Positions 1 to 64,000 of a stretch of 64,000 nucleotides of DNA are shown here, piece by piece. The notes under the pieces were generated by a model that worked only from the letters and a program-made list of their open reading frames with translations, had not been told where the DNA came from and made no database searches. The stretch lies in contig NZ_LMNS01000006.1 of assembly GCF_001423405.1 (NCBI RefSeq), positions 32,661-96,660 of the forward strand, read 5' to 3'. Both the position numbers and the translations under genes were made by a program. The DNA comes from Methylobacterium sp. Leaf123 (GTDB lineage Bacteria; Pseudomonadota; Alphaproteobacteria; Rhizobiales; Beijerinckiaceae). How positions within the stretch are numbered: the stretch's first letter is position 1; each line of letters opens with the position of its first letter.

Positions 1-454
1 CCGAGCGTCTACGGGACCAATTCTGATGAGACGCTCAAGCTTCCACGGAAGCGTGGTGTTCTGGCAACATATTTCTGCCGTTCCGTCAAAGACTTACGGA
101 CAAAACGGCAGGTTGTTCCGGGATCATTCGGCAATAGTTCGTCGGCTTTCGGCAGCCGGCCCGACCAAGATCCCGCCGAGTCTCTTTGCTCCGAAAATCG
201 GTTTGCCCCACCTCAGGGTGCTTCGGTGCGACCGAAACAGCCGTTGTCGGAGCGCATCCTGAAATCATGACGCTCAGCCTCAGGCTGCATCACGCCAGGC
301 AATTACATGGCAGGGCGGCAAAAATCGAAGGAAAATACTTCGGCATTCGCGGACGAGCACGAATCCCAACACGACATCGTGGACCGGTCGGTTCGTTACG
401 CTCGCACCGCGGCGCTTGGCGGAAGCAGACTCGTCGCTTCCGCCCGAAAGCCGG
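1..454. other. Left-edge non-coding stretch
   Basis: I see no convincing gene here. The open frames are short, arginine-rich or overlapping, and none has a ribosome binding site with a recognisable product. An inverted repeat (GAGCGTCT and AGACGCTC, 18 bp apart) lies at about 3-36. It resembles in style the inverted repeat at 34240-34280. The stretch lies beyond the 3' end of the minus-strand gene at 455-1084, so it may hold that operon's terminator. Confidence 0.4.
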
Positions 455-1084
455 TCAGAGATGCGCCTGGATGCGACGGGCAATTTCGCCCAGGCGCTGC
501 TCGAGAATCGTCGGCACTTCGCAGACATAGGAAACCGACTGGTTCCGCTCGTCGAAGATGCGCCGGTCCCAGTTGAATTTGCTTTCCAAGTCCGCGGCCT
601 CCTTGGAGGCGACCTTGGTGGAGTCGGATTCCGGGCTGTCCTTCATCTCGCTCACCTTGTCCGCCTCGTCGCGGATGCGTTCGGCGAGACGGCGCTGGCC
701 CTGGGCATAGCGGCTGATCCCGTTCATCACCGTGCTGCGCTCGCCGTTGATGATCTCGAACACCCCGGCGAAGACGCGGGTGAGGCGCTTGCCCTTCTCG
801 GCGGGATCGGCCTTCTGCGCGAATTCATCGAGCAGGGTGTCGACCTCGCGCAATTCGGTGCGGCGGGAGGCGAGCTTGCGGGCGAGCTGGGCCGCCTCGC
901 GGTCGCTGCCCCACTCACCGGCCTCGGCAAGATCCGGCCCGGTCCAGAACGAGCCGTAGCCCAGCGTCGTCACCTTGCGCTGCGGGCAGGGCCAATCCGG
1001 ATCGGCCTTGGGCTGCGCGAGCGCGGGCCCGGCCGCGAGGAGCAGGGCAAGGCAAAGCGGGGCACGAACGGAACGACGGATCAT
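455..1084 (-). CDS. Exported protein of the PQQ-associated ABC cluster
   Basis: A 209-residue protein I do not recognise. Residues 1-23 form a clean signal peptide (basic start, hydrophobic core, cleavage after ALA), so it is probably periplasmic. The mature part is charged and probably mostly helical, with several Lys/Glu/Asp-rich stretches and only two cysteines (about residues 33 and 187). It follows the ABC permease gene by about 10 bp and is the last gene of the minus-strand operon that starts with the binding protein at 6106. Its place suggests an accessory role in that ABC system. No catalytic motif is visible. Confidence 0.8.
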   Translation of the reverse strand: MIRRSVRAPLCLALLLAAGPALAQPKADPDWPCPQRKVTTLGYGSFWTGPDLAEAGEWGSDREAAQLARKLASRRTELREVDTLLDEFAQKADPAEKGKRLTRVFAGVFEIINGERSTVMNGISRYAQGQRRLAERIRDEADKVSEMKDSPESDSTKVASKEAADLESKFNWDRRIFDERNQSVSYVCEVPTILEQRLGEIARRIQAHL

Positions 1085-1094
1085 GGGAGGTCTC

Positions 1095-1988
1095 TCAGGC
1101 AGCTTCGCCGGCCGGTCCGCCGCGCCGGGCCATGATGCCGCGGCCCGGATCGTAGGCGATCACGGCGAGGGTGAAGAACAGGAGGCCGGTGCCGACCACG
1201 ACGGCGCAGGCGACCGGCTCGAAGCGCCCGTAGAGAGCGAAACGCACCAATTCGACCGCGTGGGTGAACGGATTGGCCTGGCAGATGAGATAGAGCCACT
1301 CGCTCGATGCCCGAACCTGCCAGAGCGGATATAGGGCAGAAGAGGCAAAGAACATCGGGAAGATCACGAAATTCATGACGCTCGCGAAGTTCTCAAGTTG
1401 CCGCACCAGCGACGACAGGAACAGGCCGATCGCCCCGAGCATCAAACCTGAGGCCAGGAAGGCCGGCAGGGCGGCGAGATAGCCGATGGGCGGAATGCCG
1501 GTCTCCCAGAACCACGCGATGGCCAGGAAGGCGTAGGCCTGGACGATGGAGACGCTCACGCCCGCGATCAGTTTGGCCAGCAGCAGCGACCAGCGCGGAT
1601 AGGGCGAGGTCAGCAGCACCTTCATCGAGCCGACCTCGCGGTCGTAGACCATCGAGAGCGAGGACTGCATGCCGTTGAAGAGCTGGATCATCACCGCGAG
1701 CCCCGGCACCACATAGGCCTCGTAGAGCACGTAGGTCTCGTAAGGCGGCGTGATCGAGGTGCCGAGCGTGTTGCGGAAACCCGCCGCGAAGATGAACAGC
1801 CAGACCAGCGGGCGCACCATCGCCGAGAAGAACCGCTCCTTCTGGTGGAAGAAGCGCAGCAGCTCGCGGCGCACGATGCCCCCGAGCGCGATGAGGTAGC
1901 CGACCGCATCGAGCCGGCCCGCATGCGGCACGGTCTTCGCGCCGTCCTCGGCATGGGCAGCGGCGGCGGGGTTCGAAGGAGAACTCAT
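1095..1988 (-). CDS. ABC-2 type permease, PQQ-dependent alcohol dehydrogenase system
   Basis: A 297-residue inner-membrane protein with about six hydrophobic segments after a cytoplasmic N-terminus of some 40 residues. It has the ABC-2 family layout, including the conserved region near the MYDREVGSMK stretch that follows the first extracellular loop. ABC-2 permeases usually export substrates or remodel membranes. This one fits the subfamily found beside PQQ alcohol dehydrogenases. The start overlaps the stop of the ATPase gene (ATGA), so the two are translationally coupled. The substrate is unknown. Confidence 0.88.
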   Translation of the reverse strand: MSSPSNPAAAAHAEDGAKTVPHAGRLDAVGYLIALGGIVRRELLRFFHQKERFFSAMVRPLVWLFIFAAGFRNTLGTSITPPYETYVLYEAYVVPGLAVMIQLFNGMQSSLSMVYDREVGSMKVLLTSPYPRWSLLLAKLIAGVSVSIVQAYAFLAIAWFWETGIPPIGYLAALPAFLASGLMLGAIGLFLSSLVRQLENFASVMNFVIFPMFFASSALYPLWQVRASSEWLYLICQANPFTHAVELVRFALYGRFEPVACAVVVGTGLLFFTLAVIAYDPGRGIMARRGGPAGEAA

Positions 1989-2734
1989 GCGGCGGACTTC
2001 ACGGCTCTCTTGTCGGGTTCGGCGACGAGGCGGCGGAAGGCGGCCTCCAGCGTCTCACCGGGCCCGCCGATCTCCCCGGCAAGGCCGCGGGCGACGATGC
2101 GGCCCTTGTGCAGGACCACGGCGTCGTCCTCGGGCGAAATCTCCTCGAAGATGTGGGTCGCCCACAGCACCGAGAGCCCCTCCTCCCGCACCAGGGCGCG
2201 GACGATGGCGACGATGTCGGCGCGCGATTCGAGGTCGAGCCCGACGGTGGGCTCGTCGAGCAACAGCAAGCGCGGCGCGTGGATCAGCGAGCGGGCGATC
2301 TCGATGCGCCGCGACTGGCCTCCGGACAGGGTGCGGATCTTGTCGTCGCGCCGCTCGGCGAGGCCGACGCGGGCGAGCAAGGTCTCGATGCGCGCACGCG
2401 CGGCCACCCGGCCGATGCCGTGCAGGCTGGCGTGGTAATGCAGGTTCTGCGCGACGGTGAGGTCGGTATCCAGCGTCCGCGCCTGGAACACCACGCCGAG
2501 GCCCGCGAGCGCCCGCGACGGCTCGCGGTCCAGGGGATGGCCGAGGATCGCGACCCGGCCCTCCTGATTGTTGTAGAGCCGGGTGATCACCGAGAACAAC
2601 GTGGTCTTGCCCGCACCGTTGGGCCCGAGCAGCGCCATGAAATGCCCGCGCTCGACCGTGATCGACACGCCTTCGAGCGCCGCGCGCTGGCCGAAGCGGT
2701 GGCTAACGCCGGTGACCTCGAGTGCCGCGCTCAT
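1985..2734 (-). CDS. ABC transporter ATP-binding protein, PQQ-dependent alcohol dehydrogenase system
   Basis: A 249-residue ABC ATPase. Visible motifs are Walker A (GPNGAGKTT), the signature LSGGQSRR, and Walker B followed by the D-loop (LLLLDEPTVGLD), then an H-loop histidine in ATHIFEE. The start is the ATG at 2734 because it overlaps the stop of the upstream exported-protein gene (ATGA). An ATG 14 codons further upstream lies inside that gene. It pairs with the ABC-2 permease at 1095-1988, with which its own stop overlaps. Confidence 0.9.
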   Translation of the reverse strand: MSAALEVTGVSHRFGQRAALEGVSITVERGHFMALLGPNGAGKTTLFSVITRLYNNQEGRVAILGHPLDREPSRALAGLGVVFQARTLDTDLTVAQNLHYHASLHGIGRVAARARIETLLARVGLAERRDDKIRTLSGGQSRRIEIARSLIHAPRLLLLDEPTVGLDLESRADIVAIVRALVREEGLSVLWATHIFEEISPEDDAVVLHKGRIVARGLAGEIGGPGETLEAAFRRLVAEPDKRAVKSAA

Positions 2735-3138
2735 TTCGGCAGCGCCCGCTTGGCGTCGTCGAGCGCTTCGAGGCACTCGTCGAACTCGCCCTCCCCCTGC
2801 TCGCGCTCGGCGATCTTCAGCGCGCGGGTGAGTTTCTGCGGGACGGACTCGGCCGCCAGTTTTTCGACACGCGCCTTCACGGCGGCGATGCCTTCGGCGC
2901 AGGCGGCCTTGTCGTCGGCGCGCACGGGCGTCACCAGAAGGGTAAGGGCTAAAGCAGCCGCAACGAAAACCCCTCCCCCCTCTGCGGGGGAGGGTGCCTC
3001 GCGGATGCGAGGCGGGAGAGGGGTCGGCTCAGGTCTTTCCGGAAGCGTCGTTCCCCTCACCCGACCCGCTGCGCGGGCCACCCTCTCCCGCAGAGGGGAG
3101 AGGGGTAAAATCGCGTGCAAGAGGAAGCCGCTGCGCAT
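2731..3138 (-). CDS. Small exported protein with a repeat element inside its signal peptide
   Basis: The predicted product is about 135 residues. The mature part (after VRA, about 58 residues) is charged, Glu/Lys-rich and probably helical. The family is unknown to me. Its N-terminus is odd: a short basic start (MRSGFLLHA), then about 47 residues encoded by a GC-rich dispersed repeat (2971-3106), then a hydrophobic core and cleavage site. No ATG, GTG or TTG lies between the repeat and the hydrophobic core, so a working signal sequence needs either translation through the repeat or an unusual start. It lies between the cupredoxin-like gene and the ATPase gene and overlaps the latter by ATGA. 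The upstream gene's stop is only 8 bp before this start. Confidence 0.65.
   Translation of the reverse strand: MRSGFLLHAILPLSPLRERVARAAGRVRGTTLPERPEPTPLPPRIREAPSPAEGGGVFVAAALALTLLVTPVRADDKAACAEGIAAVKARVEKLAAESVPQKLTRALKIAEREQGEGEFDECLEALDDAKRALPK
2971..3106. repeat. GC-rich dispersed repeat, family 1, copy 1 (within a coding region)
   Basis: A near-palindromic element of about 136 bp with G/C-rich arms (CCCTCCCCCCTCTGCGGGGG at one end, GGGGAGAGGGG at the other). It is clearly the same element as those at 11622-11759 (opposite orientation) and 17384-17519 (same orientation). The centre carries a conserved TTCCGGAAGCG-type block. It is read in frame within the gene at 2731-3138. Confidence 0.85.
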
Positions 3139-3146
3139 GATCAAGC

Positions 3147-3581
3147 TCACTTCACCGTAATCGTGCCGGCCATGCCCTTCTCTTCAAGCCCTTGCGCATA
3201 CCATTTGTAGGCGCCCGGCTTGATGGCGACGAATTCGATGGCGATCTCGCCGGGATCGTCGAATTCGAGATGGTCGGGCGGGCCGCCGCCGTGGATCTCC
3301 TTGTGCTCGATCACGATCTGGTTGAACCAGATGTAGCGGAAGAACTCGGGGGCGTAGAATTTGTACTCCTGCCGCCCCTTGGCGACGATGCGCAGGCGAT
3401 AGGCCTTGCCGGCTTCCAGCTCGATATCCTTGTTCTCGACCACGAAGTCGTTGCCCTCCTCGTTGCCGAGCACGAGGTCGGGCAGGTTCTGCCGCTTCTT
3501 GGTGAGGTCGAGGGCACCGGCCGGGGCGGCGGCCAGCATCAGGGCCGCGGCGGCGAGGCCGAGGCGCGTGGTCCATCTCAT
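3147..3581 (-). CDS. Periplasmic cupredoxin-like protein
   Basis: A 144-residue exported protein with a signal peptide of about 23 residues ending near AGA. The mature part is a small beta-rich domain with the look of the cupredoxin-like fold: a C-terminal stretch ending in PGAYKWYAQG and a closing strand AGTITVK. It has no cysteine, so the usual type 1 copper Cys ligand is missing. His and Met residues are present but do not form the classical set. The start at 3581 is chosen because upstream in-frame codons belong to the 46-bp repeat at 3608-3653. It lies between a beta-propeller gene and a small exported-protein gene in the ABC operon. A possible role is in the periplasmic electron-transfer environment of PQQ dehydrogenases; this is inference. 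Confidence 0.8.
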   Translation of the reverse strand: MRWTTRLGLAAAALMLAAAPAGALDLTKKRQNLPDLVLGNEEGNDFVVENKDIELEAGKAYRLRIVAKGRQEYKFYAPEFFRYIWFNQIVIEHKEIHGGGPPDHLEFDDPGEIAIEFVAIKPGAYKWYAQGLEEKGMAGTITVK

Positions 3582-3607
3582 GTCGCTTCCTCCGGTTTCT
3601 TGTTTTT

Positions 3608-3653
3608 GCATCGCCCTTTTCCGAAAGCCGGCAACCACCTTTCGGGACGACGC
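3608..3653. repeat. 46-bp imperfect palindrome, family 2, copy 1
   Basis: One of five 46-bp copies in the window (also 34294, 43002, 47654, 59064). The shared core is TTTCCGAAAGCCGG, two to three variable bases, then a CC-CTTTCGG arm, flanked by GCATC and GATGC-like ends. It ends 27 bp upstream of the start of the cupredoxin-like gene. Confidence 0.9.
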
Positions 3654-3672
3654 CTTAGCCGGCGAACTGAAC

Positions 3673-4659
3673 TTATTTCTTCGAGATCGCCACGCCCCAG
3701 GGCAGCAGCCCGACCGGGATGCTTTTCACCACCTTCAGCCCCTCGACGTCGATCACCGAGACGTCGTTAGAGGTGCCGTTGGTCGTGTAGAGCTGCTTCT
3801 CGTCGGGCGTGAAGGCGAGCTGCCAGACGCGCTGGCCCACGGGCAGGTACTTCTGCACCTCGTAGGTCTTGGCATCGACCACCGCGACGCGGTTGGCCGG
3901 CCCGAGCGCCACGAAGGCGCGGGTGCCGTCCTTGGTCAGGCGCACGCCGACGGGCTGGATCTGCTCGTCGGTGACGCTCGGAATCTTGAAGGTGATCTTC
4001 TTGATGACCTTGCGGGTGGCGACATCGATCACCGAGACCGTGCCGCCGACCTCCGCCGAGACCCAGAGGAACTTGCCGTCCGCCGAGAACTCGGCGAAGC
4101 GCGGCCGGGCATCGACCAGCACGTTGTCGATCACCTCGAAGGTCTTGGTGTCGATGAAGTGCGCCATGTTGGTGGTCTCGGAGGTGTTCACGAGAACCTT
4201 GCCGTCCGGCGACAGCCCCATCCCCTCCGGCTCGACGCCGACCGGGATCTCGGCCAGCACCTTGTTCTTCTCGATGTCGAGGATGGTGACTTGGCTGTCG
4301 TCCTCGTTGGCGACGTAGAGTGGGTTGCCGCTCTGATCGAGGATGAACTGTTCCGGGTCGGGCCCGGAGCGCAGGGAGCGGACCACCTTGCCGGTCGCCG
4401 TGTCGAGCACGTCGATGCGGTCGTCGTCGCTGGCGCAGACGAACAGCTCCTTGTCGTCTTTGGAAAGCGTCACGCCGCGGGGGCGCCGCCCGACCTTCCA
4501 AGTCCCGGTCACCGCCAGGGTCTCGGTATCGATGACCGAGACGGTGTTGGCCTTCTCGTTGGTGACGTAGGCGGTAAAGGCTTGCGCGCTTCCCGCGCTC
4601 CCGAGCGATACGCCCGCGAGCAGCGCGCAGCCCAGTCCTGCCCTCAAGCGAGCGACCAT
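3673..4659 (-). CDS. YVTN-type beta-propeller, PQQ-dependent catabolism-associated
   Basis: A 328-residue exported beta-propeller. After a signal peptide (cleavage near AQA) it consists of repeated blades of about 42 residues, each with a VSVID- or VTILDI-like strand followed by a P-x-G turn. Examples are NTVSVIDTETL near the start and NDVSVIDVEGL near the end, giving about seven blades. This matches the propeller family found with PQQ-dependent ABC systems. The start at 4659 gives a normal signal peptide. Longer forms add a low-complexity N-terminus without export character. It lies in the minus-strand ABC operon, between the binding protein and the cupredoxin-like gene. It probably acts as a periplasmic scaffold or ligand-binding protein. 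Confidence 0.87.
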   Translation of the reverse strand: MVARLRAGLGCALLAGVSLGSAGSAQAFTAYVTNEKANTVSVIDTETLAVTGTWKVGRRPRGVTLSKDDKELFVCASDDDRIDVLDTATGKVVRSLRSGPDPEQFILDQSGNPLYVANEDDSQVTILDIEKNKVLAEIPVGVEPEGMGLSPDGKVLVNTSETTNMAHFIDTKTFEVIDNVLVDARPRFAEFSADGKFLWVSAEVGGTVSVIDVATRKVIKKITFKIPSVTDEQIQPVGVRLTKDGTRAFVALGPANRVAVVDAKTYEVQKYLPVGQRVWQLAFTPDEKQLYTTNGTSNDVSVIDVEGLKVVKSIPVGLLPWGVAISKK

Positions 4660-4837
4660 CGGCGTCCTCCCTGTCGTCTGCGGCGCGTCGTCTCGCGCGC
4701 CTGCGTCCATATCGGCTCGAGCGACATGGGCCCCGCGGCCCCGTCCCTCAAAGAAAAAACGGGTGATCGGCTGAAGCGCACCGGGCGGTGGATTGCCGCA
4801 TCGCCCGCCGACACGCCCGAATCGCGTCCGCACGCGG

Positions 4838-6106
4838 TCACGGCAACTTGCACGCGGTCTCCGGCATGTCGGCCCCCAGCGTATCGAGCGGCGTGCGCTG
4901 GTGGATGAAGCCCTGTTCGGGCGCCACCGAAACCATCGCCTTGGGCTGCACCACGATGATCGGCTGACGAAGTTGGTGATCCCAGGACCGGTAGGTCAGC
5001 GACACGCCCTTGTAGGCGGGCAGCGAGAATTCGGGCTTCACGAGATGGGCCGCGAGCGTGGCCGGATCGGTGCTGCGCGTCTGCGTCGCCGCCTCGCCGA
5101 CCGTGCGCACGGCCGCCCAGACCTGATAATCGAGCGGCCGCATCAGGCGGCTCGCGAGCCGCCGGAAACGGTTCTGCGCCTGGGCCGCGCCCCAGGTCTC
5201 CAGGGTGGGGTGCCACGTCGTCGCGATCAGCCCCTGCGTGCCGGCCACGGGGCGTGGATCGACGGTGCGGAACGGGACGTAATCGCCCCAGTCACCCTCT
5301 TCGTCGGCGACCACCGCGAGGTCGTAATCGAGCCCGCGGGTGAACACCATCGCCTCGGCCCGGGTCGGCGTGTCGCCGCGGGCCTTGGCCAGGGGCCCGA
5401 AGGTCCAGGGCTTCTCCGCGGTGATCTTGAGGCCGAACTTGCGGGCGGAGTTCCGCATCGCATCCGCATAGGCCTTGTCGCGCTCGGTCGGGCCGACGAT
5501 GAGGAAGATCTTCCGCCAGCGCATCAGCGTCAGATATTGCGCCAGCGCATCCGTCTGCATGGCGCGGCTCGGCAGCACGTGGAACAGGTTGGCGCGGCAA
5601 TCGGCCCCGCGCAGGCGGTCGTCCGGCGCCCCGGCATTGAGGATGACCGCGCCCGTCTCCTTCAGCGCATCGGCCACCGCCAGCACCTCGGCGGCGGGCA
5701 GGGCCAGCACGAAGAACCGCACGCCCTTGTCCGCAAGCACCTTGGCCGCCTCCACCGGGTCGCGCTCGCCGTCGAGGGCGACCTCGTCCAGCGCGAAGGT
5801 CTGCTTGGTGAAGCGGCCCGTGGTGTTGTTGTCCTTCACCGCCATGCGGGCGCCGGCCACGCCGAGATCCTCGGGATCGGCCTCCGCATCGTAGGACGAG
5901 GGCGCCGGCACCGGGCGGTAGAGGATAGCGATGTGGGTCTCGGAGCCGGGGACCGGGGCGGGCGTCTCGCTGGCGGGTGAACCCGGCGGCGGCTCGCCGG
6001 TGGCCGCCTTCGGCTCCTGGGCGCGGGCGTGGATGGGAGCGGCCAGGAATACGGCCGGGCTGGTCGCGAGACCGGCGGCGAGGAGGAGCGGAACGGACAA
6101 ACGCAT
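4838..6106 (-). CDS. Periplasmic substrate-binding protein, PQQ-dependent alcohol dehydrogenase ABC system
   Basis: A 422-residue exported protein of the type I periplasmic-binding (branched-chain amino acid receptor) fold. It has a signal peptide with cleavage near ARA or AQE, then a Pro/Ala-rich linker, then a binding-protein core with a GARMAVKDNN segment typical of the first lobe of LivJ-like proteins. It is the first gene of the minus-strand operon that runs to position 455. Pairing a LivJ-like binding protein with an ABC-2 permease is unusual but is the known composition of this PQQ-associated cluster. Its ligand is unknown. The start at 6106 is preferred over one seven codons upstream because it gives a better signal peptide. 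Confidence 0.87.
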   Translation of the reverse strand: MRLSVPLLLAAGLATSPAVFLAAPIHARAQEPKAATGEPPPGSPASETPAPVPGSETHIAILYRPVPAPSSYDAEADPEDLGVAGARMAVKDNNTTGRFTKQTFALDEVALDGERDPVEAAKVLADKGVRFFVLALPAAEVLAVADALKETGAVILNAGAPDDRLRGADCRANLFHVLPSRAMQTDALAQYLTLMRWRKIFLIVGPTERDKAYADAMRNSARKFGLKITAEKPWTFGPLAKARGDTPTRAEAMVFTRGLDYDLAVVADEEGDWGDYVPFRTVDPRPVAGTQGLIATTWHPTLETWGAAQAQNRFRRLASRLMRPLDYQVWAAVRTVGEAATQTRSTDPATLAAHLVKPEFSLPAYKGVSLTYRSWDHQLRQPIIVVQPKAMVSVAPEQGFIHQRTPLDTLGADMPETACKLP

Positions 6107-6326
6107 TGCCCGGCACGCTAGCAACATCTTGCCACCGGCCTCAACGAGAGAAGCATAAGATTTTCATAAGATGACGCGATTGGGCGAGCATGGGGCCAGT
6201 GGCATCACTTGCCTCATCGCCGTTATCGGACATGCCGATACGCTCCGCCGACGGTTGCCAAATCCTCCGGGACACCAAGTTAACGTCGGTCCGCGCGGCC
6301 CCGCGCCCGTCCGAGGCTCTCACCCC

Positions 6327-6848
6327 ATGCGACTTCGCGCCCTCCTACCCGCCCTCGCGCTCCTGTCCACGCTGAGCGGCACAGCCTCGGCGGAGGACGC
6401 GGCGCGCAAGGCCGCGATCTTCCCGGCGGAGGTGAACGATCCGACGCTGGCTTATGGCCGCAAGCCGCTGCCGGCCGACCAGAAGCGTCTCGACCTCGTC
6501 ACCGACGTGCTGCGCAAGCAACTCGCCGAGAAGGGCGGGCTCGAGAGCGTCGATCTCGCCCCCCGGGCGGAGGAGATCCGCAAGGAGAGCCCGCTCTACA
6601 AGTGCAATGGCTGCGCCTCCCCGATCGCCAAGGCGCTGGGCGCGGACCTCGCCGTCACCGCCTTCGCCGACAAGGGCGCCAACCAGTTGTTCAGCCTCGT
6701 CGTCACCATCGCCGAGGCCGAGACCGGCAAGGTCGTGCGCCAGGGCCAGGTCGTGATAAGAGCCAACACCGACGACGACTGGTCCCACGCCACACGCTGG
6801 ATCGTGAAGAACCGCCTCCTGGCCGAGCCGCTGCCCGGCCGTTCCTGA
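6327..6848 (+). CDS. Exported protein, DUF2380/DUF3280-like
   Basis: A 173-residue protein with a signal peptide of about 22 residues (cleavage after ASA). The mature domain resembles small periplasmic proteins of the DUF2380/DUF3280 type: an alternating alpha/beta pattern, a CNGCAS pair of cysteines near residue 93 and a TDDDWSHATRWIVKNRL motif near the C-terminus. It is divergent from the ABC operon at 455-6106, with about 220 bp between them that must hold both promoters. I favour the start at 6327 because the upstream in-frame residues do not look like an export signal. Its function is not known, but the context suggests a link to PQQ-dependent oxidation. Confidence 0.78.
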   Translation: MRLRALLPALALLSTLSGTASAEDAARKAAIFPAEVNDPTLAYGRKPLPADQKRLDLVTDVLRKQLAEKGGLESVDLAPRAEEIRKESPLYKCNGCASPIAKALGADLAVTAFADKGANQLFSLVVTIAEAETGKVVRQGQVVIRANTDDDWSHATRWIVKNRLLAEPLPGRS

Positions 6849-6893
6849 AGCGGGGCTTGTGCGGGCGCGCAAGGCTGAGCAAGAACGTTCCCC

Positions 6894-7604
6894 GTGTCCG
6901 ACATCGTATCGATTTCTTCCGCGCGTCCCCGTCTGCTCGTCAGCGTCCGTGGGCCCGACGAGGCGCTGACGGCGCTCCGGGCCGGAGCAGACCTCATCGA
7001 CGCCAAGGATCCCGAACGCGGAGCGCTCGGCGCGCTGCCGCCGGAGACCGTGCGCGCCATCGTCGCGGATGTCGGCGGGCGGGCCGTCACCAGCGCGGTG
7101 GCCGGCGATGGCACCGGGCGCGAGATCGCCGCGGCGATCGCAACCATGGCCGCGACCGGCGTGGGTTTCATCAAGATCGCGGTCGGTGCCGCCGACGATG
7201 CGGCTTTGGCCGCGGCCGCCGTGCAGGCGCCGGGCCGGGTCATCGGCGTGCTCTTCGCCGAGGACGATGGGGGTGAGGATTGGCCGGCCCGCCTCGCCGC
7301 AGCGGGCTTCGTCGGCGCGATGATCGACACCCGCGGCAAGAGCGGCACTGCGCTTCCCAGCCTCATGGCCGCGCCGCACCTCGCGGCCTTCGTCGCCGGA
7401 TGCCGCACCCATGGCCTGATGAGCGGCCTTGCCGGCTCGCTCGGTCTCGGCGACATCCCGGCGCTCGCGCAACTCGCCCCCGATTATCTCGGCTTCCGCG
7501 GCGGCCTGTGCCGCGCGGGCGACCGGCGGCAGGCGCTCGACGGCGCGCGGGTAGCGCAGGCGGTCGAAGCCATACGAGCCGGCCCGCGGGCCGACGCGGC
7601 GTGA
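6894..7604 (+). CDS. mfnB: (5-formylfuran-3-yl)methyl phosphate synthase (MfnB)
   Basis: A 236-residue TIM-barrel enzyme of the MfnB (DUF556) family. In archaea it converts two glyceraldehyde-3-phosphate molecules to the furan precursor of methanofuran. Family signatures are visible: the N-terminal strand LLVSV, then GADLIDAKDPERGALG with the Schiff-base lysine candidate, then FIKIAVG, then the C-terminal LGFRGGLC. In methylotrophs it supplies methylofuran, the carrier used by Fhc. The start is a GTG at 6894; the core strand begins about 13 residues later. It is the first gene of a four-gene operon (mfnB-mfnE-DHPS-like-DUF447), and its stop overlaps a possible GTG of the next gene. Confidence 0.9.
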   Translation: MSDIVSISSARPRLLVSVRGPDEALTALRAGADLIDAKDPERGALGALPPETVRAIVADVGGRAVTSAVAGDGTGREIAAAIATMAATGVGFIKIAVGAADDAALAAAAVQAPGRVIGVLFAEDDGGEDWPARLAAAGFVGAMIDTRGKSGTALPSLMAAPHLAAFVAGCRTHGLMSGLAGSLGLGDIPALAQLAPDYLGFRGGLCRAGDRRQALDGARVAQAVEAIRAGPRADAA

Positions 7605-7609
7605 CCGCC

Positions 7610-8224
7610 ATGGCAAACGCGACATCAACCCCTCCCCGCCTCGCGGGGAAGATTGACGGCACCGTCGTCAAGATCGGCGGCAGCCTCGTCACCGACCGGG
7701 CGCGGCTTTGCGCGCTCCTTGCCGAATGCGCGGAGGAGCCACCCGTCGCGATCGTGCCCGGCGGCGGCCCCTTCGCCGACGCGGTGCGCGCGACCCAGGC
7801 GGCGCTCGGCCTCGACGACGCCCTCGCCCACCGCCTCGCCCTCGATGCGATGGGCCGCATGGCCGAGGTGTTTTGCGCGCTCGAACCGCGCCTCACCATC
7901 GCCACGAGCCCCGAGGCCGTGGCCGATGCCCTCGCTCAAGGCCGCTCCGTGATCTGGGATCCGGTCGCACTCAAAGCGGGTCATGCCGAGATCGCCGAGA
8001 GCTGGGACGTCACCTCCGACAGCCTCGCCCTGTGGCTCGCGAGCCAGCTCGGTGTCGATCGCTGCATCCTTGTGAAGTCGGCAAAACGTCCCGTTCAGAC
8101 CGACCCCGCGGCCCTGGCGCGCGCCGGCTTCGTCGATGCCGCGTTCCCGCGTTTCGCCGCCGCCTTCGACGGCGCGATCGTGATCCGCGGCCCCGAGGAT
8201 TTTCATCAGAAGCACGCCGCATGA
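7610..8224 (+). CDS. mfnE: Amino-acid-kinase family protein, [5-(aminomethyl)furan-3-yl]methyl phosphate kinase-like (MfnE)
   Basis: A 204-residue protein of the amino acid kinase family. A glycine-rich nucleotide segment TVVKIGGSL lies near residue 20, a substrate loop VPGGGPFAD near residue 50, and VTSDSLALWLA in the second half. In methanogens MfnE phosphorylates the aminomethylfuran phosphate to a diphosphate before condensation with tyramine. The start may be the ATG at 7610 or the GTG at 7601 that overlaps the mfnB stop. The position directly after mfnB supports a methylofuran role. Uridylate- or glutamate-kinase-like activity cannot be ruled out from sequence alone, but gene order makes it less likely. 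Confidence 0.85.
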   Translation: MANATSTPPRLAGKIDGTVVKIGGSLVTDRARLCALLAECAEEPPVAIVPGGGPFADAVRATQAALGLDDALAHRLALDAMGRMAEVFCALEPRLTIATSPEAVADALAQGRSVIWDPVALKAGHAEIAESWDVTSDSLALWLASQLGVDRCILVKSAKRPVQTDPAALARAGFVDAAFPRFAAAFDGAIVIRGPEDFHQKHAA

Positions 8225-9795
8225 GCGCGCCCGAACATCTCGTCTTCATCACCGGCAAGCTGGCCCATGCCCGCCTCGAAAAGGTCGCGGCGACGCTGCC
8301 GGCCGAGCGCTTCACCTGGAGCATCGCCGATGCCGGGGTGAAGGTCGCCGCGCTGATGACCGAAGAGATCATCAAGCGTCGAGTGCAGATGCCCGAGGGC
8401 GCGACTCGGATCGTCCTGCCCGGCCGTTGCCGCGCCAACCCGGAGGCCCTGGCCCAGCATTTCGGCCTACCGGTCGAGCGGGGGCCGGACGAGATCGTTG
8501 ATTTGCCGGCTTACCTTGGCCTGATCGGACGCAAGGTCGATCTCTCGCGCCACGACCTGCGCATCTTCTCCGAGATCGTCGATGCCTCGAAGATGACGCC
8601 CGACCAGATCCTGGCCAAGGGCCTCGACCTCGCCCGCCGCGGCGCCGACGTGATCGATCTCGGCGGGCTGCCCGACACGGCGTTCCCACACCTGGAAGAC
8701 AGCGTTCGGGCGCTGAAGGGCGCCGGGCTGAAGGTCAGCGTCGATTCCTTCTCCCTCGACGAGTTGACCCGCGGGGCGCGGGCCGGCGCCGACTTCCTGC
8801 TGAGCCTCAACGAGGAGACGCTGGATCTCGCCTTCGAGACCGACGCGGTGCCGATCCTCGTGCCGATGCGGCCCGACGACCTGCCCTCCCTCGACCGTGC
8901 CATCGAGCGGATGGAGCGGGCCGGGCGCCCCTACATGGCCGATCCGATCCTGGAGCCGATCCATTTCGGCTTCGTCGATTCGATCTGCCGCTACCGCGAG
9001 ATCCGGGCGCGCTGGCCGAACATCGAGATGATGATGGGCACCGGCAACCTCACCGAACTCACCGAGGCCGACAGCCTCGGCGTCACCGCGCTCCTTGTCG
9101 GCATGTGCTCGGAACTCGCCATCCGCAACGTGCTGATCGTGCAGGTCTCGAACCACACCCGCCGCACGGTGGAGGAGCACGACGCCGCCCGCCGGGTGAT
9201 GTACGCGGCCAAAGAGGACGCCGCCCTGCCCAAGGGCTACGGCCGCGAATTGCTCGCACTGCACGACAAGCGCCCCTTCGTGCAGACCTCCGATGAAATT
9301 GCCGCCCTGGCCGCGGAGGTGCGCGATCCCAATTACCGCATCGCCGTCGCCGAGGACGGCATCCACGTCTACAACCGCGACCGTCACACCACCGGCACCG
9401 ACGCCATGGCCTTCTTCCCCGAACTGAGCGTGGAGAGCGACGGCGCCCACGCCTTCTATCTCGGCGGAGAGCTGACCAAGGCCGAGACCGCGTTCCGCCT
9501 CGGCAAGCGCTACGTGCAGGACGAACCCCTCGATTGGGGCTGCGCCGCCGACCGCACCCAGGAAGACACCACCGCCTTCAAGGCGGCCGGGCCGACGAAA
9601 TCCGCCCATACCAAGCATAGCGGCCCCGAGGCGCCCGCCGCCGAGCGCGCGACCCGGGCCGATCCGGAGCGCGACGCCGCGCCGCCGCGGACCGAGACCG
9701 GAAGCGGCACGGCAACGGACCGCGACCCGCTCAGCGAGCCGAAGGGCGGCCGCATCGTCTGCGGCCGGCTGGTTCCCGACGAGGACCAAAACTGA
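8221..9795 (+). CDS. Dihydropteroate-synthase-like pterin-binding protein (archaeal DHPS-related family)
   Basis: A 524-residue protein. The N-terminal third (about 1-120) is of unknown type. The middle (about 130-340) is a pterin-binding TIM barrel like dihydropteroate synthase, with ADVIDLGGLPDTAF in the place of the DHPS DIGGES motif, then VSVDSF. The last 60 residues are low complexity (Ala/Pro/Glu/Thr-rich). This DHPS-related family occurs with H4MPT genes in methylotrophs and methanogens. A role in making the H4MPT pterin or a pterin-bound intermediate is likely, but the reaction is not settled to my knowledge. Its start overlaps the stop of mfnE by ATGA, so it is co-translated. A separate classical folP lies at 34379. 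Confidence 0.82.
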   Translation: MSAPEHLVFITGKLAHARLEKVAATLPAERFTWSIADAGVKVAALMTEEIIKRRVQMPEGATRIVLPGRCRANPEALAQHFGLPVERGPDEIVDLPAYLGLIGRKVDLSRHDLRIFSEIVDASKMTPDQILAKGLDLARRGADVIDLGGLPDTAFPHLEDSVRALKGAGLKVSVDSFSLDELTRGARAGADFLLSLNEETLDLAFETDAVPILVPMRPDDLPSLDRAIERMERAGRPYMADPILEPIHFGFVDSICRYREIRARWPNIEMMMGTGNLTELTEADSLGVTALLVGMCSELAIRNVLIVQVSNHTRRTVEEHDAARRVMYAAKEDAALPKGYGRELLALHDKRPFVQTSDEIAALAAEVRDPNYRIAVAEDGIHVYNRDRHTTGTDAMAFFPELSVESDGAHAFYLGGELTKAETAFRLGKRYVQDEPLDWGCAADRTQEDTTAFKAAGPTKSAHTKHSGPEAPAAERATRADPERDAAPPRTETGSGTATDRDPLSEPKGGRIVCGRLVPDEDQN

Positions 9796-9796
9796 G

Positions 9797-10393
9797 ATGC
9801 CGCTGATCCTTGAGACCGTCGTCACCACCCTGTCGGCGACGGGCGCGATGCATCTCGTGCCGTTCGGCCTGATCCGCGAGGACGAAGATTTCGTGCTTGC
9901 CCCGTTCCGTCCCTCGCCGACGATCGACAACCTCGCCGAGCGCCCGTTCTTCACGGCCTCGGCCCCGAGCGACGTGCGGGTGATCGCGGGCGTCGTCACC
10001 GGGCGGCGCGATTGGCCGGTGGTGGATTGCGATCACATTCCCGGCAAGCGCCTCGCCGAATGCTTCGGCCATGCCGAATTCGAGGTGGCGGCGATCGAGG
10101 ACGACCCGCAGCGCCCACGCTACCGCGGGCGGATGGTGCATGCGGTGAGCCACGTGCCGTTCATCGGCTACAACCGGGCGCAAGCCGCGGTGATCGAGGC
10201 GGCGATCCTGTCCACGCGGCTCCACATGCTGGAGCCGGAAAAGATCCTGACGGAGATGGCCTATCATGCCATAGCCATTGCCAAGACCGCCGGCCCCGCC
10301 GAGCGCGAGGCCTGGGACTGGATCGAGGACAAGGTCGCGGGGGCCCTGGGGCGCACCGGCCGCGTCCTCGACGGGACGAGCCGCCCCCTTTGA
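9797..10393 (+). CDS. DUF447 family protein linked to H4MPT/methylofuran genes
   Basis: A 198-residue protein resembling the DUF447 family, which is found in methanogens and in bacteria with the H4MPT pathway. The N-terminus (LILETVVTTLSATGAMHLVPFGL) looks like a flavin-reductase-like split barrel. The segment GYNRAQAAVIEAAILSTRLHML is the best-conserved part. No catalytic residues can be named. It starts 1 bp after the stop of the DHPS-like gene and is the last gene of the mfnB operon. A flavin or cofactor-related role in H4MPT synthesis is possible. A hydrophobic patch near residue 20 is too short for a membrane anchor. Confidence 0.8.
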   Translation: MPLILETVVTTLSATGAMHLVPFGLIREDEDFVLAPFRPSPTIDNLAERPFFTASAPSDVRVIAGVVTGRRDWPVVDCDHIPGKRLAECFGHAEFEVAAIEDDPQRPRYRGRMVHAVSHVPFIGYNRAQAAVIEAAILSTRLHMLEPEKILTEMAYHAIAIAKTAGPAEREAWDWIEDKVAGALGRTGRVLDGTSRPL

Positions 10394-10434
10394 GGCGCCG
10401 ACAGACTCAAGCAATGCTCAAGGAGATTCCCGGT

Positions 10435-10968
10435 TTGAAGCGGATCGCATGGCTCGCCGCCGCGGCGCTCGCCGTCACCACCTTCGGGGCGCAAGCCCAG
10501 CACGCGCCGACCCGGCGCAAGATCGTCGAGAGCGTCACCATCGACGCCTCAGCCGACAAGGTCTGGACGGTGATCGGCAACCCCGCCGATGCGGGCTGGA
10601 TCGAGAACGTGGCGCGCGGCGAGCGGCAGGGCAGCGCCGACAAGCCGGTCTTCCGGCTAACGCTGAAGAACGGCCACGTCATCGTCGAGGAGAGCCGCAA
10701 GCTCGATCCCGAGCGCAAGAGCTTCGGCTATTACATCCTCGAGAACGACGTCTCCGACCTGCCGGCCAAGGATTATTCGGCCACGATCTCGGTGCAGCCC
10801 GAGGGCGCGCAGGCCCGGGTCGAGTGGCGGGCCGCCTTCTATCGCGGCCATCCGAACAACGACCCGCCGCCCGAACTCAACGACGAGAATTCGGAGAAGC
10901 GCGTGCGGGCCTGGATTCATGCCAGCCTTGAGAACCTCAAGGCCCGGCTTGAGAAGAGCGGCTCCTGA
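10435..10968 (+). CDS. Periplasmic SRPBCC-fold protein, MxaD-like (paralogue 1)
   Basis: A 177-residue exported protein of the SRPBCC (START-like) fold, the family of MxaD, which helps methanol dehydrogenase interact with its cytochrome. It has a signal peptide with cleavage near AQA. Motifs shared with its neighbour at 11034 are the N-terminal SADKVWTVIGN and the C-terminal FYRG-x3-NNDPPPELNDE. I chose the TTG at 10435 because AAGGAG lies 9 bases upstream and it gives a short basic signal-peptide start. An ATG at 10414 would add seven residues. It follows the DUF447 gene by about 40 bp. It could be a periplasmic chaperone or electron-transfer facilitator for a PQQ enzyme. Confidence 0.8.
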   Translation: MKRIAWLAAAALAVTTFGAQAQHAPTRRKIVESVTIDASADKVWTVIGNPADAGWIENVARGERQGSADKPVFRLTLKNGHVIVEESRKLDPERKSFGYYILENDVSDLPAKDYSATISVQPEGAQARVEWRAAFYRGHPNNDPPPELNDENSEKRVRAWIHASLENLKARLEKSGS

Positions 10969-11033
10969 CACAAGTCGCTCGAATGAGGGATGAGGCTGCC
11001 ATGCTCGGCGGCCTCAACGGGAGGAGAAAAACA

Positions 11034-11564
11034 ATGAAGTTCAGGACGCTCGCCGCCGTGGCGGCGCTGGCTACGGTCACCTTCGCCGCGCAGGCCCACG
11101 GCCCGACCCGGCAGAAGGTGTCGGAGTCGATCGAGATCAACGCCCCCGCCGACAAGGTCTGGGCGATCGTCGGCAATTTCCAGGACGGAAGCTGGATTCC
11201 GGTGGTCGAGAAGACCGAGGGCAAGGGCGGCAACGAGGTCAAGGCGACCCGCACGCTGACCCTGAAGGGCGGCGCGACGGTCGAGGAAGAGCTCGCCAAA
11301 TACGACGCCGAGAAGAAGCTCCTCATGTACCGGATCACCAAGGTCGACGTGAAGACCCTGCCGGTGAACGATTATTCCTCGACGATCGAGCTCGAGGGCG
11401 ACGGCGCCAAGACCAAGATGACGTGGCGCGGCGCGTTCTACCGCGGCTACATGAACAACGATCCGCCGCCCGAGCTGAACGACGAGGCCTCCAAGAAGGC
11501 CGTGCTCGGCCTCTACAAGGCGGGCCTGGAGAACGTGAAGGCCAAGGCCGAGAAGGGCTCGTAA
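11034..11564 (+). CDS. Periplasmic SRPBCC-fold protein, MxaD-like (paralogue 2)
   Basis: A 176-residue exported protein clearly homologous to the one just upstream: both have a DKVWxxxGN motif, a central beta-rich part and the C-terminal GAFYRG-x3-NNDPPPELNDE signature. The signal peptide is about 21 residues (cleavage near AQA). A strong ribosome binding site (GGGAGGAG) lies 7-12 bases before the ATG at 11034. The pair looks like a tandem duplication. It is followed within 5 bp by a beta-propeller gene and probably shares its transcript. Function by family: periplasmic assistance of PQQ methanol dehydrogenase and cytochrome c. That is an inference from MxaD. Confidence 0.85.
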   Translation: MKFRTLAAVAALATVTFAAQAHGPTRQKVSESIEINAPADKVWAIVGNFQDGSWIPVVEKTEGKGGNEVKATRTLTLKGGATVEEELAKYDAEKKLLMYRITKVDVKTLPVNDYSSTIELEGDGAKTKMTWRGAFYRGYMNNDPPPELNDEASKKAVLGLYKAGLENVKAKAEKGS

Positions 11565-11589
11565 GGGTTTGACAACATACGGAGCCGGC

Positions 11590-12690
11590 ATGCGCTGCTC
11601 ACTTCGGCTCACAGGCCGGCTCCTCCCTCTCCCCTTCGCGGGAGAGGGTGGCCCCCGAAGGGGGTCGGGTGAGGGGCTGGCTCCGCATTGTCCGGAAGCG
11701 ACGCTCCCCTCTCCCGCCTCGCATCCGCGAGGCACCCTCCCCCGCAGAGGGGGGAGGGCATTTATAGCCCTTGCCTACCTTCTGACCGTCGGCTCGCCCG
11801 CCCAGGCGCAGGAAGCCCTGGTCACGGCGCAACTCGGCAACGCCGTCGAGATCATCGACCTCGCGTCCCAGAAAATCCTGCACTCGATCCCCGTGCCGGG
11901 GGCGCCGGCCGGCATCGCCGTCTCGCCCGACCGGAAGACGGCCTACGTCACCCGCCCGGAGGGTCACGGCGTCTCGGTGATCGATCTCGACGCGCGCAGG
12001 GTGAGGGCGAGCCTCGATTTGCCCGGCGGCCCGCTCGGCATCGGCGTCAATCCGAAATCCGGCGAGGTCTACGTCGCCGATTGGTACGGTGCGCGCGTGT
12101 TCGTGCTGCGCCCGAATGCGGCGGGCCTGACGCTGGAGGGCGAAATCGCCACCGGGAAATCCCCCTCGGGCATCGCCGTGACGCCGGACGGCGCCACGCT
12201 GCTGGTGGCCAACCGCGAATCCGACTCGGTCTCGATCATCGACGTGGCGAGCCGCCGGGAGACACGGCGCGTGTCCGTCGGCCAGCACCCGTTCGGCCTG
12301 ACCCTCTCGGCGGACGGCGCCACCGCCTACACCGCCAACGTGGTCTCGAACGATGTCTCGGCGATCGATCTCGCCGCCGGCCGCGAGACCGGCCGCGTCG
12401 CCACCGGCCAGCGGCCCTACGTGATCGCGTTCGCCGCCGGCAAAGGATTCGTGACCGACCAGTATTCCAACACCGTGACGGTGTTCGACCCCACGAGCCT
12501 GAAGACACTCACCGCCATCGATGTCGGCGATCACCCCGAGGGGATCGCCGCCACCCGCGACGGGAAGACGATCGTCGTCGCCAACTGGGGCGATAACGCC
12601 CTAAGCCTGATCGACCCGTCGAGCCTCACGGTCACCGGCACGATCGCGACCGGCGACGGGCCGCGCGCCTTCGGGGATTTCCTGCGGTAG
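11590..12690 (+). CDS. YVTN-type beta-propeller with a repeat element inside its signal peptide
   Basis: A predicted 366-residue protein. From about residue 70 it is an exported beta-propeller with roughly seven blades (repeated VSVIDL- or VSIIDVA-type strands followed by G-x-x-P-x-G). It is related to the propeller at 3673-4659. The N-terminus reads MRCSLRLT, then about 45 residues encoded by the dispersed repeat at 11622-11759, then a hydrophobic core (IALAYLLTVG) and a cleavage site near AQA. No usual start codon exists between the repeat and the core. A TTG at 11569 is an alternative start 5 bp after the SRPBCC gene. It may work with the two MxaD-like proteins in the periplasm. Confidence 0.75.
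   Translation: MRCSLRLTGRLLPLPFAGEGGPRRGSGEGLAPHCPEATLPSPASHPRGTLPRRGGRAFIALAYLLTVGSPAQAQEALVTAQLGNAVEIIDLASQKILHSIPVPGAPAGIAVSPDRKTAYVTRPEGHGVSVIDLDARRVRASLDLPGGPLGIGVNPKSGEVYVADWYGARVFVLRPNAAGLTLEGEIATGKSPSGIAVTPDGATLLVANRESDSVSIIDVASRRETRRVSVGQHPFGLTLSADGATAYTANVVSNDVSAIDLAAGRETGRVATGQRPYVIAFAAGKGFVTDQYSNTVTVFDPTSLKTLTAIDVGDHPEGIAATRDGKTIVVANWGDNALSLIDPSSLTVTGTIATGDGPRAFGDFLR
11622..11759. repeat. GC-rich dispersed repeat, family 1, copy 2 (within a coding region)
   Basis: About 138 bp, inverted relative to the copies at 2971 and 17384. It shares the GCCTCGCATCCGCGAGGCACC arm and the centre TCCGGAAGCGACGCTCCCCT. Relative to the direction of its host gene it has the same orientation as copy 1, but it is read in a different frame, so the element is open in at least two frames. 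Confidence 0.85.
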
Positions 12691-12692
12691 AG

Positions 12693-12893
12693 TCAGGCCG
12701 CTGCGGGCGGATCGCCGGAGCCCGTCTCGGTGGGCGAGTTGAGGACGTCTTCCAGCTCATCCACGAGGCGGTCGATCTGATCCTCGCTCGCCAGAACCCG
12801 TGTGGTCCGGCCGTCCTCGGTGACGAAAGCCAACTCGATCGCCTCGCCGGTCCGGGTGGCCAGGATGCGGGCGAGCTTGTTTCCTGCAGTCAT
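12693..12893 (-). CDS. Small conserved-looking protein beside the mfnF-like gene
   Basis: A 66-residue acidic protein with no signal peptide. The N-terminal half (AGNKLARILATRTGEAIELAF) looks like a small beta-rich segment and the C-terminal half (EDQIDRLVDELEDVL) like an amphipathic helix. AAGGAG lies 6-11 bases before the ATG at 12893, which decides the start. It lies about 50 bp downstream of the mfnF-like gene on the same strand. Family not recognised. Given its neighbours it may be a small partner of the methylofuran/H4MPT pathway. Confidence 0.7.
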   Translation of the reverse strand: MTAGNKLARILATRTGEAIELAFVTEDGRTTRVLASEDQIDRLVDELEDVLNSPTETGSGDPPAAA

Positions 12894-12945
12894 GCGCATC
12901 TCCTTGTGACCTGCCCCCGTCAACGCGCGGGAGCGGCCCCGTTCC

Positions 12946-13980
12946 TCAGGCGATCAAGCCCACGGCCACCGCCGGGCCGCAGGTCGAGACCCAGGCGGCA
13001 TCCCCGCCGTTCAAGCACCCGGCGATGATCTCGGTGAGCGGCACCGGGCGGCGTCCGAGCCGGGCGGCCAGCCGCTCGGCCAGGAAGCGGCCGGCACCGC
13101 ACACGACGAGCGGCGCGTCCTCCGGCAGATCGGGGCGCGACAGCAGGATCGCGGCTACATCGTGCAGCGGGCGCAGTTGCGCCTCGGCGAACCACGCGGC
13201 CAGCGCCCGCCACTCCTCGGCGCTCCCCTCCCCCCGGTCGCGGCCGACCATGCGGGCGAGCCGGATCTCGGTCTCAGGGATCGATTTGCCCTTCAGGTCG
13301 GCGCTGTATTGCTGGTCGGCGCCCTCCGGCAGGTCGCCGGTGAGCCGGTAGATGTCGGCGGTGCTGGCAAAGGTCTCGGCCATCAGCCGCGTGCGCCGGC
13401 CGCGCCAGGGCGCGTGGGTGGCAAAGGCGAGGAGCGGCGTACGCACCACGCCGGTATAGACCAGTTCGCCCGTCTCCAGCCGCTCGGCGTCGCTGTAGCC
13501 CTGCGCCGCGGGCCGGCCCCCGACGATCGGGATCAGGTCGGCGGTGGTCGAGCCGATATCGACCAGCAGCGCATGACCCGCGCGCCGGCCGATCAGGGCG
13601 GCGGTGGCATGCCAGTTGGCCGAGGCGATGTCGGCCGCGTGCGCGCGGGCGTTGTCGGCCGAGACGAAGCCGGCGCGGCCGGCATAGATCCGCACGTGGC
13701 CCTTGAGCGTCGCGGCCGCCCAGGCGGACAGTTGATGCACCCCGTCGGTGCGGTCGGCGAAGCAATCGGTCAGCTCGCCGGTCATGGTGACGGCGTGGGT
13801 GGCCTCGCCCCGCACCCAATCCGGCAATTGCGCGAAGGTCTCGTCCAGGGCGGGCACGCCGCGCCACAGCCGGCACGGCGCCTGCACCGCCTCGACCACG
13901 CGGCCCGCCTCGACGAGGGCCGCCTTGACATGCACCCCGCCGAGATCCCACCCGATGACCCTGGTTCCAGTCCGGTTCAC
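12946..13980 (-). CDS. mfnF: H4MPT-linked C1 transfer pathway protein, MfnF-like (hydantoinase/oxoprolinase fold)
   Basis: A 344-residue protein of the ASKHA/hydantoinase-like family. An N-terminal nucleotide-fold segment VIGWDLGGVHVKAAL lies near residue 8, a second phosphate-type segment LLVDIGSTTADLIPI near residue 140, and the C-terminus has LVVCGAGRFLAERLA. In methanogens MfnF condenses the aminomethylfuran diphosphate with the glutamyl-tyramine part of methanofuran. The start is the GTG at 13980, only 3 bp from the divergent ATG of the HisA/F-like gene at 13984. It is likely part of the methylofuran pathway with mfnB and mfnE at 6894-8224. The assignment rests on family resemblance and context. 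Confidence 0.85.
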   Translation of the reverse strand: MNRTGTRVIGWDLGGVHVKAALVEAGRVVEAVQAPCRLWRGVPALDETFAQLPDWVRGEATHAVTMTGELTDCFADRTDGVHQLSAWAAATLKGHVRIYAGRAGFVSADNARAHAADIASANWHATAALIGRRAGHALLVDIGSTTADLIPIVGGRPAAQGYSDAERLETGELVYTGVVRTPLLAFATHAPWRGRRTRLMAETFASTADIYRLTGDLPEGADQQYSADLKGKSIPETEIRLARMVGRDRGEGSAEEWRALAAWFAEAQLRPLHDVAAILLSRPDLPEDAPLVVCGAGRFLAERLAARLGRRPVPLTEIIAGCLNGGDAAWVSTCGPAVAVGLIA

Positions 13981-13983
13981 GCG

Positions 13984-14679
13984 ATGTCTCACGGTTCTGA
14001 GGGGCGGCCGTTTCGGCTGATCCCGGTGATCGACCTGCGCCATGGGCAGGTGGTGCGCGCCCGCGCGGGCGAGCGTGACGCCTATGCCCCGATCGATACC
14101 CCCTTGGCCAGAGGCTCCAGGCCCGCCGACGTGGCCCGCGGCCTTCTCGATGCCGTCGGGGGAGACCGGCTCTACGTCGCCGACCTCGACGCGATCATGG
14201 AGGGCCGGGAGCCCGACCGCGCCAGCCTGGAGGCGGTGGCCGCAGCCTGCCTCGGGGTTACGCTGTGGGTCGATGCCGGATTCTCGGATTTGCCGGGCGT
14301 CGAGCGTTTCACCGCGTTCGGGCTCGGTCGCCCGGTGATCGGTAGCGAGAGCCAGCGGGATGCGGATCTCGTGCGCGCGCTCGGCAACGGTGCCGTGCTC
14401 TCCCTCGACAGCCGCGGCGATGAGCGGCTCGGGCCGGACACCCTGCACGACGATGCGGCGACGTGGCCCGAGGATGTGATCGTGATGACGCTGGCACGGG
14501 TCGGCACCGGGACCGGCCCCGATCTCTCGGGGGTGTCGCGGGCGGTCGCGGCGGGCGAGGGCCGGCGGATCTATGCGGCCGGCGGCGTGCGGGGCCCGGA
14601 GGATGCGGTACGGCTCAGCGAGGCCGGGGCGGCCGGAGTGCTCGTGGCCTCGGCGATCCATGACAGGCGACTGCGCTGA
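13984..14679 (+). CDS. HisA/HisF-related protein of the H4MPT gene cluster
   Basis: A 231-residue TIM-barrel protein related to HisA/HisF. The N-terminal strand has the HisA-type IPVIDLRHGQVVRA, and the C-terminal phosphate site reads YAAGGVRGPEDAVRL, then GVLVASAIHD. Archaea and H4MPT-using methylotrophs carry a HisA/F-related protein of this kind in place of a true histidine enzyme. Its reaction is not known to me; sugar- or pterin-phosphate isomerisation is a reasonable guess. It is divergent from the mfnF-like gene with just 3 bp between start codons and converges with fae at its other end. Confidence 0.82.
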   Translation: MSHGSEGRPFRLIPVIDLRHGQVVRARAGERDAYAPIDTPLARGSRPADVARGLLDAVGGDRLYVADLDAIMEGREPDRASLEAVAAACLGVTLWVDAGFSDLPGVERFTAFGLGRPVIGSESQRDADLVRALGNGAVLSLDSRGDERLGPDTLHDDAATWPEDVIVMTLARVGTGTGPDLSGVSRAVAAGEGRRIYAAGGVRGPEDAVRLSEAGAAGVLVASAIHDRRLR

Positions 14680-14705
14680 GGTTCAAAGCAGGCTCCAAAA
14701 AGAAA

Positions 14706-14725
14706 GGGACGGCCGAAGCCGTCCC
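14706..14725 (-). terminator. Intrinsic terminator after fae
   Basis: A perfect 8-bp stem (GGGACGGC / GCCGTCCC) with a CGAA loop. On the minus strand it is followed by TTTCTTTTT (14697-14705 on the plus strand is AAAAAGAAA). It therefore ends transcripts of fae. It lies between fae and the convergent HisA/F-like gene and could also weakly stop reading from the other side. Confidence 0.85.
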
Positions 14726-14821
14726 AATCACTAACTAACGTCCAAGGAAGATCGAAGCCAGTCGCTGGAGCAGACCCCGCTGTGCGGGCGGAGGCTCGCT
14801 CTGCCCAGGACTGCCTCCGAT

Positions 14822-15334
14822 CTAAGCGTTGGCGGCGAAGGGGTGGGTCGCCGACTTGCGCTGCTCGGTGACAACCGAAGCCTTCGGCTCGCCGTTGACG
14901 GCGCGCTGGATCGAAAGCTTGGTGGCCTCGTAGTTGTACTTCTGGATCTTGGCGTCGTCGGCCGCTTCCCAGTGGATGAACACGCCGACCAGCACGTACA
15001 GGTCGTCGGCTTCGTCAGCCGGGATGATGCCTTCGGCAACCGCATCCTGCACGGCCATGGCGACGCCATGCTGGGCCGGGCCAAACATCTGGACGGCCTG
15101 ACGGGCGTCGTTGATGGTGACCTTGTTGAACATCAGCGTGTTCGGCTTGCACGGCAGGTTCGGCGCGATCACGGCGAGCAGGCTGGTGAAGCCGTGCTTG
15201 TTGTTGACCAGACCGTTGCAGAAGGCCGTCTCGGCAGGCGAACCGCGCGGTCCGATGATGAGGTCGATGTGAGCGACTTCGTTGCCATCGCCGACGAGGG
15301 CTTCGCCGACCTGAACCTTGGTGATTTTTGCCAT
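14822..15334 (-). CDS. fae: Formaldehyde-activating enzyme (Fae)
   Basis: A 170-residue cytoplasmic enzyme that condenses formaldehyde with H4MPT to methylene-H4MPT, the entry to formaldehyde oxidation. The N-terminus [19 protein letters not shown] and the segment [10 protein letters not shown] with the conserved His (residue 22) are characteristic. The length is that of the known Methylorubrum protein. The start at 15334 has a GGGAGAG-type site upstream (AGGGAGAGACCCCGA), and all longer forms are arginine-rich non-homologous sequence. A strong intrinsic terminator follows. The isolated position with about 245 bp upstream suggests its own promoter, as expected for a very abundant protein. Confidence 0.97.
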
Positions 15335-15580
15335 TCGGGGTCTCTCCCTGGATTCCTGAAAAAAGGCCCGCCCTGAGAGGAGGCGAGGCCTGGAAGCCAT
15401 CCTTGTTTGCGGCGCCCGGCTGAGAGCCGAGCCGGTTTGCCCGGATAGCGGGGCGGACCCTACAGCGGGCCATTCCGCCGAACAACCCGCGCAAAGCCCT
15501 GAAATCTGCGATTTTTTGGAAGCCGGGGGGCCTTGACGCAACGAGATTCGTCCCCTCGCGGGCGAGGGCTCGGCAAAGCT
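15335..15580 (-). promoter_or_regulatory. Probable fae promoter and leader region
   Basis: About 245 bp without a gene between orf7 and fae. It holds the fae ribosome binding site and should hold a fae promoter, because fae is followed by its own terminator. I could not fix -35/-10 boxes with confidence. A run CGATTTTTTGGAAG near 15510 stands out as A/T-rich. Confidence 0.4.
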
Positions 15581-16450
15581 TCAGAAGGCCTCGCCGCGGG
15601 CGGAGAGGAGGGCGTCGAGGAACAAGGTCGCGACGGTGAAGTCGGCGCTCGTGCCAGGGTTGAGGCCGGACTCCTTCAGCGCGCGGTCATAGGCGAGGAG
15701 TGGTTCGACCGGGGCCGCGGCGAGGTCGAGGCCCGCCAGGGACGCCTGCGCCTGCGCCCGCACCGCCTCGGCCCGCTCGGGGCCGTGCTTGCGGGCGATG
15801 TGACTGTCCGGCACGGCGGTGAGATAGGCGAGATGGACTGCCGTCGTGGTCCAGGGCGGGACGAGCCCGCGCGCACGGGCGCCAGCGAGCGCCGGCAGGC
15901 CGATCGCGAAGAGGTCGCGAAACCCGTCCGTGTAGGCGCGGGCGATGCGATCGCGCGGGGCGGCCTCCGCCATCGCCGTGAGCAGCGGCGGGACCGGTCC
16001 GTCATCGGCCTGGGATACGTCGTGGCGCTCGGCCCGGCCGAGGCCGCCGGGATTGGCCCGGCGGATCGCCGCGAACACGTCGCGGGCATCGGAGGCATCG
16101 AACCCCGCCAGCACGGCGTTCAGGGCCTCGGCCAGCGGGCCGGGCTGTTCCGCGGCGCGAGCCAGCGGCGCGCAGAGAAGCAGGATGCCGAGATTGGTGT
16201 TCTGCCCGACGGCCGCGAAGGTCGCCTCGACCCCACCCCGCACCCGCTGCCCGACGCGCGCGCCCGCGGCGGCGAGCGGCGGCGCCGATACGTCGGCGCT
16301 GGTAACGAAATCGGCCACGACCATGCGGTGGCCGGGGGCGTAGCCGTGGACGTTGCCGGGTTTCAGCGCGTCGAGTTCGGCGAGGCAGGCGGCCCGGTAG
16401 AGGTCGGCCACCGTCGCCGCAGGCAGGCCGCCGGGCGCCGTCCCGGTCAT
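15581..16450 (-). CDS. orf7: CitG-like (triphosphoribosyl-dephospho-CoA synthase family) protein of H4MPT synthesis, Orf7-type
   Basis: A 289-residue protein of the CitG/MdcB family. Family features are visible: the early ELDALKPGNVHGYAPGHRM segment with the conserved K-PGNV motif, and the Gly/Asn-rich GQNTNLGILLLCAPLA block near residue 90. Classical CitG makes the prosthetic group of citrate lyase, but this version occurs in the H4MPT cluster. In M. extorquens the gene between fae and the ATP-grasp gene is called orf7 and, as I recall, is needed for H4MPT synthesis. The start at 16450 overlaps the stop of orf5 (ATGA). The name is from memory of gene order. Confidence 0.8.
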   Translation of the reverse strand: MTGTAPGGLPAATVADLYRAACLAELDALKPGNVHGYAPGHRMVVADFVTSADVSAPPLAAAGARVGQRVRGGVEATFAAVGQNTNLGILLLCAPLARAAEQPGPLAEALNAVLAGFDASDARDVFAAIRRANPGGLGRAERHDVSQADDGPVPPLLTAMAEAAPRDRIARAYTDGFRDLFAIGLPALAGARARGLVPPWTTTAVHLAYLTAVPDSHIARKHGPERAEAVRAQAQASLAGLDLAAAPVEPLLAYDRALKESGLNPGTSADFTVATLFLDALLSARGEAF

Positions 16451-17361
16451 CCGAGCGCCGAGACCAGCCGCGGCGGGCGGGCGGCGCGCACCGCGTTGAG
16501 GAAGCCGCGCGCCACCGCCCCGGCGATATCGACCTCGGTCACCTGCTGCAGACCGGACCAAGCCGGCATGGAATTGACCTCCAGCACCAGAAAGCCGCCC
16601 TCGCCGTCCTCGACGAGGTCGATGCCGGTGTAATCGACGCCGACTGCCGCGGCCGCGGCCTCGGCGAGTTCGGCGGCGCGGGCCGGCACGTCCCAGGCGA
16701 AGGGCCGGCCCCCGCGATGGACGTTGGTGATCCAGCCGTCGCCCTCGCGGATCATTCCGGCGATCGCCCGGCCCTCGCAGACGAAGACGCGGTAGTCGCG
16801 CCATAGCCCGTCGGCGCGGGCGACGTAGCGCTGAAGGTAGTAGACGCCACTCACGGCTTCTTGCGCCGGCAAATCATCGGGGCTTTCGAGGAGCATCAGC
16901 CCCTCGCCCTGCGAGCCGAACAGGGGCTTGAGCACGATCGGCTTGCCGGGCCGCGCCTCGCGGGCGACGATCTCGGCCGCCGCCTCGCGTTTCGAGACGA
17001 CGAAGGTGTCGGGCGTCGGCAATCCGGCGCGGGCGATCAGTAGCGAGGTCGCCGCCTTGTCCACCGAGCGCTCGATCGCCGACGGCCCGTTCCAGACGGT
17101 GACGCCGGAGACGACCAGGGCGTGGAGCACGCCGAGCCGCATGGTGGTGGCCTCGAATGTCCCGCCCGCGATGGTGCGCAGCAGGACGCCATCCGGCAGC
17201 CCGTCCTCGAAGCCGGGGACGCGCAGCGGTTCGCCGCCGCCAGTGACGACGGCAACGTCGGCAAGCGAGAACAGTACCGGCTCGACGCCGAAGCCGCGCA
17301 AGGCCTCCCGCAGCCGCGCCTTGTGCCAATTGCCGTTGTCGGCCGCGAGCCCGATGCGCAT
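16447..17361 (-). CDS. orf5: ATP-grasp ligase of RimK/MptN type, H4MPT biosynthesis (Orf5-type)
   Basis: A 304-residue ATP-grasp protein. The central domain has the ATP-binding stretch IVLKPLFGSQGEGLMLL and, later, the metal/ATP segment GFLVLEVNSMPAWSGLQ with the conserved EVN. The closest known relatives are glutamate ligases such as RimK and MptN, which add glutamate to tetrahydromethanopterin. It lies between orf7 and mch, with its stop overlapping the orf7 start. A glutamate-adding role in the bacterial H4MPT is likely but inferred. The ATG at 17361 directly opens the first beta-strand (MRIGLAAD). A 136-bp repeat lies between it and mch. Confidence 0.85.
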   Translation of the reverse strand: MRIGLAADNGNWHKARLREALRGFGVEPVLFSLADVAVVTGGGEPLRVPGFEDGLPDGVLLRTIAGGTFEATTMRLGVLHALVVSGVTVWNGPSAIERSVDKAATSLLIARAGLPTPDTFVVSKREAAAEIVAREARPGKPIVLKPLFGSQGEGLMLLESPDDLPAQEAVSGVYYLQRYVARADGLWRDYRVFVCEGRAIAGMIREGDGWITNVHRGGRPFAWDVPARAAELAEAAAAAVGVDYTGIDLVEDGEGGFLVLEVNSMPAWSGLQQVTEVDIAGAVARGFLNAVRAARPPRLVSALG

Positions 17362-17383
17362 GCGTTTTTCCAGTTACCTTCAA

Positions 17384-17519
17384 CCCTCCCCCCTCCGCGG
17401 GGGAGGGTGCCCTGCGGATGCAGGGTGGGAGAGGGGCCGGCTCCGAACTCCCCGGAAGCGGCGCTCCCCTCACCCGACCCGCTTCGCGGGCCACCCCCTC
17501 CCGCTTCAGGGGAGAGGGA
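17384..17519. repeat. GC-rich dispersed repeat, family 1, copy 3 (intergenic)
   Basis: About 136 bp between orf5 and mch, in the same orientation as the copy at 2971. Ends are CCCTCCCCCCTCCGCGGGGG and CCGCTTCAGGGGAGAGGG, and the centre holds CCGGAAGCGGCGCTCCCCT. This copy is wholly non-coding and shows the element independent of any reading frame. Confidence 0.85.
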
Positions 17520-17543
17520 CTCGACACTCTAAGCGTCAGGAAT

Positions 17544-19638
<2,095 letters not shown>

Positions 19639-19679
19639 CGCGCCGCCCTCCCGATGGAGAAGCGGGTTCAGGTTCGGGC

Positions 19680-20573
19680 TCAGCCGGCGATCTCGACGGC
19701 GAGCTTGTAGGCGTCGCGGAAATCGAGGCAGAGCGGCTCCTGCGCCTCCAGCATCTTGCGGAACATGCGGCACTGGGTCTGGTACTTGACGTTGCCGACG
19801 GCGAGCGCGCCGATGCCGACGCCCTTGCCGACCGGCAGGGGCACGTCCTTGGCGTTTACGTCGATGCCGGCGATGCCGGCGGGCGGCACGGCGTTGACGT
19901 CGGAGGCGACCAGCAGCTTCGGCGCGGATTCGAGATCCTCCGCCGTCAGGATCGAGACGCCCGCGGGGCCGGCCGAGAGGATCACGTCGGCATCGGTGAT
20001 CGCGGCGCGGCGCGCCTCGGGCAGGGTGCCGTCCACGGCGCCGACCTCGATGCCGAAGCGCCACTTCATGGTGAAGGCGATCTTCGAGACGCGCTCCTCG
20101 CCGTCATGGCCGACGAGCACGCTGTGCGCCCCCTCCAACGCGCCGATCACCGCCGCGACATAGGCGACCACGCCCGCGCCACCGAAGATGACGATGCGCT
20201 TGCCCTTGAGGTCGGTGCCGAACTTCGCCTTCAGCGCACGAGCGACCTCGGCGACCATCGCCGCGCCGGTGGTGAAGGAGCCGGCCGGATCGGCGAAGAC
20301 GTGGTTGACGAAGGGGGGCACGAACGCCTTCTTCGCCCGGTCCACCATGTCGAGCGCCAGTTCGGCGTTCTTGCCGCCGATGAAGATGCCGGTGCGCACG
20401 CCGTCCTGCGGCGCGCGGGAGAAGATCGAGTCCTGCGTCAGCGAGACGACATCGGTGAGATCGACGCCCGTGTAAGGGATCAGCGTCTCGAAGCCGGCAT
20501 CGATCGCCATGTTCACGTCGAACGGGCTCATGTGTTTGAGCGGCGTCAGCATGTGCAGGATCGAGCGGGCCAT
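19680..20573 (-). CDS. mtdB: NAD(P)-dependent methylene-H4MPT dehydrogenase (MtdB)
   Basis: A 297-residue dehydrogenase oxidising methylene-H4MPT to methenyl-H4MPT. It contains the N-terminal pterin region (TPLKHMSPFDVNMAIDAGFE), then VNHVFADPAGSFTTGAA, and a Rossmann segment VIFGGAGVVAYVAAVIGALEGA with the nucleotide-binding glycines. It resembles MtdA (54000-54866), which uses both H4MPT and H4F. The N-terminal sequence here is the MtdB type. The ATG at 20573 has GAGAGG in the 10-15 bases upstream. It lies between the RFAP synthase gene and orfY. Confidence 0.95.
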   Translation of the reverse strand: MARSILHMLTPLKHMSPFDVNMAIDAGFETLIPYTGVDLTDVVSLTQDSIFSRAPQDGVRTGIFIGGKNAELALDMVDRAKKAFVPPFVNHVFADPAGSFTTGAAMVAEVARALKAKFGTDLKGKRIVIFGGAGVVAYVAAVIGALEGAHSVLVGHDGEERVSKIAFTMKWRFGIEVGAVDGTLPEARRAAITDADVILSAGPAGVSILTAEDLESAPKLLVASDVNAVPPAGIAGIDVNAKDVPLPVGKGVGIGALAVGNVKYQTQCRMFRKMLEAQEPLCLDFRDAYKLAVEIAG

Positions 20574-20683
20574 GGTGTTCGTCCTCTCGTGACCGCGCCT
20601 TTGCCAGGCGCTTCAGGTGCAAAACCGGAACGGCTGGCGCCGGTCAAGCGCAGGTTTCTTTGAAACGGGAAAAAGAAAAAGCT

Positions 20684-21682
20684 CTAAACTTCGGCAACCG
20701 AGGCGCCGACGTTGCGGCCGCGCGCGATAACGAAGCGCAGGCGGCCCGGCCGGGCCAGCCCCGCGACCAGTGCCTCCGCCTCCCGCTGCGAGGGCACGAG
20801 GGCAAAGCCCGTCGGCCCCCAGGAGCTCTGGCCGTAGCCGGGCACGCCGGCCTGCGCGATCGCCGCGAGGGCGTCGGCCACGGCGGGACTGGCGAAGCGC
20901 CCGCCCTGGTGCGGGGCGAAATGGTCGCCGATCCGTTTCTGGATGGCGGTGATGCCGGCGCCGAACCCGTTCGGCTCGGCCGTCGCGGCGGCGGGCAGAA
21001 CCTGCATCAGCACGATCCGGCAGATCTCGGCGGCCTGTCCCGCATCGAAGGGCGGCAGTTCGCGGAACGCTTCGGTCTCAACGGAGCCATGCACGCCGGT
21101 CATGGCTTCATCGAGGATCAGCACGACCCGCCACTCCTCCGGATAAGGCAGCCGCGCGATGACGGGGGGCGGCGCGCCGGAACCGTCGCGCCCGCCATCG
21201 ACGATCAGCCCGCCCTCGGTGAAGGCGGCGAGCCCGACGCCGGACCGGTTGCCGCGGTCGAGCACGTCGGCGAAGTCGGCCGGTGCAAAGGGGCGTCCGT
21301 TGAGGCGCGCCAGCGCGGCGGCGACCGCCAGGGCGAGCTGCGTGCCCGAGCCGAAGCCGGCATGGGCGGGGATCGATTCCTCGACCTCCACCGCCACGGC
21401 TTCCGGCACATCGAGATAGGCGGCGGCGGCGAGCAGGTTGGCGCGCACCCGCTCGGCCTCCGGGCCGCTGGCGGAGGCGCGTTTGGCAGGGCGTGCAACG
21501 AGTTGCACGGCGGGCGCGTCGAGGGCGAGGCCGATGCTGCCGAAGCGGCGCCCGAGCCCGCCGTTGAGATCGAGAAACCCGAAATGCAGGCGCGCAGGCG
21601 CACGGACCCGCACGGCGCCCCCGGCCGGCCGGGATGTCGTCGTGCTCACGATCTCAGCCGTCTGGTCCGGGACCTCGGCCAC
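20684..21682 (-). CDS. mptG: beta-Ribofuranosylaminobenzene 5'-phosphate synthase (RFAP synthase, MptG, Orf4-type)
   Basis: A protein of about 332 residues with the GHMP-kinase-like fold of RFAP synthase, which joins p-hydroxy- or aminobenzoate to phosphoribosyl diphosphate as the first committed step of H4MPT synthesis. Family segments visible are RVRAPARLHFGFLDL near residue 30, the glycine-rich AHAGFGSGTQLALA, GNRSGVGLAAFTEGGLI, and the C-terminal PGYGQSSWGPTGFAL. The start is probably the GTG at 21682 (GGAAGG 10 bases upstream). A GTG at 21649 is also possible. In M. extorquens this gene is orf4. It is divergent from fhc, with a shared 427-bp upstream region. Confidence 0.9.
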   Translation of the reverse strand: MAEVPDQTAEIVSTTTSRPAGGAVRVRAPARLHFGFLDLNGGLGRRFGSIGLALDAPAVQLVARPAKRASASGPEAERVRANLLAAAAYLDVPEAVAVEVEESIPAHAGFGSGTQLALAVAAALARLNGRPFAPADFADVLDRGNRSGVGLAAFTEGGLIVDGGRDGSGAPPPVIARLPYPEEWRVVLILDEAMTGVHGSVETEAFRELPPFDAGQAAEICRIVLMQVLPAAATAEPNGFGAGITAIQKRIGDHFAPHQGGRFASPAVADALAAIAQAGVPGYGQSSWGPTGFALVPSQREAEALVAGLARPGRLRFVIARGRNVGASVAEV

Positions 21683-22109
21683 GGTCTCATTCCCTTCCGC
21701 CGACGTTGCCGGCCCGGCCGGCGCGGACGCGCCCAACGATGCGGGCGGCTTCTCACATGCTGCGGCGCCCGCGACAACCTCGCCCGCGACAACGGCATAG
21801 CATCGTCGCAAGTGCCGATGCGGTTGTCGCCGCGCCGAGCCCTTTTCGCGCGAAAGCGTGGCGTCCGGAGAGAGCGGCCCGGCGCACGAAATCCTGACGC
21901 AAACTTCGCCGGGGGCTTGCGGCCTCCGGCACAGGAATGCAAAACCACCCGGCTCCCTTCGCGGAGCCGGTCCGAGCCACTGCCCCCGAAACCGCATTCC
22001 GGATTTCGAGGCATCGAGGCTCCACCAGGGGCGCCCGCGCCCTTCGGACGTGACCGTCTTTCGCCCCGCCTCGACGCGGGGATGCCCGAAGAAGCGACGG
22101 TGAGGAAGC
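21683..22109. promoter_or_regulatory. Divergent promoter region between RFAP synthase/mtdB and fhc
   Basis: 427 bp separate the start of the minus-strand RFAP synthase gene from the ATG of fhcB. The region has no convincing gene; the long reading frame through it is an upstream extension without a credible start. It must hold promoters for both directions of the formaldehyde-oxidation genes. I see no clear -35/-10 or operator sequence. A few small direct repeats (GCGACAACCTCGCCCGCGACAACG near 21770) occur. Confidence 0.45.
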
Positions 22110-23198
22110 ATGGCAGCCTGGGTGAAGGGAGGCGCAGCGGATATAGGCGCTGCGGTCGAGGCCGCGGCCGACCTGCTCGCCGCCTCACGCGTGCCGGTGC
22201 TGGCGGGCCTGAGCGCCGAGGTTTCGGCACTCCGCGCCGCTTACCGGCTGGCCGAGACCCTCGGCGCCTCGCTCGATCCCGTCTCCGGCCCCAGCGTCTA
22301 TGCCGAACTCGGCGCGCTCAGCGCCGGTGGCGCGATGAGCACGACACGGGCCGAGACGATCGGCCGGGCGGATGTGGTCCTGATCGTCGGCAACCGTCCC
22401 TGGGACGGTGAGCTGATCGCCGAGATCGCCGCCGCGGCCCCGAGCCGTGGACGCGCGGCGGGCTCGGAGCGCGCCCTGCTCTCCCTGGGTGGTCCTCAGA
22501 ACGGCGCGATCCGCCACGTCGCCTACGCGGCGGAATCCGGCGGCCTCGCCATCTCGCTCGGGCATCTGCGCGCCTTCGCCAAGGGCCATCTCGCCGGTGA
22601 GGCCGCCTTTGCCGATCTCGCCAAGCGCCTGTTCGCGGCCCAGTACGGCGTCATCATCTACGATCCGGAAGAGGTCGGCGAACTCGGCGCGGAAATGCTC
22701 CAGGGGCTGATCCGCGACCTCAACGAATCCACCCGCTTCTTCGCGCTGACGCTCGCCGACCCGTTCCAGGGCCGCGCGGCGGTGCAACTCTCCGCCTGGA
22801 CCACGGGACAGGCGCCGCGCGTCGGCTTCGGCCGGCACCAGCCCGAGCACGATTCCTGGCGCTTCGACAGCGCCCGCCAGATCGCTGCGGGTGAAGCCGA
22901 CGCCGCCCTGTGGCTCGCTTCCCTGCCCGCCCCGCGCCCCGCCTGGCTCGGGAGCCTGCCGACGATCGCCATTGTCGGCGAGGGCTCTCAGGAGGCCGCG
23001 GGCGAGACGGCGGAGGTCGTCATCACCGTGGGCGTGCCCGGACAGAGCGTCGGCGGCGCCCTCTGGAACGACCGGCGCGGCGTCATCGCCTATGCCGAGG
23101 CCAGCGATCCATCGAAGACCCAAGCTGAAACGGAGACTGCGGCCGGCGTGCTCACCCGCATCCGCGACCGCCTCATCGAGAAGGGTGTCTCATGCTGA
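22110..23198 (+). CDS. fhcB: Formyltransferase/hydrolase complex subunit B (FhcB)
   Basis: A 362-residue protein related to the molybdopterin/tungstopterin subunit FwdB/FmdB of formylmethanofuran dehydrogenase, but degenerate. It contains one cysteine only, the last residue, so the Cys/selenocysteine metal ligand and iron-sulfur sites of FwdB are lacking. This fits the known hydrolase, not dehydrogenase, function of Fhc: the complex transfers formyl from H4MPT to methylofuran and releases formate. GAGGAAGC precedes the ATG. The 3' end overlaps the fhcA start by 7 bp. Confidence 0.95.
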   Translation: MAAWVKGGAADIGAAVEAAADLLAASRVPVLAGLSAEVSALRAAYRLAETLGASLDPVSGPSVYAELGALSAGGAMSTTRAETIGRADVVLIVGNRPWDGELIAEIAAAAPSRGRAAGSERALLSLGGPQNGAIRHVAYAAESGGLAISLGHLRAFAKGHLAGEAAFADLAKRLFAAQYGVIIYDPEEVGELGAEMLQGLIRDLNESTRFFALTLADPFQGRAAVQLSAWTTGQAPRVGFGRHQPEHDSWRFDSARQIAAGEADAALWLASLPAPRPAWLGSLPTIAIVGEGSQEAAGETAEVVITVGVPGQSVGGALWNDRRGVIAYAEASDPSKTQAETETAAGVLTRIRDRLIEKGVSC

Positions 23199-24838
23199 CC
23201 CGTATCCACGGTGGACGGGTGGTCGATCCCACGGCCGGGCGCGACGCCATCGGCGACGTCTGGATTGAGGATGGCCGCGTCGTCGCCCCGAGCGAGCGCG
23301 CCCCCGACCAAACCATCGACGCCACGGGCTGCGTGGTGATGGCCGGCGGCGTCGAGGTCCACTCGCACATCGCCGGCGGCAACGTGGTGATGAGCCGCCT
23401 GCTGCTGCCCGACCTCTATGTCAGCGAATCCGCCCCCAACGGCCATCCCTTCGCCCATGCCGGCGGTTCGGGAAGCTGGATCGGCGCCAACTATGCGCGG
23501 ATGGGCTACACCACCGCGGTCGAGCCGGCGCTGCCGCCCTCGAACGCGCTCGCGACCCATCTCGAACTCGCCGACATCCCCCTGCTCGACCGCGGCGGTC
23601 TGGCCGTGCTCGGCAACGACGACCACCTGCTTCAGCTCCTGCGCGATGGCGAGGGCAAGCAGGCGGTGCGCGATCTCGTGCAGCAGACGCTGGCCCATTC
23701 GCGGGGCCTCGGCGTCAAGTGCATCAACGCGGGCGGCGCCTCGGCCTTCAAGGACGGCGTGCTCAAGCTCAGCCTCGACGACGAGATCCCCTGCTACGGG
23801 CTCTCGACGCGCAAGATCATGTCGGCCCTGCTCGACGCGGTGGAAGAGATCGGCGTGCCGCATCCGCTGCATGTTCACTGCAACAATCTCGGCCTGCCCG
23901 GCGCCGACGACTCGCTCGTCGCGACGCTGGAAGCGGCCGAAGGTCGGCGCATCCACTTTGCCCATGCTCAGTTCTACGCCTACGGCGTGGTGGATCCCGA
24001 AAACCCGATGACCGGCGGCTTCCGTTCGGCGGCCGAGCGCATCAACGCGGCGATGGAGGAACACCCCAACGCGACCTACGACGTGGGTCAGGTGGTGTTC
24101 GGCCAGACCGTGACGATCTCGCTCGACATCCTGCGCCAGTTCGGTGGCCGCAAGGGCGCCAAGCCGAAGAAGTGGGTGATCTCGGCGGGTGATGCCGAGG
24201 GCGGCGGCGTGGTGCCGTTCCTCTACCGGCCGCGCGGCCCGGTCTCCTCGCTGCAATGGGCGATCGGCCTCGAATTGATGCTGCTCTCTTCGAACCCCGA
24301 GCGCACCATCCTAACGACCGACCACCCGAATGGCGGCGTCTTCACCGAATATCCGCGCATCATCCACCTGCTGATGGATGCCGAGGAGCGCGCCAAGGAA
24401 ATCGCAACGCTGCCGGCGATCGTCGGCGAGCGCTCCGGCCTGCCCAAGATCGAGCGCGAGTACAGCTTCAGCGAAATCGCCCAGCTCACCCGCTCCGGCC
24501 CGGCCAAGCTGCTCGGCCTGACTGATCGCGGCCACCTGCGCGAGGGCGCCAAGGCCGACGTCGCGATCTACCGCGACGACAAGGACCGCACGGCGATGTT
24601 CTCGCGGGCCAAGCTCGTGCTGAAGGACGGCCAGCCCATCGTCGAGGATGGCGAGGTCGTCGCTTGGTTCTCGGGCAAGACGCTCAGCCTTGATGTCGAG
24701 GCCGATGCGGGCATGGAAAAGCGCGCCGAGAGCTACCTGCAGGACCGCTTCGGCGCCGGGCTCGACACCTTCGCGGTGCCGGACGCTGCGTTCCCCGAGA
24801 ATACCGGGACGTTCGAAGACGTGGCGTGCCGGGCGTGA
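23192..24838 (+). CDS. fhcA: Formyltransferase/hydrolase complex subunit A (FhcA), formylmethylofuran hydrolase
   Basis: A 548-residue amidohydrolase-fold protein related to FwdA/FmdA. The HxH metal motif is at His57-Ser-His59 (GGVEVHSHIAGGN). Later metal/active-site regions include HPLHVHCNNLG, EGRRIHFAHAQFY and LTTDHPNGG. It is the hydrolytic subunit that frees formate from formyl-methylofuran. The start overlaps the fhcB end. The region up to the fhcD ATG is 25 bp, so all four genes are likely one transcript. Length and gene order (B-A-D-C) match the Methylorubrum cluster. Confidence 0.97.
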   Translation: MLTRIHGGRVVDPTAGRDAIGDVWIEDGRVVAPSERAPDQTIDATGCVVMAGGVEVHSHIAGGNVVMSRLLLPDLYVSESAPNGHPFAHAGGSGSWIGANYARMGYTTAVEPALPPSNALATHLELADIPLLDRGGLAVLGNDDHLLQLLRDGEGKQAVRDLVQQTLAHSRGLGVKCINAGGASAFKDGVLKLSLDDEIPCYGLSTRKIMSALLDAVEEIGVPHPLHVHCNNLGLPGADDSLVATLEAAEGRRIHFAHAQFYAYGVVDPENPMTGGFRSAAERINAAMEEHPNATYDVGQVVFGQTVTISLDILRQFGGRKGAKPKKWVISAGDAEGGGVVPFLYRPRGPVSSLQWAIGLELMLLSSNPERTILTTDHPNGGVFTEYPRIIHLLMDAEERAKEIATLPAIVGERSGLPKIEREYSFSEIAQLTRSGPAKLLGLTDRGHLREGAKADVAIYRDDKDRTAMFSRAKLVLKDGQPIVEDGEVVAWFSGKTLSLDVEADAGMEKRAESYLQDRFGAGLDTFAVPDAAFPENTGTFEDVACRA

Positions 24839-24863
24839 TGTCGAGGGTGATGGAATCGAATCG

Positions 24864-25799
24864 ATGAGCGACTTCACCCTCAACGGCATCAAGGTCGAGG
24901 ACACCTTCGCCGAAGCCTTCGACGTCGCGGGCACCGCGATCATCGTCACCAACGACACGCCGAAATGGGCGATGATCGCGGCGACGGTGATGACGGGCTT
25001 CGCCACGTCGGTGATCGGCTGCGGCGCCGAGGCCGGCATCGACGCCGAACTCTCCCCCGAGGAGACACCGGACGGGCGGCCGGGCGTACGCATCCTGCTG
25101 TTCGGTTTCGAGCCGAACGGGCTGAAGGACCAGCTCCTCAAGCGCGTTGGCCAGTGCATCCTGACCTGCCCCGGCACCGCCTGCTTTGCCGGCGTCGAAG
25201 GCCCGACCAAGATCAAGCTCGGCGGCGCGATCCGCTATTTCGGTGACGGCTTCGCAGTCGCCAAGCGCCTGCCCGACCATGAGGGCAAGATGCGCCGCTA
25301 CTGGCGCATCCCCGTCATGGACGGCGAGTTCCTGTGCGAGGATTCGGTGCGCGCGGTGGATGGCGCGGTCGGCGGCGGCAACCTGCTGTTCCTCGGCCGC
25401 AAGCACGCCGACACGCTCATCGTCGCCGAGATCGCGGTCGAGGCGGCCAAGGCGATCCCCGGCGCGATCCTGCCCTTCCCCGGCGGCATCGTCCGCTCCG
25501 GCTCGAAGGTCGGCGGGCGCACCAAGGGCATGATGGCCTCGACCAACGACGCCTATTGCCCGACGCTCAAGGGCCGGGCCGGCTCGGCGCTGCCGCCCGA
25601 ATGCGGCGTGGTGCTGGAAATCGTCATCGACGCCCTGACCTCGGCCGCGGTCGCCGAATCGATGCGCGCGGCGCTGCACGCCGCCACCGAGATCGGCGCA
25701 CAGCACGGCCTCGTCGCGGTCACCGCCGGCAATTACGGCGGCAATCTCGGCCGGCACCACTACCACCTCCGCGACCTGTTGGAGAAACCCGCCGCATGA
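24864..25799 (+). CDS. fhcD: Formylmethylofuran:H4MPT formyltransferase (FhcD)
   Basis: A 311-residue formyltransferase (Ftr family) that moves the formyl group from formyl-H4MPT to methylofuran. Visible features are the N-terminal NGIKVEDTFAEAFDV, the GQCILTCPGTACFAG block with three cysteines, and the C-terminal NYGGNLGRHHYHL. The start at 24864 is chosen from the family N-terminus. All upstream in-frame residues are basic and unrelated. The stop overlaps the fhcC start (ATGA). Confidence 0.97.
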   Translation: MSDFTLNGIKVEDTFAEAFDVAGTAIIVTNDTPKWAMIAATVMTGFATSVIGCGAEAGIDAELSPEETPDGRPGVRILLFGFEPNGLKDQLLKRVGQCILTCPGTACFAGVEGPTKIKLGGAIRYFGDGFAVAKRLPDHEGKMRRYWRIPVMDGEFLCEDSVRAVDGAVGGGNLLFLGRKHADTLIVAEIAVEAAKAIPGAILPFPGGIVRSGSKVGGRTKGMMASTNDAYCPTLKGRAGSALPPECGVVLEIVIDALTSAAVAESMRAALHAATEIGAQHGLVAVTAGNYGGNLGRHHYHLRDLLEKPAA

Positions 25800-26593
25800 G
25801 CACGCTGAGACTGCGCGGTGATCTGCCGGAGCGGGTCGACCTTCTCAACATCACCCCGCTCGCCCTGAGCGGGCTATCCGAAGCCGAGGCGGGCAAGCTC
25901 GCCATCGGCACCAGCCGCCGTGGCCTGACCCTCGGCGACGTGTTCGAGATCAGCCTCGACGGCTCCGACAGCCTCGTGATCGAGGGCGGCTCGTCCCGGC
26001 TCGACCGGGTCGGCGCGGCGCTCTCGCAAGGCGCGATCCGGGTCGAGGGTGATGTCGGCCAGCGCCTCGGCGAAGGCATGGCGGCGGGCACGCTGACCGT
26101 GACCGGCTCGGCCGGCCCCTATGCCGGCACCGGTGCCACCGGCGGCACCATCACGATCGAAGGTGATGCCGGCGACCACGCGGGCGGCGCCGTCTACGCC
26201 GCCAAGGCCGGGCTCGACGGCGCGACCCTCGTCATCAAGGGCGCGGCCGGCGACCATCTCGGCGACCGTATGCGCCGCGGCATCATCCTCGCCGGTTCGG
26301 CCGGTGCTTACGCCGGCTCGCGCATGATCGCGGGCACCATCGTCGTCTCCGGCGCGCTCGGCGACCATCCGGGCTACGGCATGCGCCGCGGCACGCTGAT
26401 CGCGGGCAGCCACGGCACGCTGTTGCCGACCTTCGTCGAGACCGGCACGCCCGACCTCGTCTTCGTCCGGCTGCTGGCCCAGAGCCTCAAGCATCTCGGC
26501 GCGGCGCAGGCCAGCCTGCTTGGCGGCACGCTGCGGCGCTACTCCGGCGATCTCGCGACGATCGGCAAGGGCGAACTCTTCGTGCCGGCCTGA
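25796..26593 (+). CDS. fhcC: Formyltransferase/hydrolase complex subunit C (FhcC)
   Basis: A 265-residue protein related to FwdC/FmdC and to the glutamate synthase C-terminal beta-helix (GXGXG-type) domain. Repeating glycine-rich turns (AGPYAG, AGDHAGG, AGDHLGDRMRRG, LGDHPGYGMRRG) mark the right-handed beta-helix. It is structural in the Fhc complex. The ATG at 25796 overlaps the fhcD stop. It is the last gene of the fhcBADC operon, followed by a gap of about 150 bp. Confidence 0.96.
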   Translation: MSTLRLRGDLPERVDLLNITPLALSGLSEAEAGKLAIGTSRRGLTLGDVFEISLDGSDSLVIEGGSSRLDRVGAALSQGAIRVEGDVGQRLGEGMAAGTLTVTGSAGPYAGTGATGGTITIEGDAGDHAGGAVYAAKAGLDGATLVIKGAAGDHLGDRMRRGIILAGSAGAYAGSRMIAGTIVVSGALGDHPGYGMRRGTLIAGSHGTLLPTFVETGTPDLVFVRLLAQSLKHLGAAQASLLGGTLRRYSGDLATIGKGELFVPA

Positions 26594-26739
26594 TCCGGCA
26601 CGATTTTTCCGAAAGCTGCCGGCAAGTCGCAGAAAAATGACTTGCCGGCCTGCCGGATTCTCCCACCTTGCCTTGGACCAAGGCGCGGGACACCGATCCG
26701 GTCGAGCCGACCGCGCCCCTCCGAGCCGAGGCCGCGCGC

Positions 26740-26946
26740 ATGTTCCTGCTCCTGTCCGTCTGCCTGATCGCCCAGCCGGCGAAGTGCCACGACGAGCGGA
26801 TCAACCTGAACTACGACAATCCGAACCCTTTCCTGTGTCTGCGCAACTCGCAGAGCACGCTCGCGGCGTGGCAGGAGGAGCATCCGGACTATCACGTGAA
26901 GAGTTGGCGCTGCGCCCCCAGGGCGAGCCTGCCGAACGACCTGTAG
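26740..26946 (+). CDS. Small exported cysteine-containing protein
   Basis: A 68-residue protein. Residues 1-15 are a short hydrophobic segment (FLLLSVCLIAQPAK), then a small domain with C-x(16)-C spacing, a segment WQEEHPDYHVKSWRC and a basic end. Its look, with a repeated pattern of A-W-x3-HP and W-R-C, resembles small proteins I have seen as hypothetical in many Alphaproteobacteria. The first residues may be a signal peptide or a membrane anchor. The in-frame start 24 codons upstream is less likely because it is not hydrophobic. It lies between fhcC and the histidine kinase gene. Function unknown. Confidence 0.6.
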   Translation: MFLLLSVCLIAQPAKCHDERINLNYDNPNPFLCLRNSQSTLAAWQEEHPDYHVKSWRCAPRASLPNDL

Positions 26947-27054
26947 GAACGATCGACGAGCGGACCGGGAAAAGCCGGCAATGCGAGCCGGCTTGAGACC
27001 CTGCCCCGGCGGTGACATGGTCCGCCCGCCGCTGCTGCGGCGGAGAGGGAGACC

Positions 27055-28689
27055 ATGCGTTCGCTGAGAGTCCGGTTCGCTCTCCTGCTCGGCGGCACGG
27101 CGTTGATCGCCCTGCTGGCGGCGACCGGCGTGCTGTGGTCGATCCGGCTGACTGAGAACGTCATCGAACGGACGCTGGCGGCCCAGCACCGGCTGGAGCT
27201 TCTGGCGGAACTGTCGGGGCGGCTGGCGCAGTACGGCTTTGCCGCCATCGAGAGCGTCGGCAATCCGGACGCGCCGCCCGAAGCCCTGTCGGTGACCCGC
27301 GACCGGGTCGATCAGGCGCTCAACCATGTCGATGACGCCATCGGCAGCGGCATGGCGACCAGCGCCAACCTGGAGGACCGGATCCAGTACGTCGCCCGCA
27401 CCCGGCCGCTGGCCAATGTGCGCGCGGCCCGCGCGATGCTCGACCGTCAGGTCACCCTGGTGCGGCGCGAGGCCGATCCGGATCGTCGCAAGACGGCGAT
27501 GCAGGGCGCGCTCAACGCCTTCGGCGCGATGACGGGACCGCCGCTCTCCCTGCTGATCGAGACCGAGCGGCGCAGCATGGCCGCCGGCTCCGAGGCGGCC
27601 CGGACGCTGTCGCGGCGGCTCACCGCCGCCGCGCTGGCCGCGACGGTGTTGGCGCTCGCCTTCGTCGGGGTGCTCTACCGTTCGGTCACGCGCCCGACCC
27701 TGGCGCGGATCGAGGAGATCCGCCGGGCGGCCGGGGCCGTCGGCAGCGGCGCGCTCGAAACCCGGCTCTCGGTCGAGACCCGCGACGAACTCGGGCTTCT
27801 GGTCGCGAACTTCAACCGCATGGCGGCGCGGCTCGCTCGCCGCGAGAGCCGGCTCGCCGCCGACCGCGCCGCGCTGGAGGAGACGGTGGAAGCCCGCACC
27901 GCCGACCTGCGTGCGGCCAACGAGCGGCTAGAGATGGTGGATCGCTCCCGGCGCCGCTTCTTCGCCGATGTCAGCCACGAGTTGCGCACGCCGCTCACGG
28001 TGATCCTGGGCGAATGCGACCTCGCCCAGCGCTCGGCGGAGCGCGCCGCCGGCCGAACCGTGGATTACGGACCGGTCTTCACCACCATCCGCAAACGGGC
28101 GCAGCGTCTCAAGCGGCGGGTCGAGGATCTGCTGCGGGTGGCCCGCTCGGAATCCGGCCAGATCGAGCTCGACCGGCGCGCCGTGAGCGCCGTCGAGGTG
28201 CTGACCGATGCCGTCGATAGCGCCGGCTCGGAAGCCGCCCGCCGCCGGGTCGAGCTGGTGCTGGAACCGGGCGACCACGACATCGAGATCGCCGCCGATC
28301 CGGAATGGCTCCGTCAGGTTGTCGAGAGCCTGATCGACAACGCCCTGCGCCACGCCACCGGCCTGACCCGCATCACCGTCTCGTTGAGCGGGCGCGACAC
28401 GTCGCAGGGCAGCCGGGCGCTGGTCACGATCGACGATGACGGCCCCGGCTTTCCCGCGGGCGGGGACGGGCTGTTCGAGCGCTTCCGCCGCGAGGCCCGA
28501 TCGGGAGAAGCGGGATTCGGCATAGGTTTAGCGCTGGCGCGATGGGTCATTGAGCGCCATGATGGTGCGATCAGCCTCGGCCAAGCCGAACACGGCGGCG
28601 CGCGGGTGGTCATCGACCTGCCCTCGCTCGACGATGGCGTCGCATCGGAATCCGACGGGGCAGGACACGAGAGGATCGGCGCCGCATGA
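27055..28689 (+). CDS. Membrane sensor histidine kinase
   Basis: A 544-residue sensor kinase. Two membrane segments (about 8-30 and 189-208) enclose a periplasmic helical domain of about 158 residues. A HAMP domain (about 209-262) leads to a short coiled coil and the HisKA box FFADVSHELRTPLTV with the phosphoacceptor His308. The ATPase domain has an N-box with SLIDNALRHATG and G-boxes DDDGPGFPAG and GFGIGLALARWVIERH. It overlaps the response regulator gene by 4 bp. The pair lies just before pqqA, so it might sense a C1-related or periplasmic signal. The input is not known. Confidence 0.92.
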   Translation: MRSLRVRFALLLGGTALIALLAATGVLWSIRLTENVIERTLAAQHRLELLAELSGRLAQYGFAAIESVGNPDAPPEALSVTRDRVDQALNHVDDAIGSGMATSANLEDRIQYVARTRPLANVRAARAMLDRQVTLVRREADPDRRKTAMQGALNAFGAMTGPPLSLLIETERRSMAAGSEAARTLSRRLTAAALAATVLALAFVGVLYRSVTRPTLARIEEIRRAAGAVGSGALETRLSVETRDELGLLVANFNRMAARLARRESRLAADRAALEETVEARTADLRAANERLEMVDRSRRRFFADVSHELRTPLTVILGECDLAQRSAERAAGRTVDYGPVFTTIRKRAQRLKRRVEDLLRVARSESGQIELDRRAVSAVEVLTDAVDSAGSEAARRRVELVLEPGDHDIEIAADPEWLRQVVESLIDNALRHATGLTRITVSLSGRDTSQGSRALVTIDDDGPGFPAGGDGLFERFRREARSGEAGFGIGLALARWVIERHDGAISLGQAEHGGARVVIDLPSLDDGVASESDGAGHERIGAA

Positions 28690-29393
28690 CGACGCGCGTA
28701 TTGATCGTTGAGGATGACATCGACATCCGCGGCATCCTGGCCCGCGGCCTGGAGGCGGAAGGGTTTTCCGTCGGCGTGGCCGGCCGGGTCGAGGACGCGC
28801 TGAGTGCCGCCCGCGACGACGCGCCGGAGGCGGTGGTGCTCGACATCACCCTGCCCGACGGGTCCGGCCACGATGTCTGCCGCTCCTTGCGCGAGGGCGG
28901 CTATCCCGGCGCGATCCTGTTCCTGAGCGCCCGCGACGAGGTGCGCGACCGGGCCGAGGGGCTGGCGCTCGGCGCCGACGACTACATCGTCAAGCCGTTC
29001 GTGTTCGACGAATTGCTGGCCCGGCTCCAAGTCCACCTGCTGCGCCGCCGCGAGGCGGACACCCCGCGCACCGTCTTCACCGCCGGCCGGCTGACCCTCG
29101 ACGTGAACATCCGTCAGGTCAGCTTCGGCGAAGCCTCCGCGCGCCTCACCCCGCGCGAGGCGGAGTTGCTCGCCCTGCTGATGCAGGAGGTGAACCGGCC
29201 GATCTCGCGCGGCGAAATCTTCGACCGGCTCTGGGCGAGCCAGGGCGGCCTCTCCCTCAACGTCGTCGATGTCTATGTCGGCTACTTACGCTCGAAGCTC
29301 TCGGATTTCGTGCGGCTCGGCGGCCCGGTGATCGTCACGGTGCGCGGCAAGGGCTTCATGCTCGATCTGCGCGGCCAGGATTTCCGCCATTGA
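28686..29393 (+). CDS. OmpR-family response regulator
   Basis: A 235-residue regulator. The receiver domain has acidic residues near 10-11, phosphoacceptor Asp53 in VVLDITLPDGSG and a lysine in DDYIVKPF near residue 103. A winged-helix DNA-binding domain follows (LTPREAELLALLMQ, then a C-terminal VYVGYLRSKL and VRGKGFML). The start overlaps the kinase stop (ATGA). It is the cognate partner of the kinase and sits 230 bp upstream of pqqA. Control of pqq or other C1 genes is plausible but not shown by sequence. Confidence 0.93.
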   Translation: MTTRVLIVEDDIDIRGILARGLEAEGFSVGVAGRVEDALSAARDDAPEAVVLDITLPDGSGHDVCRSLREGGYPGAILFLSARDEVRDRAEGLALGADDYIVKPFVFDELLARLQVHLLRRREADTPRTVFTAGRLTLDVNIRQVSFGEASARLTPREAELLALLMQEVNRPISRGEIFDRLWASQGGLSLNVVDVYVGYLRSKLSDFVRLGGPVIVTVRGKGFMLDLRGQDFRH

Positions 29394-29622
29394 CCCCCGC
29401 GGCATTTCGCTCTCCGACCAAAATCTAACCCTCGACTCACGCGAAGTTAGGCTGAACCCGGCGCGAACTTGGGAAGAAACGGCAAGCTGGCTCTTGCGGG
29501 CGGGGCCGGAATTGGCGATATACCTCCGGCACGCGAAAACGAGTGCGTCGCCAGTATCTTACGATCCTCTTAATCAGCGGATCGAGGGGTTCCGGCGTTT
29601 CATAAAGTCGAGGAGAGACACC
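29394..29622 (+). promoter_or_regulatory. pqqA promoter and leader region
   Basis: 229 bp between the response regulator stop and pqqA. It is A/T-richer than its neighbours, which suits a promoter and a leader for the very short pqqA gene. GAGGAGAGACACC just before the ATG is a strong ribosome binding site. I could not fix promoter boxes. Confidence 0.5.
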
Positions 29623-29712
29623 ATGAAGTGGGCTGCCCCCATCGTTTCCGAGATCTGCGTCGGCATGGAAGTCACGAGCTACGAGTCGGCCGAGATCGAC
29701 ACCTTCAACTAA
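29623..29712 (+). CDS. pqqA: PQQ precursor peptide PqqA
   Basis: A 29-residue peptide that is the substrate for PQQ synthesis. The conserved Glu16 and Tyr20, which are cross-linked by PqqE, are present in the EVTSY segment with the standard E-x3-Y spacing. A strong GGAGAG site precedes the ATG. A stretch of 47 bp separates it from pqqB. The larger in-frame ORF from 29494 is an upstream extension without a ribosome binding site. Confidence 0.97.
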   Translation: MKWAAPIVSEICVGMEVTSYESAEIDTFN

Positions 29713-29759
29713 GGTGATTTGAGCCGGGTCGGGGTTGCAGGCATCAGCGGGTTCTCACC

Positions 29760-30659
29760 ATGCATGTCGTGATCCTGGGCTCGGCGGCGGGCGGCGGCGT
29801 TCCTCAATGGAACTGCCGCTGCTCCATCTGCTCCCTGGCCTGGGCGGGCGATGCCCGCGTCAGGCCGCGCACGCAGTCGAGCCTCGCCGTCTCCCCCGAC
29901 GGGGAACGCTGGCTCCTGCTGAATGCCTCGCCCGACATCCGCCAGCAGATCCAGGCCAATCCGCCGATGCATCCGCGCGAGGGCCTGCGCCACTCGCCGA
30001 TCCACGCGGTGCTGCTGACCAATGGCGATGTCGATCACGTCGCGGGCCTGCTGACCCTGCGTGAGGGCCAGCCCTTCACGCTCTACGCTACGCCCGGCAT
30101 TCTGGCCTCCGTCTCCGACAACCGCATCTTCGACGTGATGGCCGCGGAGGTGGTGAGGCGGCAGACGATCGCCCTCGACGAGACCTTCGAGCCGGTGCCC
30201 GGCCTGTCGGTGACGCTGTTCTCCGTCCCCGGCAAGGTGCCGCTCTGGCTGGAAGACGCCTCGATGGAGATCGGGGCGGAGACCGAAACCACGGTCGGCA
30301 CGATGATCGAGGCCGGGGGCAAGCGCCTCGCCTATATCCCCGGCTGCGCCCGGGTGACGGCGGATCTGAAAGCCCGCATCGCCGGCGCCGACGCGCTCCT
30401 GTTCGACGGCACGGTGCTGGAGGACGACGACATGATCCGCGCTGGTGTCGGCACCAAGACCGGCTGGCGCATGGGCCATATCCAGATGAACGGCGAGACC
30501 GGCTCGATCGCCTCCCTCGCCGATATCGAGATCGGCCAGCGGGTCTTCGTTCACATCAACAACACCAATCCGGTCCTGGTCGAGGATTCGCCCGAGCGCG
30601 CGAGCGTCGAAGAGCGCGGCTGGACCGTCGCCCATGACGGCCTGACCCTCGATCTCTGA
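29760..30659 (+). CDS. pqqB: PQQ biosynthesis protein PqqB
   Basis: A 299-residue metallo-beta-lactamase-fold protein. It has the N-terminal VILGSAAGGGVPQWNCRCSICSLA segment typical of PqqB with its structural zinc cysteines. The metal-motif region is degenerate (LLTNGDVDHVAGLLTLREG) instead of HxHxDH. It has been implicated in hydroxylation of the cross-linked PqqA-derived intermediate. A 166-bp gap follows before pqqC/D, larger than the other gaps in the cluster. Confidence 0.96.
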   Translation: MHVVILGSAAGGGVPQWNCRCSICSLAWAGDARVRPRTQSSLAVSPDGERWLLLNASPDIRQQIQANPPMHPREGLRHSPIHAVLLTNGDVDHVAGLLTLREGQPFTLYATPGILASVSDNRIFDVMAAEVVRRQTIALDETFEPVPGLSVTLFSVPGKVPLWLEDASMEIGAETETTVGTMIEAGGKRLAYIPGCARVTADLKARIAGADALLFDGTVLEDDDMIRAGVGTKTGWRMGHIQMNGETGSIASLADIEIGQRVFVHINNTNPVLVEDSPERASVEERGWTVAHDGLTLDL

Positions 30660-30825
30660 TCGGGCCGCCGTCCCAGGACGAGTCCGGTCTAGAAATTTAG
30701 TGCCGGACTGAATATGTTTTGCACGATCCAATCGCGTGGCAGCGGCCCTGCCCCGATCGGCACCGGGCCCCATTTAAAAAGAAATCCAGGAAACGCGACT
30801 CGAAGCTCGGGGGAAACCGAACGCC

Positions 30826-31932
30826 ATGACCGCCCAATTCCCGCCGCCCGTCCCGCAAACCGAGCAACGCCTGCTGAGCCATGAGGAGCTTGAGGCGGCG
30901 CTCCGCGACATCGGCGCGCGGCGCTACCACAACCTCCACCCGTTCCACCGGCTGCTGCACGACGGCAAGCTCTCGAAGGATCAGGTCCGGGCCTGGGCGC
31001 TCAACCGCTACTATTATCAGGCGATGATCCCGGTGAAGGACGCGGCGCTGCTCGCCCGCCTGCCGGACGCGCAGCTTCGCCGGATCTGGCGCCAGCGCAT
31101 CGTCGATCACGACGGCGACCATGAGGGCGACGGCGGCATCGAGCGCTGGCTCAAGCTCGCTGAAGGCGTCGGCTTCACCCGCGATTACGTGCTCTCGACC
31201 AAGGGCATTCTCTCGGCGACCCGCTTCTCGGTCGATGCCTATGTCCACTTCGTCTCCGAACGCAGCCTGCTGGAAGCCATCGCCTCCTCGCTGACCGAGA
31301 TGTTCTCGCCGACGATCATCTCCGAGCGCGTCGCCGGGATGCTGAAGAACTACGACTTCATCACCAAGGACACGCTGGCCTATTTCGACAAGCGCCTGAC
31401 CCAAGCCCCGCGCGACGCCGATTTCGCCCTCGATTACGTCAAGCGGCACGCCACCACGCCCGAGATGCAGCGGGCGGCCATGGATGCGCTGACCTTCAAG
31501 TGCACCGTGCTCTGGACGCAGCTCGACGCGCTCTACTTCGCCTATGTCGCCCCCGGCATGGTGCCGCCGGATGCGTGGCAGCCGGGCGAGGGCCTCGTCG
31601 CCGAGAGTAACTCCGCCGAGGCGAGCCCCGCCGCGACGACGGCAACGGCGGAACCCACCGCCTTCTCGGGCAGCGACGTGCCGCGCCTGCCCCGCGGCGT
31701 GCGCCTGCGCTTCGATGAGGTTCGCAACAAGCACGTGCTGCTTGCGCCCGAGCGCACCTTCGACCTCGACGACAACGCCGTCGCGGTCCTCAAGCTCGTC
31801 GATGGCCAGAACACGGTTTCGCAGATCGCCCGGATCCTGGGCCAGACCTACGACGCCGACCCGGCCATCATCGAAGCCGACATCCTCCCGATGCTGGCTG
31901 GCCTCGCGCAAAAAAGGGTTCTGGAGCGATGA
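30826..31932 (+). CDS. pqqCD: Fused PQQ synthase and PqqA chaperone (PqqC/D)
   Basis: A 368-residue fusion. Residues 1 to about 250 are PqqC, the oxygen-dependent last step of PQQ synthesis ([38 protein letters not shown]). A linker of about 35 residues rich in Ala, Ser, Thr and Glu leads to PqqD (about 285-368; [21 protein letters not shown]), which presents PqqA to PqqE. The fusion is known in M. extorquens. The stop overlaps the pqqE start (ATGA). Confidence 0.97.
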
Positions 31933-33083
31933 ATGCGCCGACCCCCGCCCCATCCCCCGTGGACGTCATTCCGGCGCCGGTGGGTCTGCTCGCCGAGCTG
32001 ACCCACCGCTGCCCGCTGCGCTGCCCGTACTGCTCGAACCCGCTGGAGCTCGACCGGCGCTCGGCCGAGCTGGACACGCAGACATGGCTGCGGGTGCTGA
32101 CGGAGGCGTCGGGTCTCGGCGTGCTGCACGTCCACCTGTCCGGCGGCGAGCCGACCGCCCGCCCCGACATCGTCGAGATCACGGCCAAATGCGCCGAACT
32201 CGGCCTGTACTCGAACCTGATCACCTCCGGTGTCGGCGGTGCGCTGGCCAAGCTCGATGCGCTCTACGACGTCGGGCTCGACCACGTGCAGCTCTCGGTG
32301 CAGGGGGTGGACGCGGCCAACGCGGAAAAAATCGGCGGCCTCAAGAACGCGCAGCCGCAGAAGATGCAGTTCGCTGCCCGCGTCACCGAACTCGGCCTGC
32401 CCTTGACGCTGAACTCGGTGATCCATCGCGGCAACATCCACGAGGTGCCGGGCTTCATCGACCTCGCGGTCAAGCTCGGTGCCAAGCGGCTGGAGGTGGC
32501 CCACACCCAGTATTACGGCTGGGCCTATGTGAACCGCGCCGCGCTGATGCCGGATAAGAGCCAGGTCGACGAGTCGATCCGCATCGTCGAGGCCGCACGC
32601 GAGCGCCTCAAAGGTCAGCTCGTCATCGACCTCGTGGTGCCGGACTACTACGCCAAGTACCCGAAGGCCTGCGCCGGCGGCTGGGGCCGCAAGCTCATGA
32701 ACGTGACGCCGCAGGGCAAGGTGCTGCCCTGCCACGCCGCCGAGACCATCCCCGGCCTCGAATTCTGGTACGTCACCGACCACTCGCTCAGCGAGATCTG
32801 GACCCAATCCCCGGCCTTTGCTGCCTATCGGGGCACGTCCTGGATGAAGGAGCCCTGCCGCTCCTGCGACCGGCGCGAGAAGGATTGGGGCGGGTGCCGC
32901 TGCCAGGCGCTGGCGCTCACGGGCGACGCGGCCAACACCGATCCGGCCTGCTCCCTTTCGCCGCTGCACGCGAAAATGCGGGATCTTGCCAAGGAAGAGG
33001 CTGCCGAGACCCCGCCCGACTATATATACCGCAGCATCGGGACGAATGTGCAAAACCCGTTGAGCGAAAAGGCACCCCTTTGA
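31929..33083 (+). CDS. pqqE: PqqA peptide cyclase, radical SAM/SPASM enzyme PqqE
   Basis: A 384-residue radical SAM protein. The cluster motif C-x3-C-x2-C is seen in [13 protein letters not shown] near residue 32. The C-terminal auxiliary cluster region has [27 protein letters not shown] and a final Cys. It forms the Glu-Tyr carbon-carbon bond in PqqA. The start overlaps pqqCD. Its own stop overlaps a TTG start of an exported-protein gene. Confidence 0.97.
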
Positions 33084-33832
33084 GACGATCCATTCTGGCG
33101 GTCGCCCTCTCGACCGCTCTCGTGACGACGCCGTCCGCCTGGGCGGCCTCCGACACCGCTCCCGCGACAGCCCCGGACACGGCCGCCCAAGGTTCGACAA
33201 ATAAGGATTCGGCGGCGAAGGGCGGCGCCGTACCGAGCGCGGGCGACCTGCTGTTCGAGCAGCCGCAGATGAAGAACACCGCGCCGGGCAGCACCCTGAC
33301 CTACGATTACAGCCGCCGCAGCGGCATCGAGCGCGGGCCTTACGGGCCGCCGCTCAACGACACGATCAAATTCACGATCGAGCCCGGCAAGAGCGCCGAG
33401 AGCCGCGATATCCGCGTGCAGATGTTCTCCGGCGGCAACCGCGTCCCCGCCGGCCCGTTCAACGACATGCCCGGCAACCCCGTGCTGAGCCTGTTCCTCG
33501 AGAACCACCTTAAGGGTCTCGCCGGCCTGCTCGAGGCCAACCCGCGCTACATCAAGAACGCGATCCGCAAAGGGCTGCGCGAGAAGGCGACGGTTACGCC
33601 GACGCAGGTCACCTTCAAGGGCCGCACGCTCGAAGGCTTCCGCGTCGAGATGCAGCCCTTCCTCGGCGACCCGCTGACCGAGCGGATGCGCGGCTTCGAG
33701 ACCACCACCTACACCTTCGTCGTCGCGCCGGAGGTCCCGGGCGAGATCGTCTCGCTCCAGGCACGGACCCTGAAGCCCGATGGCGGCGAACTCCTCGAAG
33801 AGAGGCTCGATTATGACCAGAAGGATTCCTGA
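33080..33832 (+). CDS. Exported protein translationally coupled to pqqE
   Basis: A 250-residue protein starting with TTG at 33080, which overlaps the pqqE stop (TTGA). A signal peptide of about 22 residues ends near AWA. The mature part starts with a low-complexity Ala/Thr/Pro linker (about 23-55). A folded region with a [20 protein letters not shown] stretch follows, then an extended MQPFLGDP segment and a final [14 protein letters not shown]. No cysteine is seen in the mature part. Its family is unknown to me. Being fused to the pqq translation chain suggests a function tied to PQQ or to periplasmic PQQ enzymes. Confidence 0.8.
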
Positions 33833-34178
33833 GGCGCTCGCCGCCGCGCTGCTCGCGGCCGCGATGCTCGCCGCGCCGGCGCGGGCCGACGACAACGATT
33901 ATCCGACGGATGTGCGGGCCGATTACGTGTTCGGCTGCATGGCCGCCAACGGGCAGACCCGCGAGGCGCTGGAGAAATGCTCCTGCTCCCTCGACGCGAT
34001 GGCCTCGATCCTGCCCTACGACCGCTACGTCCAGGCCTCGACCATCCTGTCGATGCGCCAGGGCATCGGCCAGCGCACCGCCGCGTTCAAGTCGACCAAG
34101 ATGTTCGACGACAAGGTGGCCGAGCTGCGCCGCGCCCAGGCCGAGGCGGAGATCCGCTGCTACCGCGGCGCCTCCTGA
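33813..34178 (+). CDS. Small exported cysteine-containing protein after the pqq operon
   Basis: A 121-residue protein with a clean signal peptide (cleavage after ARA). The mature part has four cysteines, including CSCSLDAM near residue 56 and a C-terminal CYRGAS, and an amphipathic helix rich in Glu/Arg before it. The start at 33813 overlaps the previous gene by 20 bp, so the two are co-translated. A possible redox or small-molecule-binding role is only a guess. I do not recognise the family. Confidence 0.75.
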   Translation: MTRRIPEALAAALLAAAMLAAPARADDNDYPTDVRADYVFGCMAANGQTREALEKCSCSLDAMASILPYDRYVQASTILSMRQGIGQRTAAFKSTKMFDDKVAELRRAQAEAEIRCYRGAS

Positions 34179-34239
34179 GGCACGCCGGGCCGGACGGGGT
34201 CGAGGCGGATTGGATCTGGCGTAACCGTGCCGGAGGGGC

Positions 34240-34280
34240 TAGAGCGTCGTTCTGGACACCCGATCCAAGACGACGCTCTA
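34240..34280. repeat. Inverted repeat preceding a 46-bp element
   Basis: Perfect 11-bp arms (TAGAGCGTCGT and ACGACGCTCTA) separated by 19 bp. It lies directly before the 46-bp element at 34294. A degenerate version (GCGCCACCCTGGATATCGGATCCAGGACGGCGCTC) precedes the 46-bp copy at 59064, suggesting the two are parts of a larger composite repeat. Confidence 0.75.
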
Positions 34281-34293
34281 GCGTCTTGTTTTT

Positions 34294-34339
34294 GCATCGT
34301 CTTTTTCCGAAAGCCGGAATCCGCCTTTCGGAACGATGC
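34294..34339. repeat. 46-bp imperfect palindrome, family 2, copy 2
   Basis: Same length and core as the other copies (TTTTTCCGAAAGCCGG, then CGCCTTTCGG, ends GCATC and GATGC). It ends 39 bp upstream of the folP start. Confidence 0.9.
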
Positions 34340-34378
34340 TCCCGGCCGCCAAACCCGGCCCGACAGCTTTGATCCGCG

Positions 34379-35248
34379 ATGCCACCCGACGCCTCCTCTC
34401 CGCCGACGCGCCTGAACACCCTGTTGCCCGGCCTCGGCCGGCGCACGCTGGTGATGGGCATCCTCAACGTCACGCCGGACTCGTTCTCGGACGGAGGCCG
34501 CTTCGAGGGCGTCGAGCCGGCGCGCGCCCAGGCCGCCGCGCTGACGGAGGCCGGCGCCGACATCCTCGACATCGGCGGTGAATCGACCCGCCCCGGCCAC
34601 ACGCCCGTCCCGGCCGCCGAGGAACAGGCCCGTGTCGTGCCCGTGATCGAGGCCGTGGCCCCCGGCCTGTCCGTCCCGATCTCGATCGACACCTACAAGG
34701 CCTCCACGGCGGAGGCCGCGCTGAAGGCGGGTGCCACCCTCGTCAACGACGTTTGGGGCTTGCAGCGCGAGCCGGACATCGCCCGCGTCGCGGCCGATCA
34801 CGGCGCCCCGGTCATCATCATGCACAACCGCGAGACGATCGACGGCTCGCTCGACATCATCGCCGACATGCTGCGCTTCTTCGAGCGCTCCCTCGACATC
34901 GCCCGCCGCGCCGGCATCGCCGACGGCGACATCGTGCTCGATCCCGGCATCGGCTTCGGCAAGAGCTGGGAACAGCATCTCGAAGCCCTGCGCCGCCTGC
35001 CCGAAATTCGGGCGCTGGGCTTTCCCCTCCTCGTCGGCGTCTCGCGCAAGAGCCTGCTCGGGCGCCTGCACGACCGGGAGACGGCGCCGCAGGACCGCCT
35101 CGTCGGCTCGCTCGCGGCGCACGTGCTGGCCGGCTTGCTCGGCGCCGACATCGTGCGCGTCCACGATGTGGCGCCGCATGTCGAGGCGCTGCGGGTGCTC
35201 GACGCGGTGATGCGCCCGGATGGGGCGCGTGGGACGATTCATGGCTGA
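34379..35248 (+). CDS. folP: Dihydropteroate synthase (FolP)
   Basis: A 289-residue classical dihydropteroate synthase that joins the pterin pyrophosphate to p-aminobenzoate. Motifs are the N-terminal MGILNVTPDSFSDGGRF, DILDIGGESTRPGH, and later VLDPGIGFGKSW and LLVGVSRKSLLGRL. It is distinct from the DHPS-like protein at 8221. It overlaps folB by 8 bp, so folP-folB-folK is one unit for folate synthesis. The product H4F is the C1 carrier for MtdA/FchA and the serine cycle. Confidence 0.97.
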   Translation: MPPDASSPPTRLNTLLPGLGRRTLVMGILNVTPDSFSDGGRFEGVEPARAQAAALTEAGADILDIGGESTRPGHTPVPAAEEQARVVPVIEAVAPGLSVPISIDTYKASTAEAALKAGATLVNDVWGLQREPDIARVAADHGAPVIIMHNRETIDGSLDIIADMLRFFERSLDIARRAGIADGDIVLDPGIGFGKSWEQHLEALRRLPEIRALGFPLLVGVSRKSLLGRLHDRETAPQDRLVGSLAAHVLAGLLGADIVRVHDVAPHVEALRVLDAVMRPDGARGTIHG

Positions 35249-35633
35249 CCGCATCCTCGTCCACCGCCTCGCGGTCTTCGCCCGTCACGGCGTGCTGCCG
35301 GAGGAGGAGCGGCTCGGCCAGCGCTTCTACATCTCGCTGGAATGCCGGCTCGACCTCGCGCCGGCCGGCCGCAGCGACGACGTGGCCGCCACCGTGAGTT
35401 ATGCGGATCTGGCCGAGATCGCCCTCGACATCGCCACCAACCGGCGTTTCGCCCTGATCGAGGCCCTGGCCGAGACGATTGCCGAGACCTGCCTCGCGCG
35501 GTTTCCCCGGATCGAGACCATCGCGGTGCGGATCGACAAGCCGAGCGCGCCGATCCCCGTCGTGCTCGACTACGCGGCCATCGAGATCGTGCGGGGCCGC
35601 CCCGACAGAGCCGCGACGACGGAGACGAGATGA
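35241..35633 (+). CDS. folB: Dihydroneopterin aldolase (FolB)
   Basis: A 130-residue T-fold enzyme that cleaves dihydroneopterin to hydroxymethyl-dihydropterin. Typical features are LAVFARHGVLPEEERLGQRFYI at the N-terminus, a central ATVSYADLAE segment and a C-terminal VRIDKPSAPIP with the catalytic lysine. The ATG at 35241 overlaps folP. The stop overlaps the folK start (ATGA). Confidence 0.95.
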   Translation: MADRILVHRLAVFARHGVLPEEERLGQRFYISLECRLDLAPAGRSDDVAATVSYADLAEIALDIATNRRFALIEALAETIAETCLARFPRIETIAVRIDKPSAPIPVVLDYAAIEIVRGRPDRAATTETR

Positions 35634-36106
35634 CGCGCGCCTATCTCGGGCTCGGCAGCAATATCGGCGACAAGGCCGCGATGCTGGCCCAGGCCGTCGA
35701 GCATCTCGCGGCGACGCCCGGCATCCGGGTCGTGGCGCGCTCCGCCGATTACCGCACGCCGCCCTGGGGCGACACCGATCAGGACTGGTTCCTCAACGCG
35801 GCGGTCGCCATCGACACCGAGTTGACGCCGCACGGCTTGCTGGAGGTCTGCCTGTCGATCGAGGCGGCTTTGGGCCGCGTCCGCGAGCGTCGCTGGGGGC
35901 CGCGCGTCATCGACATCGACGTGCTGGCCTATGAGGGGGCACAGGTTTCCGACGAACGCCTCGTGCTGCCGCACCGCTTCGTGCGCGAGCGCGCCTTCGT
36001 GCTGGTGCCGCTCGCCGAGATCGCCCCCGACCTCGTCATCGGCGGCGAAACGGTCACGCAGGCTCTGGCGAAACTCGATTCGACGGGGATCGAACGGGCC
36101 GAATGA
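35630..36106 (+). CDS. folK: Hydroxymethyldihydropterin pyrophosphokinase (FolK)
   Basis: A 158-residue kinase with YLGLGSNIGDK at the N-terminus, FLNAAVAIDTEL and the signature RRWGPRVIDIDVLAY in the centre with its metal aspartates, and HRFVRERAFVLVPLAEI near the end. It makes the pterin pyrophosphate substrate of FolP. It overlaps folB, ends the fol unit and is followed at once by an intrinsic terminator. Confidence 0.97.
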   Translation: MTRAYLGLGSNIGDKAAMLAQAVEHLAATPGIRVVARSADYRTPPWGDTDQDWFLNAAVAIDTELTPHGLLEVCLSIEAALGRVRERRWGPRVIDIDVLAYEGAQVSDERLVLPHRFVRERAFVLVPLAEIAPDLVIGGETVTQALAKLDSTGIERAE

Positions 36107-36108
36107 CG

Positions 36109-36137
36109 AAAGGCCCGAACCGGGGTTCGGGCCTTTG
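36109..36137. terminator. Intrinsic terminator between folK and xoxJ
   Basis: A stem of about 13 bp (AAAGGCCCGAACC / GGTTCGGGCCTTT) with a tight GG loop. It lies between the convergent folK (stop at 36106) and xoxJ (stop at 36155). The A and T runs at the two sides make it suitable for both directions. Confidence 0.88.
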
Positions 36138-36154
36138 TATCCTCTCTTCCGAGA

Positions 36155-37009
36155 TCACTCGTCCGCGGCGTCGAGAGGCTTGCCGTCCTCCTCCGCCAGC
36201 AGCGGCACTTCGTAGTCCCGCAGCACCGCCTCGATGTCGGCCTTGCGCTTGCGCAGGACGGCGTTGAGGCTGCGCTTCCAGTCGTTCTCGTTGTGGCGAA
36301 CGCCCATCGCGACGCGGAAGGTCAGCGGCGGCCGCCCCGGCTCGTGGAGCAGCGGCACGACATCCATCGGCGCGCCGCTCTGCTTGGCCAGCCAGCCCGC
36401 GGCCGGCCCCCAGAGGATCGCCACGTCGATCTTCTTCTCGGCGAGATCCGCGATCACTTCCGCCGCGACCGTCTGATGCTTGCGCTCGGCCCCGAACGCG
36501 TAGGGCGCGTAGGCATGGATCCGCTCGCCGACGAGCTTCAGCTCGCTCAGCCGGTTGGAGGGCGGCGTCCCGGCGATGATGCCGATCTGCTTGTCCTTCA
36601 GCCGCGGGTCGTCGAGGCGCTTGAGATCCGCCAACTCGCCCTTGCGTGCGACCAGAACGTAGGCCGAGCGGTAATAGGGGTTGGTCGCCTGGACGATGTC
36701 CCCGCCCGACGTGCCGATGATCAGGTCGCACAGGCCGGTCCCGAGGGTATTGCGGACGAAGCCGGGCCCCTGGGTCAGCCAGTAATAGCGCAGCTTGACC
36801 TTCAGTTCGTCGGCGACGATCTGCGCGATCTTGTTCTCGAAACCGCCGCCCTTGCGCTCGGAGAACGGCATGTTGCCGGGATCACTGCACACACGCAGGA
36901 CATCCTGCGTGACCAGATCCGGCAGGTGCTGCGCCTGAGCGGGCCGCGCCCCTGCTGAGAGCAGGAGCGCGGCGACCGCGACCGCAACGGGTGCGCTTGA
37001 GCGGGTCAT
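36155..37009 (-). CDS. xoxJ: Periplasmic MxaJ-like binding protein XoxJ
   Basis: A 284-residue exported protein of the type II periplasmic-binding fold, homologous to MxaJ. Signal peptide cleavage is near AQA. Visible are LRVCSDPGNMPFSERKGGGFENKIA at the start and the second lobe with VAILWGPAAGWLA. XoxJ is thought to help activate or mature the lanthanide methanol dehydrogenase. The ATG at 37009 overlaps the xoxG stop by 1 base (TGATG). The longer in-frame form starts inside xoxG. Confidence 0.93.
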   Translation of the reverse strand: MTRSSAPVAVAVAALLLSAGARPAQAQHLPDLVTQDVLRVCSDPGNMPFSERKGGGFENKIAQIVADELKVKLRYYWLTQGPGFVRNTLGTGLCDLIIGTSGGDIVQATNPYYRSAYVLVARKGELADLKRLDDPRLKDKQIGIIAGTPPSNRLSELKLVGERIHAYAPYAFGAERKHQTVAAEVIADLAEKKIDVAILWGPAAGWLAKQSGAPMDVVPLLHEPGRPPLTFRVAMGVRHNENDWKRSLNAVLRKRKADIEAVLRDYEVPLLAEEDGKPLDAADE

Positions 37010-37599
37010 CAGCCGCCCAGGCACTCCTTCTCGACGGTCTTGGCGCTCTCGGGCTTGTCTTCCTTCTCGCCCGGACGGGCACGGCCCCAGGCACCGGCAG
37101 CGCGGGCGCGGAGGTACACGTAGAGGTCGTTGGCGTAGCACATGACGTTCTTGTTATCGCCGAAGGCGGGCATCACCTGGTTGGAGGTGTTGCTGACCTC
37201 CTGCTTGCCGCCGGCGAGGATGCCGTAGAACTCCTCGTAGGAGAGGCGCTTCAGCGAATCCTTGAGGGCGGGCGCGTAGGTCGAGCCCATGCCGTCCGGG
37301 CCGTGGCAGACGTGGCACTCGGCGTGATAGCGGCGATAGCCGGAATAGGTGAACCAATCGACCTTCTTGCCGTCGTTGGTAATGTGGAAGGTCGGGTGAC
37401 CGTCCTTATCGAAGTACTTGCCTTCCTCTTCTTTCACCGCCGCGGCGGCCTTGAGCACCGGCTCGTCGATCTCTTTGGCGTTCGGATCGAGCTTGTTGGT
37501 GAGTTCGGGCTTGGCGTCCTGGGCGAAGGCAACGGTGGCGGCGGGAACCGCTCCGAGCAAGGCTGCACCGACGAGACCAAGAAGAGCGGTTCTTTTCAT
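37009..37599 (-). CDS. xoxG: Cytochrome c electron acceptor XoxG
   Basis: A 196-residue periplasmic class I cytochrome c that takes electrons from XoxF. The signal peptide ends near AFA. The haem motif is C95-x2-C98-H99 (AECHVCHGPDG), with Met143 in QVMPAFGD as the probable axial ligand. Two or three start codons are possible; 37599 is chosen for the signal peptide (MKRTALLGLVGAALLG). A hairpin lies between it and xoxF. Confidence 0.94.
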   Translation of the reverse strand: MKRTALLGLVGAALLGAVPAATVAFAQDAKPELTNKLDPNAKEIDEPVLKAAAAVKEEEGKYFDKDGHPTFHITNDGKKVDWFTYSGYRRYHAECHVCHGPDGMGSTYAPALKDSLKRLSYEEFYGILAGGKQEVSNTSNQVMPAFGDNKNVMCYANDLYVYLRARAAGAWGRARPGEKEDKPESAKTVEKECLGG

Positions 37600-37698
37600 C
37601 GAAGACAACGACGTTTCTCCCGAGACCATCATGTTGCACCGCAACGTAAACTGTGCGGCTACCAAGCAGGCCCTACAGCATAATCATAAAATCATAAA

Positions 37699-37728
37699 GA
37701 TGCCGGCGCGATTTCTCGCGCCGGCATC
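37699..37728 (-). terminator. Strong hairpin between xoxF and xoxG
   Basis: A 13-bp perfect stem (GATGCCGGCGCGA / TCGCGCCGGCATC) with a TTTC loop. In the direction of transcription (minus) it is followed by CTTTATGATTTTATGATTATG, which is U-rich but not a pure U-run. It may be a partial terminator or an mRNA stabiliser that lowers xoxG/xoxJ relative to xoxF. Confidence 0.8.
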
Positions 37729-37753
37729 CTTTAGGCTCTATGTCGCAAGCGAC

Positions 37754-39559
37754 TTAGTTGTTCGGCAGAGCGAACACCGTGAGCTGGCCACCGAGGTTGG
37801 TGTAGCTCGACAGGGCCGCATAGCCACCCACCGCGCCGAGACCAGCGTTCGGGTCGGTCAGGCCGGCCGCGAGGCCGATGCCGGCCCAGCCGCCGACGCC
37901 CGAGAGCACGGCGACGTGCTGCTTGCCCTTGTGCTCGTAGGTCATCACGTTGCCGATGATGCCCGACGGGGTCTTGAACTTGTAGAGTTCCTTACCCGTC
38001 TTCGAGTCGACGGCCTTCAGGTAGCCTTCGAGCGTGCCGTAGAAGACCACGTCACCGGCCGTGGCCAGCGCGCCGCCCCATGCCGAGAACTGCTCGGGGT
38101 TGGACCACTTGATCTTACCGTTCACGCCGTCCCAGGCGATGAAGTTACCCATGCCGCCGTGCGAGCCGGGGGCCGGGTACATCGAGAGGGTCGCACCGAC
38201 ATAGGGCTGGCCCGGGGTGTAGGTGACCCGGAACGGCTCGTAGTCCATGCAGACGTGGTTGGTGGGCACGTAGAACAGGTTGGTCTTGGGCGAGAAGGCC
38301 GCCGGCTGCTGGTCCTTGGTACCGAGCGCCGCCGGGCAGATGCCCTTCGAGTTCACGTCCTCGCCGTTCTGCTCGGTCGAGTACTTCGACACGACCAGCG
38401 GACGGCCGTAGGTCTTGGAACCCTTGTCCATGTCGACCTTGGTGGCCCAGTTCACGACCGGATCGAACTTCTCGGCGACGAGCAGCTCACCGGTGGCGCG
38501 ATCGAGCGTGTAGCCGAAGCCGTTACGGTCGAAGTGCGTCAGAAGCGGACGATCCTTGCCGTCGATCTTCTGATCCGTGAGGATCATCTCGTTGATGCCG
38601 TCGAAGTCCCACTCGTCGTGGGGGGTCATCTGGTAGACCCACTTGGCCGCGCCGGTGTCGGGGTTACGCGCCCAAATGGTCATCGACCACTTGTTGTCGC
38701 CCGGACGCTGCTTCGGGTTCCAGGTCGAGGGGTTGCCCGAGCCGTAATACATCAGGTCGAGCTTGGGATCGTAGGAGAACCAGCCCCAGGTGCAGCCGCC
38801 GCCGGTCTTCCACTGATCGCCTTCCCAGGTCTTCAGCGAGGAGTCCTTGCCGACCGGCTTGCCGAGATGGGTCGTCTTCTCCGGGTCCATGATCATGTCG
38901 GCGTCGGGGCCCTGGGAGTGGCCGCGCCACACTTTCTTGCCCGACTTCAGGTCGTAGGCGGTGACGTGGCAGTTCACGCCGAACTCGCCGCCGGAGATGC
39001 CGACGATGACCTTGTCCTTCACCGGGAGAACGGTGGCGGTGTTGGTCTCACCCTTGGACGGGTCGCCGTTCTTGACCGACCAGTTCACCTTGCCGGACTT
39101 GGCGTCGAGCGAGACGAGCGTGGTGTCGGCCTGGTGCAGGAGGATCGCGCCGTCGGCATAGGCCAGACCACGGTTGACCGTGTCACAGCACATGACCGGG
39201 ATCACGGACGGATCCTGCTTCGGCTCGTACTTCCACACGATCTTGGCGCCCTGGTCGAGGTCCAGCGCGTAGACGATATTCGGGAAGGGGGTGTGGACGT
39301 ACATGATGTTGCCGACGACGAGCGGGGAGCCCTCGTGGCCGCGCAGCACGCCGGTCGAGAAGGTCCAGGCGACCTGGAGGTTCTTGACGTTGCTGGCGTT
39401 GATCTGGTCGAGCTTGGAATAGCGGGTGTTGGCGTAATCGACCGTCTGAAGCACCTGCTCCGCCGGGTTGGCGATGCCCTTCATGACGCTTTCGTTGGCC
39501 AGGGCCGGGCTTGCAGCCGCGAGACCCGCACCGAGTGCGAGGAGATGTACCGCTCTCAT
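37754..39559 (-). CDS. xoxF: Lanthanide-dependent methanol dehydrogenase XoxF
   Basis: A 601-residue PQQ enzyme with the eight-bladed propeller fold, acting in the periplasm. The signal peptide is about 21 residues. The vicinal cysteines C124-C125 (PVMCCDTVN) near PQQ are present. Catalytic Asp318 and the extra Asp320 that marks lanthanide enzymes both lie in DEWDFDG; MxaF enzymes have Ala at the latter site. The start at 39559 has GGAGGAATCC just before it. It is the first gene of xoxF-xoxG-xoxJ. Confidence 0.98.
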
Positions 39560-40264
39560 GGATTCCTCCGACAAGTCTTATCCGCCGCTGGATAGCAGCC
39601 CGCTACCCAGCGTTGATTGACCTGCTGTTTGCGACAGGGATGATATTCGCCTCGGCAGCTCGCGCCCGCCGCACAGAAATTAGGATTATTCCATAGTTTC
39701 CGGCGACTTACCCGGCTGGGTCCGCATCCCTTAGCGGCTCCCTGGAACCGAAGCTTGAACGAACTCTAAGAAAATTTCGGGCGCCGTCAACTCGCTTTCG
39801 TGCGTCGAATGTCGCACTCGCGCTGGCCTTTATCAGGAAACTTGCCTGCTCAATTTTGCTTTTTGCACCGCACAATTTGATGGGCGGCGCACACTTCTCA
39901 AGTTTGTTTTGACGAGCTTCACGCCTCTACCACGGATACGAATGCACTGCTCGCATGGGATGATCAAATTTTCCCATCGCCCATGCGCCCGCGGCACTTT
40001 AATTCCTGCTCGCGGGGCGCGGCGCGCCTGCTTGCGATGCCGCACTGCAAACAATCCGGCTCCTCAAAGGCTGCACCGACGGGGTCCTCCGCTGCTCGAT
40101 CAGCCTCCTGCCGACCGGGAAATTTTTGCAATGAACCGCTCCGTTTATCCTTAAGGAACGGCAGCCATCCCCAACGGGGCAGCGCAGAGCGGGCTGCGGC
40201 CGCCTCCGATGCCCCATCGACGCGTCGGCGACCTCGGCCGCACGCGATTCTCTCGGGCGTGATT
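39560..40264. other. Non-coding upstream region of xoxF
   Basis: About 700 bp with no convincing gene between xoxF and the end of the divergent-side ABC ATPase gene. The part at 39640-39920 is distinctly A/T-richer than the surroundings and probably holds the xoxF promoter and regulator sites. Small frames here have no ribosome binding site or family features. I could not identify the promoter boxes. Confidence 0.5.
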
Positions 40265-41038
40265 CTACTGAGCGACGATGCCGGGAAAGCGGGCGGCCAG
40301 ATCCTGGCGGGTTGCATCGGCCCAGAGGCGGTCCCGCTCGCCGCGTGGCCGGTCGAGGGGCAGGCTCGCCAGCAGCCGGGCCGGCCGGGGCGAGACCAGC
40401 AGCAGACGGTCGGCGATCTCGATGGCCTCGGCCACGTTATGCGTCACCATCAGCGCACTCGTGCCGGTCTCGGCCACCGCCTCGACCACCAGCGCGCGCA
40501 GGGAGGCGGCCGCCGCATCGTCGAGGGAGACGAAGGGCTCGTCGAGGACGAGGATGCGCGGCTCCAGCGCCAGCGCCCGCGCCAGCGCGACCCGGCGCTG
40601 CATCCCAAGTGAGAGCGCGCCGGGATAATGCGCGCGCCACGCGGCGAGGCCGAGCGAGGCGAACAGGCCGTCGAGATCGCGCCCCCGGCGCTCGCGCGGC
40701 AGGCCGAGCCGCACATTCTGCTCGATGGTGCGCCAGGGCAGGAGGCGCGGATCCTGAAACACCATCGCGATGCCGGCCTCGGAGGGGTCGGGCGTCACGC
40801 TGCCCTCGAAGTCGCGGTCGAGGCCGAGCAGGATGCGCAGCGTCGTGGTCTTGCCCGCGCCCGACGGCCCGATCAGGCAGGTGATCTCGCCGGCATGGAG
40901 TTCGAAGGCGAGGCCGCGCACCGCCTCGACGGCCTCCGTGCGCGCCTTGCGGCCAGGCTTGCGGTAGACCTTGCGGTCCACCCGCACCGTGAGCAACGGC
41001 GCCGTCTCCGCGCCGGGTTCAGCGCCAGCGGCGGACAT
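40265..41038 (-). CDS. ABC transporter ATPase, taurine/nitrate/sulfonate type
   Basis: A 257-residue ABC ATPase of the SsuB/TauB type. Walker A is GPSGAGKTTT, the signature is LSLGMQRRVALARAL (Leu in place of the usual first Gly), and Walker B is RILVLDEPFVSLDD. It overlaps the permease gene by 20 bp and ends the three-gene ABC operon. The substrate is unknown. Nearness to xoxF invites a C1-related role such as uptake of a growth factor or metal carrier, which remains speculative. Confidence 0.9.
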   Translation of the reverse strand: MSAAGAEPGAETAPLLTVRVDRKVYRKPGRKARTEAVEAVRGLAFELHAGEITCLIGPSGAGKTTTLRILLGLDRDFEGSVTPDPSEAGIAMVFQDPRLLPWRTIEQNVRLGLPRERRGRDLDGLFASLGLAAWRAHYPGALSLGMQRRVALARALALEPRILVLDEPFVSLDDAAAASLRALVVEAVAETGTSALMVTHNVAEAIEIADRLLLVSPRPARLLASLPLDRPRGERDRLWADATRQDLAARFPGIVAQ

Positions 41039-41759
41039 GTGCGTCGAGGGGCTGGAGGAGGAGGGAGTCGAGGGCGAGCATGACGCTCATGAAGACGAGG
41101 CTATAGCCGATCACCGCGGTGACGTCGAAGAGGGTGAAGTAGTAGTTGATGGCAAAGCCGACCCCGTTGGGACGGCCCAACAGTTCCACCAACAGCACGA
41201 TCTTCCAGGCGAGCGAGATGCCGGAGCGCGCCGCCGCCACCATGAAGGGCTGGAGCTGCGGCAGCAGCACATGGGCGATCCAGGTCCGCCGGTCGAAGCG
41301 GTAGGTCGTCGCCATCTCCTCCAAGCCGGAGTCGAGGCCGCGGGCGCCCTCGCGCATGATGACGGCGACATTGGGCAGCTTGTTGAGCGCCACCGCGACG
41401 ATGGCCGCGGTCTCGGTCAGCCCGAGCCAGACATAGGCCAGCACCGTGATGACGAGGGCCGGCGTGTTGAGGACGACGAGAAGCGGGGTATCGAGCAGCC
41501 GGTCGGCGAGGCGCGAGCGGCCGAGCGCGATGCCGAGCAGCACGCCGAGGCTCATGGCGATCACGAAGGAGACCGCGACCCGGGCGAGCGTGACGCCGAC
41601 ATTGAAGAACAGGGTGCCGCTCTGCGCCTCGCGCAGGATGAAGGCGAACACCGCGCTCGGCGACGGCAGGGTCCGCGTGTCGGCATAGGCGGAGAGGCCC
41701 TGCCAGAGGACGAGGAGGACGGTGAGGGAGAGGAGGCGCGCGAGCAGGGCCATGCGCAC
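41019..41759 (-). CDS. ABC transporter permease, taurine/nitrate/sulfonate type
   Basis: A 246-residue permease with about six membrane segments. The cytoplasmic loop contains the EAA-type motif EMATTYRFDRRTWIAHVLLPQLQPF typical of SsuC/TauC. The start may be the ATG at 41759 or at 41753; the first gives MRMALLARLL. It follows the binding-protein gene by about 57 bp and overlaps the ATPase gene. Confidence 0.9.
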   Translation of the reverse strand: MRMALLARLLSLTVLLVLWQGLSAYADTRTLPSPSAVFAFILREAQSGTLFFNVGVTLARVAVSFVIAMSLGVLLGIALGRSRLADRLLDTPLLVVLNTPALVITVLAYVWLGLTETAAIVAVALNKLPNVAVIMREGARGLDSGLEEMATTYRFDRRTWIAHVLLPQLQPFMVAAARSGISLAWKIVLLVELLGRPNGVGFAINYYFTLFDVTAVIGYSLVFMSVMLALDSLLLQPLDAHVRRWR

Positions 41760-41816
41760 GGTCAGAGGACCAGGACCGGGGCCGGAGCCGTCATCGGCAA
41801 GGTGATCGCCAAGTCT

Positions 41817-42824
41817 TCAGCCGTTGCCCGAAGCATCGAGATAGAGGTCCGGCGGCAGGCTCTTGCCGACGCCGAGGAGTTGCGCGCCCGCGAGCCGGTC
41901 CAGGGCGGCGTAGATGCGCTCGCCATCCGCACGCTCGGCGGCGATGGGCCGGCGCGGGATGCCGGCGAGGAAGTCGCGCTTGAGCGCGGTGAAGGTGGCG
42001 TCGTCCTCCGCCGCCATCAGCGGGCGGACCGTCTCCCACAGGGCCGGCTCGTTCGCCAGCGCGTCCTTGGCGGCGGCCGAGGCGCGGGCGAAGCCGCGCA
42101 CCACCTCGCCCCGGTCGGCCACGGTGTGGCCCTCGTAGAGATAGCCGATCAGCGAAACGGCGCCCTTGGCGCCGAAGGCCCGCATCACGTCGTCCGCCGA
42201 GATCAGCCGCTTGAAACCCTTGGCTTCGAGGCGGGCGCAGAACTGCCAGTAGAGCAGGGCCGCATCGAGTTCGCCGGTCTCCAGCTTCTGCGCCAGCAGT
42301 GGTGGCGCGCCGTAGGCGATCTGCGCGACGTTCTCGAGGTCGAGCCCCGCCGTCTCGCGGCCCTGTGCCCGCAGCAGGATCCAGTTCTTGTCGAGCGCGC
42401 CGCCCGCCACCCCGAGCCGCTTGCCCGAGAGCCCCTTCAGATCCGTGATCGGACTTCCGGCGGGCACCATCAGCGCGCCCTCGGTGGTGGAATAGGGCGA
42501 GAAGCGCACGCCCCGCCCCTCATTGCCGAGGCGGGCGGCGAAGATCAGGTCGCCGACGATGGCATCGACCTGACCGCCGAGGAAGGCGATGCGGGCGGCG
42601 TCGTTGCCGGCGAGCTTGACGATATCGAGGGTGAAGCCGTTGGCCGTGTCGAGGCCGCGCGCCTTGATGATCGCGGCCTCCCAGGCGGCGGTGCCGAAGG
42701 GCAGCACGCCGAGCCGGAACGTCTCGCCCGCCGCCTGCGCGCGGCAGACCGTCGGCAGCGCCGCCGCCAGCGACAGAGCCGCCGTCGCGAGCATTCCGCG
42801 CCGTGACAGCATGGGCGTCCTCAT
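41817..42824 (-). CDS. Periplasmic binding protein, taurine/nitrate/sulfonate type
   Basis: A 335-residue binding protein with a twin-arginine-like start (LSRRGMLATAALSLAAALPT). The mature part has the NMT1/SsuA-like pattern: FRLGVLPFGTAAWEAAIIKARGLD in the first lobe and LAGNDAARIAFLGGQVDAIVGD in the ligand region. It is the first gene of the ABC operon. Its ligand cannot be named from sequence. A 46-bp repeat lies upstream on the other side. Confidence 0.88.
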   Translation of the reverse strand: MRTPMLSRRGMLATAALSLAAALPTVCRAQAAGETFRLGVLPFGTAAWEAAIIKARGLDTANGFTLDIVKLAGNDAARIAFLGGQVDAIVGDLIFAARLGNEGRGVRFSPYSTTEGALMVPAGSPITDLKGLSGKRLGVAGGALDKNWILLRAQGRETAGLDLENVAQIAYGAPPLLAQKLETGELDAALLYWQFCARLEAKGFKRLISADDVMRAFGAKGAVSLIGYLYEGHTVADRGEVVRGFARASAAAKDALANEPALWETVRPLMAAEDDATFTALKRDFLAGIPRRPIAAERADGERIYAALDRLAGAQLLGVGKSLPPDLYLDASGNG

Positions 42825-43001
42825 GAATTATCGGTCAGGCCGTTCCGTCCCCGGCGGGGGCGGACGGGTTCTGTTGAATTTTTTAATAGGGAATCGCTCC
42901 CGCCCCGTCCACAGCCGGCCCCGGCGTTTCCGCTGCGGCATGCGCGCGTCCGATCGCTGCGATCGCCGCTTGCGCATGCGCCGGTCCCGAAGCAGGTTTT
43001 C

Positions 43002-43047
43002 GCATCATCTTTTTCCGAAAGCCGGCGACCACCTTTCGGGATGATGC
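43002..43047. repeat. 46-bp imperfect palindrome, family 2, copy 3
   Basis: The best palindrome of the family: outer arms GCATCATC and GATGATGC, inner core TTTTTCCGAAAGCCGG and ACCACCTTTCGG. It ends 22 bp upstream of the start of the pterin dehydratase gene. Confidence 0.92.
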
Positions 43048-43069
43048 TCTATTCGACGGGAGGGTAACG

Positions 43070-43447
43070 ATGACTCAAGCGCGTGAAGGCGTCCTCGACG
43101 ACGCCACGGTCGAGCGGCGGCTCAAGGAAGAGCTTCCGCAGTGGCGGCTGGAGGAGGGCTGGATCCGGCGGACCTACAAGACCGCCTCCTGGAAGAGCAC
43201 GCTGATGGTGATCAACACCGTGGGCCATCTGGCGGAAGCCGCGTGGCACCACCCCGATCTCACCGCCTCCTATGCCTGGGTCGAGGTACGGCTGATGAAT
43301 CACGCGGCCAAGGGCATCACCGAGAAGGATTTCGCCCTGGCCCGGAAGATCGAGGAGGTGGTGGGCTGGCAGCCGGGCACGGAGGGCGCCGGGCTGGAAG
43401 GCACGCCGACCGATCCGCGCTTCGCCTACATCAAGTACGACAAGTAG
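43070..43447 (+). CDS. Pterin-4a-carbinolamine dehydratase-like protein (PhhB/DCoH family)
   Basis: A 125-residue protein of the DCoH family. Conserved features are the central VGHLAEAAWHHPDLTASYAWVEVRL and the final THxxxG-like segment NHAAKGITEKDFALARKIE. Its usual role is to dehydrate 4a-hydroxytetrahydrobiopterin. In organisms without phenylalanine hydroxylase it can act in pterin metabolism such as molybdopterin or folate chemistry. A GGAGGGTAACG site precedes the ATG. In this setting of pterin-cofactor genes it may have a specific C1 cofactor role (inferred). Confidence 0.88.
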   Translation: MTQAREGVLDDATVERRLKEELPQWRLEEGWIRRTYKTASWKSTLMVINTVGHLAEAAWHHPDLTASYAWVEVRLMNHAAKGITEKDFALARKIEEVVGWQPGTEGAGLEGTPTDPRFAYIKYDK

Positions 43448-43547
43448 GATCCGGGCCGGCCCGGCGGACATCTCGGGCCGGTCGCGGCCGGGCGGCATGG
43501 GAGGGGAGACGCGTCCGTCCTCCCCCACGGTCCGCGCTCGATCCGGC

Positions 43548-44477
43548 TCAGAAGACGAGCACGGTCTTGCCGGCGCGGCGCGGCCCGGTTTCCGCCTCCG
43601 TGATCGCGGTCAGTGCCTCGCTGAACGGCGCCTCCCGGCCGACATTCGGGCGCAAGGCCCCTTCCTGCGCGAGCCGCGCGATCGCGGGGAGATGCTTGAG
43701 CCCGGCATTCGCGAAGGCGAGCCGGTAGCGTCGCGACAGAAATCCGCGCAGCATCCGGGCCGGGGTGGGGTTGATGTCGATGAAGACGCCCTTGGGCGCC
43801 AGCATCGCCAGTCCGACGCCGGCATCGAGCGTCCCGATCGTATCGAAGACGGCATCGAACCGGGCCCCCGGTATCGCGGCCTTCACATCGGAATAGGCGA
43901 GGATCGAGGTCACGCCGGCCGCCCGCGCCGTGTCGATTGAGTCCGGTCCGCATGTGCCCGTCACCTCGGCGCCGTGGGCGACCGCCAGTTGGCTCGCGAA
44001 GGCACCGACGGCGCCTGCGCATCCATGGATGAGGATGCGGGTGCCGGCCCCCACCTGCGCCTTGTCGAGGAGGGCGACCCAGGCCGTCATCGCCGCGATG
44101 GGAAGGCTGGCCGCCTCACCGAAGGAGAGCCGCGACGGCTTTGCCGCGAGGTGGGCAGCGTTCACGATGATCGTCTCGGCAAAGGCGCCGGACTTCTTGA
44201 AGTCGATGCTGCCGAACACCGCATCACCAGCCTGCACGTGCCGCACCGCCGCGCCGGTGGCCTCGACGATCCCGGCAAAATCCGTCCCCATCGCCCGTGG
44301 GAAGCGCCGGCCGGTCACGAGCCGCATCGCTCCCCGACGAAGCTTCCAGTCGAACGGGTTGATCGCGGCAGCGCGGGTCGCGACCCGCACCTCGTCATCG
44401 CGCAGAGGGGGCAGGTCGCACTCGGCGATCGCCATCACCTCGGGTCCGCCGTAACGGTCGTATTGCACACGTTTCAT
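43548..44477 (-). CDS. Zinc-independent MDR family NAD(P)H:quinone-type oxidoreductase
   Basis: A 309-residue medium-chain dehydrogenase/reductase. The N-terminus (MKRVQYDRYGGPEVM) and the NPFDWKLRRG segment are of the quinone-reductase type. The nucleotide-binding site is ILIHGCAGAVGAFASQLAVAHGAEV. No zinc-ligand set is seen. The gene is divergent from a TetR regulator gene with an operator-like sequence between them, so it is probably repressed by that regulator. The true substrate is unknown. Confidence 0.9.
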   Translation of the reverse strand: MKRVQYDRYGGPEVMAIAECDLPPLRDDEVRVATRAAAINPFDWKLRRGAMRLVTGRRFPRAMGTDFAGIVEATGAAVRHVQAGDAVFGSIDFKKSGAFAETIIVNAAHLAAKPSRLSFGEAASLPIAAMTAWVALLDKAQVGAGTRILIHGCAGAVGAFASQLAVAHGAEVTGTCGPDSIDTARAAGVTSILAYSDVKAAIPGARFDAVFDTIGTLDAGVGLAMLAPKGVFIDINPTPARMLRGFLSRRYRLAFANAGLKHLPAIARLAQEGALRPNVGREAPFSEALTAITEAETGPRRAGKTVLVF

Positions 44478-44512
44478 CGCCACTCCGGGGCTCTCACGAC
44501 CGAGGCAATTAA

Positions 44513-44543
44513 TGCACTAAGTGCAAATTTGCAATCAGTGCAA
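44513..44543. promoter_or_regulatory. Probable operator of the TetR regulator
   Basis: A perfect 13-bp palindrome TGCACTAAGTGCA at 44513-44525 and, directly after it, an inverted repeat TTGCA-ATCAG-TGCAA at 44529-44543. Both half-site sets share TGCA. They lie between divergent starts (oxidoreductase at 44477 and TetR at 44563), the normal place for a self-regulating TetR-family operator. Confidence 0.75.
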
Positions 44544-44562
44544 AAATCGCTATGCCGAAGGG

Positions 44563-45165
44563 ATGGAGCTGACGGAATCAGGCCAGGAAGGCCGGCGGGA
44601 GCGGAAGCGGCGCGAGACGCATCGGCGCGTCACCGAAGCGGCGCTGGGGCTGTTCGCCAGCCAGGGATATGAGGCGACGACGCTCGACGCGATCGCCGAG
44701 GCCGCGGGCATCGCCCGGCGCACCTTCTTCCACTACTTCGCCTCGAAGGAAGCGATCCTGGCGGCGTGGCAGAGCGATCTGCCGGAGGTGTTCCGCGACG
44801 CCCTCCTGAACGAGCCGATCGACCAATCCCCGCTCGACGCGGTGCTGCGCGTCCATCTGAAGCTCGCCGCCCATTACGATGACGGTCAGGCGATCGTCAT
44901 CGACCGGATCATCCGTTCGAACGCGCAGCTCCGCGCCGGCAACCAAGCCAAGTACCTGCATCTCGAACAGGTGACCGCCGAGGCACTGCACCGGCTCTGG
45001 CCGGAGCCTGAGCGACGCAACGCCCTGCGCATGGTCGCGATGGTTTCCGTCGGCGCCCTGCGGCTTGCCATCGAACGCTGGTCCGAAGGCGAAGGGCGGC
45101 CGCCGCTCACCGCGCATCTGCGGGACGCCTTCGCGGACCTGCGCACCGCGCTGTCCGGCGTTTGA
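44563..45165 (+). CDS. TetR-family transcriptional regulator
   Basis: A 200-residue regulator. The N-terminal helix-turn-helix region is ALGLFASQGYEATTLDAIAEAAGIARRTFFHYFASKEAIL. The C-terminal ligand domain is Ala/Leu-rich. The start at 44563 is preferred because the GTG at 44521 would lie inside the operator. It probably represses the divergent oxidoreductase and itself, responding to an unknown small molecule. Confidence 0.9.
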   Translation: MELTESGQEGRRERKRRETHRRVTEAALGLFASQGYEATTLDAIAEAAGIARRTFFHYFASKEAILAAWQSDLPEVFRDALLNEPIDQSPLDAVLRVHLKLAAHYDDGQAIVIDRIIRSNAQLRAGNQAKYLHLEQVTAEALHRLWPEPERRNALRMVAMVSVGALRLAIERWSEGEGRPPLTAHLRDAFADLRTALSGV

Positions 45166-45241
45166 GCCCGCTGCGCGCCTTCGCGGATCGGCGGTGCAGC
45201 GCCTGCCCCCGCAACCACCGCCCCGCTTCGAGAGACCGGAG

Positions 45242-46489
45242 ATGACATCGTTGCGCGTGTTGCACGTCCTGCTGGCGCTCGGGCTTCTGATCGCGCCGGG
45301 TGCGCGCGCCGGTGCCGAACCCGGCGGGCCGCCCCCGGATGCGCCCAGCTTCTCCGATTACCGGCAGCGGACGCTCGACCTGCTGCGGAGCCGCCGCGGC
45401 TCAGCGCAGTCGGAGACGGCGGTGGCCCTGAACGCCCCGCGCGAGTGGCGCCCCGCCCCATCGAAGAAAGCGGGACCGACGAAGGGAATCCTGCTGGTGC
45501 ACGGGCTCGGGGACTCGCCCTGGTCCTTCCACGATGTCGCCCGGGAACTCGCCGCCGACGGCTTTCTCGTTCGTACCGTGCTGCTGCCCGGCCACGGCAC
45601 CCGGCCCGAGGACATGCTCGACGTCGAATTGGAGCAGTGGCAGCAGGTCGTGCGGGAGCAGGCAGAGGCGCTCCGCCGCGATGCCGGGGAAGTCTATCTC
45701 GGCGGCTTCTCCACAGGTGCCAACCTCGTCACCGAATACGCCTATAGCCACGACGACATCGCCGGATTGCTGCTGTTCTCTCCGGCCTTCCAATCGGCCG
45801 TGGCGCTCGATTGGGTCGCGCCGCTGATCGTCCGGTTCCGCCCGTGGCTGCTGACGCCCGACGGGCGCATGCCGCTCCAGAACGCGGTGCGCTACTTCAC
45901 GGTGCCGACCAACGGGTTCGCGCAGTTCTATCGCAGCAGCCAAGCCGTGCGACAGCGCCTCGATGCGCGCGCCTATGACAAGCCGGTCTTCATGGTCGTG
46001 GCCCGGCACGATTCGGTGCTCGACGCCGAGGCCCTGCTCGACACGTTCCGGACCCGCTTCACCCATCCGGCGAGCCGCCTGATCTGGTACGGCGCAGCAC
46101 CGGCACTGCCGGAGAGCGAGGCGCGCATCCTCGTGCGCACCGACCGGCTGCCGGAGCGGCGCATCAGCCAGTTCTCGCATATGGGCGTGCTGTTCAGCCC
46201 CTCGAACCGTCTCTACGGCGAGCACGGCACGGACCGCATCTGCTGGAACGGGCAGGACGAGGCGGCGACCCAAGCCTGTGCGCGCGGCGCGGAGGTCTGG
46301 TACGCGGACTGGGGCTACCGCGAGGCGGACAAGATCCACGCGCGGCTGACCTTCAATCCCTATTTCGCGTGGCAATCCGCCGTCATGACATCCGTGCTGG
46401 ACAGCGCGGGATCGCCTCGCCAACGGCGTCCGGGAGCGCGTCGCGGTGCTGTCGCCGACGGATCGTCCGGCGGACGGCTCGCGCACTGA
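45242..46489 (+). CDS. Exported alpha/beta-hydrolase (esterase/lipase-like)
   Basis: A 415-residue protein with a signal peptide of about 23 residues. It has the alpha/beta-hydrolase fold: LLVHGLGDSPWSFHDVARELA as the oxyanion-hole region, then the nucleophile elbow GGFSTGAN (G-x-S-x-G) near residue 160, and an aspartate in VVARHDSVLDAE. A likely catalytic His is in ISQFSHMGVLFSP. The C-terminal 30 residues are Arg/Gly-rich and probably unstructured. The ATG at 45242 has GGAG upstream (ACCGGAG). Substrate unknown. Confidence 0.85.
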   Translation: MTSLRVLHVLLALGLLIAPGARAGAEPGGPPPDAPSFSDYRQRTLDLLRSRRGSAQSETAVALNAPREWRPAPSKKAGPTKGILLVHGLGDSPWSFHDVARELAADGFLVRTVLLPGHGTRPEDMLDVELEQWQQVVREQAEALRRDAGEVYLGGFSTGANLVTEYAYSHDDIAGLLLFSPAFQSAVALDWVAPLIVRFRPWLLTPDGRMPLQNAVRYFTVPTNGFAQFYRSSQAVRQRLDARAYDKPVFMVVARHDSVLDAEALLDTFRTRFTHPASRLIWYGAAPALPESEARILVRTDRLPERRISQFSHMGVLFSPSNRLYGEHGTDRICWNGQDEAATQACARGAEVWYADWGYREADKIHARLTFNPYFAWQSAVMTSVLDSAGSPRQRRPGARRGAVADGSSGGRLAH

Positions 46490-46555
46490 CCCCGGTACCG
46501 GAAGGCTGATGCCGCCCAGGCCACGGCCCCGACCGAACGCACCCCCCCATACGAA

Positions 46556-46579
46556 AATGGCCGGGCGAACCCGGCCATT
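46556..46579. terminator. Intrinsic terminator between the esterase and mclA
   Basis: A stem of about 10 bp (AATGGCCGGG / CCCGGCCATT) with a CGAA loop. It lies between the convergent esterase gene and mclA, and would end the serine-cycle transcript as well as the esterase transcript. Confidence 0.8.
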
Positions 46580-46602
46580 CCCTCACTTGATGCGGAAAGA
46601 GC

Positions 46603-47577
46603 TTACTTGCCGCCCATCGCGTCGGCCTTCTGGATCAGCGCCTCGGCCATGCGGATCGAGGCGATGTCGATGAGGCGGCCGTCGAGCGAGACGGCGCCGC
46701 GGCCGGCCTTGGCGGCCTCTTCCATGGCCTCCAGAATGCGGCGGGCCTTGGTGACCTCGGCCTCGGAGGGGGTGAACACCTCGTTGGCGAGATCGATCTG
46801 CGAAGGATGGATCGCCCACTTGCCCTCAAAGCCGAGCGCGGCGCAGCGGCGGGCCGCCGAGGTGTAGCCGTCCGGATCGGAGAAGTCGCCGAACGGGCCG
46901 TCGATCGGGCGCAGGCCGTAGGCACGGCAGGCCACCAGCATGCGGTTCTGGGCGAACAGCCACGGATCCTGCCAGTGGGTCTGGCGGTTGCCGGCCTCGT
47001 CCTTGTCGGTGAGCACGCTGTAATCGGCGTTGACGCCGCCGATCACGGTGGAGCGGGCGCGGGTGGAGGCGGCGTAGTCGGCCACCCCGAAGGACATCGC
47101 CTCAAGGCGCTTGGACGAGGTCGCGATCGCCTCGACATTGGCCATGCCGAGCGCGGTCTCGATCAGCACCTCGAAGCCGATCTTCTTCTCGCGCTTCTTG
47201 GCCTGCTCGATCTGCGTCGTCAGCACGTCGATGGCGTAGACGTCGGCCGGCACGCCAACCTTGGGGATCAGGATCATGTCGAGGCGCGGGCAGGCCTCCA
47301 CGATGTCCACCACGTCGCGGTACATGTAGTGGGTGTCGAGACCGTTGATGCGGATCATCATGGTCTTGTTGCCCCAATCCAGGTCGTTGAGCGCCTGGAT
47401 GATGTTCTTGCGGGCCTGCTCCTTGTCGTCGGGCGCAACCGCGTCCTCGAGATCGAGGAAGATCACGTCGGCCTTCGAGGCGGCCGACTTCTCCATGAAG
47501 GTCGGGTTGGAGCCGGGAACCGCGAGTTCGGAGCGGTGCAGGCGCGGGGTGGCCTGCTGGATCAGGGTGAAGCTCAT
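46603..47577 (-). CDS. mclA: Malyl-CoA lyase (MclA)
   Basis: A 324-residue enzyme of the CitE-like TIM-barrel family that splits malyl-CoA to acetyl-CoA and glyoxylate, the last step of the serine cycle. The N-terminus is HRSELAVPGSNPTFMEKSAAS. Metal/active-site residues lie in IFLDLEDAVAPDDK and in IGFEVLIETALGMANV. The start at 47577 gives the family length. The upstream in-frame part is Arg-rich. It is the last gene of the array sga-hprA-mtdA-fchA-mtkA-mtkB-ppc-mclA. Confidence 0.96.
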   Translation of the reverse strand: MSFTLIQQATPRLHRSELAVPGSNPTFMEKSAASKADVIFLDLEDAVAPDDKEQARKNIIQALNDLDWGNKTMMIRINGLDTHYMYRDVVDIVEACPRLDMILIPKVGVPADVYAIDVLTTQIEQAKKREKKIGFEVLIETALGMANVEAIATSSKRLEAMSFGVADYAASTRARSTVIGGVNADYSVLTDKDEAGNRQTHWQDPWLFAQNRMLVACRAYGLRPIDGPFGDFSDPDGYTSAARRCAALGFEGKWAIHPSQIDLANEVFTPSEAEVTKARRILEAMEEAAKAGRGAVSLDGRLIDIASIRMAEALIQKADAMGGK

Positions 47578-47653
47578 GGGGAATCCTCCGTTCTGTGAGA
47601 CCGTCTTGTCGTGCGCGCGGTCACGCCTGGGAGACGCATGCCGCACTTGAAAA

Positions 47654-47699
47654 GCATCGCCCTTTTCCGAAAGCCGGCGGCCACCTTTCGGGACGATGT
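47654..47699. repeat. 46-bp imperfect palindrome, family 2, copy 4
   Basis: Same length and core as the others (CTTTTCCGAAAGCCGG / CCACCTTTCGG). It lies between ppc and mclA, 76 bp upstream of the mclA start. Confidence 0.9.
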
Positions 47700-47764
47700 T
47701 CTATCTCGCGCGCCCGAGCCGGCCGTCCAGCCGGGCCCGGAACACGTCGCCGAGATTGTATGCA

Positions 47765-50533
<2,769 letters not shown>

Positions 50534-50591
50534 GGGATCCCCCCTGGCGAGGTTCTTTTTGTCGGACTCCCGTGGACAGGCCTGCGGGACG

Positions 50592-50651
50592 GTGGATCAC
50601 TCCGATCCACGAGGCCCCTCCTCCCGAGCGCGAGGCCGAAGCGAGGAGGGG
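50592..50651. other. Paired hairpins between mtkB and ppc
   Basis: Two inverted repeats lie in the 200-bp gap before ppc: GTGGATC-ACTCC-GATCCAC at 50592-50610, and CCCCTCCTC / GAGGAGGGG with a 19-bp loop at 50615-50651. They lack U-runs and are more likely mRNA structure or processing sites than terminators. Confidence 0.6.
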
Positions 50652-50733
50652 CGGGTCGTTCAGGGTCAGGTGAGGCGGTGCCGTTCGCACCACCCCAAAG
50701 CCCCCTCCCCGCACGGAAGAGGGGACGGGCGGA

Positions 50734-51624
50734 TCACGCCGCGCGGGCGAGCACGTCGGCCACGGTGCTGCCGAAGGAGCCCGGATCGGGCGCCACGGTC
50801 AGGCCATAAGAGCGCATGATCTCGGCCTTCTCCGCGGCGCTGTCGCCGGTCGCCGAGATGATCGCGCCGGCATGCCCCATGCGGCGGCCCTTGGGGGCGG
50901 TGAGGCCGGCCACGAAGCCGATCACGGGCTTGGAGAAGTTCTCCTTGATCCAGGCCGAGGCCTCGGCCTCCTGCGGACCGCCGATCTCGCCGATCATCAG
51001 CACGGCCTCCGTCTCGGGATCCTGCTCGAACAGAGCGAGGTGGTCGAGGAAGGAGGAGCCATTGATCGGATCGCCGCCGATGCCGACGGAGGTCGAGATG
51101 CCGATGCCAAGCTCCTTCATCTGCGCGGCGGCCTCGTAGCCGAGGGTTCCGGAGCGGGAGATGACGCCGACCTTGCCCGGCAGGTAGATGTGGCCGGGCA
51201 TGATGCCGAGCATCGACTTGCCCGGCGAGATGATGCCCGCGCAGTTCGGGCCCACCACCATCGTGCGCTTCTCCTTGGGATAGCGCCGCAGGTAGCGTTT
51301 CACCCGCATCATGTCCTGAGCGGGGATGCCGTCGGTGATCGAGCAGACGAGCTTGAGGCCGGCATCGGCCGCCTCCATGATCGCGTCCGCCGCGAAGGGG
51401 GGCGCCACGAAGGTGATCGAAGTGGTGGCGCCGGTCGCCTCCACGGCCTCCTTGACGGTGTTGAACACCGGCACGCCGCAATGGGTCTTGCCGCCCTTGC
51501 CCGGGGTGACGCCGCCGACGACGTTGGAGCCGTAGGCGATCATTTCCTTGGCGTGGAAGGTGCCCTTGTCGCCCGTGATACCCTGGACGATGATCGGGGT
51601 CTTCTCGTCGATGAGAATGCTCAT
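50734..51624 (-). CDS. mtkB: Malate thiokinase alpha subunit (MtkB)
   Basis: A 296-residue subunit homologous to succinyl-CoA synthetase alpha (SucD). It has the CoA-binding N-terminal Rossmann domain (VQGITGDKGTFHAKEMIAYG) and the phosphohistidine His251 in RRMGHAGAIISATG. With MtkA it makes malyl-CoA from malate, CoA and ATP. It follows mtkA by 22 bp in the serine-cycle array. Confidence 0.96.
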   Translation of the reverse strand: MSILIDEKTPIIVQGITGDKGTFHAKEMIAYGSNVVGGVTPGKGGKTHCGVPVFNTVKEAVEATGATTSITFVAPPFAADAIMEAADAGLKLVCSITDGIPAQDMMRVKRYLRRYPKEKRTMVVGPNCAGIISPGKSMLGIMPGHIYLPGKVGVISRSGTLGYEAAAQMKELGIGISTSVGIGGDPINGSSFLDHLALFEQDPETEAVLMIGEIGGPQEAEASAWIKENFSKPVIGFVAGLTAPKGRRMGHAGAIISATGDSAAEKAEIMRSYGLTVAPDPGSFGSTVADVLARAA

Positions 51625-51646
51625 GGCGTGATTCCTCCCCCGTTCG

Positions 51647-52819
51647 TCAGTGCTTGGCGCCGTGGCAGGCTTCGACAGCCTTGCGCGCGGCTTCCGTAAG
51701 GGTGTCGGCGGTGATGAGGTCGAGCCCGCTCTCGGCGAGGATCTTCTTGCCCTCGTCGACGTTCGTGCCGGCGAGCCGCACGATGAGCGGTACGTCGATC
51801 TTCACCTCGCGCGCGGCCTTCACCACGCCCTCCGCGACCCAGTCGCAGCGGTTGATGCCGGCGAAGATGTTGACGAGGATCGCCTTCACGTTGCGGTCGG
51901 ACAACACGAGCCGGAAGGCCGTCGCGACGCGGTCGGGCGAGGCGCCGCCGCCGACATCGAGAAAGTTCGCCGGCTCACCGCCCGCGTGCTTGATCATGTC
52001 CATGGTCGCCATGGCCAGGCCCGCGCCGTTGACGATGCAGCCGATTTCGCCCTCGAGGCCGATATAGCTGAGATTGTGCTCGGCGGCCTGGGCCTCGCGG
52101 GGATCGCCCTGCGACGGGTCGTGCATGTCCGCGATGTTGCGGCGGCGGAACAGGGCGTTGTCGTCGAAGGACATCTTGGCGTCGAGCGCCAGCACCCGGT
52201 CGTCCTTGGTGACGACGAGCGGGTTGATCTCCAGCATGGTGCCGTCGCAGTCGCGGAACGCCCGGTAGGCGTTCATGATGGTCTTCACCGCGGCCGAGAC
52301 CTGCTTGATGTTGAGGCCGAGCTGGAACGCGATCTCGCGGGCCTGGAACTGCTGCAGGCCCACCGCCGGCTCGACCACGACCTGGATCAGCGCCTCGGGC
52401 TCCTTGGCCGCGATCTCCTCGATGTCCATGCCGCCGCGCTGGGAGGCGATGACGCGGACGCGCTCGGCCTTCCGGTCCAGCACGTAGCCGAGATAGAGTT
52501 CACGCTCGAACGGATCGGCGGTCTCGACGTAGACGCGCTGTACCGGCTTGCCCTCGGGGCCGGTCTGGAGCGTTACGAGGCGTTTTCCCAGCAGGTCGCG
52601 GGCGGCGTCGCGCACTTCGTTGTAGGTGCGGCAGAGCTTGATCCCACCGGCCTTGCCGCGGGCGCCGGCATGGATCTGGGCCTTCACCGCCCAGAACGAG
52701 CCACCGAGCTCGGTCGCCGCATAGACCGCCTGATCCGGGCTGAAGGCCACGGCGCCCTTCGGGACGGCGACCCCGAAGCTCGCGAGCAGCTCCTTGGCTT
52801 GGTACTCGTGAACGTCCAT
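51647..52819 (-). CDS. mtkA: Malate thiokinase beta subunit (MtkA)
   Basis: A 390-residue ATP-grasp subunit homologous to succinyl-CoA synthetase beta (SucC). The N-terminus [17 protein letters not shown] is diagnostic. The ATP site has [20 protein letters not shown], and the C-terminal half contains the [19 protein letters not shown] and [13 protein letters not shown] segments. It pairs with MtkB. GGAGGTCTCG precedes the ATG. The 473-bp gap upstream to fchA holds dispersed repeats. Confidence 0.96.
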
Positions 52820-53019
52820 CGAGACCTCCTTCGCGTTTCCGTCGTTTTTGTTGGGCCGACCTTCGCGGAAAAATTACTTTTCGGGAAGCGGGTCAGCTCT
52901 CAATTTTTTCTTTTGTAGTGCTTCAGTTTGCTTGCCCGTCAGTGACTTAGCGGGCTTCTAAACTGAGGATCGGGCGGTGCGGGCACTGGGGGTTTAGCAA
53001 CGCTCGTCCTGCCCTTGCC

Positions 53020-53122
53020 CTCATCCTGAGGTGCCCGCGTGAGCGGGCCTCGAAGGATCGTCCAGAAATCGCGCGGGTCCTGGAGGATCCTTCGAGGCCG
53101 CTTCGCGGCACCTCAGGATGAG
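53020..53122. repeat. About 104-bp inverted repeat, family 3, copy 1
   Basis: Ends CTCATCCTGAGGTGC and GCACCTCAGGATGAG are perfect complements. The inner arms GGCCTCGAAGGATC / GATCCTTCGAGGCC also pair, around a centre with CGCGCGGGTCCTGGAGG. The second copy is at 54998-55102. Repeats of this sequence are widespread in Rhizobiales genomes. Confidence 0.9.
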
Positions 53123-53172
53123 GGGCAGGGTTGGACGGCGGACATCCGCTCTCGGTCCTTGCGCTCCCTTGT

Positions 53173-53267
53173 CATGGCGAGGCGGGGCCGAAGCAATCGA
53201 GGGCTCAGCCCTGCCCGGAAACGTCGTTCCGCTGGATCGCTTCGCATCCCTCGCGATGATGGCGAGG
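53173..53267. repeat. Imperfect palindromic repeat, family 4
   Basis: An element of about 95 bp with ends CATGGCGAGG and ATGATGGCGAGG and inner arms CGAAGCAATCGAGG and GGATCGCTTCG that pair imperfectly. The centre CCGGAAACGTCGTTCC recalls the centre of the family 1 elements. Only one full copy is seen in this window. Confidence 0.65.
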
Positions 53268-53292
53268 GACGCGGAGCGACGAACCGAACGGC

Positions 53293-53919
53293 TCAGTTCA
53301 CCTTGGACTTCACGGTCTCGTAGATCCGCTCGTTGAGCGCGCCCGCCTCGGCCAGAAGGCCTTCCAGCTCCTTCAGCCGCTCCTCGGCGAAGGCACGGTC
53401 GTCGAGACCCTTGGCGTTGACGTAGACGTTGAGGGCCGCCGAGCGCAGGCCGGCATAGGCCGAGAGCACCGCGACACCGGCATCCGAAATCACGTTGAGA
53501 TTGCCCTTCTCGGCGACGATCTCGGCTAGATCGATCACCTCGCGGCAGACGCGGCAGCAAGCGAGCGGCACGTCGGTCGCGGTCTTGAGCGCCTCCTGAA
53601 TCGTGGCAGCGCGCGCGGCCTTCTCTTCGTCGGTGGTCTTCGGCAGCCCGTAGGCGCCCATCACCGCGTCGAACGCCTCGACGTCGTCGGCGATCATGCC
53701 GGTGAGCGTGCGGCGCAAGCCTTCCGACTTCTCCAGCACCTGCTTCAGGTCGGCTTCGACCTCGACATACTTCTTCTTGCCGATGGTGAGGTTGCAGACC
53801 ATCGAGACCAGCGCCGCGCCCATGGCGCCGGAGATCGCCGCGGCACCGCCGCCGCCGGGGGTCGGGGCCGAGCTCGCCAGGCCGTCGAGGAATGTTTCGA
53901 TCGTCTCGTTCGCGGCCAT
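53293..53919 (-). CDS. fchA: Methenyl-tetrahydrofolate cyclohydrolase (FchA)
   Basis: A 208-residue protein of the formiminotransferase-cyclodeaminase family fold. It interconverts formyl-H4F and methenyl-H4F in the assimilatory branch. The N-terminus FLDGLASSAPTPGGGGAAAISGAMGAALVSMVCNLT is characteristic. The start at 53919 has AGGGGAGGGA upstream. Its partner MtdA is encoded 80 bp upstream. Confidence 0.96.
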   Translation of the reverse strand: MAANETIETFLDGLASSAPTPGGGGAAAISGAMGAALVSMVCNLTIGKKKYVEVEADLKQVLEKSEGLRRTLTGMIADDVEAFDAVMGAYGLPKTTDEEKAARAATIQEALKTATDVPLACCRVCREVIDLAEIVAEKGNLNVISDAGVAVLSAYAGLRSAALNVYVNAKGLDDRAFAEERLKELEGLLAEAGALNERIYETVKSKVN

Positions 53920-53999
53920 GGGTCCCTCCCCTTCCGATTCTTGTTGGTTAGCACGGGGCAGCGCCGACATGGGCCGGCGCTGCCTTCAGACCGGGAGCG

Positions 54000-54866
54000 T
54001 CAGGCCATTTCCTTGGCGAGCGCGTAGATCTCCTCGGCGTCGAACACGCCTTCGGTCGATTCGAACAGCTTGGCGATGCAGGCGCGGTGCAGCTTGAGCT
54101 TCAGGCCGCCGATGCCGAGGGCGCCGAAGCTCTTCTTGCCGTGGCGCTCCTTGGCCTTGTCCATGGCGTCGATGCCGCCGAAGCCGAGCGGGGGCTGGGC
54201 GTTGTAGTCGGCGACGATCTCGATCGAGGCCTCGTCCTTCCAACCGGATTCCGGCAGCAGCTCGATGCCGATGGCGCCGGCCGAGAAGATCAGGTTCTGA
54301 CCCTTCACCAGGGCGACGCGGGAAGCCTCGTCCGGGGTGGCGGCGGCCTTCACGTTGACGCCGAAGCGCTTGTTGACGGAATCCGCCGCGGCCTGCGCCC
54401 GGTCGAGCTGGCGGGCGGCGAGGGTCACCTCGGCGCCTTCCTTGGCGAGAAGCGCCGCCGAGCGCATGCCGACGGGGCCGGTGCCGGCGAGCACGACCGC
54501 CTTCTTGCCCTGAACCGAACCGCCCGCCGCCTTCACGACGAGGGCGACGCCCGCGGCCGCGGTGGTGTTCGAGCCGTTCGAATCGAGCATGGTCGAGACG
54601 CGGAACGGGCCGAAGAAGCGCTTCTTGACCGCCTCGAACACCGCCTCGCCCGCGGCCATGTTGCCGCCGCCGACGAAGATCGCGGTCGACTTCTTCTCCG
54701 AGCCGCCGCGGGTATAGATCGTGCCGTCCACGAGCGCGCCGACATTGTCCGTCGTCACATTGCCGTAGCCGGTGATGTGGTCGGCGCCGCCGTCATAGCC
54801 GACGACCGTGTCGAACACGCTCGGAACCGCATCGGTGTCGAACAGGAAGAGAAGCTTCTTGGTCAT
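54000..54866 (-). CDS. mtdA: NADP-dependent methylene-H4F/H4MPT dehydrogenase (MtdA)
   Basis: A 288-residue dehydrogenase that reduces methenyl-H4F to methylene-H4F for the serine cycle. The N-terminus KKLLFLFDTDAVPSVFDTVVGYDGG is characteristic. The nucleotide-binding site is AVVLAGTGPVGMRSAALLAKEGAEV. It is a paralogue of MtdB. The start at 54866 gives the known length. A family 3 repeat lies between it and hprA. Confidence 0.97.
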   Translation of the reverse strand: MTKKLLFLFDTDAVPSVFDTVVGYDGGADHITGYGNVTTDNVGALVDGTIYTRGGSEKKSTAIFVGGGNMAAGEAVFEAVKKRFFGPFRVSTMLDSNGSNTTAAAGVALVVKAAGGSVQGKKAVVLAGTGPVGMRSAALLAKEGAEVTLAARQLDRAQAAADSVNKRFGVNVKAAATPDEASRVALVKGQNLIFSAGAIGIELLPESGWKDEASIEIVADYNAQPPLGFGGIDAMDKAKERHGKKSFGALGIGGLKLKLHRACIAKLFESTEGVFDAEEIYALAKEMA

Positions 54867-54997
54867 TGTGCCTCTGGCTGTTGGCTGGCCGCGCGGATAA
54901 GCGCACGACCGCTTCATAAGGATGGCTTGGCGCCTGTCGCCATGGCGACGGCCGTCACCGTCGAAACCTCATTTATTCGGATGATCCCACCCCCGCC

Positions 54998-55102
54998 CTC
55001 ATCCTGAGGTGCCGGAGCGAAGCGGAGGCCTCGAAGGGTGCTCCAGGGATCGCGCGGGTCCTGGAGGCTCCTTCGAGGCCGCTTCGCGGCACCTCAGGAT
55101 GA
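54998..55102. repeat. About 104-bp inverted repeat, family 3, copy 2
   Basis: Same ends (CTCATCCTGAGGTGC / GCACCTCAGGATGAG) and centre (TCGCGCGGGTCCTGGAGG) as the copy at 53020. It lies between hprA and mtdA within the serine-cycle array. Confidence 0.9.
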
Positions 55103-55128
55103 GGGTGAGAGCGGGATACCCGTAGAGG

Positions 55129-56073
55129 CTACGCCTCGACGACGTTCTGCGGCTTGCCCGCGACAAAAGCCTCGACGTTGTCCACGAGCTGGTCGGCGAG
55201 GATCTGCATCGCTTCCTTGCTCGCCCAGGCCACGTGCGGAGTGACGATCAGGTTCGGCAGGTCAGCGTCGCAGAGGATGTTGCCGTCCTTCGGGGGCTCC
55301 TGGGCCACCACGTCGAAGCCGGCGCCGCCGATGGTGCCGTCCTTGAGCGCCTGAAGCAGGGCCGCCTCGTCCACCAGCCCGCCGCGGGCGGTGTTGATGA
55401 GGATCGCGGACTTCTTCATCTTCTTGAGCTGCTCGGCCCCGATCATGTTCTTGGTGTCGGGGGTCAGCGGCACGTGCAGCGTGATCACGTCGGACTGGGT
55501 CAGGATCGTATCGAGATCCACGAGCCCGTCCTGCGGAAACACGTCGAAGGCCAGCACCTTCATGCCGAGGGCCTCGGCCCGCTTGGCGATCGACTTGCCG
55601 AGCGCGCCGTAGCCGATGATGCCGAGCGTCGAGCCGGCAATGTCGTAGATCGGGTAGTCGAAGTAGCAGAACTGCTTCGACTTGTTCCAATCGCCCCGGC
55701 GCACGGAATTCGCGTAGGGCACGATCGCCCGGCGCAGCGCGAACATCAGGCCGACCACGTGCTCGGGCACGGTGTTGAAGGCGTAGTTGCGGATGTTGAC
55801 GACCGTGATGCCCTGGGCTTTCGCCGCGGCCTTGTCGACGACGTCCGTGCCCGTGGCGGCCACCGCGATCAGCTTCAGGTCAGGAAGCTGCTTCAGCGTA
55901 TCGGCGCGCATCGGCACCTTGTTGATCATCGCGATCTCGGCGCCCTGAAGGCGCTCGACGATCTCCTCCGGCGTCCAGGTCGACTCGTATTCCTTGTACT
56001 CGTGCGGGAAGTTGAATTCGCGCACGGTCGCGTCGAGCGACTCGCGATCGAGGAAGACGACTTTCTTTGTCAT
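55129..56073 (-). CDS. hprA: NAD(P)H-dependent hydroxypyruvate reductase (HprA)
   Basis: A 314-residue D-2-hydroxyacid dehydrogenase that reduces hydroxypyruvate to D-glycerate in the serine cycle. The nucleotide-binding site is GIIGYGALGKSIAKRAEALG (about 151-170). The catalytic triad appears as Arg230 (NTARGG), Glu259 (AQEPP) and His280 (TPHVAWAS). The start at 56073 follows an AAGGGGTCCAGA site. It is the second gene of the array after sga. Confidence 0.97.
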   Translation of the reverse strand: MTKKVVFLDRESLDATVREFNFPHEYKEYESTWTPEEIVERLQGAEIAMINKVPMRADTLKQLPDLKLIAVAATGTDVVDKAAAKAQGITVVNIRNYAFNTVPEHVVGLMFALRRAIVPYANSVRRGDWNKSKQFCYFDYPIYDIAGSTLGIIGYGALGKSIAKRAEALGMKVLAFDVFPQDGLVDLDTILTQSDVITLHVPLTPDTKNMIGAEQLKKMKKSAILINTARGGLVDEAALLQALKDGTIGGAGFDVVAQEPPKDGNILCDADLPNLIVTPHVAWASKEAMQILADQLVDNVEAFVAGKPQNVVEA

Positions 56074-56279
56074 TCTGGACCCCTTCCGGATCGACCGGCG
56101 GGCAATCCTGTCGCTCACAAAACTCCGGCCGCCCCGTCGTCGCCGGAGCGAGAACGGTCAGCGACCGGGCGATTCGTGAGGCACAGTGCCGGCCCCGTTC
56201 CTCACCTGTCTCGAAGCGTCTCCCGCGGACCGCCGATGAGCCGGCCGTTCCGCGGGGCGCCTTTCTCTATTTAGCGGAA

Positions 56280-56304
56280 GCGGCGCCGTTGGAACCGGCG
56301 CCGC
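56280..56304 (-). terminator. Hairpin between sga and hprA
   Basis: An 8- to 9-bp stem (GCGGCGCCG / CGGCGCCGC) with a 7-bp loop, just after the sga stop in the transcribed direction. No U-run follows, so it is a weak terminator or a stabilising structure. Confidence 0.55.
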
Positions 56305-56339
56305 CCCCAAAAATCAGGCCCAGATATCAGGCCCAGTAT

Positions 56340-57548
56340 TTAGGCCTTCGCGAGGGGGTTCTCGCGCAGGTAGCTGGAGGCGGCGGCGACACCCGAACCG
56401 GGGGTCACGTTCACGCCGTTGTCGATGAGCGACATCTCGGCGCCGGCGATCGCGCCGAGCAGCGAGAGTTCGTTCAGGTCGCCGACGTGGCCGATGCGGA
56501 ACACCTTGCCCGCGACCTGGGACAGGCCGGCGCCGAGCGCGAGGTTGTAGCGCACATAGGCGTGCTTGATGATCTTGGCCGCATCCACACCCTCGGGCGC
56601 CATGATGGCGGTGACGGTGTCGGAGTTCCATTCCGGCGACTTGGCGCAGGTCTTCAAGCCCCAGGCGGCCACGGCCTGACGGGTCGCCTCACCGAGCACG
56701 GCGTGGCGGTGGTAGACGTTCTCCAGGCCTTCCTCGAACAGGCAGGCGAGCGCCTCGCGCAGGCCGTAGAGCAGCGGCAGCGGCGGGGTGTAGGGGAAGT
56801 AGCCGGTCGGGTTCTGCTTCTTCTGGTCTTCCCAGTCGAAGTAGACGCGGGCGAGCCGGTCGTTGCGGCCGGACTGGCCCTCGGCGGCCTTGAGCGCCTT
56901 CTGGCTGACGCAGATCACGCCGAGGCCGGCGGGCAGCATCAGGCCCTTCTGGGAGCCGGCGATGGCGCAATCGACCTTCCACTCGTCGGCCTTGAAGGGC
57001 AGCGAGCCGATGGAGGACACGCCGTCCACGAACAGCAGGGCCGGGTGGCCGGCGGCGTCGATCGCCTTGCGCACGGCGCCGATATTGGAGGTCACGCCGG
57101 TCGCGGTCTCGTTATGGACCACCATGACGGCCTTGATCTCATGGTTCTTGTCGGCGCGCAGAGCCTCCTCGATCTTCTCGGGCTTGGCGCCGGTGCCCCA
57201 CTCCTCCTCCTGGACGACGACGTCCAGGCCGAGGCGCTGGGCCATGTCGATCCAGAGATGGCTGAACTGGCCGAAGCGGGCAGCCAGCACCTTGTCGCCA
57301 CGGGCGAGCGTATTGGCCAGCGCCGATTCCCAGATGCCCGTGCCGGAGGCCGGGAACAGGAAGATCGTGCCGTCGGTCGAGCCGAACACCTTCTTGGTGT
57401 CCTCGAACAGCGGCTTCGTCAGGGACGGGAAATCGACCGAGCGGTGATCCTCGGACTGCACCATCATGGCGCGCATCACCCGGTCCGGGATGTTGGTCGG
57501 GCCGGGAACGAACAGGTGGTTGCGTCCCGGACGTCTCGTTGCCGCCAT
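56340..57548 (-). CDS. sgaA: Serine-glyoxylate aminotransferase (Sga)
   Basis: A 402-residue class V aminotransferase that converts serine and glyoxylate to hydroxypyruvate and glycine. The pyridoxal phosphate lysine is Lys201 in AGSQKGLMLPAG, and the cofactor aspartate lies in LLFVDGVSSIGSLP. The N-terminus NHLFVPGPTNIPDRV is typical. A GGAGGAAATTCTC site precedes the ATG. It is the first gene of the eight-gene serine-cycle array. Confidence 0.97.
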   Translation of the reverse strand: MAATRRPGRNHLFVPGPTNIPDRVMRAMMVQSEDHRSVDFPSLTKPLFEDTKKVFGSTDGTIFLFPASGTGIWESALANTLARGDKVLAARFGQFSHLWIDMAQRLGLDVVVQEEEWGTGAKPEKIEEALRADKNHEIKAVMVVHNETATGVTSNIGAVRKAIDAAGHPALLFVDGVSSIGSLPFKADEWKVDCAIAGSQKGLMLPAGLGVICVSQKALKAAEGQSGRNDRLARVYFDWEDQKKQNPTGYFPYTPPLPLLYGLREALACLFEEGLENVYHRHAVLGEATRQAVAAWGLKTCAKSPEWNSDTVTAIMAPEGVDAAKIIKHAYVRYNLALGAGLSQVAGKVFRIGHVGDLNELSLLGAIAGAEMSLIDNGVNVTPGSGVAAASSYLRENPLAKA

Positions 57549-58199
57549 GAGAATTTCCTCCAATTAAGTCGTTCTGGGCGGAGCGGCCCTTCGCGGCCGC
57601 GATCCCGCCCGATCCTGATGGCGGGCGCAAGCCCGCCGCGAAACGTCGTTCAGCCCCGCCGCAAAGCCGCGCGCGAAAATGCCTTCCGCCGGCCGGGACC
57701 GTACCCCTGCGATGTCGGATCGTTGATCGTCCCGGAGCGGCGAAGCGGCCATCGTGCCGCTCGCGTCGCGGCGCGTGCAGCCGCGCCGGTCGCCTCCAAA
57801 GGACCGAACCCTCGATGCGTCAGCCCGGCGCCGCATTCATGCGCGCTCCTGCTGCGTGTCCAGCGCTCCCATCCGTCGCGGCCATTCCCACACCTCTGTC
57901 GGGTGCTGCTGCGCATACCGAGGCACGCGCGGCGGATGACCTTGGCTGCCGTTATGCCTCCCGCGCCGGGGAATGGAAAACGGAAAAAACTGAACTGAAA
58001 AACAAAAAGATTTTCGCATGCACCGGCTGCGGGCGGGGCCTGCGGCGAGCCATGGGCGTGTGCCGCGCCGGAAACCGGGGGGACCGCCCGGTGCGCGGAA
58101 GCGGGGCAGAATGATGCACCCCGCCGTCATCAAACTGAGATCGGAATGCGATTTGGCTCTTCCCCGTCGCGATGCGGTTGTGAAGAGCCGGGGGCGCCA
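57549..58199. promoter_or_regulatory. Upstream region of the serine-cycle array
   Basis: About 650 bp between sga (minus) and the metallophosphatase gene (plus) with no convincing gene. It must hold the main promoter of the serine-cycle array and the promoter for the divergent gene. A short A/T-rich stretch (57970-58018) is the best candidate for the latter. In M. extorquens this kind of region is bound by the LysR regulator QscR, whose gene is not in the window. I could not pick its site by eye. Confidence 0.5.
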
Positions 58200-59012
58200 G
58201 TGTCACAGGATCCGGAATCGACCATCCGCGTTCGGACGCTCTTCTTGTCCGATCTGCATCTGGGCACCAAGGGCTGCCAGGCGGCCCTGCTGCTCGACTT
58301 CCTCCGCGACGTCGATGCCGACACGATCTACCTCGTGGGCGACATCGTCGACGGCTGGCAGCTCCGCTCGGGCTGGTACTGGCCGCAGGCGCATAACGAC
58401 GTGGTGCAGAAGCTGCTGCGCAAGGTGCGCAAGGGCGCTCACGTCGTCTACGTGCCCGGCAACCACGACGAGTTCCTGCGCGACTATATCGGCATGACCT
58501 TCGGCGGCATCGAGATCGCCGACAGCCGGGTCCATGTCGCGGCCGACGGCAAGCGCTACCTCGTCATCCATGGCGACCAGTTCGACATGGTGGTGCGCCA
58601 CTCCAAGTGGCTCGCCCATCTCGGCGATTGGGCCTACACCTCGGCGCTCGCGGTCAACACCGTGGTCAACCGGGTGCGCCGCCGCCTCGGCCTCGCCTAC
58701 TGGTCGCTCTCGGCCTGGGCGAAGCTCAAGGTGAAGAACGCGGTCAACTTCATCGGGCAGTTCGAGACCTTCCTCGCCACGGAGGCCCGGCGCCAGGGCG
58801 CGGACGGGGTGATCTGCGGCCACATCCACCATGCCGCGCACCGCGAGGTCGAGGGGCTGACCTATCTCAATACCGGCGACTGGGTGGAATCCTGCACCGG
58901 CATCGTCGAGCATTACGACGGCCGCATGGAGGTGCTGCACTACCCGACCCTGCTGCGCGAGCGCCGCGCGGCGGAGACCTTCGAGCCCGAGATCCGCCGC
59001 GCCGTCGCCTAG
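58200..59012 (+). CDS. Metallophosphatase of the UDP-2,3-diacylglucosamine diphosphatase family
   Basis: A protein of about 270 residues with the calcineurin-like metallophosphatase motifs in order: LFLSDLHLGTKG, YLVGDIVDGW, VYVPGNHDEFLRDY, VIHGDQFD and CGHIHHAA. The family includes LpxH-type and LpxI-unrelated hydrolases; the exact substrate is uncertain. The start is unclear: GTG at 58200 is likely, but an ATG at 58146 is also in frame. A GT4 glycosyltransferase gene follows, which suggests an envelope-lipid role. Confidence 0.88.
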   Translation: MSQDPESTIRVRTLFLSDLHLGTKGCQAALLLDFLRDVDADTIYLVGDIVDGWQLRSGWYWPQAHNDVVQKLLRKVRKGAHVVYVPGNHDEFLRDYIGMTFGGIEIADSRVHVAADGKRYLVIHGDQFDMVVRHSKWLAHLGDWAYTSALAVNTVVNRVRRRLGLAYWSLSAWAKLKVKNAVNFIGQFETFLATEARRQGADGVICGHIHHAAHREVEGLTYLNTGDWVESCTGIVEHYDGRMEVLHYPTLLRERRAAETFEPEIRRAVA

Positions 59013-59063
59013 GGCGCCACCCTGGATATCGGATCCAGGACGGCGCTCCGGGCTGTTGTTTTC

Positions 59064-59109
59064 GCATCATCGTTTCCCGAAAGCCGGCGGCCAGCTTTCG
59101 GGGTGATGC
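59064..59109. repeat. 46-bp imperfect palindrome, family 2, copy 5
   Basis: Same length and core as the others (GTTTCCCGAAAGCCGG / CCAGCTTTCGG, ends GCATCATC and GTGATGC). It ends 28 bp upstream of the start of the glycosyltransferase gene. Confidence 0.9.
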
Positions 59110-59137
59110 CCGCCCCTCACGGACAGACGAGACCCGC

Positions 59138-60214
59138 ATGAGGCTGCTGCTCGCCACCGATGCGTGGCACCCGCAGGTCAACGGTGTGGTGCGCTCCGTC
59201 GAGCGCATGGCCGAGGCCGCCGCCGGCCTCGGCGTCGAGCCGCTGATGCTGACGCCGGCCGACTTCCCCTCCCTGCCGATGCCGGGCTACCGCGAAATCC
59301 GGCTCTCGCTGATCACCCGCGGCCGGGTGCTGTCACGCTGGGAGCGGCTCGCGCCGACTCATGTGCACATCGCGACCGAAGGGCCGATCGGCCACGCCGT
59401 GCGCGCCGCCTGCCTGTCGCGGGGGCAGGCCTTCACCACGAGCTACCACACCCGCTTTCCCGAATATCTCGCCGCCCGCGCCCCCGTGCCGGAGGCCTGG
59501 AGCTATGCTTGGCTGCGCCGCTTCCACGCCGCAGCGAGCGGCACCATGGTCAGCACGCCCTCCCTCGAACGGGAGCTGGCGGGGCGCGGCTTCACCCACC
59601 TGATGCGCTGGACCCGCGGCGTCGACACCGACCTCTTCCGCCCCCGTGACGGCGACGACGGGGCGAACCCGTTTCCCGATCTGCCGCGGCCGATCTTCCT
59701 CTCGGTCGGCCGGCTCGCGGTCGAGAAGAACCTCGCCGCCTTCCTCAGCCTCGACCTGCCCGGCTCCAAGGTCGTGGTCGGCGACGGGCCGGACCGGGCG
59801 CGGCTCCAGGCACTGGCGCCGGACGCGCACTTCCTCGGCGCGCTGACCGGCGAGGCGCTGGCGCGAGTCTACGCGCGTGCCGACGCCTTCGTGTTCCCGA
59901 GCCTGACCGATACCTTCGGTATCGTCCTGCTCGAAGCGCTCGCCTCGGGCCTGCCGGTGGCGGCCTATCCCGTGACCGGCCCCCTCGACGTCATCGGCGG
60001 CACCGGCGCGGGCGCCCTCGATGCGGATCTGCGCGCGGCGGCCCTCGCCGCGCTCGCGATCCCGCGGGAGCGCTGCCGGGCGGAGGCGATGCGCTACACC
60101 TGGGCCGAGAGCGCGCGCCAGTTCTACGACAACATCGCGACCGCTCACGCCCTCGGATCGGTCCGGGGCGCCGCCCGCCATCCGAGCCGCGCCCCGCTGC
60201 CGCGCCCCGGCTGA
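59138..60214 (+). CDS. Glycosyltransferase family 4, alpha-mannosyltransferase-like
   Basis: A 358-residue GT-B glycosyltransferase. The N-terminal domain opens with LLLATDAWHPQVNGVVRSVERM, typical of MgtA/PimB-like enzymes. The C-terminal domain has SVGRLAVEKN and the donor-binding SLTDTFGIVLLEALASGLPVAAYPVTGP. It lies after the metallophosphatase gene with a 46-bp repeat between. A role in membrane glycolipid or lipopolysaccharide synthesis is likely. Acceptor and sugar are unknown. Confidence 0.9.
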   Translation: MRLLLATDAWHPQVNGVVRSVERMAEAAAGLGVEPLMLTPADFPSLPMPGYREIRLSLITRGRVLSRWERLAPTHVHIATEGPIGHAVRAACLSRGQAFTTSYHTRFPEYLAARAPVPEAWSYAWLRRFHAAASGTMVSTPSLERELAGRGFTHLMRWTRGVDTDLFRPRDGDDGANPFPDLPRPIFLSVGRLAVEKNLAAFLSLDLPGSKVVVGDGPDRARLQALAPDAHFLGALTGEALARVYARADAFVFPSLTDTFGIVLLEALASGLPVAAYPVTGPLDVIGGTGAGALDADLRAAALAALAIPRERCRAEAMRYTWAESARQFYDNIATAHALGSVRGAARHPSRAPLPRPG

Positions 60215-60334
60215 GCGAAGCCGACAGGACCGATCGGACGGCGGCGGCTTCATGCTCGCTGCGCCCTGGTTGTCCGCGGGCTTTTGACCCGCCCCGGGAT
60301 GACGGGTGAGTGCGAGGATGCCAGGGTCCGCGCC

Positions 60335-60985
60335 ATGGCCCCTCGACCGAAATCCGTCAAAGCCCCGCGCCCGTTCGATCCCGCGCTTGCCGCGACCTAT
60401 CCGGCCGTGATCGGCTGCGACGAGGTCGGGCGCGGCGCCCTGTGCGGTCCGGTGATGGTGGCGGCCGTGTGGTTCGACCCCGTGGCCTTTCCGCCGGAGA
60501 TCCTGGCCCGGCTCGACGACAGCAAGCGCCTGGACCGCGCCGCGCGCGAGGCGCTGACCCCGCTGATCCGGGCCCATGCGCGGGTCTCGCTCGCGGCGGG
60601 CTCGCGGGCGCTGGTGGATCGGGTGAACGTGCGCGGGGCGACCCTCGACGCCATGCGCCGGGCGGTGACGGGCCTCGGGCTCGACGCCACCGTGCTGGTG
60701 GATGGGCGCGATCCGATCCCCGGCCTGACGCAGGGCTGCCGCGCCGTGATCGGCGGCGACCGCCTCGTGCCGCAGATCGCCGCCGCCTCCATCGTCGCCA
60801 AAACATGCCGCGATGAGATCATGCGCCGCCTCGCCCTGCGCCACCCGGCCTATGCCTGGGAGCGCAACGCCGGCTACGGCACCGCCGCCCACCTCGCCGG
60901 CCTCACCGCGCAAGGCCGCAGCCCGCATCACCGGGTGAGTTTCACGGGGCGGTTCGAGGCCGCCCGCGCCCTCTCGGACGCGTGA
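60335..60985 (+). CDS. rnhB: Ribonuclease HII (RnhB)
   Basis: A 216-residue enzyme that removes RNA from RNA/DNA hybrids. The metal-binding acidic residues are visible: GCDEVGRGALCGPV, LDDSKRLD, and VIGGDRLVPQIAAASIVAK. The final domain has HPAYAWERNAGYGTAAHLAGL. The start at 60335 has AGGG 8 bases upstream; ATGs at 60284 and 60299 are alternatives that extend the disordered N-terminus. Confidence 0.94.
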   Translation: MAPRPKSVKAPRPFDPALAATYPAVIGCDEVGRGALCGPVMVAAVWFDPVAFPPEILARLDDSKRLDRAAREALTPLIRAHARVSLAAGSRALVDRVNVRGATLDAMRRAVTGLGLDATVLVDGRDPIPGLTQGCRAVIGGDRLVPQIAAASIVAKTCRDEIMRRLALRHPAYAWERNAGYGTAAHLAGLTAQGRSPHHRVSFTGRFEAARALSDA

Positions 60986-61007
60986 CGCGACTCCCCCCTG
61001 AGTCTCC

Positions 61008-62150
61008 TCAAAACAGCGCGAGTTGATCCCCCGCTCGCTCCGGCCGGCGAAACAGCTCGGTCGTCTGGCGCACCGGCTCGTCCGGATAGCCGAGGCGGCG
61101 CTTGGCCAGGGCGAAGCGGCGGCGGATCAAGTCGGCATAGGGGCCCTGCCCGATCATGCGGGTGCCGAAGGCGGCGTCGTAGGCCTTGCCGCCGCGGGCC
61201 CCGCTCAGCAGGGAGAAGACGTGCGCCTTGCGCCCCGGATAATGCTCCGAGAACCAGTCGCCCACCAGCTCGTCGAGTTCGTGCGGCAGGCGCAGCAGCA
61301 CGTAGTTGGCCTCGCGCGCGCCTGCTGTCCGGCTGGCTTCGAGAATCGCTTCGATCTCGTGATCGTTGAGCGAGGGGATGATGGGCGCGACGATCGCCAT
61401 CACCGGCACGCCCGCCTCGCTCAAAACGCGGATCGCCTCCAGGCGCTTGCGCGGATGCGGCGCGCGCGGCTCCATGCGGCGGGCGAGATCCGGATCGAGG
61501 GTGGTCACGGAGATCGCCACCTTCACGAGGTTCTGCGCCGCCATCTCGGCGAGGAGATCGCGGTCACGCAGGATCAGGTTCGACTTCGTGACGATGCCGA
61601 CCGGGTGGCGGAAACGGGCCAGCACCTCCAGCACGGCGCGGGTGATGCCGTGCGTGCGCTCGATCGGCTGGTAGGGGTCGGTCGCGGTGCCGAGCGCGAT
61701 GGTCCGTGGCTGGTAGCCCGGCGCCGACAATTCGCGCTCCAGCAGGACGGCCGCATCGGGTTTGGAAAACAGCCGCGTCTCGAAATCGAGCCCCGGGGAG
61801 AGCCCGACATAGCCGTGGTTCGGCCGGGCGAAGCAGTAGACGCAGCCGTGCTCGCAGCCGCGATACGGGTTGATCGAGCGGTCGAACGAGATGTCCGGCG
61901 AGGCGTTGCGGGTGATGATGTGGCGGGCGCGTTCCGACGTCACCTCCGTGCGCCGCACGCGCTCCCCTTGCTCCGGCCAGCCGTCGTCGAAGGTCTCGTG
62001 CCGGGTCGCCTCGAAGCGCCCCTCCGGGTTGGCCGTCGCCCCGCGCCCGCGCCGCGCCTCCGGCGCCACCTGGGAACCGCCGCTTGAGAAGCCACTCCGC
62101 TTGCCCCGAAGCGGCGTCTGTCCGTTACCCACCCCGAACTCCACCGTCAT
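61008..62150 (-). CDS. PA0069-family radical SAM protein
   Basis: A 380-residue radical SAM protein related to spore photoproduct lyase-like enzymes. The N-terminal 60 residues are low complexity. The cluster motif C-x3-C-x2-C is seen in YRGCEHGCVYCFARPNHGY. Later segments are ALGTATDPYQPIERTHGITR and VTKSNLILRDRDLL. A GTTC-N7-GTTC sequence lies 29 bp upstream of the start, suggesting LexA control and a DNA-damage role. The substrate of the family is not established to my knowledge. Confidence 0.9.
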   Translation of the reverse strand: MTVEFGVGNGQTPLRGKRSGFSSGGSQVAPEARRGRGATANPEGRFEATRHETFDDGWPEQGERVRRTEVTSERARHIITRNASPDISFDRSINPYRGCEHGCVYCFARPNHGYVGLSPGLDFETRLFSKPDAAVLLERELSAPGYQPRTIALGTATDPYQPIERTHGITRAVLEVLARFRHPVGIVTKSNLILRDRDLLAEMAAQNLVKVAISVTTLDPDLARRMEPRAPHPRKRLEAIRVLSEAGVPVMAIVAPIIPSLNDHEIEAILEASRTAGAREANYVLLRLPHELDELVGDWFSEHYPGRKAHVFSLLSGARGGKAYDAAFGTRMIGQGPYADLIRRRFALAKRRLGYPDEPVRQTTELFRRPERAGDQLALF

Positions 62151-62178
62151 GCCGCGGCCACGCTCGCCTTTGTCTTAA

Positions 62179-62193
62179 GAACATAACGCGAAC
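62179..62193 (-). promoter_or_regulatory. Alphaproteobacterial LexA (SOS) box
   Basis: Read on the minus strand the sequence is GTTC-GCGTTAT-GTTC, an exact match to the alphaproteobacterial LexA direct repeat GTTC-N7-GTTC. It lies 29 bp upstream of the radical SAM gene start, a normal place for an operator. Confidence 0.75.
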
Positions 62194-62418
62194 ATGAAAA
62201 GCGGGGATGCACAGGTTTCGCGCCGGTGCAGGCTTTGTCCGTCCTCCGAGGCGATCGAAGGCGAGAGCCGTATCCGACCGGATGGCATCGGGTCGGCGCC
62301 TTCAGGTCTTTGTTTCGACGCGCCTTCTCTCGGCGAACCGGTGACCACTTCATCGAAATGCATCGAGGGCAGCGCAACGAGTGCTTCGCGGGGGCGGAAA
62401 ATCGGGTATTCGCTCCGC

Positions 62419-62940
62419 ATGATCTCCGGCCTCATCCACGTGGCGCGATCCGCCGACCCCGCCGCGATCGAGTGCCTCGCCGACACGCTGAGCGCACTCG
62501 TCGCGGGCGTGGCCGCCGGGCTCGTGGGCGACGCAGTGATCGTGACGGCGGAATCCTGCCCGGCACTGGAGACGGTGGCCGAGGGCAGCGGCGCGACCCT
62601 GGTGGTGCGCCCGCCCGGCGGCAACCCGTGGGGCGCGGGCGCGCGGGTGGCGCGGCGCGAGTGGTTGCTCTGCCTGGAGCCGGGCGACATCCCGGCGGAG
62701 GGCTGGATCCGCAGCCTCGACCGCTTCGTCGGCACGGCGCGGCCGGACATGGCGCTCGGCCGGATGCGGCGGGCGCACACCGCCCTACCGGCTCGGATCG
62801 CCGCGCGGGGGGAGAGCGTCGTCGGCGTGAGCGGACCGCGGGCGGGCGATGTGGTGCGGCGGGAGCGGGTGCTCGCGGGCCTGCCGTTCTCGCCCCGCCT
62901 CAAGGTGCGGATGCTGACGGCCCGGCTCGACCGCGCCTGA
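62419..62940 (+). CDS. Glycosyltransferase-like protein
   Basis: A 173-residue protein with an A/V-rich alpha/beta N-terminal region (MISGLIHVARSADPAAIECL), an SCPALETVAEGSGATLVV segment and ARREWLLCLEPGDIPAEGWI, where the LEPGD resembles the DxD-like site of family 2 glycosyltransferases. It is shorter than usual enzymes (about 230 residues or more) and may be a compact or reduced form. The in-frame start 75 codons upstream gives a non-homologous N-terminus. The context gives no clear pathway. Confidence 0.7.
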   Translation: MISGLIHVARSADPAAIECLADTLSALVAGVAAGLVGDAVIVTAESCPALETVAEGSGATLVVRPPGGNPWGAGARVARREWLLCLEPGDIPAEGWIRSLDRFVGTARPDMALGRMRRAHTALPARIAARGESVVGVSGPRAGDVVRRERVLAGLPFSPRLKVRMLTARLDRA

Positions 62941-62972
62941 GCCTTACGGCCGGCCGCGTCCTGGCGAAAACG

Positions 62973-63155
62973 TCAGCTGACCCGGAACCAGGTCGGGGCG
63001 GCGCGCATCAACACGACGAGCGCGGTCGCCACCAGGGCGGCCCCCAAGGTGATCTCGGGTGAATGCGCATAGCCGGACCGTTCCAGGACGGTGGCGGCCG
63101 AGGCGATGGTGAGGCCGATACCGGCCGGAGCGAGGCAGCTGGGCAAGGCGTTCAT
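62973..63155 (-). CDS. Possible small membrane protein
   Basis: A 60-residue protein with two hydrophobic segments (about 8-25 and 35-52) and a basic/aromatic C-terminus (RAAPTWFRVS). It converges with the glycosyltransferase-like gene. Not recognised. The composition favours a real membrane peptide over a shadow frame, but support is thin. Confidence 0.45.
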   Translation of the reverse strand: MNALPSCLAPAGIGLTIASAATVLERSGYAHSPEITLGAALVATALVVLMRAAPTWFRVS

Positions 63156-63385
63156 GCGTCGACCCTAGACGCAATCGCTTGCGCGAGCGTTACGCGGAGC
63201 CGCTCCTTCGTCAGCAATCCGTGAGGATGCGGCGAGGCCGAATGAAGCGGGCACCGGAATGCGAAAAAGCCGCCCCGATGCCGGAGCGGCCTTGCCGCAT
63301 CGCTTCCCGAGGAAGCGGACGCCTCATATCTCGCTCCCGGTTGCACCGAGGCGGCCCGAAGGCGGTCGGCGTCCGGGAGTTGGAC

Positions 63386-63553
63386 TTACTTGATCTTGGC
63401 TTCCTTGAACTCGACGTGCTTGCGCGCGACCGGGTCATACTTCTTCATGACCATCTTCTCGGTCTGCGTACGGGAGTTCTTCTTCGTGACGTAGAAGTAG
63501 CCCGTGTCGGCGGTCGAGACGAGGCGGATCTTGACGGTAACGGCCTTAGCCAT
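63386..63553 (-). CDS. rpmG: Ribosomal protein bL33 (RpmG)
   Basis: A 55-residue protein with the L33 pattern: [22 protein letters not shown] then [19 protein letters not shown]. It is the cysteine-free type (no CxxC pairs), as usual in Alphaproteobacteria. TAGGAGCGCC precedes the ATG at 63553. Confidence 0.96.
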
Positions 63554-63925
63554 GGCGTGGCGCTCCTAAAGCGGGTCGAGGGGCGAATCGCTGGTGGCGG
63601 CGCCAGCGCGGGCGAAACGCAAAAGGCCGGGAAGCCCCGGCCGAATTCCGGCGCGGTCAATGCCCCATGGGGGGCGTTTCGTCAAGCCGCGTGCCGTCAC
63701 GGTCATTATTCGGATGCGATGGCCCGACGTCTCGCCCACCTCGACCGCCGACGCTCGGTCCCCTGCCGCTTGGCACTCCCCGTGCCCTCGATCCGGACCA
63801 GACGGACACTCCTACAAGCGTTCGCCGCGTGATCTTGCAGAGAACGAGCCGGTTTTTCCGATGTGCGACTTTTGTCGAGGCTCGTACCGATGAGGGCTTC
63901 GCATCCTGAGAGTCCGTCCGATAAG
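63554..63925. other. Non-coding stretch before an insertion sequence
   Basis: About 370 bp upstream of rpmG, holding its promoter. The segment 63605-63650 carries a possible hairpin (AAGGCCGGGAAGCCCCGGCC). I see no gene. The last part (63908-63930, GAGAGTCCGTCCGATAAGTCATG) may be the terminal inverted repeat of the insertion sequence that begins there. Confidence 0.4.
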
Positions 63926-64000
63926 TCATGATGCTCGCCCGAGCCTTCGGACGAGGATCATGACGGCGGCGGCGTAGAGGAAGGCCTGGGCCGAGGCGAG
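63926..64000 (-). mobile_element. C-terminal end of an IS5-family-like transposase (cut by window edge)
   Basis: 25 codons ending in TGA at 63926. The translated C-terminus ASAQAFLYAAAVMILVRRLG resembles the last helix of IS5/IS427-group transposases (segment SSEAMIxxAMIxxMxRRL). A candidate terminal repeat GAGAGTCCGTCCGATAAGTC at 63908 supports an element edge. Only a short piece is visible, so family assignment is tentative. Confidence 0.5.

What the first reader, a model, noticed from the sequence alone, without database searches (positions are those of the whole stretch)
2971..3106. Dispersed repeat read in frame inside a signal peptide (first case)
The exported protein at 2731-3138 has a basic start of about nine residues, then about 47 codons made by a 136-bp palindromic repeat, then the hydrophobic core and cleavage site. 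No usual start codon lies between the repeat and the core, so export needs translation through the repeat. This recalls Rickettsia palindromic elements, which sit inside proteins, but here the site is the junction between the n- and h-regions of a signal peptide, a place tolerant of extra residues. The repeat is 0 modulo 3 in effect and has no stop in this frame.
Basis: partly seen in the sequence, partly recalled or inferred. Interest (0 to 1): 0.72.

Follow-up and report, generated by a model that had tools for sequence, protein, structure and literature searches.

The report
Mobile repeat translated inside signal peptides
In a Methylobacterium-type genome a 136-base dispersed palindromic repeat lies in frame inside the predicted export signal of a small protein; it is likely translated and then cut off with that signal, and the same element also sits in frame near the start of other predicted exported or membrane-anchored proteins in the genus.

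Summary
A 136-bp palindromic element (at least 27 places in this genome) lies in frame between the start and the hydrophobic core of the predicted signal peptide of the gene at 2731-3138(-), with no usable start codon after it. The gene is found in 109 of 111 genus genomes; 18 of 109 N-terminal regions match the element (0 of 545 shuffles), and a close relative (L013) shows the empty site. Presence needs 10 gains or losses on the gene tree, all on well-supported branches. In 16 of 17 evaluable carriers the ATG at the gene junction is in frame and open through the element. In four related species the leader keeps one length while its residues drift: frame is kept, sequence is not. The same genome has the element in frame in at least six other genes: at the start/hydrophobic junction of a YVTN beta-propeller (window 11590-12690) and of PBP1C, at the N-terminus of a UdgX-type protein, and inside an ATP-dependent DNA ligase, CobN and a DEXH helicase; relatives reuse the sites that I checked. 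It works like Rickettsia palindromic elements, in an element with no shown relation to them. Translation, export and cleavage were not measured.

The parts
2731..3138 (-). Gene of a small predicted exported protein (135 aa plus stop) in a PQQ-dependent alcohol dehydrogenase type cluster; no Pfam or NCBIfam family
   Evidence: neighbours TIGR03864, TIGR03866, TIGR03863
3107..3138 (-). Start codon (3136-3138) and short n-region MRSGFLLHAI
   Evidence: nearly the same DNA in repeat-free L013
2971..3106 (-). 136-bp palindromic dispersed element, read in frame as about 45 codons of the leader
2917..2970 (-). Hydrophobic core and predicted cleavage site VFVAAALALTLLVTPVRA
   Evidence: sequence; core strength compared
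2734..2916 (-). Predicted mature protein from DDK
   Evidence: one match in each of 109 of 111 genus genomes
3147..3581 (-). Upstream cupredoxin-like gene (weak family matches, below cut-offs); its stop lies 8 nt before the start of the gene
11590..12690 (+). YVTN beta-propeller gene with the same kind of element in its predicted signal peptide
   Evidence: TIGR02276 173.8 bits
11625..11758 (+). Element copy read in frame between MRCSLRLTGRL and FIALAYLLTVGSPAQAQ

Best explanation
A dispersed 136-bp palindromic element lies in frame between the start and the hydrophobic core of a predicted signal peptide, is likely translated as a long n-region, and would be removed with the signal peptide, leaving the mature protein unchanged. 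Shown: the element, its frame, orthologues without it, repeated change at the site, a kept frame with drifting residues, and the same element in frame in at least six other genes of this genome. Inferred: that ribosomes start at the ATG at 3136-3138 and read through the hairpin, that the Sec machinery accepts the long n-region, and that signal peptidase cuts at the usual place. Why there (inferred): the start adjoins the stop of the upstream gene, so the n-region is the only slack between the two genes, and out-of-frame insertions would be lost by selection. The element is probably neutral or slightly costly.
For: No usable start after the element. 16 of 17 evaluable carriers keep the junction ATG in frame and open, although presence changes 10 times on the tree, all 10 forced by well-supported branches. 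L097, L109, L102 and L114 have 270-nt leaders without a gap; L109 and L114 differ at 22/23/28 sites by codon position, their mature parts at 3/2/16. L108 lost 147 nt of it, in frame. Empty site in L013. The window copy is nearer to dispersed copies of its own genome (91.8%) than to same-site copies elsewhere (at most 86.7%, opposite orientation), as expected of separate insertion. Core strength is alike with and without the element (mean maximum 2.40 vs 2.47). The element is in frame in ligase TIGR04120, CobN, helicase TIGR04121, YVTN propeller, PBP1C and a UdgX-type protein, all above curated cut-offs. Database proteins P0001 (M. extorquens PA1) and P0002 carry the same 135-aa form.
Against: No proteomics, ribosome profiling or signal-peptide predictor. 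L113 is out of frame with the junction ATG by one base, though an in-frame GTG remains before the element. L010, L011 and L112 have a start after the element, and records P0005 and P0024 begin there. Flat substitution by codon position would also fit untranslated DNA. 23% of simulated neutral descendants stay stop-free, and the element is open in 94 of 132 frames of 22 copies, so openness alone is weak. The count of 0 stops in the reading frame against 29 and 7 in the others is 0 by construction, because the start was chosen inside the open frame. The 10 changes may include losses, and an exact loss restores the frame by itself.
Confidence: 0.8

Rival explanations
1. Translation starts inside the element: it brings its own GTG with a purine-rich GGGAGAGG just before it, and only the rest of the element is read as n-region.
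For: Two in-frame GTG inside the window copy. In L097, L109 and L113 an in-frame ATG, and in L102 and L114 a GTG, lie 44 codons before the cleavage site; the frameshift of L113 lies upstream of that ATG and would then be harmless.
Against: The spacing of the purine-rich run to the GTG is short (sequence). In L097, L102, L109 and L114 the junction ATG is kept in frame as well. In L083 the only in-frame GTG after the junction ATG is three codons on, before the element.
Confidence: 0.13
2. The element has a selected role there, for instance as an mRNA hairpin that tunes expression of the downstream gene, and its translation is incidental.
For: Very stable fold; repeated presence at the same site.
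Against: Most orthologues (91 of 109) have no match to it; sequence drifts in the M. mesophilicum-type clade and L108 lost most of it. No expression data.
Confidence: 0.1
3. The element is a non-coding spacer and the protein starts after it.
For: True start options after the element exist in L010, L011 and L112.
Against: None in the window gene; frame kept in 16 of 17 evaluable carriers.
Confidence: 0.04
4. It is an assembly join or a dead gene.
For: L010 is a chimera at the repeat.
Against: P0001 and P0002 (17 member sequences together) hold the same form; the mature part is conserved and the frame is kept.
Confidence: 0.03

Closest known systems
Rickettsia palindromic elements (RPE), known to me here through passages of the review PMC2229807
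   Same: A short palindromic repeat of 105-146 bp, dispersed, present in frame inside conserved protein genes as well as elsewhere, tolerated by the host protein.
   Different: No shown sequence relation; GC-rich; a free-living genus outside Rickettsiales; here some copies sit in predicted signal peptides or before signal anchors.
Yersinia RU-2/YPAL repeat in YPO1552 (PMC2759123 and PMC2229807, passages)
   Different: RU-2 supplies hydrophobic signal sequence itself; here the element is a hydrophilic insert between the start and an existing hydrophobic core, with repeat-free orthologues and repeated change at the site.
QMITE1/QMITE2 of Coxiella (PMC5896051, passages)
   Same: MITE copies overlapping annotated genes, sometimes in frame.
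   Different: The paper notes mainly gene ends and hypothetical genes; no sequence relation was tested.
REP/BIME elements (PMC12306157, PMC5082802, passages)
   Same: Dispersed palindromes with strong RNA hairpins.
   Different: REPs are 14-40 nt and seldom overlap coding regions; no Y1_Tnp gene was found in this genome.

Membership tests
Rickettsia palindromic elements | Palindromic dispersed repeat of about 105-146 bp | tested here: met
   136 bp, strong fold, at least 27 places
Rickettsia palindromic elements | In-frame insertion inside conserved protein genes | tested here: met
   this gene, ligase, CobN, helicase, YVTN, PBP1C, UdgX-type
Rickettsia palindromic elements | Sequence relation to the described RPE families | tested here: inconclusive
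   The 135-aa protein matched no NCBIfam or Pfam family; that NCBIfam holds RPE models is recalled, and no Rickettsia DNA was compared
Rickettsia palindromic elements | Found in Rickettsiales | tested here: not met
   the genome's named relatives are Methylobacterium and Methylorubrum
Rickettsia palindromic elements | Insert shown to be translated | not testable with these tools
   no proteomic or ribosome data
MITE | Inverted ends, target-site duplication, parent transposase | tested here: inconclusive
   the ends pair in the fold; duplication and parent element were not examined
REP with RAYT | Short (14-40 nt) extragenic palindrome | tested here: not met
   136 bp and in frame in genes
REP with RAYT | Y1_Tnp (RAYT-type) transposase in the genome | tested here: not met
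   no match in G000; the control rang in 5 of 14 genomes

The most novel reading that the evidence does not exclude
Methylobacterium carries a genus-wide system of protein-coding palindromic repeats outside Rickettsiales, and signal-peptide n-regions are a favoured safe harbour for them: an insert there is translated, held in frame by selection, and removed by signal peptidase, so a mobile element can live inside an exported gene without changing its mature product.
Probability: 0.5. Interest if true: 0.8.

Novelty: new variant of a known kind. Interest (0 to 1): 0.66.

Why it matters
Coding palindromic repeats are known mainly from Rickettsia and Wolbachia. Here a free-living genus with laboratory strains shows them in conserved genes, with repeat-free relatives for comparison and repeated use of the same sites. 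It offers natural leaders of up to 127 codons before the cleavage site (predicted) to test how long a Sec n-region may be, a way for selfish DNA to hide in a disposable peptide, and a warning to annotators, since some records begin the protein after the repeat.

Tried and rejected
REP/RAYT origin: no Y1_Tnp match in this genome. Known structured RNA: no Rfam match in the window at gathering scores. Codon-score gene calling round the other copies gave shadow ORFs; three ORFs that span a copy (L050, L051, L055) matched no NCBIfam family at E <= 1e-10 and are not counted as genes. Absence of stops alone as proof of translation: rejected as weak. L010 was dropped from the start test and from the final tree because its contig joins another locus at the repeat. 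L131 was left out of the start test because its upstream stop was not placed. L076 and L124 show short palindromes by eye but no panel match and are not among the 18; with them, an earlier quick tree gave 13 changes, 8 forced. G040 and G078 gave no ortholog. In the helicase count G086 was left out because its two pieces lie on different contigs.

Literature: the searches listed no paper on a coding palindromic repeat in Methylobacterium. Of the Methylobacterium genome paper PMC2680597 I saw 12 of 29 passages; they name one MITE of about 400 bp and no repeat like this one. Of PMC5082802, PMC2229807, PMC2759123, PMC5896051 and PMC12306157 I saw passages only.

Full report
What is there. The minus-strand gene at 2731-3138 reads MRSGFLLHAILPLSPLRERVARAAGRVRGTTLPERPEPTPLPPRIREAPSPAEGGGVFVAAALALTLLVTPVRADDKAACAEG.... 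It lies between a cupredoxin-like gene (weak family matches) and the ATPase of an ABC transporter of the PQQ-dependent alcohol dehydrogenase system (TIGR03864), near TIGR03866 and TIGR03863 proteins. The repeat 2971-3106 is one of at least 27 distinct places in this 5.43-Mb genome (my count, which scored 40 of 62 candidates). The gene-sense strand folds at -102.9 kcal/mol against -67.7 +/- 4.6 for shuffles.

Orthologues. The mature part has one match in each of 109 of 111 genus genomes. I read all 109 N-termini: 30 loci and 79. 18 of 109 N-terminal regions match a panel of 24 element copies of this genome, the window copy included, at E <= 1e-3; 0 of 545 mononucleotide-shuffled regions do. Some matches are remnants: 25 nt in L108 and L135. 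The other 91 have no match to this element; I did not exclude other repeats in them. The net insert is 147 nt. Among database proteins P0001 (M. extorquens PA1) and P0002 hold the element form, while P0006 and P0009, labelled M. extorquens, do not.

Repeated change at the site. On a tree of cupredoxin plus mature-gene DNA, n- and h-regions left out, element presence needs 11 changes, at least 9 forced (109 rows), or 10 changes, 10 forced, when the chimeric L010 is dropped (108 rows, 17 carriers). These may be gains or losses. Two facts speak for more than one gain: the window copy is 91.8% identical to a copy elsewhere in its own genome and at most 86.7% to a same-site copy of another species, and the copies of L001 and L004 lie in opposite orientations (246 bits minus against 77 plus; 152 plus against 66 minus). 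A 20-row clade with no element has its start further down, after a spacer of its own.

Frame. Of 17 carriers with the upstream cupredoxin stop placed, 16 have an ATG at the junction that is in frame and open through to the core; L113 lacks one base and keeps an in-frame GTG before the element. Counted from the start used, carriers have 38-127 codons before the cleavage-site Ala, L010 apart, for which a start after the element was taken. Stops in the three frames sum to 0, 29 and 7 over the 18 carriers; the 0 is by construction, since the start was chosen inside the open frame, so the real point is that the junction ATG falls inside it. In L097, L109, L102 and L114 the leader is 270 nt without a gap; L109 and L114 differ at 73 sites, 22/23/28 by codon position, while their mature parts differ at 3/2/16. 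Length and openness are kept while residues drift. L108 lost 147 nt in frame. The flat pattern would also fit untranslated DNA, and 23% of simulated neutral descendants stay stop-free; the argument rests on the frame across independent changes.

Starts. In the window gene no usable start follows the element; two GTG lie inside it. If the later one is used, about 30 element codons are still read. L010, L011 and L112 have a start after the element, and records P0005 and P0024 begin there.

Generality. I inspected 24 of the 27 places. At least 7 are in frame within genes: this one; an ATP-dependent DNA ligase (TIGR04120), CobN and a DEXH helicase (TIGR04121); a YVTN beta-propeller, MRCSLRLTGRL[element]FIALAYLLTVGSPAQAQ, at window 11590-12690; PBP1C, MSRRQP[element]RVGAVFAAVFTVVLLLAGALW; and a UdgX/TIGR03915 protein, MGKPA[element]FCGG. 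Three of the seven sit between the start and a hydrophobic segment. The other 17 were not settled one by one, so this is no full census and no test of preference.

Same sites in relatives. For PBP1C and YVTN I read the 30 best loci each (of 110 genomes searched). Upstream of the hydrophobic segment 22 of 30 and 9 of 30 match the panel, the window genome's own copy included; 16 and 7 of these matches are longer than 100 nt, the rest 19-56 nt; no shuffled control was run there, and L301 is cut by a contig end. For CobN all 25 complete split pairs listed lie in one open frame with gaps of 3-402 nt; for the helicase all 41 pairs on one contig do, gaps -30 to 231 nt (from, whose lists were cut). 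A split within one frame gives a multiple of 3 by construction; the point is that one open frame spans both pieces. Of 20 sites fetched for each, chosen among the split ones, 9 for CobN and 13 for the helicase match the panel; several others carry different repeat-like sequence at the same place.

Range. In a family sample 39 of 80 genomes, in 25 of 43 genera, have some match; only up to 10 candidates per genome were scored, and many matches outside the genus are partial.

Reading. The element likely inserts widely and is kept where an in-frame stretch does no harm: between genes, in loops, and in n-regions. In a cleaved signal peptide the insert would be discarded. Mobility, translation and cleavage are inferred. 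It works like Rickettsia palindromic elements; it is not shown to be related to them. The nearest precedent in print that I found for a signal peptide is the RU-2 repeat in YPO1552 (PMC2759123, passages).

Noticed in passing
L010 (G037) 1-1425 and 1487-3237 against window 16073-17502 and 2984-1276: The contig joins two window loci, in opposite senses, at the element: either an assembly error or an inversion of about 14 kb between two element copies. The gene would lose its upstream neighbour and could start after the element (P0005).
   Followed up: partly
window 3602-3664, 34288-34350, 42996-43058, 47648-47710, 59058-59120: Another dispersed palindromic repeat of about 63 nt, five copies at 70-81% identity to the first.
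   Followed up: no
window 53046-53135 and 55027-55116: A 90-nt direct repeat with a CTTCGAGGCCGCTTCGCGGCACCTCAGGATGAGGG core, two copies at 88%.
   Followed up: no
window 17384-17518: Third copy of the element in the window; its gene context was not settled.
   Followed up: partly
CobN loci L213-L217, L219, L220, L225-L227: Other repeat-like coding inserts (for example IPSPRTRGEGR...LSPHAGRGD and VPSPVRERGHV) occupy the same CobN site as the element does in other species.
   Followed up: partly
P0002 and P0006: Two database proteins have identical mature parts, as read by eye, but quite different signal peptides, one with and one without the element, which hints at replacement of the signal peptide by recombination.
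   Followed up: no
L084-L086, L088, L090-L092, L094-L096, L098-L101, L103-L107, L120: A 20-species clade has no element here and starts the gene after a spacer of its own, often with a GGAGG-like site before the ATG.
   Followed up: partly
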